The position numbers and the translations under genes are program-made. The notes under the pieces were generated by a model. That model was not told where the DNA came from. It worked only from the letters and a program-made list of their open reading frames with translations, and ran no database searches. A stretch of DNA of 43,673 nt from Candidatus Oscillibacter excrementavium (GTDB lineage Bacteria; Bacillota; Clostridia; Oscillospirales; Oscillospiraceae): contig DWYU01000016.1 in assembly GCA_019118505.1 (NCBI GenBank), positions 1 to 43,673 on the forward strand. The letters run 5' to 3'. Each line of letters opens with the position of its first letter. Position 1 is the stretch's first letter. Of the stretch, positions 1 to 43,673 are shown one piece after another.

Positions 1-1551
1 AAGGTGGCCGACTTCGGCATCGCCTGCCTGGAGAACGCCGCCCAGACGCTGACCCAGGAGGCCCTGGGCTCCGTCCACTACATCTCCCCAGAGCAGGCCC
101 GGGGGGACCGGATCGACGCCCGCAGCGACATCTACTCCGCCGGCGTGGTGCTGTATGAGATGCTCACCGGCCGCCTGCCCTTCGAGGGGGACAGCGCCGT
201 GTCCGTGGCCATCCAGCACCTGAGCTCCGTGCCCCTGGCTCCCCGGGAGGTGAATCCCGACATCCCGGAGCAGCTGGAGCTGATCTGCATGAAGGCCATG
301 GCCCCGGACCTGGACAAGCGGTATCCCTCCGCCGACGCCATGATCGCCGACCTGGAGGCATTCCGGAAGAACCCCGGGGTGAATCTGGACTTTGAGCTCA
401 GCGACCTGCGGACGGAGGAGCCCGACGAGCCCACCCAAAAGCTGCGGACCCCGGTCCCGCCCCAGAGCCACCGGCCGGGCCGGGAGCCCGCCTTCGAGCG
501 GAACCGCCGCTACGAAGATGACCGCTATGACGACGACCGGCCCGCCCGTCTCAGCGGCGGCAAGAAGGCGGCCGTCATCGGCGCCGGAGCCGTGGTGGTC
601 GTGGTGGTCCTGTTCTTCCTGTTCCGGGCTATCCTGGCCTCCATGGTCCCGGCGGAGACGGACACCTATGTGGTGCCCCAGCTGGTTGGTCTGACGGAGG
701 AGCAGGCCAATCAGCAGGCCAGCGTGGCGGACGGCACCTTCCAGGTGGTGGTGGCGGGCTCCGAGGCCAGCGACGCCGCCGTGGGCGAGATCGTCCGCCA
801 GGACCCGGAGCCGGAGACAGAGAAGAAGGGTGAGCTGCCCATCACCATCAACGTCTGGCTCAGCGCCGGGGAGGACGTGGGAACCATGCTCAACGTCACC
901 GACATGACCTACGCGCAGGCGGAAATTTATCTGCGCGACCTGATCGAGGAGTACGAGCTGGTGCTCCAGCCGGAGGAGGAGGCCCAGCAGGACTTCGATG
1001 ACGAGATAGAGGCCGGCAACATCATGTCCACCACTCCTGCGGAGGGAGAGGCCCTCCACAAGGGGGACACCATCACCTTCGTCATCAGCAAGGGCCCGCC
1101 CACAGTGCCCCTGATCGACTTCACCAACCGTGAGTTGTCCTGGGTGGAGGACCAGCTGGAGATCCTGGGCCTGGTGCCCCAGGTCCAGGAGGAGGCCAGC
1201 GACACCGTGCCGGAGGGCTACGTGATCCGCCAGAAGCCGGTGGCCACCACCGAGGTGCCCAACGGCAGCACCGTGGAGCTGTGGGTCAGCACCGGACCGG
1301 ATACGTCCACCGGCGGCAGCCAGGAGGGAGAAGAGCAGCTGCTCATCGCTCTGCCCACGGACCGGGAGACCGCGGAGGTCCAGATCGTGGTGGACGGCGT
1401 GATCGTGTTCAACCAGCCGGTGGACTGCAGCCAGGGCAACTTCCCCTATAAGCTGCGAGGCACCGGCACGGTCTCCGTGGAGGTGTACGTGGATGGGGAG
1501 ATGGATATGCTCAACACCCGTGAGGTGAATCTTGATGAAAGCGGAATCTGA
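1..1551 (+). CDS. prkC: PASTA-domain Ser/Thr protein kinase, C-terminal part (5' end outside window)
   Basis: Membrane kinase that senses muropeptides or lipid II through external PASTA repeats and phosphorylates cytoplasmic Ser/Thr targets. The frame is open from base 1, so the N-lobe is missing. Visible are the DFG motif (ADFGIA, bases 7-24) and the activation-segment SPEQARGD (about 88-111), then the end of the C-lobe. A charged Arg/Asp linker follows, then one membrane segment (about 580-650, Val/Phe-rich). Three PASTA repeats lie at about 660-870, 880-1100 and 1100-1300, each closing with a V-x-STGP/ISKGPP-like strand. A roughly 70-residue C-terminal beta-type tail follows. Its 3' end overlaps rsgA, the same prkC-rsgA order as in Bacillus subtilis. 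The family call is firm; the symbol follows that synteny. Confidence 0.93.
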   Translation, partial: KVADFGIACLENAAQTLTQEALGSVHYISPEQARGDRIDARSDIYSAGVVLYEMLTGRLPFEGDSAVSVAIQHLSSVPLAPREVNPDIPEQLELICMKAMAPDLDKRYPSADAMIADLEAFRKNPGVNLDFELSDLRTEEPDEPTQKLRTPVPPQSHRPGREPAFERNRRYEDDRYDDDRPARLSGGKKAAVIGAGAVVVVVVLFFLFRAILASMVPAETDTYVVPQLVGLTEEQANQQASVADGTFQVVVAGSEASDAAVGEIVRQDPEPETEKKGELPITINVWLSAGEDVGTMLNVTDMTYAQAEIYLRDLIEEYELVLQPEEEAQQDFDDEIEAGNIMSTTPAEGEALHKGDTITFVISKGPPTVPLIDFTNRELSWVEDQLEILGLVPQVQEEASDTVPEGYVIRQKPVATTEVPNGSTVELWVSTGPDTSTGGSQEGEEQLLIALPTDRETAEVQIVVDGVIVFNQPVDCSQGNFPYKLRGTGTVSVEVYVDGEMDMLNTREVNLDESGI

Positions 1552-2431
1552 GGGCCGCATCCAGAAAGCCCTCAGCGGCTTCTACTATGTGAATACCGGC
1601 GGGGAGATCCTCACCTGCCGGGCCCGGGGCAAGTTCCGCAGGGAGGGCATCTCCCCCCTGGTGGGGGACCGGGTGGAGGTCCGGGAGCTGGGGAACGGCG
1701 AGGGGGTCGTGGAGACCATCCTGCCCCGGCGGAACGCGTTTGCCCGGCCGGCGGTGGCCAACATCGACCAGCTGGTGGTCATCGCCTCCGGCGCCATCCC
1801 CAGGACCGACCCCTTCCTCATCGACCGGGTGGCGTCCATCGCCGCCCTGAAGGACTGCGATGTGGTGGTGGTGCTGAACAAGTGCGACCTGGACAGCGCC
1901 GACAGCCTCTACCAGATCTACAGCAGCGCCGGGTTCCCCACCCTGCGGGTCAGCGCCGAGACCGGGGAGGGCATCGAGGATTTGAAGCCCCTGATCGCCG
2001 GAAAGCTCTCCGCCTTTACAGGCAACTCCGGCGTTGGAAAATCCAGCATTTTGAACGCCCTTGACCCCGCGTTCCACCTCCAGGTGGGAGAGGTGAGCCA
2101 GGCGTTGGGCCGGGGCCGCCACACCACCCGGCACGTGGAGCTGTTCCGCCTGGACTGCGGGGCGGAGGTGGTGGACTCCCCGGGCTTTTCCTCCTTTGAG
2201 ACGGAGGAGCTGAACCTGGAGCTGAAGCGCCGCCTGCCGGATACCTTCGTGGAGTTCCGGCCCTACTTGGACCAGTGCCGCTTCGTGGGGTGCAGCCACA
2301 CCAAGGAGCAGGGCTGCGCCGTGCTGGAGGCGGTGCGGGACGGTACGATCCAGAAGAGCCGGCACGCCAGCTATGTCCGATTGTACGAGGAGCTGAAGCC
2401 CCTCCAGGAGTGGCAGAAGAAAAAGAAATAA
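1535..2431 (+). CDS. rsgA: Ribosome small subunit-dependent GTPase RsgA (circularly permuted GTPase)
   Basis: Late 30S assembly GTPase that checks the decoding centre. It has an N-terminal OB fold, then a permuted G domain in the order G4-G1-G3: NKCD (residues 115-118), GNSGVGKSS (163-171) and DSPG (214-217). A C-terminal zinc module is seen in the CRFVGCSHTKEQGC segment, and the tail is Lys-rich. The 298-residue length is normal. The ATG at 1535 is preferred over the TTG at 1532 because GAGGTGA at 1522-1528 gives good spacing. The start lies inside the kinase stop region (17-base overlap), implying translational coupling to the PASTA kinase. Confidence 0.95.
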   Translation: MKAESEGRIQKALSGFYYVNTGGEILTCRARGKFRREGISPLVGDRVEVRELGNGEGVVETILPRRNAFARPAVANIDQLVVIASGAIPRTDPFLIDRVASIAALKDCDVVVVLNKCDLDSADSLYQIYSSAGFPTLRVSAETGEGIEDLKPLIAGKLSAFTGNSGVGKSSILNALDPAFHLQVGEVSQALGRGRHTTRHVELFRLDCGAEVVDSPGFSSFETEELNLELKRRLPDTFVEFRPYLDQCRFVGCSHTKEQGCAVLEAVRDGTIQKSRHASYVRLYEELKPLQEWQKKKK

Positions 2432-2440
2432 CCGTGCAGG

Positions 2441-2475
2441 GAGCACCCGCCGCGTACACGACGCGGCGGGTGCTT
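2441..2475 (+). terminator. Rho-independent terminator after rsgA
   Basis: A perfect 13-bp stem (GCACCCGCCGCGT at 2443-2455 with its complement at 2461-2473) and a 5-base loop, followed by the pyrimidine-rich tract TTCTGCTCTTCTC. The U-tract is weak but the stem is very strong. Confidence 0.7.
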
Positions 2476-2510
2476 CTGCTCTTCTCCCGCACCATTTGCG
2501 CCGGGATGTA

Positions 2511-2516
2511 TATAAT
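2511..2516 (+). promoter_or_regulatory. Candidate -10 box ahead of the small membrane peptide and spoVM
   Basis: A consensus TATAAT sits 27 bases before the 51-codon ORF and just after the rsgA terminator. No good -35 is seen at 16-18 bp, so this is only a plausible promoter. Confidence 0.3.
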
Positions 2517-2542
2517 GGGAGTGAGAAAGGGGCGTGGGACGT

Positions 2543-2698
2543 ATGTTTCGAAGAGGCGGCGGATGCACCCTGCTGGGCGTCTGCGCGGCGGCGCTGGGGG
2601 CCGGCATCCTGATCGCGGCCATCTTCCCGGCGGGGCTGCTGATGTTTCTGGTGGCGTTCCTGCTGATCGCGTGCGGCTGCGCCTGCTGCCGGCGTTAG
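2543..2698 (+). CDS. Small membrane protein, 51 aa, unknown function
   Basis: Begins MFRRGGGCTLLGV. Almost the whole chain is a hydrophobic helix pair (about residues 8-44), with a Pro-Ala-Gly turn near residue 30 (FPAGLL) and a Cys-rich, basic end (CGCACCRR). AGAAAGGGG lies 11 bases before the ATG. It lies between rsgA and the spoVM-like ORF, with 16 bases to the latter, so the two are probably co-transcribed. I do not recognise the family. The positive-inside charge distribution suggests a hairpin or single-span membrane peptide. It is too short for most gene callers. A role in forespore membrane biology is inference from position only. Confidence 0.65.
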   Translation: MFRRGGGCTLLGVCAAALGAGILIAAIFPAGLLMFLVAFLLIACGCACCRR

Positions 2699-2714
2699 AA
2701 AGGAGTCAGTGACG

Positions 2715-2789
2715 ATGCGAATTGTGGTGTGGAAGTCCCCCAAGGCCCTCAGCGGCATTCTGCGGAAGCTGTTCCGGATTCCGGAATAA
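2715..2789 (+). CDS. spoVM: Stage V sporulation protein SpoVM, 24 aa
   Basis: SpoVM is a tiny amphipathic helix that recognises the convex forespore membrane and anchors SpoIVA. This ORF starts MRIVVWKSPKALSG and ends LFRIPE. It matches B. subtilis SpoVM (MKFYTIKLPKFLGG...) at Lys7, Pro9, Lys10, Leu12, Gly14, Ile15 and Arg17; Pro9, known to matter for localisation in B. subtilis, is at exactly position 9. AAGGAG at 2699-2704 precedes the ATG by 10 bases. Synteny agrees: in B. subtilis the order is prkC-cpgA(rsgA)-rpe-thiN-spoVM. The next gene is sipL, whose product acts with SpoIVA. So short a peptide limits certainty, but motif and context agree. Confidence 0.82.
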   Translation: MRIVVWKSPKALSGILRKLFRIPE

Positions 2790-2812
2790 CCAGTCCCGGC
2801 CGGGCATACAGT
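2784..2812 (+). promoter_or_regulatory. Candidate sigma-E-type promoter for sipL
   Basis: GAATAA (2784-2789), 15 bases, then CATACAGT (2805-2812). This is close to the mother-cell sigma-E pattern (KMATATW, 14-15 bp, CATACAHT). It lies 130 bases before sipL, but also before the hairpin at 2851-2884, which could interrupt its transcript. Confidence 0.35.
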
Positions 2813-2850
2813 GTCAGCAGAGTGAGACTCCGCGGGCACCTGCGGCGGCA

Positions 2851-2892
2851 CCCGGGGGCGGGAGAGGCGCTTCCGCCCCCGGGGCCGTTTTC
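2851..2892 (+). terminator. Hairpin terminator between spoVM and sipL
   Basis: Stem CCCGGGGGCGG (2851-2861) pairs with CCGCCCCCGGG (2873-2883), followed by GCCGTTTTC. It probably ends the rsgA/spoVM transcript, or attenuates read-through into sipL. Confidence 0.6.
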
Positions 2893-2939
2893 AGGCGGCG
2901 GTCCCCGGAGGACAACGGCCGGGAAAGGAAGGGCGAACC

Positions 2940-4478
2940 ATGGAACTGGAATTGAAAAAGACCTGCCTCGACGCCTATGAGGCGGGCGGAGAGGTGACGC
3001 TGACCCAGGAGGAGACGGCGGAGACCATCGTGCCGGACTACTGTCCGGACATCGCGCGGATCATTGAGACCACGGGCAAGGTGTTCCTCCACAGCCGGGA
3101 GCTCCGGGACGGCCGGGGGACGGTCTCCGGCACCGTGCGGGTGACGGTGCTCTACACCCCGGAGGGGGAGGGGGGCGTCCGCACCCTGGAATTTGCCATG
3201 CCCTTCACCGCGGAGACCGACGGCCGCGGCCTGACGGACTGCGCGGCCCTGCTGGCGGAGACGGAGCCGGAGTTTCTGGAGACCCGGATGCTGAATCCCC
3301 GGAAGGTGTTCACCCACTGCAAGCTGGTGACCCGCCTCACCGGCTACCAGCGCAGGCCCCTGTGCTTTTCCACGGACGTGGAGGCGGGGCCGGAGCTGTG
3401 CATCGAGAAGCGGCAGGAGCCCCAGCACGCCATCCTGCTGACCCACATCGCGGAGAAGGACTTCACCTACTCCGAGCAGATGGACCTGTCCCCGGGCCGG
3501 GAGGGAGCGGCGGAGCTGCTCACCAGCCAGGTGTGCCCCGCGGTGACAGAGACGAAGATCGTGGGCAGCAAGCTGATCTTCAAGGGGCTGTTCCACGTGA
3601 GCCTGCTGTACCGGGCGGCAGACGGCAGCTGCTGTTCCGCCTCCGGCGAGCTGCCCTTCTCCCAGATCATGGAGGTGGAGGGGGCCCCGGAGGGGGCGGA
3701 GCCCACGGTCCGGCTGCAGCTCACCGGCGCGGATCTGCAGGTGGACGGCGGCGACGCGGAGGGCCGGGAGATCGCGGTGACGCTGTATCTCCACGCCACG
3801 GCCCTGCTGCACCAGACCCAGGAGCTGACCCTCCTCAGCGACCTGTACTCCACCGCCTACGACCTGACCTACGACGCCGCGCCTCTGGAGCTCACCAGCT
3901 TCCGCCAGCAGTTCACCCGCCGCCAGACGGTGCGGGAGGTGCTGGAGATCGGCGTGGTGGCGGACTCCATCCTGTCCCTCTCCGTCACCTGCGGTGCCGT
4001 GTCCGTCAGCCGGGAGGGGGAGACCGCCGTCCTGCGGACCGGGGCGGACCTGCGGGCCCTGTATCTGGACGAGGGGGGCGTGCCCCTGGTGGCGGAGCGG
4101 ACCATCGATGTCAGCTGTCAGCTGGAGCTGCCGGAGGACTGCCGGATCACCGCCCGGGCCGTCTGCCCGGAGGAGGTCCAGGGCGGCCTGACGGACCGGG
4201 GCATCGAGGTCCGGTTCCCGGTGGATTTCCAGGGGGCCGCGGCCCAGCAGGTGAAGCGGGTGTGCGTGTCCGGCGGCAAGCTCAGCACGGACGCCCCCAA
4301 GGACACCGCCGGCGCCCCGTCTCTGGTGCTGCGGTGCCTGGGGAAGCAGGAGACCGCCTGGGATCTGGCGAAGCGGTACAACACCACCATCGGCGTCATC
4401 CTCTCCGCCAACCAGGTGGAGTCGGAGGGGGAGATTCCCCGGGACCAGCTGCTGCTGATCCCCCGGAAGCGGGCATAA
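2940..4478 (+). CDS. sipL: SipL-type spore coat morphogenetic protein (SPOCS/DUF3794 repeats + LysM)
   Basis: In Clostridioides difficile SipL bridges SpoIVA and the coat, its LysM domain contacting SpoIVA; it is the functional counterpart of Bacillus SpoVID. The 512-residue chain opens with the family's typical segment (VPDYCPDIARII, about residues 29-40). SPOCS/DUF3794 units follow at about 40-120, 170-260 and 310-410. It ends with a LysM domain at about 462-510 (ETAWDLAKRYNTTIGVILSANQ ... LLLIP; shown in part). Length matches the C. difficile protein. AAAGGAAGG gives a clear ribosome site. The genes for its expected partners lie nearby: spoVM directly upstream and spoIVA about 2.9 kb downstream. 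Other DUF3794-LysM proteins exist in clostridia, so orthology leans partly on context. Confidence 0.85.
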   Translation: MELELKKTCLDAYEAGGEVTLTQEETAETIVPDYCPDIARIIETTGKVFLHSRELRDGRGTVSGTVRVTVLYTPEGEGGVRTLEFAMPFTAETDGRGLTDCAALLAETEPEFLETRMLNPRKVFTHCKLVTRLTGYQRRPLCFSTDVEAGPELCIEKRQEPQHAILLTHIAEKDFTYSEQMDLSPGREGAAELLTSQVCPAVTETKIVGSKLIFKGLFHVSLLYRAADGSCCSASGELPFSQIMEVEGAPEGAEPTVRLQLTGADLQVDGGDAEGREIAVTLYLHATALLHQTQELTLLSDLYSTAYDLTYDAAPLELTSFRQQFTRRQTVREVLEIGVVADSILSLSVTCGAVSVSREGETAVLRTGADLRALYLDEGGVPLVAERTIDVSCQLELPEDCRITARAVCPEEVQGGLTDRGIEVRFPVDFQGAAAQQVKRVCVSGGKLSTDAPKDTAGAPSLVLRCLGKQETAWDLAKRYNTTIGVILSANQVESEGEIPRDQLLLIPRKRA

Positions 4479-4480
4479 GA

Positions 4481-4509
4481 AAAGAGCGGAGCACAGCTCC
4501 GCTCTTTTT
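4481..4509 (+). terminator. Terminator after sipL
   Basis: A perfect 12-bp stem, AAAGAGCGGAGC (4481-4492) and its complement (4496-4507), with a 3-base loop, running into TTTTT. A canonical intrinsic terminator. Confidence 0.9.
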
Positions 4510-4526
4510 GCTGTTCTGCCATGACA

Positions 4527-4590
4527 GTTAGGAGATAGAAGTTAGGAGATAGAAGATTGGAATTCCCAACTCCTCATTCCGCATTACCCC
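4527..4590. repeat. Tandem 14-mer plus dispersed intergenic repeat, copy A
   Basis: GTTAGGAGATAGAA occurs twice head to tail (4527-4540, 4541-4554). It is followed by GGAATTCCCAACTCC and ATTCCGCATT (4576-4585), which overlaps the stop of the minus-strand ABC ATPase gene. The ATTCCGCATT word recurs at 30134-30143, so this looks like one copy of a dispersed intergenic repeat family. Confidence 0.55.
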
Positions 4591-5369
4591 TCCGCGTACC
4601 GGGCGAGGAACTGCCGGGTCCGCTCCTCCCGGGGGTGCTCGATGACCTGCCGGGCGTCGCCCTGCTCCACGATGACGCCGCCGTCCATAAAGATCACCTG
4701 GTCCGCCACGTCCCGGGCAAAGGCCATCTCGTGGGTGACAATGATCATGGTGGTCCGCTGCTCCGCCAGCTCCCGGATGACCCGCAGCACCTCGCCGGTG
4801 AGCTCCGGGTCCAGGGCGGAGGTGGGCTCGTCAAAGCACAGGATGTCCGGGTGCAATGCTAGGGCCCGGGCGATGGCCACCCGCTGCTGCTGGCCGCCGG
4901 AGAGCTGGCTGGGGTAGTGGCCGGCCCGCTCGCTGAGGCCCATCTTCGCCAGCAGATCCCGGCCGTCCGCCTGGATCTCCTCCAGGATTTTCTTCTTGTT
5001 CTCCTTGAAGTCCGGCTGCTCCTGGGCCAGCAGCTCCCGGGCCAGGGTGACGTTTTTCAGGGCCGTGTACTGGGGGAACAGGTTGAAGGACTGGAACACC
5101 AGCCCGAAGTGGAGCCGCTTCTTCCGCACCTCGCTCTCCCGCTGGGTGGCGGGGTCGGCGGCGTCGAAGATCAGATTGCTCGCCACGGAGATGGTGCCCT
5201 TGTCGGGCTTCTCCAGGAAATTCAGGCACCGGAGCAGCGTGGTCTTGCCGGAGCCGGAGGAGCCGATGATGGCCAGGGCCTGGCCCTGCTCCAGGTCAAA
5301 GCTGATGTCCTCCAGCACCCGTGTGGCGCCGAAGTGCTTTTCGATGTGATGTACTTCCAGAATTGCCAT
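4584..5369 (-). CDS. Polar amino acid ABC transporter ATP-binding protein (GlnQ/ArtP-like)
   Basis: Energises uptake of a polar amino acid. Walker [10 protein letters not shown] (about residues 36-44), Q-loop in [10 protein letters not shown], signature [15 protein letters not shown], Walker [15 protein letters not shown] and the switch His in [13 protein letters not shown] are all intact. The 261 residues are slightly long because of an insert after the Q-loop ([11 protein letters not shown]-like region through KKKILEEIQ). It is last of three minus-strand genes in the order binding protein, permease, ATPase, with only 15 bases after the permease and AAAGGAGGG as ribosome site. The substrate cannot be read from sequence; cystine, glutamine or arginine are typical for this family. 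Confidence 0.93.
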
Positions 5370-5384
5370 GAACGCGCCCTCCTT

Positions 5385-6146
5385 TCACTGGAAATAGCTG
5401 AGCTTCCGCTCCACCCAGCCGAAGAGAATGGTGAGGAGCCCGTTGAACACCAGGAAATAGATACCGGTGAAGAACAGGGGCCACACCAGGCCGGAGTAGC
5501 CGTGGGAGCCTTTCAAAAAGGCGTAGCCTGCCCAGATGACCTCCTGGAAGGAGATGATGCGGGCGATGGAGGTGTCCTTCACCAGGGTGATGATCTCGTT
5601 GGACATGGGGGGCACGATCCGCTTGACCATCTGCAAAAGCGTCACGTGGCGGAAGATCTGTGCCTTGGTCATGCCCAGCACCTGTCCTGCCTCCTGCTGG
5701 CCCACCGGGACGCCCTCGATGCCGCCCCGGTAGATGACGGAGAAGTAGCAGGCGTAGTTGATGATGAAGGCCGCGGCGGCGGCCAGGAAGCGGCCCGTCT
5801 CTCCGCTGGGCCAGGGACTGCCGCCCTCCAGCACATAGCCGGGAATGTAAAAGATAATCAGCAGCTGCAGCATCAGAGGCGTGCCCCGAATGACCCACAC
5901 CAGCAGCCGGCAGACAAGGCGGATGGGCATGAAGGCGATCAGCAGGCGGGCGATACTGCCGGGCTTTCGATCCCGCCGCCGCAGATACCGATGGGCCAGG
6001 CCCGCGAAGGGGGCCCAGCGGTTCATGGAGCCAAAGGCTACCACAAGTCCCAGGGGCAGTGCGCCCACCAGCGTCACCAGAAACAGCTTGAGAGTTGCCA
6101 GGAAGCCTGTGTTCAGGGCCCCGACCACAACAGAGAGTGCGTCCAT
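5385..6146 (-). CDS. Polar amino acid ABC transporter permease (HisM/GlnP family)
   Basis: Inner membrane permease of the same importer, 253 residues. It shows about five hydrophobic spans: residues 12-38 (LATLKLFLVTLVGALPLGLV), about 75-105, 125-145, and two near the C-terminus. The cytoplasmic EAA-type loop is visible as EAGQVLGMTKAQIFRHVTLLQ, which contacts the ATPase. A basic stretch (HRYLRRRDRKPGS) between spans 1 and 2 is longer than in GlnP and resembles the insert of clostridial family members. AAAGGA precedes the ATG. Middle gene of the transporter operon. Confidence 0.92.
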   Translation of the reverse strand: MDALSVVVGALNTGFLATLKLFLVTLVGALPLGLVVAFGSMNRWAPFAGLAHRYLRRRDRKPGSIARLLIAFMPIRLVCRLLVWVIRGTPLMLQLLIIFYIPGYVLEGGSPWPSGETGRFLAAAAAFIINYACYFSVIYRGGIEGVPVGQQEAGQVLGMTKAQIFRHVTLLQMVKRIVPPMSNEIITLVKDTSIARIISFQEVIWAGYAFLKGSHGYSGLVWPLFFTGIYFLVFNGLLTILFGWVERKLSYFQ

Positions 6147-6248
6147 AGGATCATCCTTTACTTTGTTATCAAAAAGTCCGGCAGACCGGCCGAAAGCAGA
6201 GGGCGGCCAGGCCCTCTGCTTTCGGGAATGTACAGGGTAGGGGAGAGA

Positions 6249-7115
6249 TCACTCCTGGGGGATGACGGCAGCCTGGACGCCGTAGGTCTCGGCAAGCTCC
6301 ATCATGGAGCCGTCCGCATAGCTGTCCACGAAGAACTGATTCAGCTTCTCCACCAGGTCAGAGCCCTTCCGGAAGCCCACGCCATACTGCTCACCCTCAT
6401 TGGGGTTCAGCGTGATGGTATATGTCAGGTCGGCATAGCTGGTGCCGTCGCCCACCATCGCACCGGCCATCAGAGAGTCGATGATGGCGGCGTCGGCGGT
6501 GCCGGAGGCCACTTCCATCAGAGCGGTGGCCTGATCCACCACCTCGGTGTAGGTAAAGCCGTTGGCCTCTGCCTGGGCCTGGCCGAAGGAACCGGACTCC
6601 ACGGCGAAGTTCAAACCGGCCATGCTCTCCACGTCGGGATAGTCGGCGGCCACATCCGCGGGGAGCACCACCACCTGGGCGTTGTTGCAGTATGCGTTGG
6701 AGCAGCTCATGGCGGAGGTGACCTCGTCGGTGAGGGTCATGCCGTTCCACACCACGTCGATGGTCTTGCCGTCCAGCTCCATCACTTTGTTGTCCCACTC
6801 GATCAGCTGGAACTCGGCGGTGACGCCCAGGCTCTCCGCAAAGGCCTTGGCCATATCCGCGTCAAAGCCGATCCAGTTGCCGTCGGCGTCCTGGTAGTCC
6901 ATGGGCTCGAACTCCGTGATGCCCACCACCAGGGTGCCCTTGTCCTGGACGTAGGCCAGGTCGCTCTCGGTCCCGGCATCGTCGTTCGCGGCGGTGTCCT
7001 CCGTGGTCTGGTCGTCGGTGGCGGGCTCCTCGTCAGAAGAGCCGCCGCAGGCGGCCAGGGAGCAGGTCATGGCCAGGGCCAGCAGCAGGGCCCAAAACTT
7101 CTTCATGCGTTTCAT
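6249..7115 (-). CDS. Amino acid ABC transporter substrate-binding lipoprotein (SBP_bac_3)
   Basis: Extracellular receptor of the importer. It begins MKRMKKFWALLLALAMTCSL and continues into the lipobox LAAC, giving a lipoprotein signal, then an acidic/Thr-rich linker and a type II periplasmic-binding fold (GTLVVGITEFEPMDYQDADG; FDADMAKAFAESLGV). The ATG at 7115 is chosen because GGAGG (7127-7123) lies 7 bases upstream; the TTG six bases earlier would be too close. It gives 288 residues, normal for the family. First gene of the transporter operon, behind the promoter at 7197-7169. A 102-base gap before the permease may hold an mRNA processing site that favours high receptor dosage (inference). 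Confidence 0.93.
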   Translation of the reverse strand: MKRMKKFWALLLALAMTCSLAACGGSSDEEPATDDQTTEDTAANDDAGTESDLAYVQDKGTLVVGITEFEPMDYQDADGNWIGFDADMAKAFAESLGVTAEFQLIEWDNKVMELDGKTIDVVWNGMTLTDEVTSAMSCSNAYCNNAQVVVLPADVAADYPDVESMAGLNFAVESGSFGQAQAEANGFTYTEVVDQATALMEVASGTADAAIIDSLMAGAMVGDGTSYADLTYTITLNPNEGEQYGVGFRKGSDLVEKLNQFFVDSYADGSMMELAETYGVQAAVIPQE

Positions 7116-7168
7116 CTTCAATCCTCCAAATCTTCGGGCGGACGTGCCGCCTGTTTCATTACGTTAGC

Positions 7169-7197
7169 AGTTTACCACACTAAATTATCCCTGTAAA
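7169..7197 (-). promoter_or_regulatory. Sigma-A-type promoter of the amino acid ABC operon
   Basis: On minus: TTTACA (7197-7192), 17 bases, TAAACT (7174-7169), 54 bases before the binding-protein ATG. The -35 matches 5/6 and the -10 4/6 of consensus. Confidence 0.5.
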
Positions 7198-7336
7198 GCC
7201 GCAATTTCGGCCAAGAACGGAGAAGCCGGCTGCCGGAATTTGTGCATCTTCTCCAAAACCAGACGGGCTGTCATACTTCGCCCCGCCGGGACATAGAGTG
7301 GAACAAGACTATGGAGCGGAAAAAGGACGGGATGCT

Positions 7337-8812
7337 ATGAATACCAGTATCTATCAGAATATCGCCACCCGCACCGCTGGGGATATTTATATCGGTGTGG
7401 TGGGCCCCGTGCGCACCGGGAAGTCCACCTTCATCAAGCGGTTCATGGAGACCCAGGTGATACCCAACATCGACAACGTCTACCGGAAGGAGCGGGCCCG
7501 GGATGAGCTGCCCCAGAGCGGCTCCGGACGGACCATCATGACCGCCGAGCCCAAATTCGTCCCGGAGGAGGCCGCCCAGATCCAGCTGCCGGACGGGGCC
7601 AGCTTCTCCGTGCGGCTCATCGACTGCGTGGGCTACATGGTGAAGGGGGCCATCGGCCAGATGGAGGACGACGCCCCCCGGATGGTCACCACCCCCTGGT
7701 ACGACCACGAGATCCCCATGACGGAGGCGGCGGAGATCGGCACCCGGAAGGTGATCGCCGAGCACTCCACCATCGGCATCGTCATCACCACCGACGGCAC
7801 CATCTCCGACATCCCCCGGGAGGACTACCTGGAGGCGGAGGAGCGGGTGATCCGGGAGCTGCAGGAGCTGGGAAAGCCCTTCATCGTCCTGCTGAACTCC
7901 GCGGACCCAAAAGGGGACCGGGCCCAGGCCATCGCAAAGGACATCTCCTCCCGGTACGAGGTCCACTGCATGGCCGTCAACTGCCTGGAGCTGGATGAGG
8001 ACGCGGTGGCCGCCATTTTGAAGGCCGTGCTCTACGAGTTCCCCATGCAGGAGCTGGACCTGTTCCTGCCCCCCTGGGTGGACGCCCTGCCGGCGGACCA
8101 CCCCATCAAGGCGGGGCTGTACGATGCCGTCCGGCAGAACACCGCCCAGCTCCACCACATCCGGGAGGTGGAGAACGTCATCGCCGCCCTGGGGGAGAGC
8201 GCCCACATCAGCGAGGCGAAGATCACCGCCATCGACCTGGGCACCGGCGTGGCCGCCGCCCGGCTGGCCCTGCCCCGGGAGCTGTTCTATCAGACGCTGT
8301 CGGAGCAGTCCGGCTTTGAGGTGTCCGACGACGGGGACCTGATGAGCCTGCTGACCAAGCTGGCGGCGGTGAAGGCGGAGTACGACAAGGTGGCCGGGGC
8401 CCTCCACGACGTGCGGGAGACCGGCTACGGCATCGTGGTGCCGGGCATCGACGAGCTGAAGCTGGAGGAGCCGGAGATCATGAAGCAGGGGGGGCGGTAC
8501 GGCGTGCGCCTCAAGGCCAGCGCCCCCAGCATCCACATGATCCGGGCGGACATCGAGACCGCCGTCAGCCCCATTGTGGGCAACGAGAAGCAGTCGGAGG
8601 ACATGGTGAACTACCTGCTCCAGGAGTTCGAGGGGGACACCAGCAAGATCTGGCAGTCCAACATCTTCGGCCGCAGCTTCCACGAGCTGGTGAACGAGGA
8701 CCTGCAGGCCAAGCTGAAGCGGATGCCGGAGGACGCCCGGAAAAAGCTCCAGGAGACCCTGACCCGCATCATCAACGAGGGCAGCGGGGGACTCATCTGC
8801 ATCATTCTGTAA
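7337..8812 (+). CDS. spoIVA: Stage IV sporulation protein A, coat basement-layer ATPase
   Basis: SpoIVA hydrolyses ATP to polymerise on the forespore surface as the platform for the coat. The 491 residues match the B. subtilis length (492). Walker A GPVRTGKST is at residues 23-31, on a TRAFAC-like fold with DCVGYMV as the switch region and TTDGTISDIPREDY in the expected place. The C-terminus GGLICIIL is the conserved end. The ATG at 7337 is preferred because AAAGGACGG precedes it at 7 bases; the in-frame GTG region upstream adds an unconserved 13 residues. It lies alone on +, 2.9 kb from sipL and 4.5 kb from spoVM, whose products bind it. Confidence 0.97.
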   Translation: MNTSIYQNIATRTAGDIYIGVVGPVRTGKSTFIKRFMETQVIPNIDNVYRKERARDELPQSGSGRTIMTAEPKFVPEEAAQIQLPDGASFSVRLIDCVGYMVKGAIGQMEDDAPRMVTTPWYDHEIPMTEAAEIGTRKVIAEHSTIGIVITTDGTISDIPREDYLEAEERVIRELQELGKPFIVLLNSADPKGDRAQAIAKDISSRYEVHCMAVNCLELDEDAVAAILKAVLYEFPMQELDLFLPPWVDALPADHPIKAGLYDAVRQNTAQLHHIREVENVIAALGESAHISEAKITAIDLGTGVAAARLALPRELFYQTLSEQSGFEVSDDGDLMSLLTKLAAVKAEYDKVAGALHDVRETGYGIVVPGIDELKLEEPEIMKQGGRYGVRLKASAPSIHMIRADIETAVSPIVGNEKQSEDMVNYLLQEFEGDTSKIWQSNIFGRSFHELVNEDLQAKLKRMPEDARKKLQETLTRIINEGSGGLICIIL

Positions 8813-8825
8813 ACCAGCGGAAAGA

Positions 8826-8856
8826 GAGGGCGCCGGGTTTCCCCGGCGTCCTCTTG
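8826..8856. terminator. Terminator between spoIVA and the convergent pentapeptide gene
   Basis: GAGGGCGCCGGG (8826-8837), loop TTTC, and CCCGGCGTCCTC (8842-8853) with one G-U pair. Short U-tracts on either side suggest it serves both convergent genes. Confidence 0.65.
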
Positions 8857-8879
8857 TGCTGTCCGCCCGGCGGCCCGCC

Positions 8880-9491
8880 CTACGGCGCCACCCGGATGCC
8901 CAAAATCCGGGCCACCACGGCGGCCTGGGCACTGTTGATGACGGCCCCCTTCAGCTCCCGGCAGGTCTCCGACAGCACGATCCGGTCCAGGGTGCAGGAG
9001 GTCAGGTCCATGCCGGAGAGGTCCGTGCGGAACAGCTCCGCCCCGGTGAGGTCCGTTTTGGAAAGGGTCACTTTTTTCCATCGCATCTCGGACATGGCAG
9101 ACTCTGTAAAGTCACAGTTCTTCACAGAAAAATGCTCCCACACGCCGCCGGTGAGATTGACATAACGAAGGAGCGTCTCCTCCAGCGCGCTGTCCTTCCA
9201 CCGGGACCGGCGCAGGTCCGCCCCGTCCCACTTGCAGCCGGAGAGGCGGCAGTCCTTCCAGTAGGCGGCGGGGAGGCGGCAGCGCTCCATCAGGCAGTCC
9301 GTGAAGGCACAGCCGTAAAAGGCGGCGCCGGAGAAGTCGCAGTCCCGGAACTGGCAGGACTGGAACCGGCAGTCCCGGAAGTCCAGGCCGGCGCCGTCCA
9401 GCCCGGCGGCGGTCTCCTGGGAAAAGTCCCCGCCGGAGAGGAGGTCCCCGGCGTCCCGGGCCCGGTCCAGGGCCTCGGCCAGGGCGCTCAC
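8880..9491 (-). CDS. Pentapeptide repeat protein
   Basis: A 203-residue right-handed quadrilateral beta-helix protein. Repeats of the A(D/N)Lxx form run from about residue 35 to 180, many with Cys or Phe at the centre (CRFQSCQFRDCDFSG; GCAFTDCLMERC; TDLTGAELFRTDLSGMDL). It ends with a non-repeat cap (LKGAVINSAQAAVVARILGI). Family members such as Qnr and MfpA mimic DNA and protect gyrase, but fold alone does not prove that. It starts at GTG 9491, overlapping the stop of the HAD gene as GTGA, so the two are translationally coupled. No signal peptide, so cytoplasmic. Confidence 0.85.
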   Translation of the reverse strand: MSALAEALDRARDAGDLLSGGDFSQETAAGLDGAGLDFRDCRFQSCQFRDCDFSGAAFYGCAFTDCLMERCRLPAAYWKDCRLSGCKWDGADLRRSRWKDSALEETLLRYVNLTGGVWEHFSVKNCDFTESAMSEMRWKKVTLSKTDLTGAELFRTDLSGMDLTSCTLDRIVLSETCRELKGAVINSAQAAVVARILGIRVAP

Positions 9492-10132
9492 GGCCGGGCC
9501 TCCCGCCGCGGGAGCAGCTCCTCAAAGCTCCGGATGTACCTGTCGCAGAAGGCCCGCATGGCCGCCTCATCCTGGGCGAAGAACCCGTCGTAGACCCCCA
9601 CCGTCCGCATCCCGGCGGCCCTGGCGCCCCGGCAGGCGGAGAGGCTGTCGTCGAACACCGTGCAGTCCTCCGGCGCCGCGCCATAGGCCGCGGCGGCGGC
9701 CCGCCACAGGGCCGGGTCCTTTTTCTCCAGCCCCAGGTCGTGGGCCAGGGTGACGCCCTCGAAGTACGGCATCAGGCCCAGGTTCGTCAGGGCGGTGCGG
9801 CAGTGCTCCGGCACGCTGGAGGTCACCACCGCCATCCGGCGCCCCTGGGAGCGGCACTGCTCCAGATACGCCCGGACGCCGGGCTTCACCGTCACGTGGG
9901 CGTAGGCGTCCCTGGCCATCTCCATCCACTCGGCGATGATCTCTTCGCAGGACTCCTCCAGATGGCAGTATGCCTTGGTGAACTTGGCCGCCAGGGGCAG
10001 GATGGTGTGGGCCACCCCCTCGTAGTATTCGTGGGTGTAGGGCAGGCCCCGCCGGGCCAGGAATTCCCGGTCCACGTCCTTCCAGACGCCGTTGGAGTCG
10101 ATCAGCGTCCCATCCATGTCAAACAGCAGCAT
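9488..10132 (-). CDS. HAD-superfamily phosphatase (phosphoglycolate phosphatase/beta-PGM type)
   Basis: A 214-residue haloacid dehalogenase hydrolase. Motif I is LLFDMDGTLID (residues 2-12, nucleophile Asp5, acid/base Asp7), motif II VVTSS, motif III the Lys in GLEKKDP, and motif IV VFDDSLSA. A helical C1 cap lies at about residues 15-90. The open frame continues far upstream as antisense to the EamA gene; the true start is ATG 10132, with GGAGG at 6 bases. The substrate cannot be deduced. It is coupled to the pentapeptide gene through the GTGA overlap. Confidence 0.88.
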   Translation of the reverse strand: MLLFDMDGTLIDSNGVWKDVDREFLARRGLPYTHEYYEGVAHTILPLAAKFTKAYCHLEESCEEIIAEWMEMARDAYAHVTVKPGVRAYLEQCRSQGRRMAVVTSSVPEHCRTALTNLGLMPYFEGVTLAHDLGLEKKDPALWRAAAAAYGAAPEDCTVFDDSLSACRGARAAGMRTVGVYDGFFAQDEAAMRAFCDRYIRSFEELLPRREARP

Positions 10133-10279
10133 CGGCGGCCTCCTCTCCGGGCGCGGGTCTTGCCATTTCCGCCCCGTTGTGTTAAAATGCAGACTTGTTC
10201 GCAGCCCATGGGGGCCGCTGCGCGAAGTTTGCAGGAGTTTGCCAAAGTATAGCATAGATCCTGGTGAGGAGCAAGTCCG

Positions 10280-11197
10280 ATGAAAGTCAATCGCATCCGT
10301 CAAAACGTGTTTCCCGTGCTGGCGGCCCTGATCTGGGGCACCGCCTTTGTGGCCCAGAGCGTGGCGGCCGACTCCGTGGAACCCTTCACCTTCACCGCCG
10401 CCCGAAGCGCGGTGGCATTCCTCTTTCTGCTGGTGCTGTGTCTGGTGTTCCGGGCCCTGCGGCGGCGGGATTTTCAGGAAAACGCCCAGCCCCGGCCCGG
10501 CTCCCGGCGGGATTTGGCGGTGGGCGGCATCTGCTGCGGCGTGGCCCTGACGGCGGCCGTCAATCTCCAGCAGATGGGGCTGGAGACCACCTCCTCCGGC
10601 AAGGCGGGGTTCATCACGGCGCTGTATATCGTCCTGGTGCCCATCGCCGGGCTCTTCCTCCATCGAAAGGCGCCCAGGGCTATCTGGCTCAGCGTGGCCC
10701 TGGCGGTGGTGGGGCTCTACCTGCTGTGCGTGCAGGAGTCCTTCTCCATCACCCAGGGGGACTTTTATGTGCTGCTGTGCGCCTTCTGCTTCACCGGACA
10801 CATCCTGATCATCGATCACTTCACCCAGAAGGTGGACGGCGTGGCCCTCTCCTGTGCGCAGTTCCTGGTGGTGACGGTGCTCTCCGCGGCCATGATGCTG
10901 GCGACGGAGTCCCCCAACTGGGCGGGACTGCTGGAGTGCATCGGCCCCATCCTGTATGTGGGCATCTTCTCCAGCGGCGTGGGGTACACCCTCCAGATCC
11001 TGGCCCAGAAGGACTCCAACCCCGCGGTGGTGTCGCTGCTGCTGAGCCTGGAGTCCGTGTTCGCCACCATCGCCGGGGCGCTGATCCTGGGGGACCGGAT
11101 GAGCGGGAAGGAGTACCTGGGCTGCGTGCTGATGCTCGCTGCGGTGGTGCTGGCCCAGCTGCCGGACTTCCGGAGCAAGCAGGCGGCGGAAAAATAG
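10280..11197 (+). CDS. EamA/DMT-family transporter (drug/metabolite exporter)
   Basis: A 305-residue inner membrane protein with ten predicted hydrophobic spans arranged as two EamA halves: first repeat FPVLAALIWGTAFVAQSVA onward, second half from about residue 155, with the family's Gly/Pro-rich helix (LLSLESVFATIAGALILGD) near the C-terminus. GGTGAGGAG is the ribosome site. Members export amino acids or small metabolites; the substrate is unknown. It is monocistronic and divergent from the HAD gene, with a strong terminator downstream. Confidence 0.9.
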   Translation: MKVNRIRQNVFPVLAALIWGTAFVAQSVAADSVEPFTFTAARSAVAFLFLLVLCLVFRALRRRDFQENAQPRPGSRRDLAVGGICCGVALTAAVNLQQMGLETTSSGKAGFITALYIVLVPIAGLFLHRKAPRAIWLSVALAVVGLYLLCVQESFSITQGDFYVLLCAFCFTGHILIIDHFTQKVDGVALSCAQFLVVTVLSAAMMLATESPNWAGLLECIGPILYVGIFSSGVGYTLQILAQKDSNPAVVSLLLSLESVFATIAGALILGDRMSGKEYLGCVLMLAAVVLAQLPDFRSKQAAEK

Positions 11198-11203
11198 CGT
11201 TTG

Positions 11204-11241
11204 CAACAGGGATGCCGCTTTTTGGCGTCCCTGTTGATTTT
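11204..11241 (+). terminator. Terminator after the EamA gene
   Basis: Stem CAACAGGGATGCC (11204-11216) with GGCGTCCCTGTTG (11224-11236), one G-U pair, loop GCTTTTT, followed by ATTTTTGG. Confidence 0.85.
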
Positions 11242-11244
11242 TGG

Positions 11245-11274
11245 TTGGACAAACTGGAAATCCTGTGGTATACT
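11245..11274 (+). promoter_or_regulatory. Extended -10 promoter for tagA-tmk
   Basis: TTGGAC (11245-11250), 18 bases, TATACT (11269-11274), with TGG directly ahead forming the extended TGn element. It lies 35 bases before the ATG at 11309. Confidence 0.65.
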
Positions 11275-11308
11275 GCTATCCTGTATGAGTATGTAGTGAG
11301 GTGATTCC

Positions 11309-12028
11309 ATGCGCATCGACGTGCTGGGCGTGGGCTTCGACAACCTAACCATGGCGGAGGCTGTGGAGCGGGGGATGGAGCTGGTCCGCAGTCCGGGGGC
11401 CCATTACGTGGTGACCCCCAATCCGGAGATCGTGGAGGTCTGCCGGGAGGACCGGTCGGCCCAGGCCGCCGTCAACGGCGCGGACCTGGTGCTGGCGGAC
11501 GGCGTGGGCGTCATCAAGGGCGCGGCCATGCTGGGGACGCCTCTGAAGGAGAGAACGCCGGGCATTGAATTTGCCGCCCATCTGATGGACAGACTGGCGG
11601 AGGAGGGGAGGTCCCTCTATCTGCTGGGGGCCAAGCCCGGCGTGGCGGAGCAGGCGGCGGCGAAGCTGGAGGCGGCCCATCCGGGGCTGCGGATCGCCGG
11701 CACCTACGACGGCTATTTCAAAGAGGACGGCCCGGTGGTGGAGGACATCCGCCGCAGCGGCGCGGAGGTGGTGTTCGTCTGCCTGGGGGCCCCCAAGCAG
11801 GAGAAGTGGATGGCGAAAAACGGTGCCGCCACCGGCGCCCATCTGCTGTGCGGCCTGGGGGGCAGCCTGGACGTGTTCGCCGGCGTGGTGGAGCGGGCCC
11901 CGAAATTCTGGTCCGACCACGGGCTGGAGTGGTTCTACCGCCTGTGCAGGGAGCCCCGCCGCATCGGCCGCATGATGAAGCTGCCGCTGTTTTTAATCCA
12001 TGTCAAGCAGGAGAAAAAGCGCAGATGA
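11309..12028 (+). CDS. tagA: WecG/TagA/CpsF family glycosyltransferase (GT26)
   Basis: Transfers an N-acetylhexosamine (ManNAc in TagA) onto undecaprenyl-PP-GlcNAc for wall polymer synthesis, at the cytoplasmic membrane face. The 239 residues contain the GT26 blocks: TPNPEIV (about 34-40), LADGVGVI with the conserved Asp (about 63-70), FVCLGAPKQEKWM (about 153-165), GLGGSLDVFAG and the C-terminal GLEWFYRLCREPRRI. The start ATG follows TAGTGAGGTGATTCC. It overlaps tmk by four bases (ATGA). No other teichoic acid genes lie nearby, so the exact sugar is open. Confidence 0.9.
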   Translation: MRIDVLGVGFDNLTMAEAVERGMELVRSPGAHYVVTPNPEIVEVCREDRSAQAAVNGADLVLADGVGVIKGAAMLGTPLKERTPGIEFAAHLMDRLAEEGRSLYLLGAKPGVAEQAAAKLEAAHPGLRIAGTYDGYFKEDGPVVEDIRRSGAEVVFVCLGAPKQEKWMAKNGAATGAHLLCGLGGSLDVFAGVVERAPKFWSDHGLEWFYRLCREPRRIGRMMKLPLFLIHVKQEKKRR

Positions 12029-12693
12029 GTGGAAAACTGATCGTATTCGAGGGCACTGACGGCTCCGGCAAGGCCACCCAGGCAAAGCTGCTGTGCGAGA
12101 CTCTGGCGGAGCGCGGGCTGGCGTATCGGGAGATCGACTTTCCCCGGTACGGCAACCCCTTTGCCGAGCCCGCCAACCTCTATCTCCACGGGGCCCTGGG
12201 CAGCCACCCCGGGGACGTGAACGCCTACGCCGCCTCGGTGCTGTACGCCGTGGACCGGTTCGCCTCCTACAAGGAGGACTGGGGCCGGTTCTATGAGGAG
12301 GGCGGCATCGTGGTGGCCAACCGGTACACCACCTCCAACGCCGTCCACCAGGCCTCCAAGCTGCCGGCGGATGAGCGGCGGGAGTTCCTGGACTGGCTGT
12401 TCGACCTGGAATATCACCGCATGGGCCTGCCGGAGCCGGACCTGGTGCTGTATCTGGACCTGCCCACGGAGGTGTCGGAGCAGATGCTCCGCCGCCGGGA
12501 GCAGGCCACCGCCACCGCCGCGGACATCCACGAGCAGGACGGGGACTATCTCCGCCGCTGCCGGGAGAGCGCCCGCCAGATCGCCCGGGACCTGGGCTGG
12601 TCCGTGGTGGACTGTGCGGAGGGGGATCATCCCCGGACGGTGGAGGACATCCGCCAGGAGGTGCTGCGCCGGGCGGAGCCCCTGCTGGGATAG
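12025..12693 (+). CDS. tmk: Thymidylate kinase
   Basis: Phosphorylates dTMP to dTDP. The 222 residues have the P-loop FEGTDGSGKATQ (about 8-19), the DR(Y/F) motif seen as AVDRFASYKEDW, the NRYTTSN substrate loop and the lid region near LRRREQATATA. The length is slightly above the usual 205-215. GKAT instead of GKST in the P-loop is a small deviation seen in clostridial family members. The start overlaps the tagA stop as ATGA, with AGGAG 12 bases upstream, so translation is coupled. Confidence 0.93.
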   Translation: MSGKLIVFEGTDGSGKATQAKLLCETLAERGLAYREIDFPRYGNPFAEPANLYLHGALGSHPGDVNAYAASVLYAVDRFASYKEDWGRFYEEGGIVVANRYTTSNAVHQASKLPADERREFLDWLFDLEYHRMGLPEPDLVLYLDLPTEVSEQMLRRREQATATAADIHEQDGDYLRRCRESARQIARDLGWSVVDCAEGDHPRTVEDIRQEVLRRAEPLLG

Positions 12694-12721
12694 GGGCTGT
12701 CCCACCCGGAAGCGGAGAAAA

Positions 12722-12745
12722 TGGGACGCGCCGTCCCACTTTCCC
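12722..12745 (-). terminator. Terminator of the Cys-rich micro-protein gene
   Basis: Perfect hairpin TGGGACG-CGC-CGTCCCA (12722-12738); read on minus it is followed by TTTTCTCC, so it ends the minus-strand transcript. It may also stop tmk read-through. Confidence 0.55.
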
Positions 12746-12752
12746 ACAGGGC

Positions 12753-12914
12753 TCAGCAGCAGCCGCTGCCGCAGTTGTCATTGCCGCAGCCGCAGCCACA
12801 GCCGCAGCTGCCGCCGCCCAGGGCGTTTCCGCTGCCGCAGCAACAGCAGATCAGCACCACGATGATGATGAGCCACAGGCAGGAGCAGTTGTTGTTTCCG
12901 TTGTTGAAGCACAT
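12753..12914 (-). CDS. Cys/Gly-rich small membrane protein, 53 aa
   Basis: Starts MCFNNGNNNCSC, continues with one hydrophobic helix (LWLIIIVVLICCCC, residues 13-26), and ends in a Gly-Cys tail (GCGCGCGNDNCGSGCC) with 15 Cys in total. GAGGTGA sits 6 bases before the ATG. Similar clostridial peptides are sometimes labelled 'chorion class high-cysteine protein' purely from composition; true function is unknown. The Cys clusters could form disulfides in a spore coat or bind metal, which is inference. It is convergent with tmk and divergent from mltG. Confidence 0.75.
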   Translation of the reverse strand: MCFNNGNNNCSCLWLIIIVVLICCCCGSGNALGGGSCGCGCGCGNDNCGSGCC

Positions 12915-13062
12915 ACTTGTCACCTCGCTTTGAGACCATTCTATGCGCCGCGGTCCCCAAAGGGGGCCTGGCCGCGCAAAAAAATTCAGGATGCGGGGGA
13001 GATTTCTCCCATCCGGAACCGTCTCCGGCAAAACCGGCCGGAGGAGAAACAGGGAGGTACCT

Positions 13063-14226
13063 ATGTCTGATTACAAAAATGGAGATACCGCCAGCTGGGA
13101 TTCCGCCCAGGTGCGCCGCAGCCAGGCGGGGCAGTCCGGAGGGGGGCGGCGGCCGCCCCAGCAGCGCCGGCGCCGCCGGATCAACCCGATCCTGTATATC
13201 CTCTGCGTACTGGTGGCCTCCGCCATCCTGGCGGGAGTGGGCTGGCTGCTGGCCAGCGACCTGTTCGCCTTCAGCCGGGAGATCCCGTCCACCCAGGACA
13301 TCACCATCGAGGTGACCGCCGAGGACGATATGGGCTCCATCGCCGACAAGCTCCAGAACGCGGGCCTCATCAAGTACAAGTGGTTCTTCCGGCTGTTCGC
13401 CGCCGTCACCGGCGCCAGCGACGACGTGGGCATCGGCACCTACACCCTGAACACCGATATGGACTACCACGCCCTCATCGCCGGGATGCACAGCTCCTCC
13501 GGCAACCTCAGCGCCGAGACGGTGACCGTCACCATCCCGGAGGGCTACACCGTCCGGCAGACCATCGCCCTGCTGGCGGAGAAGGGCGTCAACACGGAAG
13601 AGGCCCTGACGGAGGCCGCCCAGACCGGCGACTTTGACTACGACTTCATCGACAACGACTCCGAGGACCTGAGCCGGCTGGAGGGCTTCCTCTTCCCGGA
13701 CACCTATGAGTTCTATGTGGGCCACAACCCGGAGGACGCCCTGGACCGGCTGCTGCGGAACTTCGTCAGCCGGATGGACGAGGACCGGATGGCCCAGGTG
13801 GAGGCCTCCGACTACTCCCTGCGGGAGATCATCACCATCGCCTCTCTGATCGAGGAGGAGACCGACGGCACCGACCAGGCCAACATCGCCTCCGTCATCT
13901 ACAACCGGCTGGAGGGTCCCGGCGACAAGCAGGGTACCTACGGCCTGCTGCAGATCGACGCGTCGCTGCTGTACGCCCTGCCGGACCACACCGGCCCCAT
14001 CACCAGCGCGGACATGCAGACCGACTCCCCCTATAACCTGTATCAGCACGCGGGCCTGCCCCCCACGCCCATCTCCAACCCGGGCCTGGCCTCCATCGAC
14101 GCGGCGCTGAATCCCAACAGCACGAATTACTATTACTACGCCCTGGGCACCGACGGCAAGCACCACTTCTCCACCACCCTGGCGGAGCACAATGCGTTCG
14201 TCAACAGCAGCTCCTATGGCGGATAA
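13063..14226 (+). CDS. mltG: Endolytic murein transglycosylase MltG (YceG-like)
   Basis: Membrane-anchored lytic transglycosylase that cuts nascent glycan strands. The N-terminus is a long basic, Gln/Arg-rich cytoplasmic region (about 1-45) and one transmembrane helix (about 46-66, ILYILCVLVASAILAGVGWL). A LysM-like subdomain follows, with the YceG catalytic domain. The catalytic Glu is residue 264 (ASLIEEET, equal to E. coli Glu218). LEGFLFPDTYEF and LPPTPISNPGLASIDAALNP are the other signature blocks. 387 residues is normal. GGGAGG at 13052 fixes the ATG. It overlaps the next gene by 11 bases; the mltG-U32 pairing also occurs in B. subtilis (yrrL...yrrN-yrrO). Confidence 0.95.
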   Translation: MSDYKNGDTASWDSAQVRRSQAGQSGGGRRPPQQRRRRRINPILYILCVLVASAILAGVGWLLASDLFAFSREIPSTQDITIEVTAEDDMGSIADKLQNAGLIKYKWFFRLFAAVTGASDDVGIGTYTLNTDMDYHALIAGMHSSSGNLSAETVTVTIPEGYTVRQTIALLAEKGVNTEEALTEAAQTGDFDYDFIDNDSEDLSRLEGFLFPDTYEFYVGHNPEDALDRLLRNFVSRMDEDRMAQVEASDYSLREIITIASLIEEETDGTDQANIASVIYNRLEGPGDKQGTYGLLQIDASLLYALPDHTGPITSADMQTDSPYNLYQHAGLPPTPISNPGLASIDAALNPNSTNYYYYALGTDGKHHFSTTLAEHNAFVNSSSYGG

Positions 14227-15445
14227 GCGGAACAGGCCGGAGCTGTTGGCTCCGGCGGGGGACATGGAGCGGCTGAAAATGGCCGTGCTCTACGGCGCGG
14301 ACGCGGTGTATCTGGCGGGCACCAGCTTTGGGATGCGGGCCTTTGCCGGCAACTTCTCCCCGGAGGAGCTGCCCCAGGCGGTGGCCTTTGCCCATGACCA
14401 CGGCGTCCGGGTCCACTGCACCATCAACACCATGCCCCGGAACGACGAGGTGTCCCGCCTGCCGGAGCACCTGGAGCGGCTGAACGACGCCGGGGTGGAC
14501 GCCCTGATCGTGGCGGACCTGGGGGCCTTTTCCCTCGCGGGGAAGTACGCCCCCCGGTGCCAGCGGCACATCTCCACCCAGGCCAGCATCTGCAACTACG
14601 AGACCGCCCGGGCCTGGCACGACCTGGGGGCCAGCCGGGTGATCCTGGCCCGGGAGCTGAGTCTGGAGGAGATCCGCACCATCCGGGACAAGACCCCGGC
14701 GGACCTGGAGATCGAGGTCTTCGTCCACGGCGCCATGTGCGTCAGCTACTCGGGGCGGTGCCTGCTCTCCAACTATATGACCGGCCGGGACTCCAGCCGG
14801 GGCGCCTGCGCCCAGCCCTGCCGGTACCAGTACGCCCTGGTGGAGGAGAAGCGGCCGGGGGAGTATTTCCCGGTGTTTGAGGACCAGCAGGGGACCTATA
14901 TTCTGAACTCCCGGGACATGTGCATGATCGACCACCTGGGGGACCTGTGCGACGCGGGCCTCTCCAGCCTGAAGATCGAGGGCCGGGCCAAGTCCGCCTA
15001 CTACGCGGCCATCGTCACCGGCGCCTACCGCCACTGCCTGGACGCGGCGGCGGCCGGGGAGCCCATGGACCCGGTCTGGCGGGACGAGGTGGAGCATGTG
15101 AGCCACCGGCCCTACTCCACCGGCTTCTACTACGGCCCGCCGGGCCAGTATTACGCCACCTCCCGCTATGTCCGGGAGTGGCAGGTGGCGGCGGTGGTGA
15201 CGGACTGCGACAGCGCCGGACACGCCACGCTGTCCCTGCGGAACAAGTTCCGGACCGGTGACACGGTGGAGATCGTGGGCCCGGACCTGCGCCCCTTCTC
15301 CATGACCGTGCCGGAGATGCGGGACGAGGCGGGGGAGCCCTTGGAGGAGCCCCGCAACCCACAGATGAAATTCTATATGGACCTCCCCAAGGCGGTGCCG
15401 CCGGATTCCCTGGTGCGCCGCGGGGTGGACCTGTCAGCCAAATGA
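14216..15445 (+). CDS. U32-family protein, probable tRNA 5-hydroxyuridine synthesis protein TrhP
   Basis: Peptidase-U32 family enzymes of this branch (TrhP/YegQ) use prephenate and an Fe-S centre to hydroxylate U34 of tRNA. The 409 residues begin ELLAPAGDMERLKMAVLYGA, the typical TIM-barrel opening. The diagnostic block is FVHGAMCVSYSGRCLLSNY then GACAQPCRY, with the conserved cysteines. SLKIEGRAKS follows, and a C-terminal beta domain (about 320-400). It begins inside mltG with only a weak ribosome site, so it is likely coupled to mltG. Neighbourhood with mltG as in Bacillus supports TrhP over RlhA. Confidence 0.82.
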   Translation: MADKRNRPELLAPAGDMERLKMAVLYGADAVYLAGTSFGMRAFAGNFSPEELPQAVAFAHDHGVRVHCTINTMPRNDEVSRLPEHLERLNDAGVDALIVADLGAFSLAGKYAPRCQRHISTQASICNYETARAWHDLGASRVILARELSLEEIRTIRDKTPADLEIEVFVHGAMCVSYSGRCLLSNYMTGRDSSRGACAQPCRYQYALVEEKRPGEYFPVFEDQQGTYILNSRDMCMIDHLGDLCDAGLSSLKIEGRAKSAYYAAIVTGAYRHCLDAAAAGEPMDPVWRDEVEHVSHRPYSTGFYYGPPGQYYATSRYVREWQVAAVVTDCDSAGHATLSLRNKFRTGDTVEIVGPDLRPFSMTVPEMRDEAGEPLEEPRNPQMKFYMDLPKAVPPDSLVRRGVDLSAK

Positions 15446-15467
15446 GGAAAAGCGAGGAGAGAAGACT

Positions 15468-16865
15468 ATGAACGCAGACGTTGTCATCGTTGGCGCCGGC
15501 CCTGCCGGTATCTTCACCGCCCTGGAGATGATCAAGAAGGGCAGCCATCAGAAAATCGTCATGGTGGAAAAGGGACAGCCGGTGGAAAAGCGCCACTGCC
15601 CCAAGGACAAGACCAAGAAGTGCGTGAACTGCAAGCCCTACTGCCACATCACCACCGGCTTCTCCGGCGCCGGAGCCTTCTCCGACGGCAAGCTCTCCCT
15701 CAGCTATGAGGTGGGCGGCGACCTGCCCACGCTGATCGGGGCGGACCTGGCCCAGGAGACCATCGACTACGCCGACAAGATCTATCTGGAGTTCGGCGCG
15801 GACGAGCACATCGAGGGCCTGGGCCACGAGGAGGAGCGGAAGGAGATCCGCCGCCGGGCCATCCAGGCGGGGCTGAAGCTGGTGGACTGCCCCATCCGCC
15901 ACATGGGCACCGAGAAGGCCCAGGGCATCTATCTGGCCATCGAGCGGTACTTACAGGACCACGGGGTGGAGATGTACTTCGGCTATGAGTGCAGCAACCT
16001 GATCCTGGAGAACGAGGTCTGCAAGGGCGTGGCCATCTCCGACGGCAAGACCGACCTGGAGATCTACGCCAAGCACACCGTGGTGGCCACCGGCCGCCGG
16101 GGCGCCGACTGGCTGGAGAAGCTGTGCGCCGAACACAACATCGCCCACGCCCCCGGCACCGTGGACATCGGCGTCCGGGTGGAGGTCCGCAACGAGGTCA
16201 TGGAGATGGTGAACCGGGTGCTGTACGAGTCCAAGCTGGTGGGCTATCCCAAGCCCTTCAAGAACAAGGTCCGCACCTTCTGCCAGAACCCCGGCGGCTT
16301 CGTCAGCCAGGAGAACTACGACAACAACCTGGCGGTGGTGAACGGCCACTCCTACAAGGACCTGAAGAGCGACAACACGAACCTCTCCATCCTGTGCTCC
16401 CACAACTTCTCCGTGCCCTTCAACCAGCCCATCGCCTACGCCCAGAAGGTGGGCGAGCTGACCAACATGCTGGCCAACGGCCAGATTCTGGTCCAGCGGT
16501 TCGGGGACATCCTGGACGGCAAGCGCACCTGGCAGAAGGAGCTGGCCCAGTCCAACATCCGGCCCACCCTGCCGGACGCCGTGGCCGGCGACATCACCGC
16601 CGCCATGCCCTACCGGGCCATGATCAACATCATCAACTTCATCCAGGCCATGGACTACGTGGTGCCGGGCTTCGCCGCCTATGAGACGCTGCTGTACTCC
16701 CCGGAGCTGAAGTTCTACTCCAACCGGGTGAAGATGGACACCGACTTCAACACCAGCCTCCAGGGCCTCCACTGCCTGGGCGACAGCTCCGGCTGGACCC
16801 GGGGACTGATGATGGCCTCCGTCATGGGCACCCTCATGGGCCGCAAGATCGCGGAAGAGGGCTAA
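15468..16865 (+). CDS. FAD-dependent dehydrogenase (COG2509 type)
   Basis: A 465-residue cytoplasmic flavoprotein. The N-terminal Rossmann motif is DVVIVGAGPAGIFTALEM (residues 4-21). A Cys-rich segment follows (CPKDKTKKCVNCKPYC, about 44-59), with GFSGAGAFSDGKL for FAD contact, and a C-terminal FAD-binding GDSSGWTRGLMMASVMG. This family is widespread in clostridia and has no assigned substrate. AGGAG precedes the ATG, 22 bases after the U32 gene, so it belongs to the mltG operon. The four-Cys cluster could be redox active or bind metal, which is inference. Confidence 0.88.
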   Translation: MNADVVIVGAGPAGIFTALEMIKKGSHQKIVMVEKGQPVEKRHCPKDKTKKCVNCKPYCHITTGFSGAGAFSDGKLSLSYEVGGDLPTLIGADLAQETIDYADKIYLEFGADEHIEGLGHEEERKEIRRRAIQAGLKLVDCPIRHMGTEKAQGIYLAIERYLQDHGVEMYFGYECSNLILENEVCKGVAISDGKTDLEIYAKHTVVATGRRGADWLEKLCAEHNIAHAPGTVDIGVRVEVRNEVMEMVNRVLYESKLVGYPKPFKNKVRTFCQNPGGFVSQENYDNNLAVVNGHSYKDLKSDNTNLSILCSHNFSVPFNQPIAYAQKVGELTNMLANGQILVQRFGDILDGKRTWQKELAQSNIRPTLPDAVAGDITAAMPYRAMINIINFIQAMDYVVPGFAAYETLLYSPELKFYSNRVKMDTDFNTSLQGLHCLGDSSGWTRGLMMASVMGTLMGRKIAEEG

Positions 16866-16881
16866 TCGAATCACAAAGCGA

Positions 16882-16908
16882 CAGCAGGCGTGTGTTCCGC
16901 GCCTGCTG
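16882..16908 (+). other. Hairpin in the leader of the ABC-F gene
   Basis: CAGCAGGCG (16882-16890) pairs with CGCCTGCTG (16900-16908), loop 9, no U-tract. It could be an mRNA structure or attenuator arm upstream of the ABC-F start at 16948; function not established. Confidence 0.35.
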
Positions 16909-16947
16909 CCGCCATGAAATACGCGGATACGAAAAAGGATACAAGCT

Positions 16948-18573
16948 ATGATCACAGTCAATGACGTCAGTCTCAATTTCAGCGGCCAGACGCTGTTCAA
17001 GCACGTGGATCTGAAATTCACCCCCGGCAACTGCTACGGCATCATCGGCGCCAACGGCGCCGGCAAGACCACCTTCCTGCGGATCCTCTCCGGGGACCTG
17101 GAGCCCACCACCGGCGAGGTGGTGATCTCCAAGGACCAGCGGATGAGCGTTTTGAAGCAGGACCACTTTCAGTACGACCAGTACACCGTGCTGGACACGG
17201 TCATCATGGGCAACCAGCGGCTCTACGACATCATGAAGGAGAAGGACGCCCTCTACGCCAAGGAGGACTTCACCGACGAGGACGGCGTGAAGGCCAGCGA
17301 GCTGGAGGCGGAGTTCGCCGACATGGACGGCTGGGAGGCGGAGAGCGACGTGAGCCGCCTGATCCAGGGCCTGGGATTGTCCGAGGACATCCTGTACAGC
17401 GAGATGGCAAGCCTCACTGCCAAGGAGAAGGTGAAGGTGCTGCTGGCCCAGGCCCTCTTCGGCAAGCCGGACATCATCCTGCTGGACGAGCCCACCAACC
17501 ACCTGGACATCCAGGCCATCCAGTGGCTGGAGGACTTCATCTTGGACTGCGAGAGCCTGATCATCGTGGTGAGCCACGACCGCCACTTCCTGAACACCGT
17601 GTGCACCAACATCGTGGACGTGGACTACGGCGGCATCAAGATGTACGTGGGCAACTACGAGTTCTGGTATGAGTCCAGCCAGATGATGCAGCGGCTGATC
17701 CGGGACCAGAACAAGAAGAAGGAGGAGAAGATCAAGGAGCTCCAGGAGTTCGTCTCCCGCTTCTCCGCCAACAAGTCCAAGAGCAAGCAGGCCACCGCCC
17801 GCCGGAAGCTGCTGGACAAGCTGACGGTGGAGGAGATGCCCGCCTCCTCCCGCCGCTATCCCTTTGTGGGCTTCAAGATGGACCGGGAGCCGGGCAAGGA
17901 GATCCTGGCGGTGGAGGGCCTCACCAAGACCGTGGACGGCCGGAAGGTGCTGGACAACGTCAGCTTCCGGGTGAACCGCGGGGACAAGATCGCCTTCGTG
18001 GGGGAGGACGAGATCGCCACCACCACCCTCTTCAAGATTCTGATGGAGGAGCTGGAGCCGGACGCGGGCACCTTCAAGTGGGGCACCACCATCACCACCA
18101 GCTACTTCCCCCTGGACAACTCCGCCTTCTTCAACGACTGCGACCTGAACCTGGTGGACTGGCTGGGCCAGTACACCGCCGACAACGCGGAGGAGAACAC
18201 CGAGTCCTTCAAGCGGTCCTTCCTGGGCCGGATGCTGTTCTCCGGCGACGACGTGTACAAGCCCGTCAAGGTCCTCTCCGGCGGCGAGAAGGTCCGGTGT
18301 ATGCTGTCCCGGATGATGCTGTTCGGGTCCAACGTGCTGATTTTGGACCAGCCCACCAACCACCTGGACCTGGAGTCCATCACCGCCGTGAACAACGGCC
18401 TCATCGACTTCAAGGGCGTGGTCCTGTTCGCCAGCCACGACCACGAGTTTGTGGAGACCATCGCGGACCGGATCATGGAGTTCGTGGACGGAAAGCTCAT
18501 CGACAAGATGTGCACCTATGACGACTATATCGCCGGCCAGCGGGAGGAGATGCTCTCCCGGCTGAAGGGCTGA
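16948..18573 (+). CDS. ABC-F family ATPase (YbiT/YkpA-like) with one degenerate ATP site
   Basis: Soluble twin-ATPase protein that works on the ribosome. The 541 residues hold two nucleotide domains joined by a linker (about 235-300, coiled coil, KKKEEKIKELQEF). Domain 1: Walker A GANGAGKT (34-41) and Walker B LLDEP (Asp180-Glu181) are intact, but the signature is SLTAKEK (155-161) instead of LSGGE. Domain 2: signature LSGGEK (443-448) is intact, but Walker A is GEDEIATTT (Thr358 where Lys is expected) and Walker B is LDQP (Gln468 for the catalytic Glu). AAAGGA precedes the ATG. It follows the FAD gene by 82 bases with a hairpin between. No transmembrane spans, so it is not a transporter. Confidence 0.93.
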   Translation: MITVNDVSLNFSGQTLFKHVDLKFTPGNCYGIIGANGAGKTTFLRILSGDLEPTTGEVVISKDQRMSVLKQDHFQYDQYTVLDTVIMGNQRLYDIMKEKDALYAKEDFTDEDGVKASELEAEFADMDGWEAESDVSRLIQGLGLSEDILYSEMASLTAKEKVKVLLAQALFGKPDIILLDEPTNHLDIQAIQWLEDFILDCESLIIVVSHDRHFLNTVCTNIVDVDYGGIKMYVGNYEFWYESSQMMQRLIRDQNKKKEEKIKELQEFVSRFSANKSKSKQATARRKLLDKLTVEEMPASSRRYPFVGFKMDREPGKEILAVEGLTKTVDGRKVLDNVSFRVNRGDKIAFVGEDEIATTTLFKILMEELEPDAGTFKWGTTITTSYFPLDNSAFFNDCDLNLVDWLGQYTADNAEENTESFKRSFLGRMLFSGDDVYKPVKVLSGGEKVRCMLSRMMLFGSNVLILDQPTNHLDLESITAVNNGLIDFKGVVLFASHDHEFVETIADRIMEFVDGKLIDKMCTYDDYIAGQREEMLSRLKG

Positions 18574-18591
18574 ACTGTTACCGGTTTGTAG

Positions 18592-18621
18592 TTGACATAA
18601 GATGAAACCACCCTGTAAACT
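18592..18621 (+). promoter_or_regulatory. Promoter overlapping a terminator, upstream of the 399-aa gene
   Basis: TTGACA (18592-18597), 18 bases, TAAACT (18616-18621). The -10 lies inside the left half of the hairpin at 18605-18649, so a transcript from here would start in or after the loop and could not form the full hairpin. Confidence 0.45.
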
Positions 18622-18651
18622 GTTTGCAAGACAGTTTGCGGGGTGGTTTTT
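18605..18651 (+). terminator. Terminator after the ABC-F gene, abutting the next start codon
   Basis: Outer stem AAACCACCC (18605-18613) with GGGTGGTTT (18641-18649), inner stem AAACTGT (18617-18623) with ACAGTTT (18631-18637), then TTTTT. The ATG of the next gene is at 18653 and its only ribosome site (GGGGTGG) is in the 3' arm. Confidence 0.7.
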
Positions 18652-18652
18652 C

Positions 18653-19852
18653 ATGGAAAAGGCGAGACTTGCGGGCGTTTTGGCCCTGGCGGTGGTCACG
18701 GCGGTGACGGTTGGGGCGGAGTTCCCCAAAACGGCGGCACAGCGGCAGGAGGCGGCGGAGTACCGGGCGATTCTGGAGGCCGCGCCGCTGGCCCAGGTGG
18801 AGGGGGAGGCGCAGTCCCCCAACGGACAGTTCCGGGTGGAGACCGCGGGCCGGACGGACCAGTACATCAGCGGTTGGATCGTGCCGGAATTTCTTCAAGT
18901 CACCAGTACGGACAGCGGGGCGGTACTTTGGCAGGACCAAGGCTGGCTGACCCAGAGTGCCGCCTGGTCCCCGGACAGCCGCTTCCTGGCTCTGGCGTAC
19001 TCCACCCGTACCCAGAGCGGATTAAAGGTCGTGGACACCCAGACCTGGACGGACTGGGACTTCACCCTGCCGGACGGCAGCCCCATTCCGGAGTATGTCT
19101 TTTTCCCGGAGGACTGGGCCCGGTGGCGGGGAGACAGCAGCTTGGAGGTGACCCTGGGCCGGGGCGATGGGGAGGAAGTACATACCTACCGCTGCTCGAT
19201 GACAGCGGACGAGAGCGGCCAGCTCACCGGCTCCGTGCTGGAGGAGACGGCAGAGGTCCTCTTGGAGGACTACGATTTCGACCACGACGGCGTGCCGGAG
19301 ACCACGGAGCTGGTAGCCGTGGAGGAGCCGGGCGGCGGAAACGTGGCCTGGTATGAGCTGCATATCGCAAGTAGAACGGGAACCGCGGACGCGCCAAGGC
19401 CGCTTTTTGACGGAACTCTGGCCCTTCAGCACCCTGGATGGGGCAGTTTTCTCGCCGTCACGATGGAGGGAGAGGACAACTTCCTGATGTTTGCGCCTGT
19501 CATGTATCAGGGGGATGCAGACTACAGGTATGAGCTGGTCTCCTTCTGCACGGATGGCAGCGCAGAGCTTTTGGACAGCGGGGCAGTGACCTTTGACATC
19601 AACTTCGGCCGGGAGGGACACCAGTTCGACGCCGGGCGGATCGCGGAGTTTTTCTGGCACCTGCGGGAATACCTGCAAAACAGCACAGTGCTGGTCAGCA
19701 CGGAGAACGGGGAATTCCAGACCGGCATCCCGGGGCTGGAGCTGCAAAATTACATGTTCGGCGATCTGCTGTCCCTGGACAGTTTGGCCTCCATGGAGGC
19801 CGCCGTCCTCCGGCAGGAGGCGGAGATGAAGGCGGCGCAGGGCGCCGCGTAG
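18653..19852 (+). CDS. Unrecognised envelope-anchored protein with TolB-like and DxDxDG segments
   Basis: 399 residues, no family recognised. An N-terminal hydrophobic stretch (about residues 5-22, ARLAGVLALAVVTAVTVGA) is an uncleaved anchor or signal. SAAWSPDSRFLALAYST followed by LKVVDTQTW resembles one WD40/TolB propeller blade. DYDFDHDGVPETTELVAVE (about residue 205) resembles a Ca-binding DxDxDG loop and recalls WDADGDG in the XRE regulators at 34271 and 40484. The rest is beta-rich and acidic. The ATG at 18653 is chosen because upstream in-frame codons lie inside a terminator hairpin. An extracytoplasmic sensor or secreted protein is the best guess. Confidence 0.7.
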   Translation: MEKARLAGVLALAVVTAVTVGAEFPKTAAQRQEAAEYRAILEAAPLAQVEGEAQSPNGQFRVETAGRTDQYISGWIVPEFLQVTSTDSGAVLWQDQGWLTQSAAWSPDSRFLALAYSTRTQSGLKVVDTQTWTDWDFTLPDGSPIPEYVFFPEDWARWRGDSSLEVTLGRGDGEEVHTYRCSMTADESGQLTGSVLEETAEVLLEDYDFDHDGVPETTELVAVEEPGGGNVAWYELHIASRTGTADAPRPLFDGTLALQHPGWGSFLAVTMEGEDNFLMFAPVMYQGDADYRYELVSFCTDGSAELLDSGAVTFDINFGREGHQFDAGRIAEFFWHLREYLQNSTVLVSTENGEFQTGIPGLELQNYMFGDLLSLDSLASMEAAVLRQEAEMKAAQGAA

Positions 19853-19861
19853 ACAGCCAAG

Positions 19862-19896
19862 CAGCGGGGCGGGAAAATTCCCGCCCCGCTGTGTTT
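19862..19896. terminator. Bidirectional terminator between the 399-aa gene and dapA
   Basis: CAGCGGGGCGGG (19862-19873) with CCCGCCCCGCTG (19880-19891) around AAAATT, then TGTTT on +. It serves both convergent genes. Confidence 0.75.
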
Positions 19897-20791
19897 ACGG
19901 ATTTGCCGGCACCAGCCCGTACCGCTCCAGCGCCGCTTTGATCTTTGCCAGCCCCGCCTCCGTGGGATCGCACAGGGGCAGGCGCAGGGGGCCCGCGTTC
20001 CATCCCAGCAGGTTCAGGGCCGTCTTGACGGGGATGGGGTTCACATCGCAGAACATGGCGTCGCAGAAGTCCTTCAGCTCCAGCTGGAGCTTTCCGGCGG
20101 CGGCGAAGTCGTTGGCAAAGCACAGCGCCGTCAGGCGGTGCATCTCCGCCGGCAGCACGTTGGCCACCACGGAGATGACGCCCCTGCCCCCCAGCAGGCA
20201 GATGGCCGCCGTCTCGTCGTCGTTGCCGGACCAGATGGAGAAGTCCTCCGGGCACAGGTTCCGGGTTTTCTGAATATTGGAGAGGTTCCCGGAGGCCTCC
20301 TTGACGCCGTTGATGTTGGGGTGCTTCGCCAGCTCCGCGTAGGTCTCCGGTGCGATGGAGACCCCGGTGCGGGAGGGCACGTCGTACAGGATCACCGGCA
20401 CCTCCACCGCGTCGGCGATCACCTGGAAGTGGCGGATGAGGCCGGACTGGCTGGCCTTGTTGTAGTAGGGGGTCACCACCAGCAGCCCGTCGGCCCCGGC
20501 CCGGGCCGCGTCCCGGGACAGGGCCAGGGCGTTCTCCGTGGAGTTGGAGCCGGTGCCGGCGATCACCGGCAGCCGCCCGTCCACGTGATCCACGCAGAAC
20601 TCGATGGTCCGCATCCGCTCCCGGTAGCTCATGGTGCTGGCCTCGCCGGTGGTGCCGCAGACGATGATGGCGTCCGTGCCGTTTTTCATCTGAAAGTCCA
20701 GCAGCTTTCCCAGGGTGGGGAGGTCCACGGTCTCCTTGGTGAAGGGCGTGACAATGGCCACGCCGGAACCGGTGAAGAGAGGTTTTTTCAA
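19895..20791 (-). CDS. dapA: 4-hydroxy-tetrahydrodipicolinate synthase
   Basis: Condenses pyruvate with aspartate semialdehyde, the committed step to diaminopimelate and lysine; in spore formers it also feeds dipicolinate. 298 residues, TIM barrel: VCGTTGEASTMS (pyruvate-binding Thr-Thr), VVTPYYNK with the proton-relay Tyr, LYDVPSRTG, and the Schiff-base Lys in GVKEASG. The best start is TTG 20791, with GGAG 9 bases upstream; a GTG nine bases earlier would sit on the ribosome site. It is on the same strand as asd, which makes its substrate, but a strong terminator separates them. Confidence 0.96.
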   Translation of the reverse strand: MKKPLFTGSGVAIVTPFTKETVDLPTLGKLLDFQMKNGTDAIIVCGTTGEASTMSYRERMRTIEFCVDHVDGRLPVIAGTGSNSTENALALSRDAARAGADGLLVVTPYYNKASQSGLIRHFQVIADAVEVPVILYDVPSRTGVSIAPETYAELAKHPNINGVKEASGNLSNIQKTRNLCPEDFSIWSGNDDETAAICLLGGRGVISVVANVLPAEMHRLTALCFANDFAAAGKLQLELKDFCDAMFCDVNPIPVKTALNLLGWNAGPLRLPLCDPTEAGLAKIKAALERYGLVPANP

Positions 20792-20913
20792 AGATGACAC
20801 GCTCCTTTTCGGCAGAGTGGGGATCAGACAAGCGTTGAGAGAGAACGGATCAGAGAGCACAAATATCTGTTGTCCGCGATCGTTTCACGCTTATCTGCTT
20901 GCGGCTTTTAAGA

Positions 20914-20953
20914 AAAAGAGACGGTTTGCCGCATTCGGCAAGCCGTCTCTTTT
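20914..20953. terminator. Terminator between asd and dapA
   Basis: A 17-bp stem (20915-20931 with 20936-20952, loop CATT, one G-U pair). On minus it is followed by TTTTTCTT, so it ends asd and separates it from dapA. Confidence 0.85.
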
Positions 20954-20974
20954 GTGGATGTATGAAATTCGGCT

Positions 20975-22060
20975 TTAATCCATGTAGCCCTTGGCGCACA
21001 GCAGCTCCGCCAGGAGCACCGCGCCGCCCGCCGCGCCCCGGAGGGTGTTGTGGGAGAGGCACACGAACTTGTAGTCGTACTGGGTGTCCGGCCGCAGGCG
21101 GCCGATGGACACGGCCATGCCGTGCTCCAGGTTCCGGTCCAGCCGGGTCTGGGGCCGGTCCGGCTCCTCAAAGTAGTGGAGGAACTGCTTGGGGGCGGAG
21201 GGGAGCTCCAGCTCCTGGGGCACGCCCCGGTAGGCGGCCCAGTCCGCCTTGATCTGCTCCATGGAGGGGGCCTTGCCGTCGGCGAACTTCATGAACACGG
21301 CGGCCATGTGGCCGTCCTGGCAGGCCACCCGGAAGCACTGGGCGGTGATGGAGGGGCCGTCGGCCTTGACGATCCTGCCGTCCTCCACGCGGCCCCACAG
21401 CTTCAGCGGCTCCTGCTCGCTCTTCTCCTCCTCGCCGCCGATGTAGGGGATGCAGTTGTCCACCATCTCCGGCCAGCGGGCAAAGGTCTTTCCGGCGCCG
21501 GAGATGGCCTGGTAGGTGCACACCAGGATTCTGTCCAGGCCGTACTTCTTCAGGGGGTGCAGGGCCGGGACGTAGCTCTGGAGGGAGCAGTTGCTCTTCA
21601 CGGCGATGAAGCCCCGCTTGGTGCCCAGGCGCCTGCGCTGGGCCTCAATCACCGCCAGGTGGTCCGGGTTGATCTCCGGCACCACCATGGGCACATCGTC
21701 GGTCCACCGGTGGGCGGAGTTGTTGGAGACGATGGGGCACTCCAGCCTGGCGTACTTTTCCTCCAGGGCCCGGATGTCCTCCTTCTTCATGTCCACGGCG
21801 CAGAAGCAGAAGTCCACCATGCCGGCCAGCTTCTCCGCGTCCGCCTCCGCGTCCAGCACCACCAGGTCCCTGGCCTCCTCCGGCATGGGGACATCCAGGG
21901 CCCAGCGGCCCTCCACCGCCTGGGCATAGGGCTTGCCGGCGCTGCGGGAACTGGCGGCGACGGCCGCCAGCTGGAACCAGGGGTGGTTCTCCATCAAGGT
22001 GATAAACCGCTGGCCCACCATGCCGGTGCAGCCGATGATTCCGACTTTGTACTGTTTCAT
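20975..22060 (-). CDS. asd: Aspartate-semialdehyde dehydrogenase (archaeal/fungal-type)
   Basis: Reduces aspartyl phosphate to aspartate semialdehyde for lysine, threonine and methionine. 361 residues. NADP fold at the N-terminus (YKVGIIGCTGMVGQRF, residues 4-19). The catalytic Cys is in AVKSNCSLQSY, and a His-containing block occurs near GHMAAVFMKF. The length and the SNCSLQ motif match the archaeal/fungal branch, not the classical E. coli type. AGGAGG precedes the ATG. It supplies the dapA substrate. Confidence 0.95.
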   Translation of the reverse strand: MKQYKVGIIGCTGMVGQRFITLMENHPWFQLAAVAASSRSAGKPYAQAVEGRWALDVPMPEEARDLVVLDAEADAEKLAGMVDFCFCAVDMKKEDIRALEEKYARLECPIVSNNSAHRWTDDVPMVVPEINPDHLAVIEAQRRRLGTKRGFIAVKSNCSLQSYVPALHPLKKYGLDRILVCTYQAISGAGKTFARWPEMVDNCIPYIGGEEEKSEQEPLKLWGRVEDGRIVKADGPSITAQCFRVACQDGHMAAVFMKFADGKAPSMEQIKADWAAYRGVPQELELPSAPKQFLHYFEEPDRPQTRLDRNLEHGMAVSIGRLRPDTQYDYKFVCLSHNTLRGAAGGAVLLAELLCAKGYMD

Positions 22061-22122
22061 ACTATGTGCCTCCTACTCCCATGTTGCGGCGGAAAAAGGG
22101 AAACGCCTTCCGTCGATTTTGG

Positions 22123-22151
22123 TTGAATATGGCGCCGGTTTGTACTATAAT
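22123..22151 (+). promoter_or_regulatory. Strong sigma-A promoter upstream of the SpoIID-domain gene
   Basis: TTGAAT (22123-22128), 17 bases, TATAAT (22146-22151). Its start would leave a leader of about 97 bases before ATG 22255. The -10 region is on the shared divergent segment with asd. Confidence 0.65.
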
Positions 22152-22254
22152 GGTCCATATTGAGGATGGAAGCCTGTACTTCCGGCACGGACATTTGTAC
22201 ATATATTAGCATACTTCCGTGTTTCCGTCAAGGTGCATGGCTTGGGGAGGTTCC

Positions 22255-23634
22255 ATGAAAAAATTCTTGTTCCTGCTGTCACTGATTGTGACATTTTGCG
22301 CCCTGGGCACCGTCAGCGCCTCCGCCGTCACCAATGATACGGTGAAGGTGGGCCTGCGGTACGGCTCCTCCGTCATGTCCTCCGCCAACCTGGAAAACGA
22401 CCAGGGCCGCGGCTACGAGTTCGGCTACTTCGACCAGGACCGGACCTTCGTGTCCCTGGGGGAGACGGACGAGACCACCATCACCATGGAGCCGGCCCGG
22501 CGGGGCGGCATCCAGGTGGTCGTCACCGGCACGGATGAGGTCCTGTGGGAGACGGCGGACAGCACTCTGGGCGTCCTGCCCATGGGCCGGGACCCCATCA
22601 CCTGGTTCCGGGGGTACCGCTATCGGGGCGGGTTCGAGTACACCGTCAGCGGCGGCGGGCTCCAGGTGGTGAACGTGGTGGACCTGGAGGACTATGTGAA
22701 GGGCGTCCTGCCCTCCGAGATGCCGGGGGACTGGGACCTGGAGGCGTTGAAGGCCCAGGCGGTGTGCGCCCGGACCTATGCCTGCCTCACCACCAAGCAC
22801 CTGTCCGCCTACGGCTTTGACGTGTGCAACACCACCGACTGCCAGGTGTACTACGGCGTCAGCACCGCCACCTCCGCCACGGACCGGGCGGTGGAGGAGA
22901 CGGCGGGGGAGTGCCTCTACTACGACGGGAAGCTGGCGGAGGCCTACTACCACTCCTCTGACGGCGGCGCCACCGAGGACGCGGAGAACGTCTGGGGCAC
23001 TGACGTGCCCTATCTCCAGGGGAAGCGGGACCCCTACGAGGCCCAAATCTCCATCCCCAACTACAGCTGGACCGTCACCTACACCTGGGACGAGCTGACC
23101 TGGGTTCTCCAGAACAGCGGCTACAGCATCGGGGATGTGGTGGACGCCTATGTATCGGAGACCACCGATCTGGGCAACGTGTATTCCGTGACCTTCGTGG
23201 ACAGCCGGGGCAAGACGCTGACCGTGACCGGCGACAACGCCCGGATGGCTTTCTACAGCACCACCCTGGGCAAGAACGTCCCCAGCCTCCGGTTCACCAT
23301 CACCGGCGGCACGGGCGGCAGCGGCGGCTACGCGGTGAACAGCGGCGGGAATACCCTCTCCAGCCTGGACGGGGCGTCCGTCATCACCGGCGGCGGCACC
23401 GTCAGCCGCCTGAGCGGGGAGGACCACACCGCCATCACGGCCTCCGGCAAGACGGAGCTCTCCGCCGCCTCCGGCGGGCGGGGGTCTGCATCCCGGGACG
23501 GCATCACCATCACCGGCACCGGAAACGGCCACAATGTGGGCATGAGCCAGTACGGCGCCAGGGCCATGGCGGAGCAGGGCTACGACTACATCGACATCTT
23601 GGAATTTTATTTCACCGGCATCCGCGTCCGGTAA
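22255..23634 (+). CDS. SpoIID/LytB-domain protein, secreted
   Basis: SpoIID proteins are lytic transglycosylases that cut peptidoglycan during engulfment. 459 residues with a signal peptide (MKKFLFLLSLIVTFCALGTV, then SASA). The SpoIID domain starts near residue 140: VVDLEDYVKGVLPSEMPGDW with the catalytic Glu in PSEMP, then EALKAQAVCARTYA. DVCNTTDCQVYYGV carries the paired Cys, and HNVGMSQYGARAMA closes it. It is longer than Bacillus SpoIID (343), with an inserted Gly/Ser-rich segment at about 355-425 (GGTGGSGGYAVNSGG). GGGGAGG precedes the ATG. It may be SpoIID itself or a paralogue; it is not next to spoIIIAA-type genes here. Confidence 0.87.
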   Translation: MKKFLFLLSLIVTFCALGTVSASAVTNDTVKVGLRYGSSVMSSANLENDQGRGYEFGYFDQDRTFVSLGETDETTITMEPARRGGIQVVVTGTDEVLWETADSTLGVLPMGRDPITWFRGYRYRGGFEYTVSGGGLQVVNVVDLEDYVKGVLPSEMPGDWDLEALKAQAVCARTYACLTTKHLSAYGFDVCNTTDCQVYYGVSTATSATDRAVEETAGECLYYDGKLAEAYYHSSDGGATEDAENVWGTDVPYLQGKRDPYEAQISIPNYSWTVTYTWDELTWVLQNSGYSIGDVVDAYVSETTDLGNVYSVTFVDSRGKTLTVTGDNARMAFYSTTLGKNVPSLRFTITGGTGGSGGYAVNSGGNTLSSLDGASVITGGGTVSRLSGEDHTAITASGKTELSAASGGRGSASRDGITITGTGNGHNVGMSQYGARAMAEQGYDYIDILEFYFTGIRVR

Positions 23635-23649
23635 TGAGAAGGAAGCAAC

Positions 23650-24675
23650 ATGAAAACCAGTGATTTTTACTACGACCTGCCCCAGGAGCTGATCGCCCAG
23701 ACCCCCATCGAGAAGCGGGACACCTCCCGCCTGATGACCCTGGACCGGGTGAGCGGCGCCACGGGACACCACCATTTCTATGACCTGCCGGAGTTCCTGA
23801 ACCCCGGCGACTGCCTGATCTTGAACAACTCCCGGGTGCTGCCCGCCCGCCTGGTGGGCCAGCGGCTGCCCGGCGGCGGCATCTGCGAGGTGCTGCTGCT
23901 GAACGACCGGGGGGACAAGGTGTGGGAGTGCCTGGTCCGCCCGGGCCGGAAGCTCCGGAAGGGCACCAAGCTCTCCTTCGGCAACGGGGAGCTGACCGCC
24001 GAGATCGTGGAGCAGCTGGAGGAGGGCGGCCGCCTGATCCGGTTCGACTACGAGGGCATCTTCCTGGAGACCCTGGAGCGGCTGGGGAAAATGCCCCTGC
24101 CCCCCTACATCAAGGAGGAGCTCCAGGACCAGGAGCGGTACCAGACCGTGTACTCCAAGGTGCTGGGCAGCGCCGCCGCCCCCACGGCGGGACTCCACTT
24201 CACGCCGGAGCTGCTGGAAGAGATCCAGGCCAAGGGCGTGAAGATCGGGTATGTGACCCTCCATGTGGGCCTGGGCACCTTCCGGCCCGTGAAGGAGGAC
24301 ACCATCGAGGACCACCCCATGCACAGCGAGTACTGCACCATCCCCCAGGAGACGGCGGACCTGATCAACGAGACCCGGGCCAATGGGGGCCGGTGCATCT
24401 GTGTGGGCACCACCTCCTGCCGGACCCTGGAGAGCTGGGCCGCGGACGACGGCCACATGGAGGCCAAGTCCGGCTGGACGGACATCTATATCTACCCCGG
24501 CTACAAGTTCAAGGTGATGGACGGCCTTGTGACCAACTTCCACCTGCCGGAGAGCACCCTGATCATGCTGGTGTCCGCCTTCGCCGGCCGGGAGCACGTG
24601 CTGGCCGCCTATGAGGAGGCGGTGCGGGAGAAATACCGCTTCTTCTCCTTCGGCGACGCCATGTTCATCAGCTGA
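23650..24675 (+). CDS. queA: S-adenosylmethionine:tRNA ribosyltransferase-isomerase
   Basis: Transfers the ribosyl group of SAM to preQ1-tRNA to form epoxyqueuosine at position 34. 341 residues, standard length. The N-terminal [23 protein letters not shown], the [10 protein letters not shown] block, [29 protein letters not shown] and the C-terminal [18 protein letters not shown] are all family signatures. It starts 15 bases after the SpoIID-domain gene with GAAGG, so is co-transcribed with it, and ends at a strong terminator. Confidence 0.97.
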
Positions 24676-24682
24676 CATTGCC

Positions 24683-24712
24683 GCGCCCGGCGGACCTGCC
24701 GGGCGCTTTTTT
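24683..24712 (+). terminator. Terminator after queA
   Basis: GCGCCCGGC (24683-24691), 6-base loop, GCCGGGCGC (24698-24706), then TTTTTT. Canonical. Confidence 0.92.
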
Positions 24713-24728
24713 CAGAGGAGGGCCCCCC

Positions 24729-26423
24729 ATGCTGGAGCTTCTGCACATTGAGAATATCGCGGTCATCCAGGAGGCGGACATCCAGTTCCGCCCGGGCTTC
24801 AACGCCCTCACCGGCGAGACCGGCGCCGGCAAGTCCATCGTCATCGACGCCATGGGGGCGGTGCTGGGAGGGCGCACCTCCCGGGACCTGATCCGCACCG
24901 GCGCGGACCGGGCCTTTGTCAGCGCCGAGTTCTCCCAGGTGGCGCCGGACCTGCCGGGGCTGGCGGAGACCGGCACCGCCCCGGACGAGGACGGCCACCT
25001 GCTGCTCCAGCGGGAGCTGACAGGGGACGGCAAGAACCTTTGCAAAGTCAACGGCCGGCCCGTCACCGTGGCCCAGCTGCGGCGGATCGGGGAGGAGCTG
25101 CTGAACATCCACGGCCAGCACGACGGCCAGCAGCTGCTGGACGAGGAGCAGCACCTGAGCTATCTGGACCGCTTCGGCCGGACGGAGGCGCCCCTGGGCC
25201 GGTATCAGGCGGCCTACGGCACCATGGCGGACCTCCAGACGAAAATCCGGGCCCTGCAGATGGACGAGGCGGAGAAGGCCCGGCGGATGGACAGCCTCCG
25301 CTTCCAGATCGACGAGCTGGAGCGGGCCCAGCTGGTACCCGGCGAGGAGGAGGAGCTCCTCCGGCGGCGGGACCTGCTGCGGAACGGGGAGAAGTACCTC
25401 TCCGCCCTGTCCGGGGCGGACTACTGTCTGAACGGCGGGGAGGAGGGGGGAGGCGCCGTCTCCGCCCTCCGGGACGCGGAGGAGGCCGTCGCCGGAATCC
25501 GCACCCTGTCAGACGACATGGGGGAATTGTACAAACGTCTGGAACAGCTGCGGTGTGAAGCCTATGACCTTGCCGAGACTATCCGGGACAAGCGGGAGGA
25601 GTTCGACTTCTCTCCGGCGGAGCTGGACGCGGTGGAGAGCCGGTCCGACCTGCTGTACCGGCTGAAAAAGAAGTACGGCGCCACGGTGGAGGAGATGCTC
25701 TCCTACCTGGACAAGTGCCGCCGGGAGCTGGACGACATGGAGACGGCGGACGACACCCTGGCCCGGCTGGAGCAGCAGCTGGAGACGGCCCGGAAAGCCG
25801 TCCTGGCGGCGGGGGCGGAGCTGACCGCCGCCCGGAAAGAGGCCGCCGGGGAGCTGGAGCAGCGCATCCAGTCGGAACTCCGGGACCTGGATATGCACAA
25901 GGTCCGGTTCGCCATCGACTTCGGGGAGAAGGAGCCGGGCCCAGACGGCTGCGACGCCGTCCGGTTTTTGATGTCCGCCAACGCCGGGGAGGATTTGAAG
26001 CCCATCGCCCGGATCGCCTCCGGCGGCGAACTGGCCCGGATCATGCTGGCCCTGAAAAACGTGCTGGCGGAGCAGGAGTCCATCGGCACCCTGGTGTTCG
26101 ACGAGGTGGACACCGGCGTCAGCGGCCGGGCGGCCCAGAAGGTGGCGGAGAAGCTGGCCCAGGTCAGCCGCCGCAAGCAGGTGCTGTGCGTCACCCACCT
26201 CCCGCAGCTGGCCGCCATGGCGGACACCCACTTCTCCGTGGAGAAGGGGGAGCGGGACGGCCGCACCTACACCCGTGTGGTGCTGCTGGACCGGGAGCAG
26301 CGGAAGGCGGAGCTGGCCCGGATCACCGGCGGCAGCCACGTGACGGAGGCCCTGCTGGAGAGCGCCGGGGAGCTGCTGGACCAGGCGGAGCGATACCGGA
26401 GCGAATTGGGAATGAGAGATTAG
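24729..26423 (+). CDS. recN: DNA repair protein RecN
   Basis: SMC-like ATPase that gathers broken DNA ends. 564 residues: Walker A TGETGAGKSIVIDA (about 29-42), two long coiled-coil arms (about 150-240 and 300-390, rich in Glu/Arg/Leu), the ABC signature ASGGELARIMLALK, and Walker B TLVFDEVDTGVSG with the D-loop and H-loop (CVTHLPQLAAMADTH). GAGGAGGG fixes ATG 24729. It sits 16 bases after the queA terminator. Confidence 0.97.
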   Translation: MLELLHIENIAVIQEADIQFRPGFNALTGETGAGKSIVIDAMGAVLGGRTSRDLIRTGADRAFVSAEFSQVAPDLPGLAETGTAPDEDGHLLLQRELTGDGKNLCKVNGRPVTVAQLRRIGEELLNIHGQHDGQQLLDEEQHLSYLDRFGRTEAPLGRYQAAYGTMADLQTKIRALQMDEAEKARRMDSLRFQIDELERAQLVPGEEEELLRRRDLLRNGEKYLSALSGADYCLNGGEEGGGAVSALRDAEEAVAGIRTLSDDMGELYKRLEQLRCEAYDLAETIRDKREEFDFSPAELDAVESRSDLLYRLKKKYGATVEEMLSYLDKCRRELDDMETADDTLARLEQQLETARKAVLAAGAELTAARKEAAGELEQRIQSELRDLDMHKVRFAIDFGEKEPGPDGCDAVRFLMSANAGEDLKPIARIASGGELARIMLALKNVLAEQESIGTLVFDEVDTGVSGRAAQKVAEKLAQVSRRKQVLCVTHLPQLAAMADTHFSVEKGERDGRTYTRVVLLDREQRKAELARITGGSHVTEALLESAGELLDQAERYRSELGMRD

Positions 26424-26431
26424 GAATCTCT

Positions 26432-26457
26432 GGGTCCGGCTTTGCCGGACCCATTTT
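26432..26457 (+). terminator. Terminator after recN
   Basis: GGGTCCGGC (26432-26440), loop TTT, GCCGGACCC (26444-26452), then ATTTTC. Confidence 0.85.
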
Positions 26458-26461
26458 CATC

Positions 26462-26497
26462 GTTCCGCCTGGGGCGGAATGCCGCAATTCGGAACTC
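26462..26497. repeat. Dispersed intergenic repeat, copy B
   Basis: TTCCGCC-TGG-GGCGGAA is a small palindrome, followed by CCGCAATTCGGAACTC (26482-26497). The latter resembles CCGCAATTCC...CCGAACTC at 30129-30151. Confidence 0.45.
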
Positions 26498-26553
26498 CTG
26501 ACTGGCAAGACATCCCTCTCTCGCATACACTGGCGGGAAGAGGAGGGAAGCCC

Positions 26554-27057
26554 ATGCGCTTTTTCGCAGACTACGACCGCAGCGCCGCTGTGCTGTACGC
26601 CCACCAGTGGGCCTATGGCCGGAACCCGGCCTTCTATGACTATGAGAATTTGGGAGGGGACTGCACCAACTTCGCCTCCCAGTGCGTGTTCGCCGGCAGC
26701 GGCATCATGAACTTCACGCCGGACTTCGGCTGGTACTACATCGACGCCAACCAGAAGTCCCCCTCCTGGACCGGGGTGCCCTACTTCTGGAACTTCATGA
26801 CCCGCGGCACGCCCTCTGTGGGGCCCGTGGCCCAGCCCTGCGCCCTGGAGGACCTGCGGCCCGGGGACCTGGTCCAGCTGAGCTTCAACGGCCAGGAATT
26901 CCAGCACACGCCGGTGGTGGTGCGGGTGACGGCCCCCATCACCCTGGAGACGGTGCTGATCGCCGCCCACAGCTACGACGCCGACAACCGGCCGCTCGCC
27001 ACCTACACCTTCCAGGACATCCGGTTTCTCCACGTGCTGGGCACCATCCGGCCGTAA
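26554..27057 (+). CDS. Amidase-domain protein (Amidase_6, NlpC/P60-like fold)
   Basis: 167 residues. The catalytic Cys is in GGDCTNFASQC (about residue 34), with partner His in FQHTPVVVRV and a second in IAAHSYDADN. NYENLGGDCTNF-type openings are typical of Amidase_6. There is no signal peptide, so a cytoplasmic or mother-cell role, for example at the developing spore, is possible but unproven. AGGAGGG sits 6 bases before the ATG. CATACACT at 26524-26531 resembles a sigma-E -10 box, but no matching -35 is seen. Confidence 0.8.
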   Translation: MRFFADYDRSAAVLYAHQWAYGRNPAFYDYENLGGDCTNFASQCVFAGSGIMNFTPDFGWYYIDANQKSPSWTGVPYFWNFMTRGTPSVGPVAQPCALEDLRPGDLVQLSFNGQEFQHTPVVVRVTAPITLETVLIAAHSYDADNRPLATYTFQDIRFLHVLGTIRP

Positions 27058-27142
27058 GGACAAAAATTTACAATTTATTCATTTTTGCTGCTGTTCCTTT
27101 GCGCTATCATGGAACCAACTTATACAGGAGAGGGTGGTTTCC

Positions 27143-28813
27143 ATGAAGAGATTCCTGGCCGGCCTGCTGACAGCGGCGCTGGCGGCGGGACTGCTGGCGC
27201 CGGCGGCCGGGGCGGCGGAGCCGGGCTTTTCCGACGTGCCCGCGAACGGCGCGCTGGCGGACGAGGTGGCCAAGGCCGTGGATTACGGCCTGATGGGCGG
27301 CTACAACGCCACCACCTTCGGCTACAGCGACCCCATGACCCGGGCCCAGTTCGCGGCGGTGCTGGTGCGGATGATGGGCTGGGACACGGTGACGCCCCAG
27401 ACGCCCTCCTACAGCGACGTGCCCGCGTCTCTGGGCTGGTACGGCGCCATCGAGACCGCCGCGGCCCACGACGTGGCCGACACCGGCGGCAGCTTCCGGC
27501 CCGGGGACGCCGTCACCCGTGGCGAGATGGCGGAGATGCTGATCCGGGCCCTGGGGCTCAAGAGCGCGGCGGAGCGGCTGGCGCCCACCGCGTCCGATCA
27601 ATACGCCCGCATCCACGGCGGCACGCCGTTCACGGACCTGCCCGGGGACAAGGTGGGGTACATCACCATCGCCTACACCATCGGCATGACCAACGGCACC
27701 TCCGCCACCACGTTTTCCCCCAACAACACCGCCACCCGGGGACAGGCGGCAGCCATGCTGGTGCGGATCTATGAGAAGCTCCACGCCCCCACGGACTTCG
27801 TCCACGGGTTCTACGCCATCTCCTCCTACAGCCAGCTGGATCTGGCAGGGGAGATGGACGCCGTCAGCGCCGGGTGGGGCCGGATGACCTGGGACGGGGA
27901 GACCGCCACCCTCCGCACCACCTCCGCGGACGGCAATGAGTACGCCATCCCCAGCGGATACGAGGAGGTAACCGATTACTTATCCAGTCGGGACATTCCC
28001 CTGCACCTGAGCGTGTTCATGGAGGGGGAGGACCTGAAGAGCCTGCTGGCCTCTGACACGGGCCGGGCCCAGGCGGTGGCGCAGATCGTGAATGAGGTGA
28101 CGGTGGACTACCGTCGTCTCGGGGAGAACCCCTACAGCGGCGTCACCATCGACTTTGAGGGGCTGCGCAGCGCCCAGCAGGAGGACTTCACCGCTTTCCT
28201 GACGGCGCTGGATGCAGAGCTGGAGCGGCTGGACAAGGACCTGTACGTCTGCGTGTCCCCGATCCTGGCCGGGGGCTATGACGTCAGCTACAGCGGCTAC
28301 GATTACGCCGCCATCGGCGATCTGGCGGACAAGCTCATTCTGATGGCCTACGACTACGATACCCGGGAGATGGGGGATTTCGTGGGCACCACCTACTACC
28401 GCACCGCCGCCACGGTCCCCATGGACCAGATCTATCTGGGGCTCAAGGTCCTGACGGACCGGGTGGACCCGGACAAGGTGCTGCTGGGCTTCTCCGCCCG
28501 GGCCGCCGCCTGGCAGATCGACGGGGACGGGAACCTGGTCTCCGGCACCCCGGTGTACCCCACCACAGAGACGGCGGCGGCCCGGCTGGCCCAGCCGGAC
28601 ACGGTGACCGGCTGGTCGGACACCTACCAGCAGTCCTACGCCATCTACACCACTGAGGACGGCGGGCGGTACTTCCTGTGGTACCAGGACGACGCCAGCA
28701 TCCAGGCGGAGCTGCGGTGCGCCAGGCTCCTGGGCGTCACCGGCGCGTCGGTGTGGCGGCTGGGGCAGCTGCCCGCCACTTCCGGCTGGAACTGGAACAG
28801 CCTGCTGGGCTGA
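27143..28813 (+). CDS. Secreted SLH-domain GH18 glycoside hydrolase
   Basis: 556 residues: a signal peptide (MKRFLAGLLTAALAAGLLAP), then three S-layer homology motifs (about 30-75, 95-140, 165-210; FSDVPA..., YSDVPAS..., FTDLPGD..., each with TR(A/G)(Q/E)), and from about 225 a GH18 barrel. The catalytic segment is SGVTIDFEGL with Glu339; AYDYDTREMG and the terminal GASVWRLGQ strand agree with spore-cortex-type GH18 (YaaH/SleL group). SLH motifs would bind it to secondary wall polymer. The region upstream (27061-27100) is AT-rich and may hold the promoter. ATG 27143 is chosen over GTG 27134, which overlaps the GGAGAGG ribosome site. Confidence 0.9.
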   Translation: MKRFLAGLLTAALAAGLLAPAAGAAEPGFSDVPANGALADEVAKAVDYGLMGGYNATTFGYSDPMTRAQFAAVLVRMMGWDTVTPQTPSYSDVPASLGWYGAIETAAAHDVADTGGSFRPGDAVTRGEMAEMLIRALGLKSAAERLAPTASDQYARIHGGTPFTDLPGDKVGYITIAYTIGMTNGTSATTFSPNNTATRGQAAAMLVRIYEKLHAPTDFVHGFYAISSYSQLDLAGEMDAVSAGWGRMTWDGETATLRTTSADGNEYAIPSGYEEVTDYLSSRDIPLHLSVFMEGEDLKSLLASDTGRAQAVAQIVNEVTVDYRRLGENPYSGVTIDFEGLRSAQQEDFTAFLTALDAELERLDKDLYVCVSPILAGGYDVSYSGYDYAAIGDLADKLILMAYDYDTREMGDFVGTTYYRTAATVPMDQIYLGLKVLTDRVDPDKVLLGFSARAAAWQIDGDGNLVSGTPVYPTTETAAARLAQPDTVTGWSDTYQQSYAIYTTEDGGRYFLWYQDDASIQAELRCARLLGVTGASVWRLGQLPATSGWNWNSLLG

Positions 28814-28831
28814 CGCCGCATCCAAAAATAG

Positions 28832-28870
28832 ACGGCTGAGAGGGGAGACCTCTCAGCCGTTTTCTTTTTT
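28832..28870. terminator. Bidirectional terminator between the GH18 gene and the Xer gene
   Basis: ACGGCTGAGAGG (28832-28843), loop GGAGA, CCTCTCAGCCGT (28849-28860), then TTTCTTTTTT on + and TATTTTTGG on minus. The 3' end of the recombinase gene lies within it. Confidence 0.9.
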
Positions 28871-29869
28871 ATTTGATTTTCGAATATGTGACAAGGGATT
28901 TGCCTTTGCGGCTACCCGCAGGGATTCGTTGTCGATATGGGTGTAGATTTCCGTAGTGTTCAGGTGGTCGTGGCCCAGCACCTCCTGGACCGCCCGGACG
29001 TCCACGCCGTTTTGCAGCATCAGCGTGGCGGCGGTGTGCCGCAGCTTGTGGGAGCTGTACTCCGCCGGATCGATGCCCGCCTGGCCCAGCCGCTTTTTCA
29101 CCATGGCGTGGACGGTGGAGCGGCTGATCCGCTCGTTCTGGGAGGAGAGGAAGAGGGCGTTTGCGTCCCGGCCGGTGATGGGCCGCCGCACCGCCAGGTA
29201 TTTGGCGATGGCGTCCTGACAGGCGTCGTTCAAATAGATGATGCGGACCTTGTTGCCTTTGCCCAGCACCCGCAGGGCGTCGTCCTGGATGTCGTTGAGG
29301 TTCAGGCCCACCAGCTCGCTGATCCGAAGGCCGCAGTTGAGGAACAGCGTCAGGATGCAGTAGTCCCGCTCCTGGTTTTTGCCGTCCACGGCGTCCAAAA
29401 GCTGGATGCTCTCGTCCAGAGTCAGGTATTTCGGCAGGGTTTTCTTCAGTTTGGGCGAGTCGATGTCTTTGACAGGATTTTCACGAAGTAGGTGCATCTT
29501 GTTGGTGAGATAGTTGTAGAAGGACCGGATGGTGGCGATCTTCCGGGCCCGGGAGGCGGCGTTGAGCCCATAGCCGGAGTTCCGGCTGTTCTGGTGCTGG
29601 ATGCGGTCCCGGGAGAGATACGTCATGTAGCCGTAGATGTCCGTCAGGGTCACAGACGCCGCGAAGTCCAGGTCCACGTCGGAGATGTCGATCTCGTCCA
29701 GGGGTTTGTCCGCCAGCGATGGGTCCCGGGTCTGCTTGAGATAGCGGAAGAAATTCCGCAGGTCCAGAAAGTATTCGTCCACGGTCCGTTTGGAGTGGGC
29801 CTTGATGGTCTCGTGGTACGAGAGAAAGTCCCGCAGAATCTGCGGCGCTTCCGTGCGGTAATCAGACAT
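28853..29869 (-). CDS. Tyrosine recombinase, XerC/XerD type
   Basis: 338 residues with an N-terminal SAM-like core-binding domain (about 8-130) and a C-terminal catalytic domain. All catalytic residues are present: Arg182 (CGLRISEL), Lys207 (GKGNKVR), His274-Arg277 (SSHKLRHT), His300 (LGHDH) and Tyr309 (TEIYTH). It is about 40 residues longer than E. coli XerC, mostly in the N-domain (LDFAASVTLTDIYGYMTYLSRD). It may do chromosome dimer resolution or act on a local site; a perfect inverted repeat with dif-like geometry lies 113 bases upstream. The ATG at 29869 lacks a good ribosome site, so the start is less certain. Confidence 0.88.
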   Translation of the reverse strand: MSDYRTEAPQILRDFLSYHETIKAHSKRTVDEYFLDLRNFFRYLKQTRDPSLADKPLDEIDISDVDLDFAASVTLTDIYGYMTYLSRDRIQHQNSRNSGYGLNAASRARKIATIRSFYNYLTNKMHLLRENPVKDIDSPKLKKTLPKYLTLDESIQLLDAVDGKNQERDYCILTLFLNCGLRISELVGLNLNDIQDDALRVLGKGNKVRIIYLNDACQDAIAKYLAVRRPITGRDANALFLSSQNERISRSTVHAMVKKRLGQAGIDPAEYSSHKLRHTAATLMLQNGVDVRAVQEVLGHDHLNTTEIYTHIDNESLRVAAKANPLSHIRKSNKKENG

Positions 29870-29981
29870 GACGATCTTGTATGCAGGCAGATGCCAGGCG
29901 AAGCCGCCGGAGCGGCCGCAAGGGGCCCCAGGCCGTATCAGGGGCCTGAAAACGGCTCCAGAGGGGTTTGCCCCTCCCCTA

Positions 29982-30011
29982 AATTGAACAAAATTTTTAT
30001 TTTGTTCAATT
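29982..30011. repeat. Perfect 13-bp inverted repeat upstream of the tyrosine recombinase
   Basis: AATTGAACAAAAT (29982-29994), TTTT, ATTTTGTTCAATT (29999-30011). Viewed as 11-bp arms around an 8-bp centre it has the geometry of a tyrosine-recombinase core site. There is no U-tract on either side, so it is a poor terminator. An operator is the alternative. Confidence 0.7.
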
Positions 30012-30049
30012 ATCCATCTACCCGCAAAACCTCCTTCCCTTTGACAATG

Positions 30050-30151
30050 CGCACTCGGAATCAGGAGCTCGGAACGGATGGTTCCGCTGTCGGCGGAATG
30101 ATTCCGATTTGTTCGGCTCCGCCGGACTCCGCAATTCCGCATTCCGAACTC
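30050..30151. repeat. Dispersed intergenic repeat, copy C
   Basis: Contains several inverted and direct GGAAT/ATTCC words, a GGTTCCGCTGTCGGCGGAA palindrome, and CCGCAATTCCGCATTCC then GAACTC (30129-30151). It shares ATTCCGCATT with copy A and CCGCAATTC...GAACTC with copy B. Confidence 0.5.
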
Positions 30152-30212
30152 ATAAAACCGGCGGCTTCCGGCCAAGCTAGTCCCAAATCTTTTGAGATTG
30201 GGATGATACGTG

Positions 30213-30434
30213 ATGAGTTGGATTCCCTGCACCAGCCCCTGCGTGTATCAGCAGGACGGCGTCTGCACGCTGGACAGCGCCGCCGCGGCGGGCCTCCCCG
30301 CCCTGGGCGGCGCCTGCGTCCACTTTATCCCGACGGACGCAGGGCGGCTCGGATCGCCTCACCGATATTCCGAACCGGGATCAGGCGGAGCCCCGGGGGC
30401 GCCGTCAGCTCCCCGTTCCGGCGGGACGGAATGA
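30213..30434 (+). CDS. Small Cys-motif protein overlapping the radA 3' end
   Basis: 73 residues starting MSWIPCTSPCVYQQDGVCTL. The Cys spacing and the CVYQxDGxCxL word recur in small clostridial proteins of unknown function, some misnamed in databases. The first 40 residues look genuine; the remainder is Pro/Gly/Ser-rich and lies antisense to radA (110-base convergent overlap). Only a weak GGGATG ribosome site is seen. Four Cys suggest metal binding (inference). The C-terminal part may be accidental extension. Confidence 0.5.
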   Translation: MSWIPCTSPCVYQQDGVCTLDSAAAAGLPALGGACVHFIPTDAGRLGSPHRYSEPGSGGAPGAPSAPRSGGTE

Positions 30435-31695
30435 GGCACTGGGTGAAGCCCAGCCGCCGGACCTCGCTGATCCGCTGACCCAGCTGGCTGACGGACCGCA
30501 GCTCCCCGGTAAGGCCCACCTCCCCGATGGCCACCAAATCCGCCGGCACCGGCCGGTCCAGATAGCTGGAGGCCAGGGCGATCACCGCCGCCAGGTCCGC
30601 CGCGGGCTCGTCCAGACTCAACCCGCCGATGATGTTGAGATACGCGTCGCAGGCGGAGACCTTCAATCCCCCCCGCTTCTCCAGCACCGCCAGCAGCATG
30701 GCGAACCGGTTGTAGTCAAAGCCGTTGCTGGTGCGGCGGGGGTTCCCGGCGGGAGACGACACCGCCAGCGCCTGGATCTCCGCCAGCACCGGTCGGGCCC
30801 CCTCCATCACGCAGGTGACGCAGGTGCCGGGGGCGTCCTCCGGCCGGCCGGACAGCAGCATCTCCGAGGGGTTCTCCACCTCCTGGAGGCCGCTGTCCCG
30901 CATCTCAAAGACGCCGATCTCGTTGGTGGCGCCGAACCGGTTCTTGGCCGCCCGCAGGATGCGGTAGGCGGTGTGCTGGTCCCCCTCGAAGTACAGCACG
31001 CAGTCCACCATGTGCTCTAAGACCTTGGGGCCGGCGATGGAGCCCTCCTTGTTGACATGGCCGATGACGAACACCGTGATCCCCCGGCCTTTTGCCAGCT
31101 GCATCAATGCCATGGTGCAGTCCTTCACCTGGCTGACGCTGCCCGCCGGGGAGTCCAGGGCGTCGTTGTACAGCGTCTGGATGGAGTCCACGATCAGCAC
31201 GTCCGGCGTCTCCGCCGCCACGGACTCCAGCACGTCCCCCAGGCTGGTCTCGGAGATGACGAACAGCTGTTCGCTTTGGACGTTCAGCCGCCGGGCCCGC
31301 AGCTTCAGCTGGTGCTCCGACTCCTCGCCGGATACATACAGGACCTTGTTCTCCCGGCAGAGGCTGTCGCAGATTTGCAGCATCAGCGTGGATTTGCCGA
31401 TGCCCGGGGCGCCGCCCACCAGCACCAGCGAGCCCTTGACGGCGCCGCCCCCCAGGACCCGGTCCAGCTCCCCCATGCCGGTGGGAAAGCGGATTTCCTC
31501 GTCCGCCTCCAGCTCCGTCACCGGCCGGGCCCGGCGGAGGGTCCCCCCTGCCGCCGGACGGGCAGTCCCCTTCCCTGCCGCCTTGGCGGGCTGCTCCACG
31601 ATGGTATTCCACGCCCCGCAGGCCGGGCACCGCCCCGCCCACTTGGGGGTCTCATTGCCGCACTCCGTGCAGTAGAACAGGGTCTTTGCTTTCAT
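30325..31695 (-). CDS. radA: DNA repair protein RadA (Sms)
   Basis: RecA-like helicase for recombination branch migration. 456 residues: an N-terminal Cys4 zinc finger (FYCTECGNETPKWAGRCPAC, residues 7-26), Walker A GGAPGIGKST (about 97-106), Walker B DVLIVDSIQT, the RadA-specific KNRFGATNEIG motif, and a Lon-type C-terminal domain (from about 280, SLDEPAADLAAVIALASS). GGGAGGG fixes the ATG. It lies 27 bases after cwlD and is co-transcribed with it. Confidence 0.97.
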   Translation of the reverse strand: MKAKTLFYCTECGNETPKWAGRCPACGAWNTIVEQPAKAAGKGTARPAAGGTLRRARPVTELEADEEIRFPTGMGELDRVLGGGAVKGSLVLVGGAPGIGKSTLMLQICDSLCRENKVLYVSGEESEHQLKLRARRLNVQSEQLFVISETSLGDVLESVAAETPDVLIVDSIQTLYNDALDSPAGSVSQVKDCTMALMQLAKGRGITVFVIGHVNKEGSIAGPKVLEHMVDCVLYFEGDQHTAYRILRAAKNRFGATNEIGVFEMRDSGLQEVENPSEMLLSGRPEDAPGTCVTCVMEGARPVLAEIQALAVSSPAGNPRRTSNGFDYNRFAMLLAVLEKRGGLKVSACDAYLNIIGGLSLDEPAADLAAVIALASSYLDRPVPADLVAIGEVGLTGELRSVSQLGQRISEVRRLGFTQCLIPSRRNGELTAPPGLRLIPVRNIGEAIRAALRPSG

Positions 31696-31722
31696 GGGAA
31701 CCCTCCCTGGTAAAATCTTCTG

Positions 31723-32442
31723 TCAAGTGGTAAGCCCTGTCAGCAGACCGCTGGCAATGGCTGCCGCCAGCCGGGTCTGATAGGCCGGGTCCTTCAGCCG
31801 CTCCGTCTCTCCGGCGTTGGAGAGAAAGCCGCACTCCACCAGCACGCCGGGGGCCGTGATCTCCTTCATCAAATACACGGAGGAGGGCACCTGGGCGGCC
31901 TTCTTCTCATGCCCGGCGTTGACGGCGGTGTTCAGGGCCTCCTGGATGGACGCCGCCAGCGATTCCGCCCCCGCCTGCCGGTTCCAGAACACCTGGGCCC
32001 CCTGGGTGGAGGGGGACGACGGCAGGCTGTTCTGGTGGATGCTCAGGAGCACCGCCCCTGGGATGGCGTTCACCAGCTCCACCCGGTTGTGAAGGTCGGA
32101 CACCTTCTTCTCCCGGAGGGTGGCGCTGCCGGGGTCGTAGATGGCGGCCTCCCCCTCCCGGGTGACGGCGGTGGGGACCCCGGCGAAGGTCAGCAGGTCC
32201 CGGACCCGCCGGGCGATGGCCAGGTTCAGGCCGCTCTCCACGGTGCCGTCGCCGGCCACGGCGCCGCCGTCCTCCCCGCCGTGTCCGGCGTCCACCACCA
32301 CGGTGAGAGCCGGCAGCGCTTCCGGGGCGAACGCCGCCGTGAAGGCGGCATTTCCATGCCACAGCACGGCGGAGAGCCCGGCGACGAAGCAGCACAGCAG
32401 GAGCCCATACGCCAAATGGCGCTTTCGAATCAAGATGACCAC
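31723..32442 (-). CDS. cwlD: N-acetylmuramoyl-L-alanine amidase CwlD (spore cortex)
   Basis: CwlD removes peptide side chains so that muramic-delta-lactam forms in the cortex, which germination enzymes need. 239 residues (Bacillus 237): an N-terminal membrane/signal segment (LAYGLLLCCFVAGLSAVLW) and an Amidase_3 domain with zinc ligands in VVDAGHGGEDGGA, the Glu before LNLAIA and LLSIHQNS, plus the catalytic Glu in VLVECGFLSN. The start GTG 32442 is chosen because GAGGGGG lies 8 bases upstream; the frame is open further but unconserved. A sigma-E-like promoter precedes it closely. It is divergent from the cotJ operon. Confidence 0.9.
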   Translation of the reverse strand: MVILIRKRHLAYGLLLCCFVAGLSAVLWHGNAAFTAAFAPEALPALTVVVDAGHGGEDGGAVAGDGTVESGLNLAIARRVRDLLTFAGVPTAVTREGEAAIYDPGSATLREKKVSDLHNRVELVNAIPGAVLLSIHQNSLPSSPSTQGAQVFWNRQAGAESLAASIQEALNTAVNAGHEKKAAQVPSSVYLMKEITAPGVLVECGFLSNAGETERLKDPAYQTRLAAAIASGLLTGLTT

Positions 32443-32462
32443 AGACGGCACCCCCTCGGAAC

Positions 32463-32491
32463 AGGGTATGACGCCTGCCGATCCCATATTC
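32463..32491 (-). promoter_or_regulatory. Sigma-E-like promoter of cwlD
   Basis: On minus: GAATATG (32491-32485), 14 bases, CATACCCT (32470-32463). This matches the sigma-E pattern at 6/7 and about 7/8 positions with correct spacing. The leader to GTG 32442 would be only about 14 bases. cwlD is sporulation-controlled in Bacillus, which agrees. Confidence 0.55.
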
Positions 32492-32494
32492 CCG

Positions 32495-32523
32495 ATTATA
32501 GCCTGTCCCGGCGGCAAAATCAA
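32495..32523 (-). promoter_or_regulatory. Sigma-A-like promoter upstream of cwlD-radA
   Basis: On minus: TTGATT (32523-32518), 17 bases, TATAAT (32500-32495). It would give vegetative transcription of cwlD-radA, sensible for radA. Confidence 0.6.
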
Positions 32524-32565
32524 GGGCAGGCGCCTCCCCGCCTCCGGCTGCATAGGATGGTGTGG

Positions 32566-32583
32566 GCGCATGGCCCCATGCGC
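32566..32583 (+). other. Leader hairpin before cotJ
   Basis: GCGCATG (32566-32572) pairs with CATGCGC (32577-32583), 13 bases before the AAGGAGG of cotJ. Possible mRNA-stabilising or regulatory structure. Confidence 0.3.
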
Positions 32584-32614
32584 ACCCTGCCACAGAAGGA
32601 GGCATCCATCGAGA

Positions 32615-33082
32615 ATGGAGAAACCCAACAACACACCCACCACGCCGTCCGGCGGCTGCCAGCCCGGCCAGGGCACTCTGCCCGGCACCTGCGCGCCCAT
32701 GGCGTTTCCCTTTGTCCCCGTGCAGGAGGAGAACCCCGTCCGCTACAGCCGGATGGAGGCATTGCAGACCGGCACCCTGTTCCCCGGGCTGGACCTGCCC
32801 TTCAAGGCGGCCATCCAGGCCAAGACCAAGATGAGCAACACCGCCCTGGTGGAGCTGATGGCCCTGGACTTCGCCATCGACGAGCTGGGGCTGTACCTCA
32901 CCACCCACGCCCAGGACCAGGAGGCGCTGCAGCTGTACTGGTCCTATCTCAAGCTGGCCAAGGAGGGCCGGGAGAAATACCAGAAGCTGTACGGCCCCCT
33001 GCTCCAGACGGACCCCACGCCGGAGGACGGCTACGCCTGGCTGCGGGACCCCTGGCCCTGGGATGAAGGAGGGAACGACTGA
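32615..33082 (+). CDS. CotJA-CotJB fusion spore coat protein
   Basis: 155 residues. The N-part resembles CotJA: a Pro/Gly-rich lead, then MAFPFVPVQEENPVRYS and EALQTGTLFPGLDLPF (residues 48-63), the typical CotJA end. Without a stop it runs through a ten-residue linker (KAAIQAKTK) into a complete CotJB: ELMALDFAIDELGLYLTTH (80-98), DQEAL, KYQKLYGPL and the terminal DPWPWDEG. In other spore formers these are separate genes. The internal Met73 (base 31 of the linker region) has no ribosome site. AAGGAGG lies 12 bases before ATG 32615. It ends TGATG with cotJC. The products localise in the inner coat. Confidence 0.85.
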   Translation: MEKPNNTPTTPSGGCQPGQGTLPGTCAPMAFPFVPVQEENPVRYSRMEALQTGTLFPGLDLPFKAAIQAKTKMSNTALVELMALDFAIDELGLYLTTHAQDQEALQLYWSYLKLAKEGREKYQKLYGPLLQTDPTPEDGYAWLRDPWPWDEGGND

Positions 33083-33678
33083 TGTTCATTTATGAGAAGA
33101 AGCTCCAGTACCCGGTGAAGATCAAGAACACCAACCCCAAGCTGGCCTCCGTCATCATCTCCCAGTACGGCGGGCCCGACGGGGAGCTGGGGGCGTCCCT
33201 CCGGTATCTGAGCCAGCGGTTCTCCATGCCCTACCCGGAGCTGAAGGGGCTGCTGACGGACATCGGCACCGAGGAACTGGGCCACCTGGAGATGATCGGC
33301 GCCATCGTCCACCAGCTGACCCGGAACCTGACCGAGGACCAGATCAAGACCGCCGGGTTCGACACCTACTTCGTGGACCGGACCACCGGCGTGTATCCCA
33401 CCGCCGCCTCCGGCTTCCCCTACAGCGCCGCCAGCATGGCGGTGAAGGGCGACCTGATCGCGGACCTGACGGAGGACCTGGCCGCCGAGCAGAAGGCCCG
33501 GGTCACCTACGACAACATCCTGCGCCTGAGTGACGACCCGGACGTGAACGACGTCATCAAGTTCCTGCGGGAGCGGGAGATCGTCCACTTCCAGCGCTTC
33601 GGCGAGGGACTGCGGCTGGCCAAGGACAAGATGAACGAGAAGAACCTGTACTTCATCAACCCGTCCTTCGACAAGTGA
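33082..33678 (+). CDS. cotJC: Spore coat protein CotJC, manganese-catalase family
   Basis: 198 residues, a ferritin-like four-helix fold with the dimanganese ligands in the expected blocks: DIGTEELGHLEMIGAIVHQL (Glu, His, Glu) and later DLAAEQKARVTYDNI and REREIVHFQRFGE. It starts MFIYEKKLQYPV, the standard CotJC opening. Its ATG shares one base with the stop of the CotJA-B gene (TGATG), and GGAGGGAACG is the ribosome site. It is probably expressed in the mother cell with the fusion, protecting the spore from peroxide. Confidence 0.95.
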   Translation: MFIYEKKLQYPVKIKNTNPKLASVIISQYGGPDGELGASLRYLSQRFSMPYPELKGLLTDIGTEELGHLEMIGAIVHQLTRNLTEDQIKTAGFDTYFVDRTTGVYPTAASGFPYSAASMAVKGDLIADLTEDLAAEQKARVTYDNILRLSDDPDVNDVIKFLREREIVHFQRFGEGLRLAKDKMNEKNLYFINPSFDK

Positions 33679-33690
33679 CCGGCTGAACGG

Positions 33691-33726
33691 AAAACGCCCG
33701 CCCCGGAGGATCGGGGCGGGCGCTTT
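33691..33726. terminator. Terminator after cotJC
   Basis: CGCCCGCCCCG (33695-33705), loop GAGGAT, CGGGGCGGGCG (33712-33722), flanked by AAAA and CTTTTC, so usable from both sides. Confidence 0.85.
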
Positions 33727-33744
33727 TCTGGAGAGGCGGTCAGA

Positions 33745-33990
33745 TCAGGCCTCTTCCTTCATCAGGTCTTCCACCAGGGGCATCAGGCGGGCCTGGTCCT
33801 CTTTCCGGTCGGCAAAGAGCTCCAGGGTGTCGCCCTGCTCCTCGATGAGGCGGCCGATGGCGATATACCGGGACATGGAGGATTTCAAATTAAAAATGTC
33901 TCCCTCCGGGCTCTTCAGATACACATCGCCGCCGCACTGGTTGACGGCGTCCAGAAACTGCTGGATGTCCGCTTCGGAACGCAGACGCAT
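33745..33990 (-). CDS. Small HPr-like protein lacking the catalytic histidine
   Basis: 81 residues starting MRLRSEADIQQFLDAVNQCG. The pattern FLDAVN...GDVYLKS..DIFNLKSSMSRYIAIG...GDTLELFAD resembles clostridial HPr-fold proteins, in which the 'K/AKS-x-M' helix is kept but no His-15-like phosphorylation site is present. ATG 33990 is preferred (AAAGGA at 11 bases) over an ATG twelve bases earlier that overlaps that site. It is convergent with cotJC. The family call is moderate and the role unknown. Confidence 0.6.
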   Translation of the reverse strand: MRLRSEADIQQFLDAVNQCGGDVYLKSPEGDIFNLKSSMSRYIAIGRLIEEQGDTLELFADRKEDQARLMPLVEDLMKEEA

Positions 33991-34270
33991 GGGGAAACAC
34001 ATCCTTTCTGTGTCAAACTGCCAGCTTCCTGCTGGTGCTTAAAAAAGATACCACGGCAGGGCCGGATTGTCTATGGCTGAACTGGATAATGTTTCTGGAA
34101 AGGTCCTGACGGGATATTGATAGAATGCACAAAAATATGTTAAGATTTTTGGCGAACAGCACAAAGTGGGGGCCACAGGCAAGCGGATGCCTCGCAGAAA
34201 TCGCCGCTCGACTTCTGGTTGATTGCCTTTTTCCCCCGGCTGGGGTACACTGAATCCGAGGTGAGGAGCC
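33991..34270 (+). promoter_or_regulatory. Intergenic gap with candidate promoter for the XRE regulator
   Basis: 280 bases with no gene. TTGCCT (34223-34228), 17 bases, TACACT (34246-34251) is the best promoter for the regulator at 34271. An AT-richer patch (34120-34160) contains ATATGTTAAGATTTTTGG. No other structure seen. Confidence 0.4.
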
Positions 34271-35308
34271 ATGGATATGCACGCCTTCGGGCAATTCATC
34301 GCGGAGAACCGCCGGACGCGGGGCCTGACCCAGCGGGAGCTGGCGGAGTCCCTCCATGTGACGGACAAGGCGGTGAGCAAGTGGGAGCGGGGGTTGAGTT
34401 ATCCCGATGTGACGCTGCTGGAGCCCCTGGCGGAAAAGCTGGAGCTGACGGTGGCGGAGCTGATGGCCTGCCGCCGGCAGGAGATCCCGGAATCGAAAGG
34501 AGCGGAAGAGACGATGCGCAACCTGTTGGACATCTCCCGGGCCAGTGTGCGGAAGGAGCGGCGGCGCTCCTGGCAGCGGCTGGCGGCCGTGCTGGTGCTG
34601 CTGGCGGTGACCGCCGCCGTGGTGGTGTGGAACGCTCTGATCCAGCGGGATCAATGTTCTACCAGCATCTATCTCAAGGAGACCGTCAATGGGGTGAATT
34701 ATCTCTACATTGATGCGCTGGACGGCCATCTCCTGCGGCTTCGGTGCGTGGGAGATGTGGACTTCGACAGCGTCTCTCTGAAAGACGAGGCAGGCTATGA
34801 ACTGGTCTACGATCTGGACTGCCGATGGAACCGCCTGACCTATGTGGGTACCGTCTCCCGCTGCGCCCCCACGGGGAGCTTTGTGGTGGACCACATGGAG
34901 GGCAGTTCCTCCGGTGCCTCGTTGGCGGATGTGTTCGACATGGAGAACGTGCTGTACGCGGAGGTGGACTATCACCAAAATCCCCATGGGGAGGGCTTTC
35001 TCTGCGATGTGGTGTACTGGATTCACGACGGCTCCGTCGACCCGGGCCTTCTGGGTGTCATCGTCGACGGCCATCCCGGCTATCCGGTGGACTACAGCGC
35101 GGCTCTGCTGGTAGTGGAGAATTGTGTCTCCTCCACACCCTGGGACGCGGACGGCGACGGGGTGAACGAGATTGTCATCCGCACCCGCTGGCCGGAAAAG
35201 CCCTACACCGTCTACGACATGGTGAACGGCGAGGTAGTGGCGGTGGACTGGCCGGACACTGTGCCGGAAGAGGTTCAGGAACAGCTGAAATGTGTCTGGG
35301 AGCAATGA
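34271..35308 (+). CDS. Membrane-anchored XRE-family regulator with external sensor-like domain
   Basis: 345 residues. HTH_3 domain at 5-62 (IAENRRTRGLTQRELAESLH; VTDKAVSKWERG). A cytoplasmic linker (EETMRNLLDISRASVRKERRR) is followed by one membrane helix (103-120, LAAVLVLLAVTAAVVVW) and an external domain of about 220 residues. That domain carries WDADGDGVNEIVIRTRWPEK (291-310), a Ca-loop-like DxDxDG followed by a strand. Topology is N-in, C-out, as in one-component transmembrane regulators. GGTGAGGAG precedes the ATG. A close paralogue lies truncated at 40484. Ligand and target are unknown. Confidence 0.85.
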   Translation: MDMHAFGQFIAENRRTRGLTQRELAESLHVTDKAVSKWERGLSYPDVTLLEPLAEKLELTVAELMACRRQEIPESKGAEETMRNLLDISRASVRKERRRSWQRLAAVLVLLAVTAAVVVWNALIQRDQCSTSIYLKETVNGVNYLYIDALDGHLLRLRCVGDVDFDSVSLKDEAGYELVYDLDCRWNRLTYVGTVSRCAPTGSFVVDHMEGSSSGASLADVFDMENVLYAEVDYHQNPHGEGFLCDVVYWIHDGSVDPGLLGVIVDGHPGYPVDYSAALLVVENCVSSTPWDADGDGVNEIVIRTRWPEKPYTVYDMVNGEVVAVDWPDTVPEEVQEQLKCVWEQ

Positions 35309-35320
35309 CATATCGATTCA

Positions 35321-35350
35321 AAAAAGCGGGGGCTGATGCCCCCGCTTCCC
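35321..35350. terminator. Terminator between the XRE regulator and ligA
   Basis: GCGGGGGC (35326-35333), TGAT, GCCCCCGC (35338-35345). On minus it is followed by TTTTTT, so it is strongest for ligA. Confidence 0.85.
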
Positions 35351-35353
35351 TGT

Positions 35354-38117
<2,764 letters not shown>

Positions 38118-38166
38118 GGCCGTCACCGCCCCCTTTCCCGCCATTGTATGCGGGGGCGGCCTGGCC

Positions 38167-39543
38167 TTATTTCAACGCGTTCACCAGGTCCTTAAAGACC
38201 CGGCCCCGCTCCATGAAGTTGGCGAACCGGTCAAAGGAGGTGCTGGCCGGGGACAGCAGCACCACGTCCCCCGGCTTTGCCGTCTGCCGGGCCAGGTTCA
38301 CCGCGGCGGGGTAGCTGTCCACCTCCGTGATGGGCAGGCCGGTGAAGTTGGGGGCCTGCTCCACGGCGGCCCGGATGACCCCGGCGGTGGCGCCGCAGAG
38401 GATCAATGCCTTCACGTGTTCGTTGATCTCCGGGCCGATGGCGTCATAGGAGATGCCCTTGTCCTTGCCCCCGGCGATGAGGATGACTTTCTGGGGGAAG
38501 GACCGGAGGCCGGCGATGGTGCGGCTGGGGCTGGAGGCGATGGAGTCGTTGTACCACTTCGCCCCATCCAGCTCCCGGACCAGCTCGATCCGGTGCTCCA
38601 CGCCGCCAAAGCGACGGGCGAAGTCCCGGATGGCCGCGTCGGGGACCATCCCGTCCACGGCGGCGATGGCGGCCATGTAGTTCTCGATGTTGTGGACGCC
38701 GGGGAGCTTGATGTCGCTGGTGTCCATCACCACCCGCTCGCCCTTCGCATCCCGGCAGACGACGGACGTGCCCCGGAGGAACACGCCGTCTGTCACCTCT
38801 TTCTTCCGGGAGAACCACCGGACCCGGCCCGGGGCCTTCGCGGCGCAGCGACAGGTCTCCTCATTGTCGGCGTTGAAGATGGCAATATCCTGGGCTGTCT
38901 GGTGTGTAAAGATATTCTCCTTGGCAGCGATATACTCCTGGTAGCTCTTGTGGACGTCCAGGTGGTTGGGAGAGAGATTCGTCATGACGGCGATGTGGGG
39001 GCTGCGCGTCATGGTCATCAGCTGGAAGGAGCTGAGCTCCAGCACCGCCAGGTCCGTGGGGCGGATGTCCGGCGTGTCGCACAGCAGCGGGCGGCCGATG
39101 TTGCCCCCCAGGTGGACGGTGCGCCCGGCGGCCTCCAGAAGCTTTGCGATGATGGTGGTGGTGGTGGTCTTGCCGTCGGACCCGGTGACGGCGATCTGGG
39201 GACAGGGGCAGACCTCAAAAAAGACCTCCATCTCGCTGGTCAGTACGCTGCCCCGGGCCACCGCCGCCGCCAGCTCCGGCACGTCGGGCCGGAGGCCGGG
39301 GGTCCGGAAGATCACGTCCTCTGTCAGGTCCTTCAGGTAGTCCTCCCCCAGCTGGAGGCGGCAGCCGTGCTGCTCCAGCTCGTCCCCCAGGGGCCCCAGG
39401 GCCTCCCGGGATTTTTTGTCACAGGCGGTGACGCCGATGCCCCGCTCCAGCAGCAGCCGGATCAGGGGCCGGTTGCTGACGCCGATGCCGATGACGGCCA
39501 CGGACTTGCCCCGCAGGGAATCCAGATATTCCTCAAACTTCAT
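38167..39543 (-). CDS. murD: UDP-N-acetylmuramoylalanine--D-glutamate ligase MurD
   Basis: Adds D-Glu to UDP-MurNAc-L-Ala in the cytoplasm. 458 residues: an N-terminal Rossmann domain (VAVIGIGVSNRPLI), the central ATP-binding VTGSDGKTTTTTIIAKLL (about 115-132), NLSPNHLDVHKSY with the metal ligand His, and the C-terminal ligase domain with FGGVEHRIE and LLSPASTSFDRFANFMERG. GAGGAGCG fixes ATG 39543; an upstream 13-residue extension is unconserved. First gene of the operon with yunB and ligA. Confidence 0.96.
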   Translation of the reverse strand: MKFEEYLDSLRGKSVAVIGIGVSNRPLIRLLLERGIGVTACDKKSREALGPLGDELEQHGCRLQLGEDYLKDLTEDVIFRTPGLRPDVPELAAAVARGSVLTSEMEVFFEVCPCPQIAVTGSDGKTTTTTIIAKLLEAAGRTVHLGGNIGRPLLCDTPDIRPTDLAVLELSSFQLMTMTRSPHIAVMTNLSPNHLDVHKSYQEYIAAKENIFTHQTAQDIAIFNADNEETCRCAAKAPGRVRWFSRKKEVTDGVFLRGTSVVCRDAKGERVVMDTSDIKLPGVHNIENYMAAIAAVDGMVPDAAIRDFARRFGGVEHRIELVRELDGAKWYNDSIASSPSRTIAGLRSFPQKVILIAGGKDKGISYDAIGPEINEHVKALILCGATAGVIRAAVEQAPNFTGLPITEVDSYPAAVNLARQTAKPGDVVLLSPASTSFDRFANFMERGRVFKDLVNALK

Positions 39544-39650
39544 GGGTACGCTCCTCACGCCGCGCCAGGCGGCAGAAATCACAGATAGGGCAATTATACC
39601 GCACTCCGGGGGAAATTACAACCGCGCCGGGGGCTGCTTTTTGCCGGGCG

Positions 39651-39679
39651 TTGACAATTCCGCCGGATTCCGGTAAAAT
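39651..39679 (+). promoter_or_regulatory. Sigma-A promoter of rnpB
   Basis: TTGACA (39651-39656), 17 bases, TAAAAT (39674-39679): perfect -35 and 5/6 -10. It is followed 8 bases later by the predicted RNA 5' end. Confidence 0.9.
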
Positions 39680-39686
39680 AAACGGG

Positions 39687-40262
39687 CGAGTAAGACAGAC
39701 AGTCGCGCGGCCAGGCCGAAAGGCCGTCCGTGAGGAAAGTCCGGGCTCCACAGGGCAAGGATAACGGGTAACGCCCGCCGAAGGCGACTTCAGGAAAAGT
39801 GCAACAGAGATATACCGCCGGCAGAGTTACTCTGTATCGGTCAGGGAAACAGCGACGGCTGAACGTGATGCCCCGCGGAACGGGGCGAGGGAAACTTCCC
39901 CGAACAGCGCAATCGCCCCCGCGCGGAACAGCGCAGGGGTGTTGTGTGAAGAGGGACGAAGGGTCCCTCTTCGCGATTGAAATCAGCCCGCCGCAGCGGC
40001 CGCTCCCGCAGGGAGCGGTAAGCCACCCTTACCGACAGAGAGTAGCTCTGTCGGTAAGGGTGGAAAGGTGCGGTAAGAGCGCACCCATCGGCTGGAGACT
40101 GTCCGATGCTGTAAACTCTATCCGGAGCAACACCGGTATGGGAGCAGGGGGTCCGACCCCCAGGGCTGGCCCGGCCGCTCCCGGGGTGGCTGGAGCGTAT
40201 CGGCAACGATGCGTCGAGATAGATGACTGTTTGATACAGAACCCGGCTTACAGTCTTGCTCG
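39687..40262 (+). ncRNA. rnpB: RNase P RNA, class A, with a large internal extension
   Basis: Catalytic RNA that matures tRNA 5' ends. Conserved segments are in order: GAGGAAAGTCCGGGCTCC (39731-39748), GGGTAACGCC, GCAACAGAGATATACCGCC (39801-39819), GGTAAGGGTGGAAAGG (40053-40068), TGCGGTAAGAGCGCACC, GTAAACTC..CCGGAGCAACACC, and AGATAGATGACTGTTTGAT then ACAGAACCCGGCTTAC. P1 is CGAGTAAGAC (39687-39696) with GTCTTGCTCG (40253-40262). At about 576 nt it is well above the usual 350-400. The excess lies between ACCGCC (39819) and GGTAAGGGTG (40053): about 233 nt against roughly 23 in E. coli. It contains hairpins at 39870-39886, 39910-39979 (branched), 40000-40018 and 40023-40063. Confidence 0.96.
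40023..40063 (+). repeat. Perfect 18-bp hairpin inside rnpB that pairs with the conserved GGUAAGGGUG core
   Basis: Left arm CCACCCTTACCGACAGAG (40023-40040), loop AGTAG, right arm CTCTGTCGGTAAGGGTGG (40046-40063). The right arm includes the conserved GGTAAGGGTG segment, so the hairpin competes with, or replaces, the normal P10/P11 environment. Confidence 0.85.
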
Positions 40263-40268
40263 TACAAG

Positions 40269-40300
40269 AAGAGGTCCTGGCGAAAGCCAGGTCCTCTTTT
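40269..40300 (+). terminator. Terminator of rnpB
   Basis: AAGAGGTCCTGGC (40269-40281), GAAA tetraloop, GCCAGGTCCTCTTTT (40286-40300) with one T-T mismatch. Confidence 0.85.
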
Positions 40301-40305
40301 GGTCC

Positions 40306-40470
40306 CTATTGGTACCGGTACTGCTGCTGGGTGTACTGGTCGATGCAGCGGAGGAACAGTTCCCGGCTCTGAAAGGCCAGGTACTGCCCGCCCGCCTCCG
40401 GGTGGAAGGAGACCACCCGCCGCACCGGGTCCACCCACAGCTCCCAGAGGGTGGCTGTATTGGTCTCCAT
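40306..40470 (-). CDS. Hypothetical protein, 54 aa
   Basis: Starts METNTATLWELWVDPVRRVV, contains FHPEAGGQYLAF and ends with a Gln/Tyr-rich tail (CIDQYTQQQYRYQ). GAGGAGGTG precedes the ATG at 8 bases, a strong ribosome site. It begins 13 bases after the stop of the truncated XRE-family gene, so was probably co-transcribed with it; no counterpart follows the intact paralogue at 34271. A short soluble beta-type protein; family not recognised. Insertion of the mobile element upstream may have silenced it. Confidence 0.7.
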   Translation of the reverse strand: METNTATLWELWVDPVRRVVSFHPEAGGQYLAFQSRELFLRCIDQYTQQQYRYQ

Positions 40471-40483
40471 GGGCGGCACCTCC

Positions 40484-41354
40484 TCACTGTTCCCAAATGC
40501 ACCTCAGATTTTCCCGAATCTCCTCCGGCACCGTGTCCGGCCAGGAGACCAGCTGCGGTTTCAACTCTCCATCTGGAATATCGTAGACCGCATAGGGCTT
40601 TTCCGGCCAGCGGGTGCGGACTACCAGCTCGTCAATGCCGTCGCCGTCCGCGTCCCAGGGGGTGGCGGATACGCAGTCCTTTATCCGCAGGATGTCCGCC
40701 GTCTCCCACGTCTCCTCGTCCAGCATGACGTAGCAGGTATAGTCGCCCAGGTAGCCCTCTCCGTAGGGATTGGGGTAATAGTTTTCACTCGTGCGGTACA
40801 CCATGGGCAGGCCAAACAGGGGCCCCTCTCCCTCATCCACCTGAGCGTCCATGATCCCGCCCATGGAAAAGCTGCCGGTGCCCTCCAACGCTGTCACAGT
40901 GCCCTCATGTGTCAGTCGGTTATAGCGGTAGGAGATTTGAAAGACCTGGGGTTCTCCCCACTCATTCTCCACCTGAAGGTCCTTCACGCCGCCCTCGTAC
41001 CGGAGCTTCAGCAGATGGCCCTCCTCCCCCTCGATGTACACATAGTCCACCCCGTCCACCGTCTCCGTCAGCACCAGGGTGTCCTGCACGTCCTCCGTCA
41101 CCATGATCTGCGTCCACGCCACCACGGCGGCTGTGATGGCCAGCAGCACCAGCACCGCCGCGATCCGCTTCCAGGACCGCCGCCGCTCCTTCCGCACGCT
41201 GTCCCGGGAGATGTCCAACAGGTTCCGCATGGTCTCTTCCGCTCCTTTCTGCTCCGCGACCGCCTGCCGCCGGCAGGCCATCAGCTCCTCCACCGTCAGG
41301 TCCAGTTCCTGCGCCAGGGGCTCCAGCAGCGTCACATCCGGGTAGCTCAACCCC
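40484..41354 (-). pseudogene. Membrane XRE regulator paralogue, 5' part lost to element insertion
   Basis: Closely similar to the 34271 gene from GLSYPDVTLLEPLA onward: same linker (EETMRNLLDISRDSVRKERRR), same membrane helix (IAAVLVLLAITAAVVAW) and the same external WDADGDGIDELVVRTRWPEK and WPDTVPEE ending. Homology stops at GGGGTTGAG (41354-41346): upstream, in frame, comes a TAA and the recombinase 3' end. The HTH (about 40 residues in the paralogue) is missing. A TTG at 41350 could in theory start a HTH-less membrane protein, but no ribosome site is placed for it. Confidence 0.85.
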
Positions 41355-41365
41355 GGTTCACGCAG
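41349..41365. other. Left attachment junction (attL-like) of the integrative element
   Basis: The XRE coding homology ends at the GGGG run (41351-41354), and the recombinase stop TGA is at 41360-41358. Comparison with the intact paralogue (GAGCGGGGGTTGAG) places the crossover in or next to this G-run. The exact core needs the other end of the element. Confidence 0.65.
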
Positions 41366-42998
41366 TTAAAGATACGGGCTTGGAAAGCTGGTCTATATTG
41401 CCGACAAAGCGGTAAAAGATTTCGATTTCCTGGACCCGGTTTCCCTCGCCGTCTTTGACTGCCTCATGGATCAGGATTTTTTCTATCATGCCATTCAGCA
41501 CATCGGCGGTCAACTCGTTCAAGTCGGTGTATTGTCTCACCAGATCAACCCACTTCTCCGTGTTTACCACCTGTTCCCTTGCTGTTTCAAGCTGGGAATT
41601 TAGTGCTGTAATTTTGGCCTCTAGTTGTTCCTGTTCCTCCTGGTACTTTTGGGAGAGCATAGAGAAATTCCTTGCCGTGATGATTTCCGAAACCCGATCC
41701 TCGTATAGCTTTGCTAACAGGTTATCTAAATCCGAGAGCCGTTTTTCTGCCCGCTTTTTCTCCGCTATCACTCGTTTGTCCCTGGCCTCCTGTTCACGGT
41801 TGGAGGACTGCAACAGGCGGTTTATTACGGCTTGTTCGTCCTGGTGAACAGCGGCGATCCAGAAACGCAGACGGGAGAGAACATAGGAATAGAGCACATC
41901 GTAACGGACATAGTGATTAGAGCAAAGCCCGGTCCCCTGGCCGTATCTGCTACAAGTAAAATAACTGAATGGGCGGCTCACGGTCTTATTGGTGGCGAAA
42001 CGCATGGACCACCCGCAGTCAGCACACTTGACAAGGCCGGAGAAAATTTGTGTGGTCTGGTCCTTCATGGAGCGGCGGCGTGTTGTAATCTGCTCTTGTA
42101 CCCGGTCAAAAACATCTCTTGAAATGATGGCCTCATGGGTATTCTCGATCTTCACCCACTCGCTGGGGTCCTTGCGAATACGCCTCTTATTCTTGTAAGA
42201 GATATTCGTTTCCCGGTAGTGAACGGAGTTGCCGATATAGGTTTCATCTTTCAAAATGCTTTTGACTTGGGCGATGGTCCAGGCGTAACGCTTGCTTTCC
42301 GGCTGATCCTCAAAGATATGGGCGAATGTGCCGTATCTCTGGAAGTTCAGCCATGAGGCGGTGGGAATTTGCTCTTGCGTCAGTATCTTGCAGATTTTGG
42401 CGGCTCCGGCTCCATGATAGGCGAGGTCATAAATCTTGTCGATAATCCAGCGGGTTTCCTCGTCGATCAACAGATGATTTTTATTATCCGGGTCCTTGCG
42501 GTAGCCGATAGGAGCATAAGCAAAAATGCGCTGTCCCTTGGCAAACTTGGCCTTGAAAGCGGCTTTCACCTTGCGGCTGGTGTCCTTGGCGAACCACTCG
42601 TTGAACAGGTTCTTGAACGGCACAAAATCAGACAGGCCCTTGTCGGTGTCCTCGTTGTCGGTCACGGCGATGTAACGAATACCACGCTCCGGGAAGTCGA
42701 ACTCCAAATAGTAGTCCATCTGTATGTGTTCCCGTCCAAACCGGGACAAGTCCTTGGTGACAATGCAGTTAATTTTGCCGCTGTCCACGTCGTTCATCAT
42801 GCGCTTAAAGTCCGGGCGGTCAAAATTGGTGCCGCTCCACCCGTCGTCAACGTATTCATCTACAACGTGCAAACGGTTCTCCTTGGCGTACTGCTGTAAA
42901 ATCGTGCGCTGGGTTTCAATACTGACGCTGTCTCCATATTCTTCATCGTCACGGGAGAGGCGCAGGTACAAAGCTGTATTATAAACGTGCTGTTTCAT
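41358..42998 (-). CDS. Large serine recombinase
   Basis: Catalyses excision and integration of the element. 546 residues: a resolvase domain with nucleophile Ser15 (ALYLRLSRDDE) and SRFGREHIQMDYYLE, a Recombinase domain (about 165-275, GYRKDPDNKNHLLIDEETRWI), a zinc ribbon (CADCGWSMRF ... CSRYGQGTGLCSNH), a long coiled coil (about 400-490, KKRAEKRLSDLDNLLAKLYEDR) and a DUF4368-like end (ILIHEAVKDGEG; EIEIFYRFVG). AAGGAGG sits 8 bases before ATG 42998. The gene ends exactly at the element boundary, usual for such integrases. Confidence 0.97.
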   Translation of the reverse strand: MKQHVYNTALYLRLSRDDEEYGDSVSIETQRTILQQYAKENRLHVVDEYVDDGWSGTNFDRPDFKRMMNDVDSGKINCIVTKDLSRFGREHIQMDYYLEFDFPERGIRYIAVTDNEDTDKGLSDFVPFKNLFNEWFAKDTSRKVKAAFKAKFAKGQRIFAYAPIGYRKDPDNKNHLLIDEETRWIIDKIYDLAYHGAGAAKICKILTQEQIPTASWLNFQRYGTFAHIFEDQPESKRYAWTIAQVKSILKDETYIGNSVHYRETNISYKNKRRIRKDPSEWVKIENTHEAIISRDVFDRVQEQITTRRRSMKDQTTQIFSGLVKCADCGWSMRFATNKTVSRPFSYFTCSRYGQGTGLCSNHYVRYDVLYSYVLSRLRFWIAAVHQDEQAVINRLLQSSNREQEARDKRVIAEKKRAEKRLSDLDNLLAKLYEDRVSEIITARNFSMLSQKYQEEQEQLEAKITALNSQLETAREQVVNTEKWVDLVRQYTDLNELTADVLNGMIEKILIHEAVKDGEGNRVQEIEIFYRFVGNIDQLSKPVSLTA

Positions 42999-43024
42999 CT
43001 AAAAAACCTCCTTGTAGGAAACAG

Positions 43025-43080
43025 CCCCCACGCTTACAATACTCTTTGCTACTAAAAGAATTATATCATAAACGTGGGGG
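43025..43080. repeat. Inverted repeat flanking the recombinase promoter
   Basis: CCCCCACG (43025-43032) and CGTGGGGG (43073-43080) separated by 40 bases. One copy lies in the promoter spacer, the other downstream of the expected start, so a pair of operator half-sites is more likely than an RNA stem. Confidence 0.55.
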
Positions 43081-43088
43081 AAAATCAA
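43060..43088 (-). promoter_or_regulatory. Promoter of the serine recombinase gene
   Basis: On minus: TTGATT (43088-43083), 17 bases, TATAAT (43065-43060), 62 bases before ATG 42998. Strong sigma-A match. Confidence 0.75.
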
Positions 43089-43103
43089 TATTTTATTGAA
43101 ATA

Positions 43104-43280
43104 TCAGGCATTTTTGCTGATAAAATCTTTTGATTTTGATAAAATCAATTCCTCCAGAATTGCGTCAACCTGTTTCCCGTTAGAGGCAAAATGCTCTGTG
43201 ATCTTAATACGGGTATTCCCGATGTGGAAATACTGTTGACCGTCTGGCGTGGTGATTGTCTCACCTTGTTTTGTGTGCAT
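43104..43280 (-). CDS. tnpW: Transposon-encoded TnpW-family protein, 58 aa
   Basis: Starts MHTKQGETITTPDGQQYFHI and contains the family pattern IGNTRIKITEHFASNGK followed by ILEELILSKS. Such small proteins sit directly upstream of serine recombinases in clostridial elements; their role is unknown. AGGAGG lies 6 bases before ATG 43280. It ends 15 bases before the recombinase promoter -35. Too short for many gene callers. Confidence 0.78.
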   Translation of the reverse strand: MHTKQGETITTPDGQQYFHIGNTRIKITEHFASNGKQVDAILEELILSKSKDFISKNA

Positions 43281-43373
43281 GGTGTACCTCCTGCCGGAGA
43301 TACGCCTTGTGGGTGACTTGTTATAGTGGGTTACTTTGTGGGCGGCGATCTTGCCGGGCTTAAATGATGTGAA

Positions 43374-43673
43374 TTATTCTTTGATGATAGCGGGCATGGA
43401 CAAATAACCGCCGATTGCCTCTAGGTGCCGATAGTATGCTGACCAGTCGGCATCGTTCTTGATGGCGTTTAAGTTGGTCTGGATCAACTCAGCCAAGAGG
43501 GCCGGGGCTTTCTTGCGCCGTACCAGGGCCAGGGCTTTCGGAAACATCTCTGCGGCGGCGGTTTGACGGGCCTCAAAGGGGAGTGTCTTTTTCTTTGCCT
43601 TCTTCATCTCCCGCAGAAGTGCGGTGAAATCAGAGGGGCGCAGGGGGGCAAGGGCGGCGGCGATCTGCTGGGC
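43374..43673 (-). CDS. C-terminal part of an element-borne protein (5' end outside window)
   Basis: The frame is open from the window edge to the stop at 43374, about 99 residues visible. An internal ATG at 43607 has GGAG touching it, too close to start translation, so the gene most likely begins beyond 43673. The visible chain is Ala/Lys-rich and helical (LRPSDFTALLREMKKAKKK; FPKALALVRRKKAPALL; YYRHLEAIGGYLSMP). Not recognised; a mobilisation or relaxase-type protein would fit the location, but this is inference. Confidence 0.6.
   Translation of the reverse strand, partial: AQQIAAALAPLRPSDFTALLREMKKAKKKTLPFEARQTAAAEMFPKALALVRRKKAPALLAELIQTNLNAIKNDADWSAYYRHLEAIGGYLSMPAIIKE

What the first reader, a model, noticed from the sequence alone, without database searches (positions are those of the whole stretch)
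39687..40262. RNase P RNA with an approximately 210-nt extension that buries a conserved core segment in a perfect hairpin
The spacing between the conserved ACCGCC and GGTAAGGGTG blocks is about 233 nt instead of roughly 23 in E. coli M1 RNA. The extra RNA folds into at least five near-perfect hairpins. The last is an 18-bp stem whose 3' arm is the conserved GGUAAGGGUG itself, so the core strand has acquired a complementary partner. Either the core is rearranged, or the hairpin must be opened (by protein or RNA-level switching) or cut out for activity. This could be a regulatable or fragmented RNase P RNA.
Basis: partly seen in the sequence, partly recalled or inferred. Interest (0 to 1): 0.78.

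Follow-up and report, generated by a model that had tools for sequence, protein, structure and literature searches.

The report
RNase P RNA carrying a hairpin-repeat insert
A gut bacterium's RNase P RNA (the tRNA-trimming ribozyme) carries a 233-base insert in a tolerant arm, built around a hairpin-rich repeat also found beside tRNA genes, and the insert brings a mirror copy of the ribozyme's own core strand that gives the RNA two nearly equally stable predicted folds.

Summary
Window 39687-40266 is the only class A RNase P RNA found in this genome. 233 nt separate ACCGCC from GGTAAGGGTG, and a perfect 18-bp hairpin pairs the latter with an inverted copy.

The extra RNA is an insert in P12, a variable helix. 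In this genus (Dysosmobacter/Oscillibacter group) P12 is a replacement site: at the same syntenic locus, two of five relatives checked carry an unrelated cassette with break points exactly at ACCGCC and GGTAAGG, and one a third kind.

The cassette contains a low-copy dispersed element, "E" (stem-GATTTCAATCAnCCCGCCGCAGCGGCC-stem). A perfect palindrome of 13 bp or more adjoins E on its right in 27 of 50 copies and on its left in none. At six tRNA genes with E it runs 4-13 nt into the tRNA; in this rnpB it runs 11 nt into the P11 core strand. So the core-burying hairpin looks like a footprint of E plus palindrome growth by template switching, not an RNase P-specific invention.

Two folds share one strand: a long P12 and the hairpin. 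They are computed as isoenergetic here; both pairings are kept across 12 species. Whether the hairpin regulates or is tolerated, and whether the RNA is cut, is untested. New variant of a known kind.

The parts
39651..39679 (+). promoter-like site TTGACA-17-TAAAAT just upstream of the RNA start
   Evidence: 11 of 12 consensus positions (consensus match only)
39687..40266 (+). rnpB, class A RNase P RNA, whole gene with insert
   Evidence: RF00010 226.6 bits; only match found in the genome
39814..39819 (+). ACCGCC, P11 5' strand; left break point of the P12 cassette
39820..40052 (+). P12 cassette (233 nt); short or replaced by unrelated sequence in relatives
39817..39846 (+). left strand S (P12 5' arm, loop, degenerate copy of arm and core); partner of about 40023-40055 in fold A
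39847..39939 (+). part of the insert that varies between species, several hairpins
39940..40018 (+). dispersed element E: stem1 (39946-39974), GATTGAAATCAGCCCGCCGCAGCGG, stem2 (40000-40018)
   Evidence: model R1 84.9 bits over 39937-40029; ends set by eye
40023..40040 (+). inverted copy of the P12 3' arm plus core (5' arm of the 18-bp hairpin)
40046..40063 (+). P12 3' arm plus conserved core GGTAAGGGTGG (3' arm of the hairpin)
40276..40301 (+). terminator-like hairpin (40276-40291) with U-rich tail after rnpB
   Evidence: consensus match only

Best explanation
This is the organism's only detected, presumably working class A RNase P RNA. Its P12 tip hosts a cassette built around a low-copy dispersed element (E) that often stands immediately left of a palindrome. 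In rnpB the palindrome is P12 itself, extended outward into the P11 core strand by an inverted copy. Shown: the insert sits in P12; E occurs elsewhere in these genomes; long palindromes adjoin E on one side only; at six tRNA genes and in rnpB the palindrome enters the neighbouring RNA gene; the two arms change together. Inferred: E arrives next to a hairpin, and replication template switching then extends the palindrome and keeps it perfect. The active ribozyme uses the long-P12 fold (A), which leaves P11 intact, and the hairpin (fold B) is a nearly equally stable alternative that the cell tolerates, with protein, tertiary contacts and tRNA pulling towards A.
For: P12 is variable: 36 of 65 genus rnpB segments (ACAGA to P14) are 100 nt or longer, range 27-304. 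In the same ligA-murD-rnpB locus, flank identity 89-93%, G005 and G002 have an unrelated cassette; their match to the window stops at 39819 and resumes at 40053. The P12-less window rnpB is 99% identical to G005's over 334 columns. E motif with up to one mismatch: 59 hits in 31 of 86 genus genomes, some of them plain coding matches without the stems, against 2 for the reversed-pattern control. 18 of 100 rnpB sources carry E. An inverted core copy of 8 nt or more is in 12 of 17 measurable E-bearing and 0 of 73 E-lacking rnpBs. A perfect palindrome of 13 bp or more adjoins E on the right in 27 of 50 copies (10 of 18 in rnpB, 17 of 32 elsewhere), on the left in 0 of 50; background 2 of 600. At 6 of 6 tRNAs with E the palindrome is 22-28 bp and enters the tRNA by 4-13 nt (E at L092 seen only with R1); among 68 tRNA ends without adjacent E the stems found downstream are at most 19 bp and enter by at most 3 nt, T-arm self-matches and two 4-bp matches aside. 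The arms co-vary: 99.4% of cells paired, covariation 0.338 against 0.125 shuffled, 0 of 500 shuffles as high. Fold A also stays paired: 106 of 108 proximal P12 cells, wobbles included. Template switching is reported to extend and perfect RNA-gene hairpins (PMC8794818, part 1 of 6 and passages).
Against: Fold B is favoured by 7-10 kcal/mol in 5 of 9 species compared, the two lie within about 1 in 3, and fold A is favoured by 4.4 in 1. In L048 and L036 the script found no perfect hairpin, so B was not computed, but the unconstrained optimum lay 4.4 and 8.0 below fold A. No pseudoknot, protein or tertiary term is included. The perfect arms and double changes could equally be selection for the hairpin. 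Two of the five measures are weak: pairs with double changes (6) were matched by 25 of 500 shuffles, further pair types by 106 of 500. Five E-bearing rnpBs reach only 5-6 nt of core, as E-lacking ones do by chance, and one E-lacking rnpB (L009) showed a loose 13-pair match over the core. 23 of 50 E copies have no right palindrome of 13 bp or more, some because of one or two mismatches, others truly. The tRNA sites with E were found through E; only 30 of 59 tRNA matches of G075 were fetched. Model R1 was built partly from rnpB copies and runs a few bases past stem2.
Confidence: 0.66

Rival explanations
1. The hairpin is a selected regulatory device: fold B switches RNase P off (or slows assembly) and a signal, protein or tRNA load flips it to fold A.
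For: Near-equal computed energies in the window species; arms perfect in 10 of 12 species and co-varying; the right hairpin tracks its own arm more closely than the left P12 arm does (106 against 101 Watson-Crick cells of 108).
Against: The same palindrome-into-the-gene pattern occurs beside tRNA genes with E, so no RNase P-specific role is needed. The energy gap ranges from -4 to +10 kcal/mol among species, with no tuned value. Close relatives lack it altogether. No ligand site or partner is known to me.
Confidence: 0.14
2. The cassette is an intervening sequence: RNase III cuts the long helix, the insert is lost, and RNase P RNA works as two pieces held by P12, as with 23S rRNA IVS elements.
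For: Long near-perfect helices in both folds; precedent of an RNase III-excised IVS in an rRNA helix (PMC4990558, abstract); cassettes turn over at a fixed place.
Against: No RNA-end data. A cut in fold B would sever the core strand itself. Nothing in the sequence requires cutting. RNase III was not searched for in this genome.
Confidence: 0.15
3. A decayed or non-functional rnpB, or an assembly artefact.
For: Palindromes can break assemblies; the G058 rnpB match runs to its contig end.
Against: Only rnpB found in the genome, full model match, promoter-like site and rnpA present. The same arrangement occurs in independent genomes including the one-contig G085.
Confidence: 0.03

Closest known systems
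Bacterial class A RNase P RNA (RF00010)
   Same: Full-length covariance match, one copy found, rnpA partner in the genome
   Different: 233-nt P12 cassette with a dispersed repeat and an inverted copy of the P11 core strand
STRR repeats in RNase P RNA of heterocyst-forming cyanobacteria (Vioque 1997; title seen in a reference list; the P12 position is recalled)
   Same: Genomic repeats residing in RNase P RNA; P12 described as sometimes dispensable, e.g. in cyanobacteria (PMC2858038 passages)
   Different: No tandem repeats here; hairpin element plus core-complementary palindrome instead
23S rRNA intervening sequences (e.g. Coxiella IVS, PMC4990558 abstract)
   Same: Insert in a helix of an essential structural RNA
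   Different: Excision not shown here; in RNase P RNA; core-complementary hairpin; the Coxiella IVS holds an ORF and is 428 nt
Template-switch-made RNA hairpins (PMC8794818, part of the text)
   Same: Stem extension, inverted loop copy and paired changes in an RNA gene
   Different: Here linked to a dispersed element and running into the catalytic RNA's conserved core and into tRNA ends
Group IIC introns that insert at terminator motifs (PMC4424553 passages)
   Same: Elements found beside hairpins and terminators
   Different: E is about 80-100 nt; no intron features were tested for; its mobility is unproven
P12-tip expansions in archaeal and eukaryotic RNase P RNA (PMC12974513 passages); diverged CPR RNase P RNAs with large helix extensions (PMC8172020 passages)
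   Same: Helix expansions of RNase P RNA, the former at the same helix tip
   Different: Here at the level of close species, with a dispersed repeat and a core-complementary strand

Membership tests
Class A RNase P RNA (RF00010) | Covariance score above gathering over the full model | tested here: met
   226.6 against 100 bits, positions 1-367
Class A RNase P RNA (RF00010) | Conserved P11 strands ACCGCC and GGUAAGGGUG placed at model positions | tested here: met
   alignment
Class A RNase P RNA (RF00010) | Catalytic activity on pre-tRNA | not testable with these tools
   no biochemistry; rnpA present
Dispersed element E (defined here) | stem1 - AATCAnCCCGCCGCAGCGG - stem2 | tested here: met
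   R1 84.9 bits at 39937-40029; the window copy was one of the 24 rows R1 was built from
Dispersed element E (defined here) | already in Rfam 15 | tested here: not met
   11 loci with E searched at E up to 0.01: only tRNA matches reach gathering scores
Cyanobacterial STRR-type insert | short tandem repeats in the insert | tested here: not met
   0 arrays in 39600-40330 at score 30
23S-type intervening sequence (IVS) | insert at tip of a variable helix | tested here: met
23S-type intervening sequence (IVS) | excised by RNase III leaving a fragmented RNA | not testable with these tools
   no RNA data
RNA switch (bistable regulatory RNA) | two mutually exclusive conserved folds | tested here: inconclusive
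   both folds supported, but hairpin conservation may be mutational
RNA switch (bistable regulatory RNA) | ligand- or condition-dependent change of activity | not testable with these tools
   none
Transposable element (MITE-like) | occupied and empty sites with defined ends | tested here: inconclusive
   rnpB has occupied and replaced sites; E's own ends and any target duplication were not resolved

The most novel reading that the evidence does not exclude
E is a new kind of small mobile or spreading element that installs itself at a hairpin of a structural RNA gene and leaves an inverted copy of the gene's own functional strand (RNase P core, tRNA acceptor end) beside it. P12 of rnpB is then a cassette-exchange site for such elements, and the inverted copy makes RNase P RNA a naturally bistable ribozyme that must be chaperoned or switched into its active fold.
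Probability: 0.28. Interest if true: 0.82.

Novelty: new variant of a known kind. Interest (0 to 1): 0.62.

Why it matters
RNase P RNA is essential and usually slow to change. Here one helix is replaced wholesale between close relatives, and the replacement puts a perfect rival partner next to the conserved core. That is a natural test of how a large ribozyme finds its fold. It also bears on whether long perfect stems and double compensatory changes in RNA genes come from selection or from template switching, since the same pattern recurs at tRNA ends where no RNase P function is at stake.

Tried and rejected
Rejected: a second rnpB (one search found none); a misplaced core; tandem-repeat insert; a known Rfam family for E (only tRNA matches at gathering scores); long P12 alone as the cause of the hairpin (33 E-lacking rnpBs with inserts of 80 nt or more share at most 6 nt with the inverted core). 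Tree of 82 P12-less rnpBs: the 11 full-hairpin (beta) rows are scattered (10 changes, at least 7 forced by starred branches; 192 of 500 label shuffles do as well), so one origin is not supported; it rests on 336 columns, the bootstrap had not settled, and L067 (G058) was cut off and left out.

Rows dropped before counts: of 60 R1 matches, 16 under 23 bits and 12 second copies of a place already counted; with the 18 rnpB copies this leaves the 50. L067 is missing because its contig ends inside rnpB. One of the 68 'without E' tRNA ends is a second tRNA in L092.

Led nowhere: covariance model R1 has only 12 pairs because the variable stems align poorly; a weak extra R1 match at 26454-26576 (19.8 bits) does not look like E. 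Literature: the listings showed no report of this insert or of E in the held open-access library; one search returned no papers, so the Rickettsia palindromic-element parallel stays recalled and unused. Robart 2007 and Vioque 1997 were seen only as reference-list entries.

Glycomyces amatae (L077) shows an independent rnpB with an inverted core copy (13-bp hairpin, long-P12 fold favoured by 2.7 kcal/mol) but no R1 match; not followed further.

Full report
What is there. The window carries a complete class A RNase P RNA at 39687-40266 (+), 226.6 bits over all 367 model positions. A promoter-like site ends 7 nt upstream and a terminator-like hairpin follows. It is the only match in the 98.45%-complete draft genome, and rnpA is present.

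Where the extra RNA sits. The covariance alignment puts the large insert in the P12 loop. Of 86 genus genomes, 66 gave an rnpB. In 65 measured rnpB segments the ACAGA-to-P14 distance ran from 27 to 304 nt, 100 or more in 36. Named records with the same hairpin are Dysosmobacter, Oscillibacter and other Oscillospiraceae, Eubacteriales or Clostridia MAGs, 9 of the 10 stretches found; the tenth is Glycomyces. G003 has the same P12 segment as the named record 'Candidatus Oscillibacter excrementigallinarum', and its insert is 99% identical to the window's over the 207 nt compared. Long inserts also occur in other genera of the family: in a set of 30 hand-picked for length or weak score, 8 have more than 150 nt between ACAGA and the core.

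P12 is a replacement site. The ligA-murD-rnpB region aligns between the window and five relatives at 88.7-93.3% in its longest block. Against G005 and G002 the alignment stops at 39819 (end of ACCGCC) and resumes at 40053 (start of GGTAAGG), because they carry an unrelated P12 insert. G003 and G085 share the window's insert. G049 has a third kind that shares only the proximal P12 arm. The P12-less window rnpB is 99% identical to G005's. A repeat motif of the G005/G002 kind of insert is itself dispersed: 37 of 86 genomes, reversed-pattern control none.

A dispersed element, E. The middle of the insert matched many non-rnpB places in the genus. Aligned, these define stem1 - GATTTCAATCAnCCCGCCGCAGCGGCC - stem2. 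The core motif with up to one mismatch has 59 hits in 31 of 86 genomes, 1-5 each, against 2 for the control; some of these hits are plain coding matches without the stems. The window's genome has a second strong copy (77.6 bits), downstream of a gene whose end reads like deoD (recalled from its C-terminus, not searched). Of 100 rnpB sources, 18 carry E, including one in another genus (L198, 27.5 bits).

E and palindromes. For 50 E copies, a perfect palindrome of 13 bp or more adjoins the right end in 27 (10 of 18 in rnpB, 17 of 32 elsewhere) and the left end in none; 2 of 600 random window pieces of the same size have one. At tRNA sites the right arm of the palindrome is the tRNA's terminator plus the tRNA 3' end: 22-28 bp, entering the tRNA by 4-13 nt, in 6 of 6 tRNAs with E (E at L092 was missed by the script's motif and seen with R1). 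Among 68 tRNA ends without adjacent E, downstream stems are at most 19 bp and enter by at most 3 nt, apart from two 4-bp matches and the rows where only the T-arm itself was found. The E-bearing tRNA sites came from E searches, and only 30 of 59 tRNA matches of G075 were fetched, so this contrast needs an unbiased repeat.

The hairpin in rnpB. The inverted copy runs different distances into the core side: exactly 11 nt in the window, G003 and G085, 12-14 in five others, 16 in G067 and G070, 8 in L048 and L198 (up to 18 when a mismatch or wobbles are allowed). An exact inverted core copy of 8 nt or more is in 12 of 17 measurable E-bearing rnpBs and in 0 of 73 without E; L067 also has it but could not be measured there. 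L071 and L072 were found by this very pattern, so the unbiased count is 10 of 15. The other five E-bearing rnpBs show 5-6 nt, within the chance range; in all five the unconstrained fold is fold A. Across 12 species the hairpin is perfect in 10. On 10 distinct rows, 99.4% of cells pair and the covariation score is 0.338 against a shuffled mean of 0.125, 0 of 500 shuffles as high; 6 pairs have changes on both sides, which 25 of 500 shuffles match, and further pair types are matched by 106 of 500. Relatedness inflates such scores.

Two folds. The insert has the form S - E - reverse complement of S - core, where S is the P12 hairpin plus a degenerate core copy; the loop of the right copy looks like an inverted rather than a direct copy (by eye). 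Hence fold A, one long P12 with P11 intact, and fold B, the 18-bp hairpin. In a segment fold without pseudoknots, protein or the rest of the RNA, A minus B is -0.4 kcal/mol in the window, 0.1 and -1.1 in G003 and G085, -4.4 in G041, and +7.0 to +10.3 in five others; in L048 and L036 B was not computed, but the unconstrained optimum lay 4.4 and 8.0 below A. Both pairings are kept: of 108 proximal P12 cells 101 are Watson-Crick, 5 wobble, 2 broken in fold A; 106, 2, 0 in fold B. Because the right-hand core copy is the invariant one and the left copy is degenerate, fold A is most likely the active one; this is inference.

Reading. Template switching in replication is reported to extend and perfect hairpins of RNA genes and to invert loops (PMC8794818; part 1 of 6 and passages read). 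It would account for the variable reach into the core, the perfect arms, the double changes that leave the left P12 arm behind (L052, L072), and the same behaviour at tRNA ends. Selection for the hairpin would account for the first three only. I therefore place the hairpin as a by-product of E plus palindrome growth (0.66), with a regulatory switch (0.14) and an excised intervening sequence (0.15) as live rivals.

Known and new. Inserts in RNase P RNA and at P12 are known in kind: P12-tip expansions (PMC12974513 passages), repeats in cyanobacterial RNase P RNA (title seen via PMC2858038), extended helices in CPR (PMC8172020 passages), and intervening sequences in 23S rRNA (PMC4990558 abstract). 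I found no report of this insert, of E, or of a core-complementary hairpin in the listings. The apparently new parts are the turnover of P12 cassettes between close species, the dispersed palindrome-linked element, and the rival partner for the core strand.

Noticed in passing
L077 (Glycomyces amatae, contig NZ_JAJLQZ010000005.1): An actinobacterial rnpB independently carries an inverted copy of the core strand in an extended P12 (13-bp hairpin), with no E match.
   Followed up: partly
L083, L084, L085, L088, L090, L092: tRNA genes next to E have terminator palindromes of 22-28 bp that run 4-13 nt into the tRNA 3' end.
   Followed up: partly
L054, L056, L063, L025 (P12); similar by eye in L032, L062, L194, L195, L202: A second kind of P12 insert carries a motif like GAGGAGCAGCGnAATGAGTGAGC, itself dispersed in 37 of 86 genus genomes at up to 2 mismatches.
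   Followed up: partly
L079, L095, L099, L103: E occurs as two neighbouring copies downstream of a gene whose end reads like deoD (recalled).
   Followed up: no
window 41358-42998 (-): Large serine recombinase (Resolvase, Recombinase, zinc ribbon, DUF4368) about 1.1 kb from rnpB, beyond where the alignment with relatives breaks up.
   Followed up: no
window 40145-40165: About 13 nt of extra sequence around GGGGGTCCGACCCCC in the P15/P16 region of this rnpB, shown as a small insert in the Rfam alignment.
   Followed up: no
L053 (G045): An rnpB with almost no P12 (27-nt segment), the other extreme in the same genus.
   Followed up: no
L055 and L062 (G031): Two rnpB matches with different P12 cassettes in one binned genome; contamination of the bin is possible but untested.
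   Followed up: no
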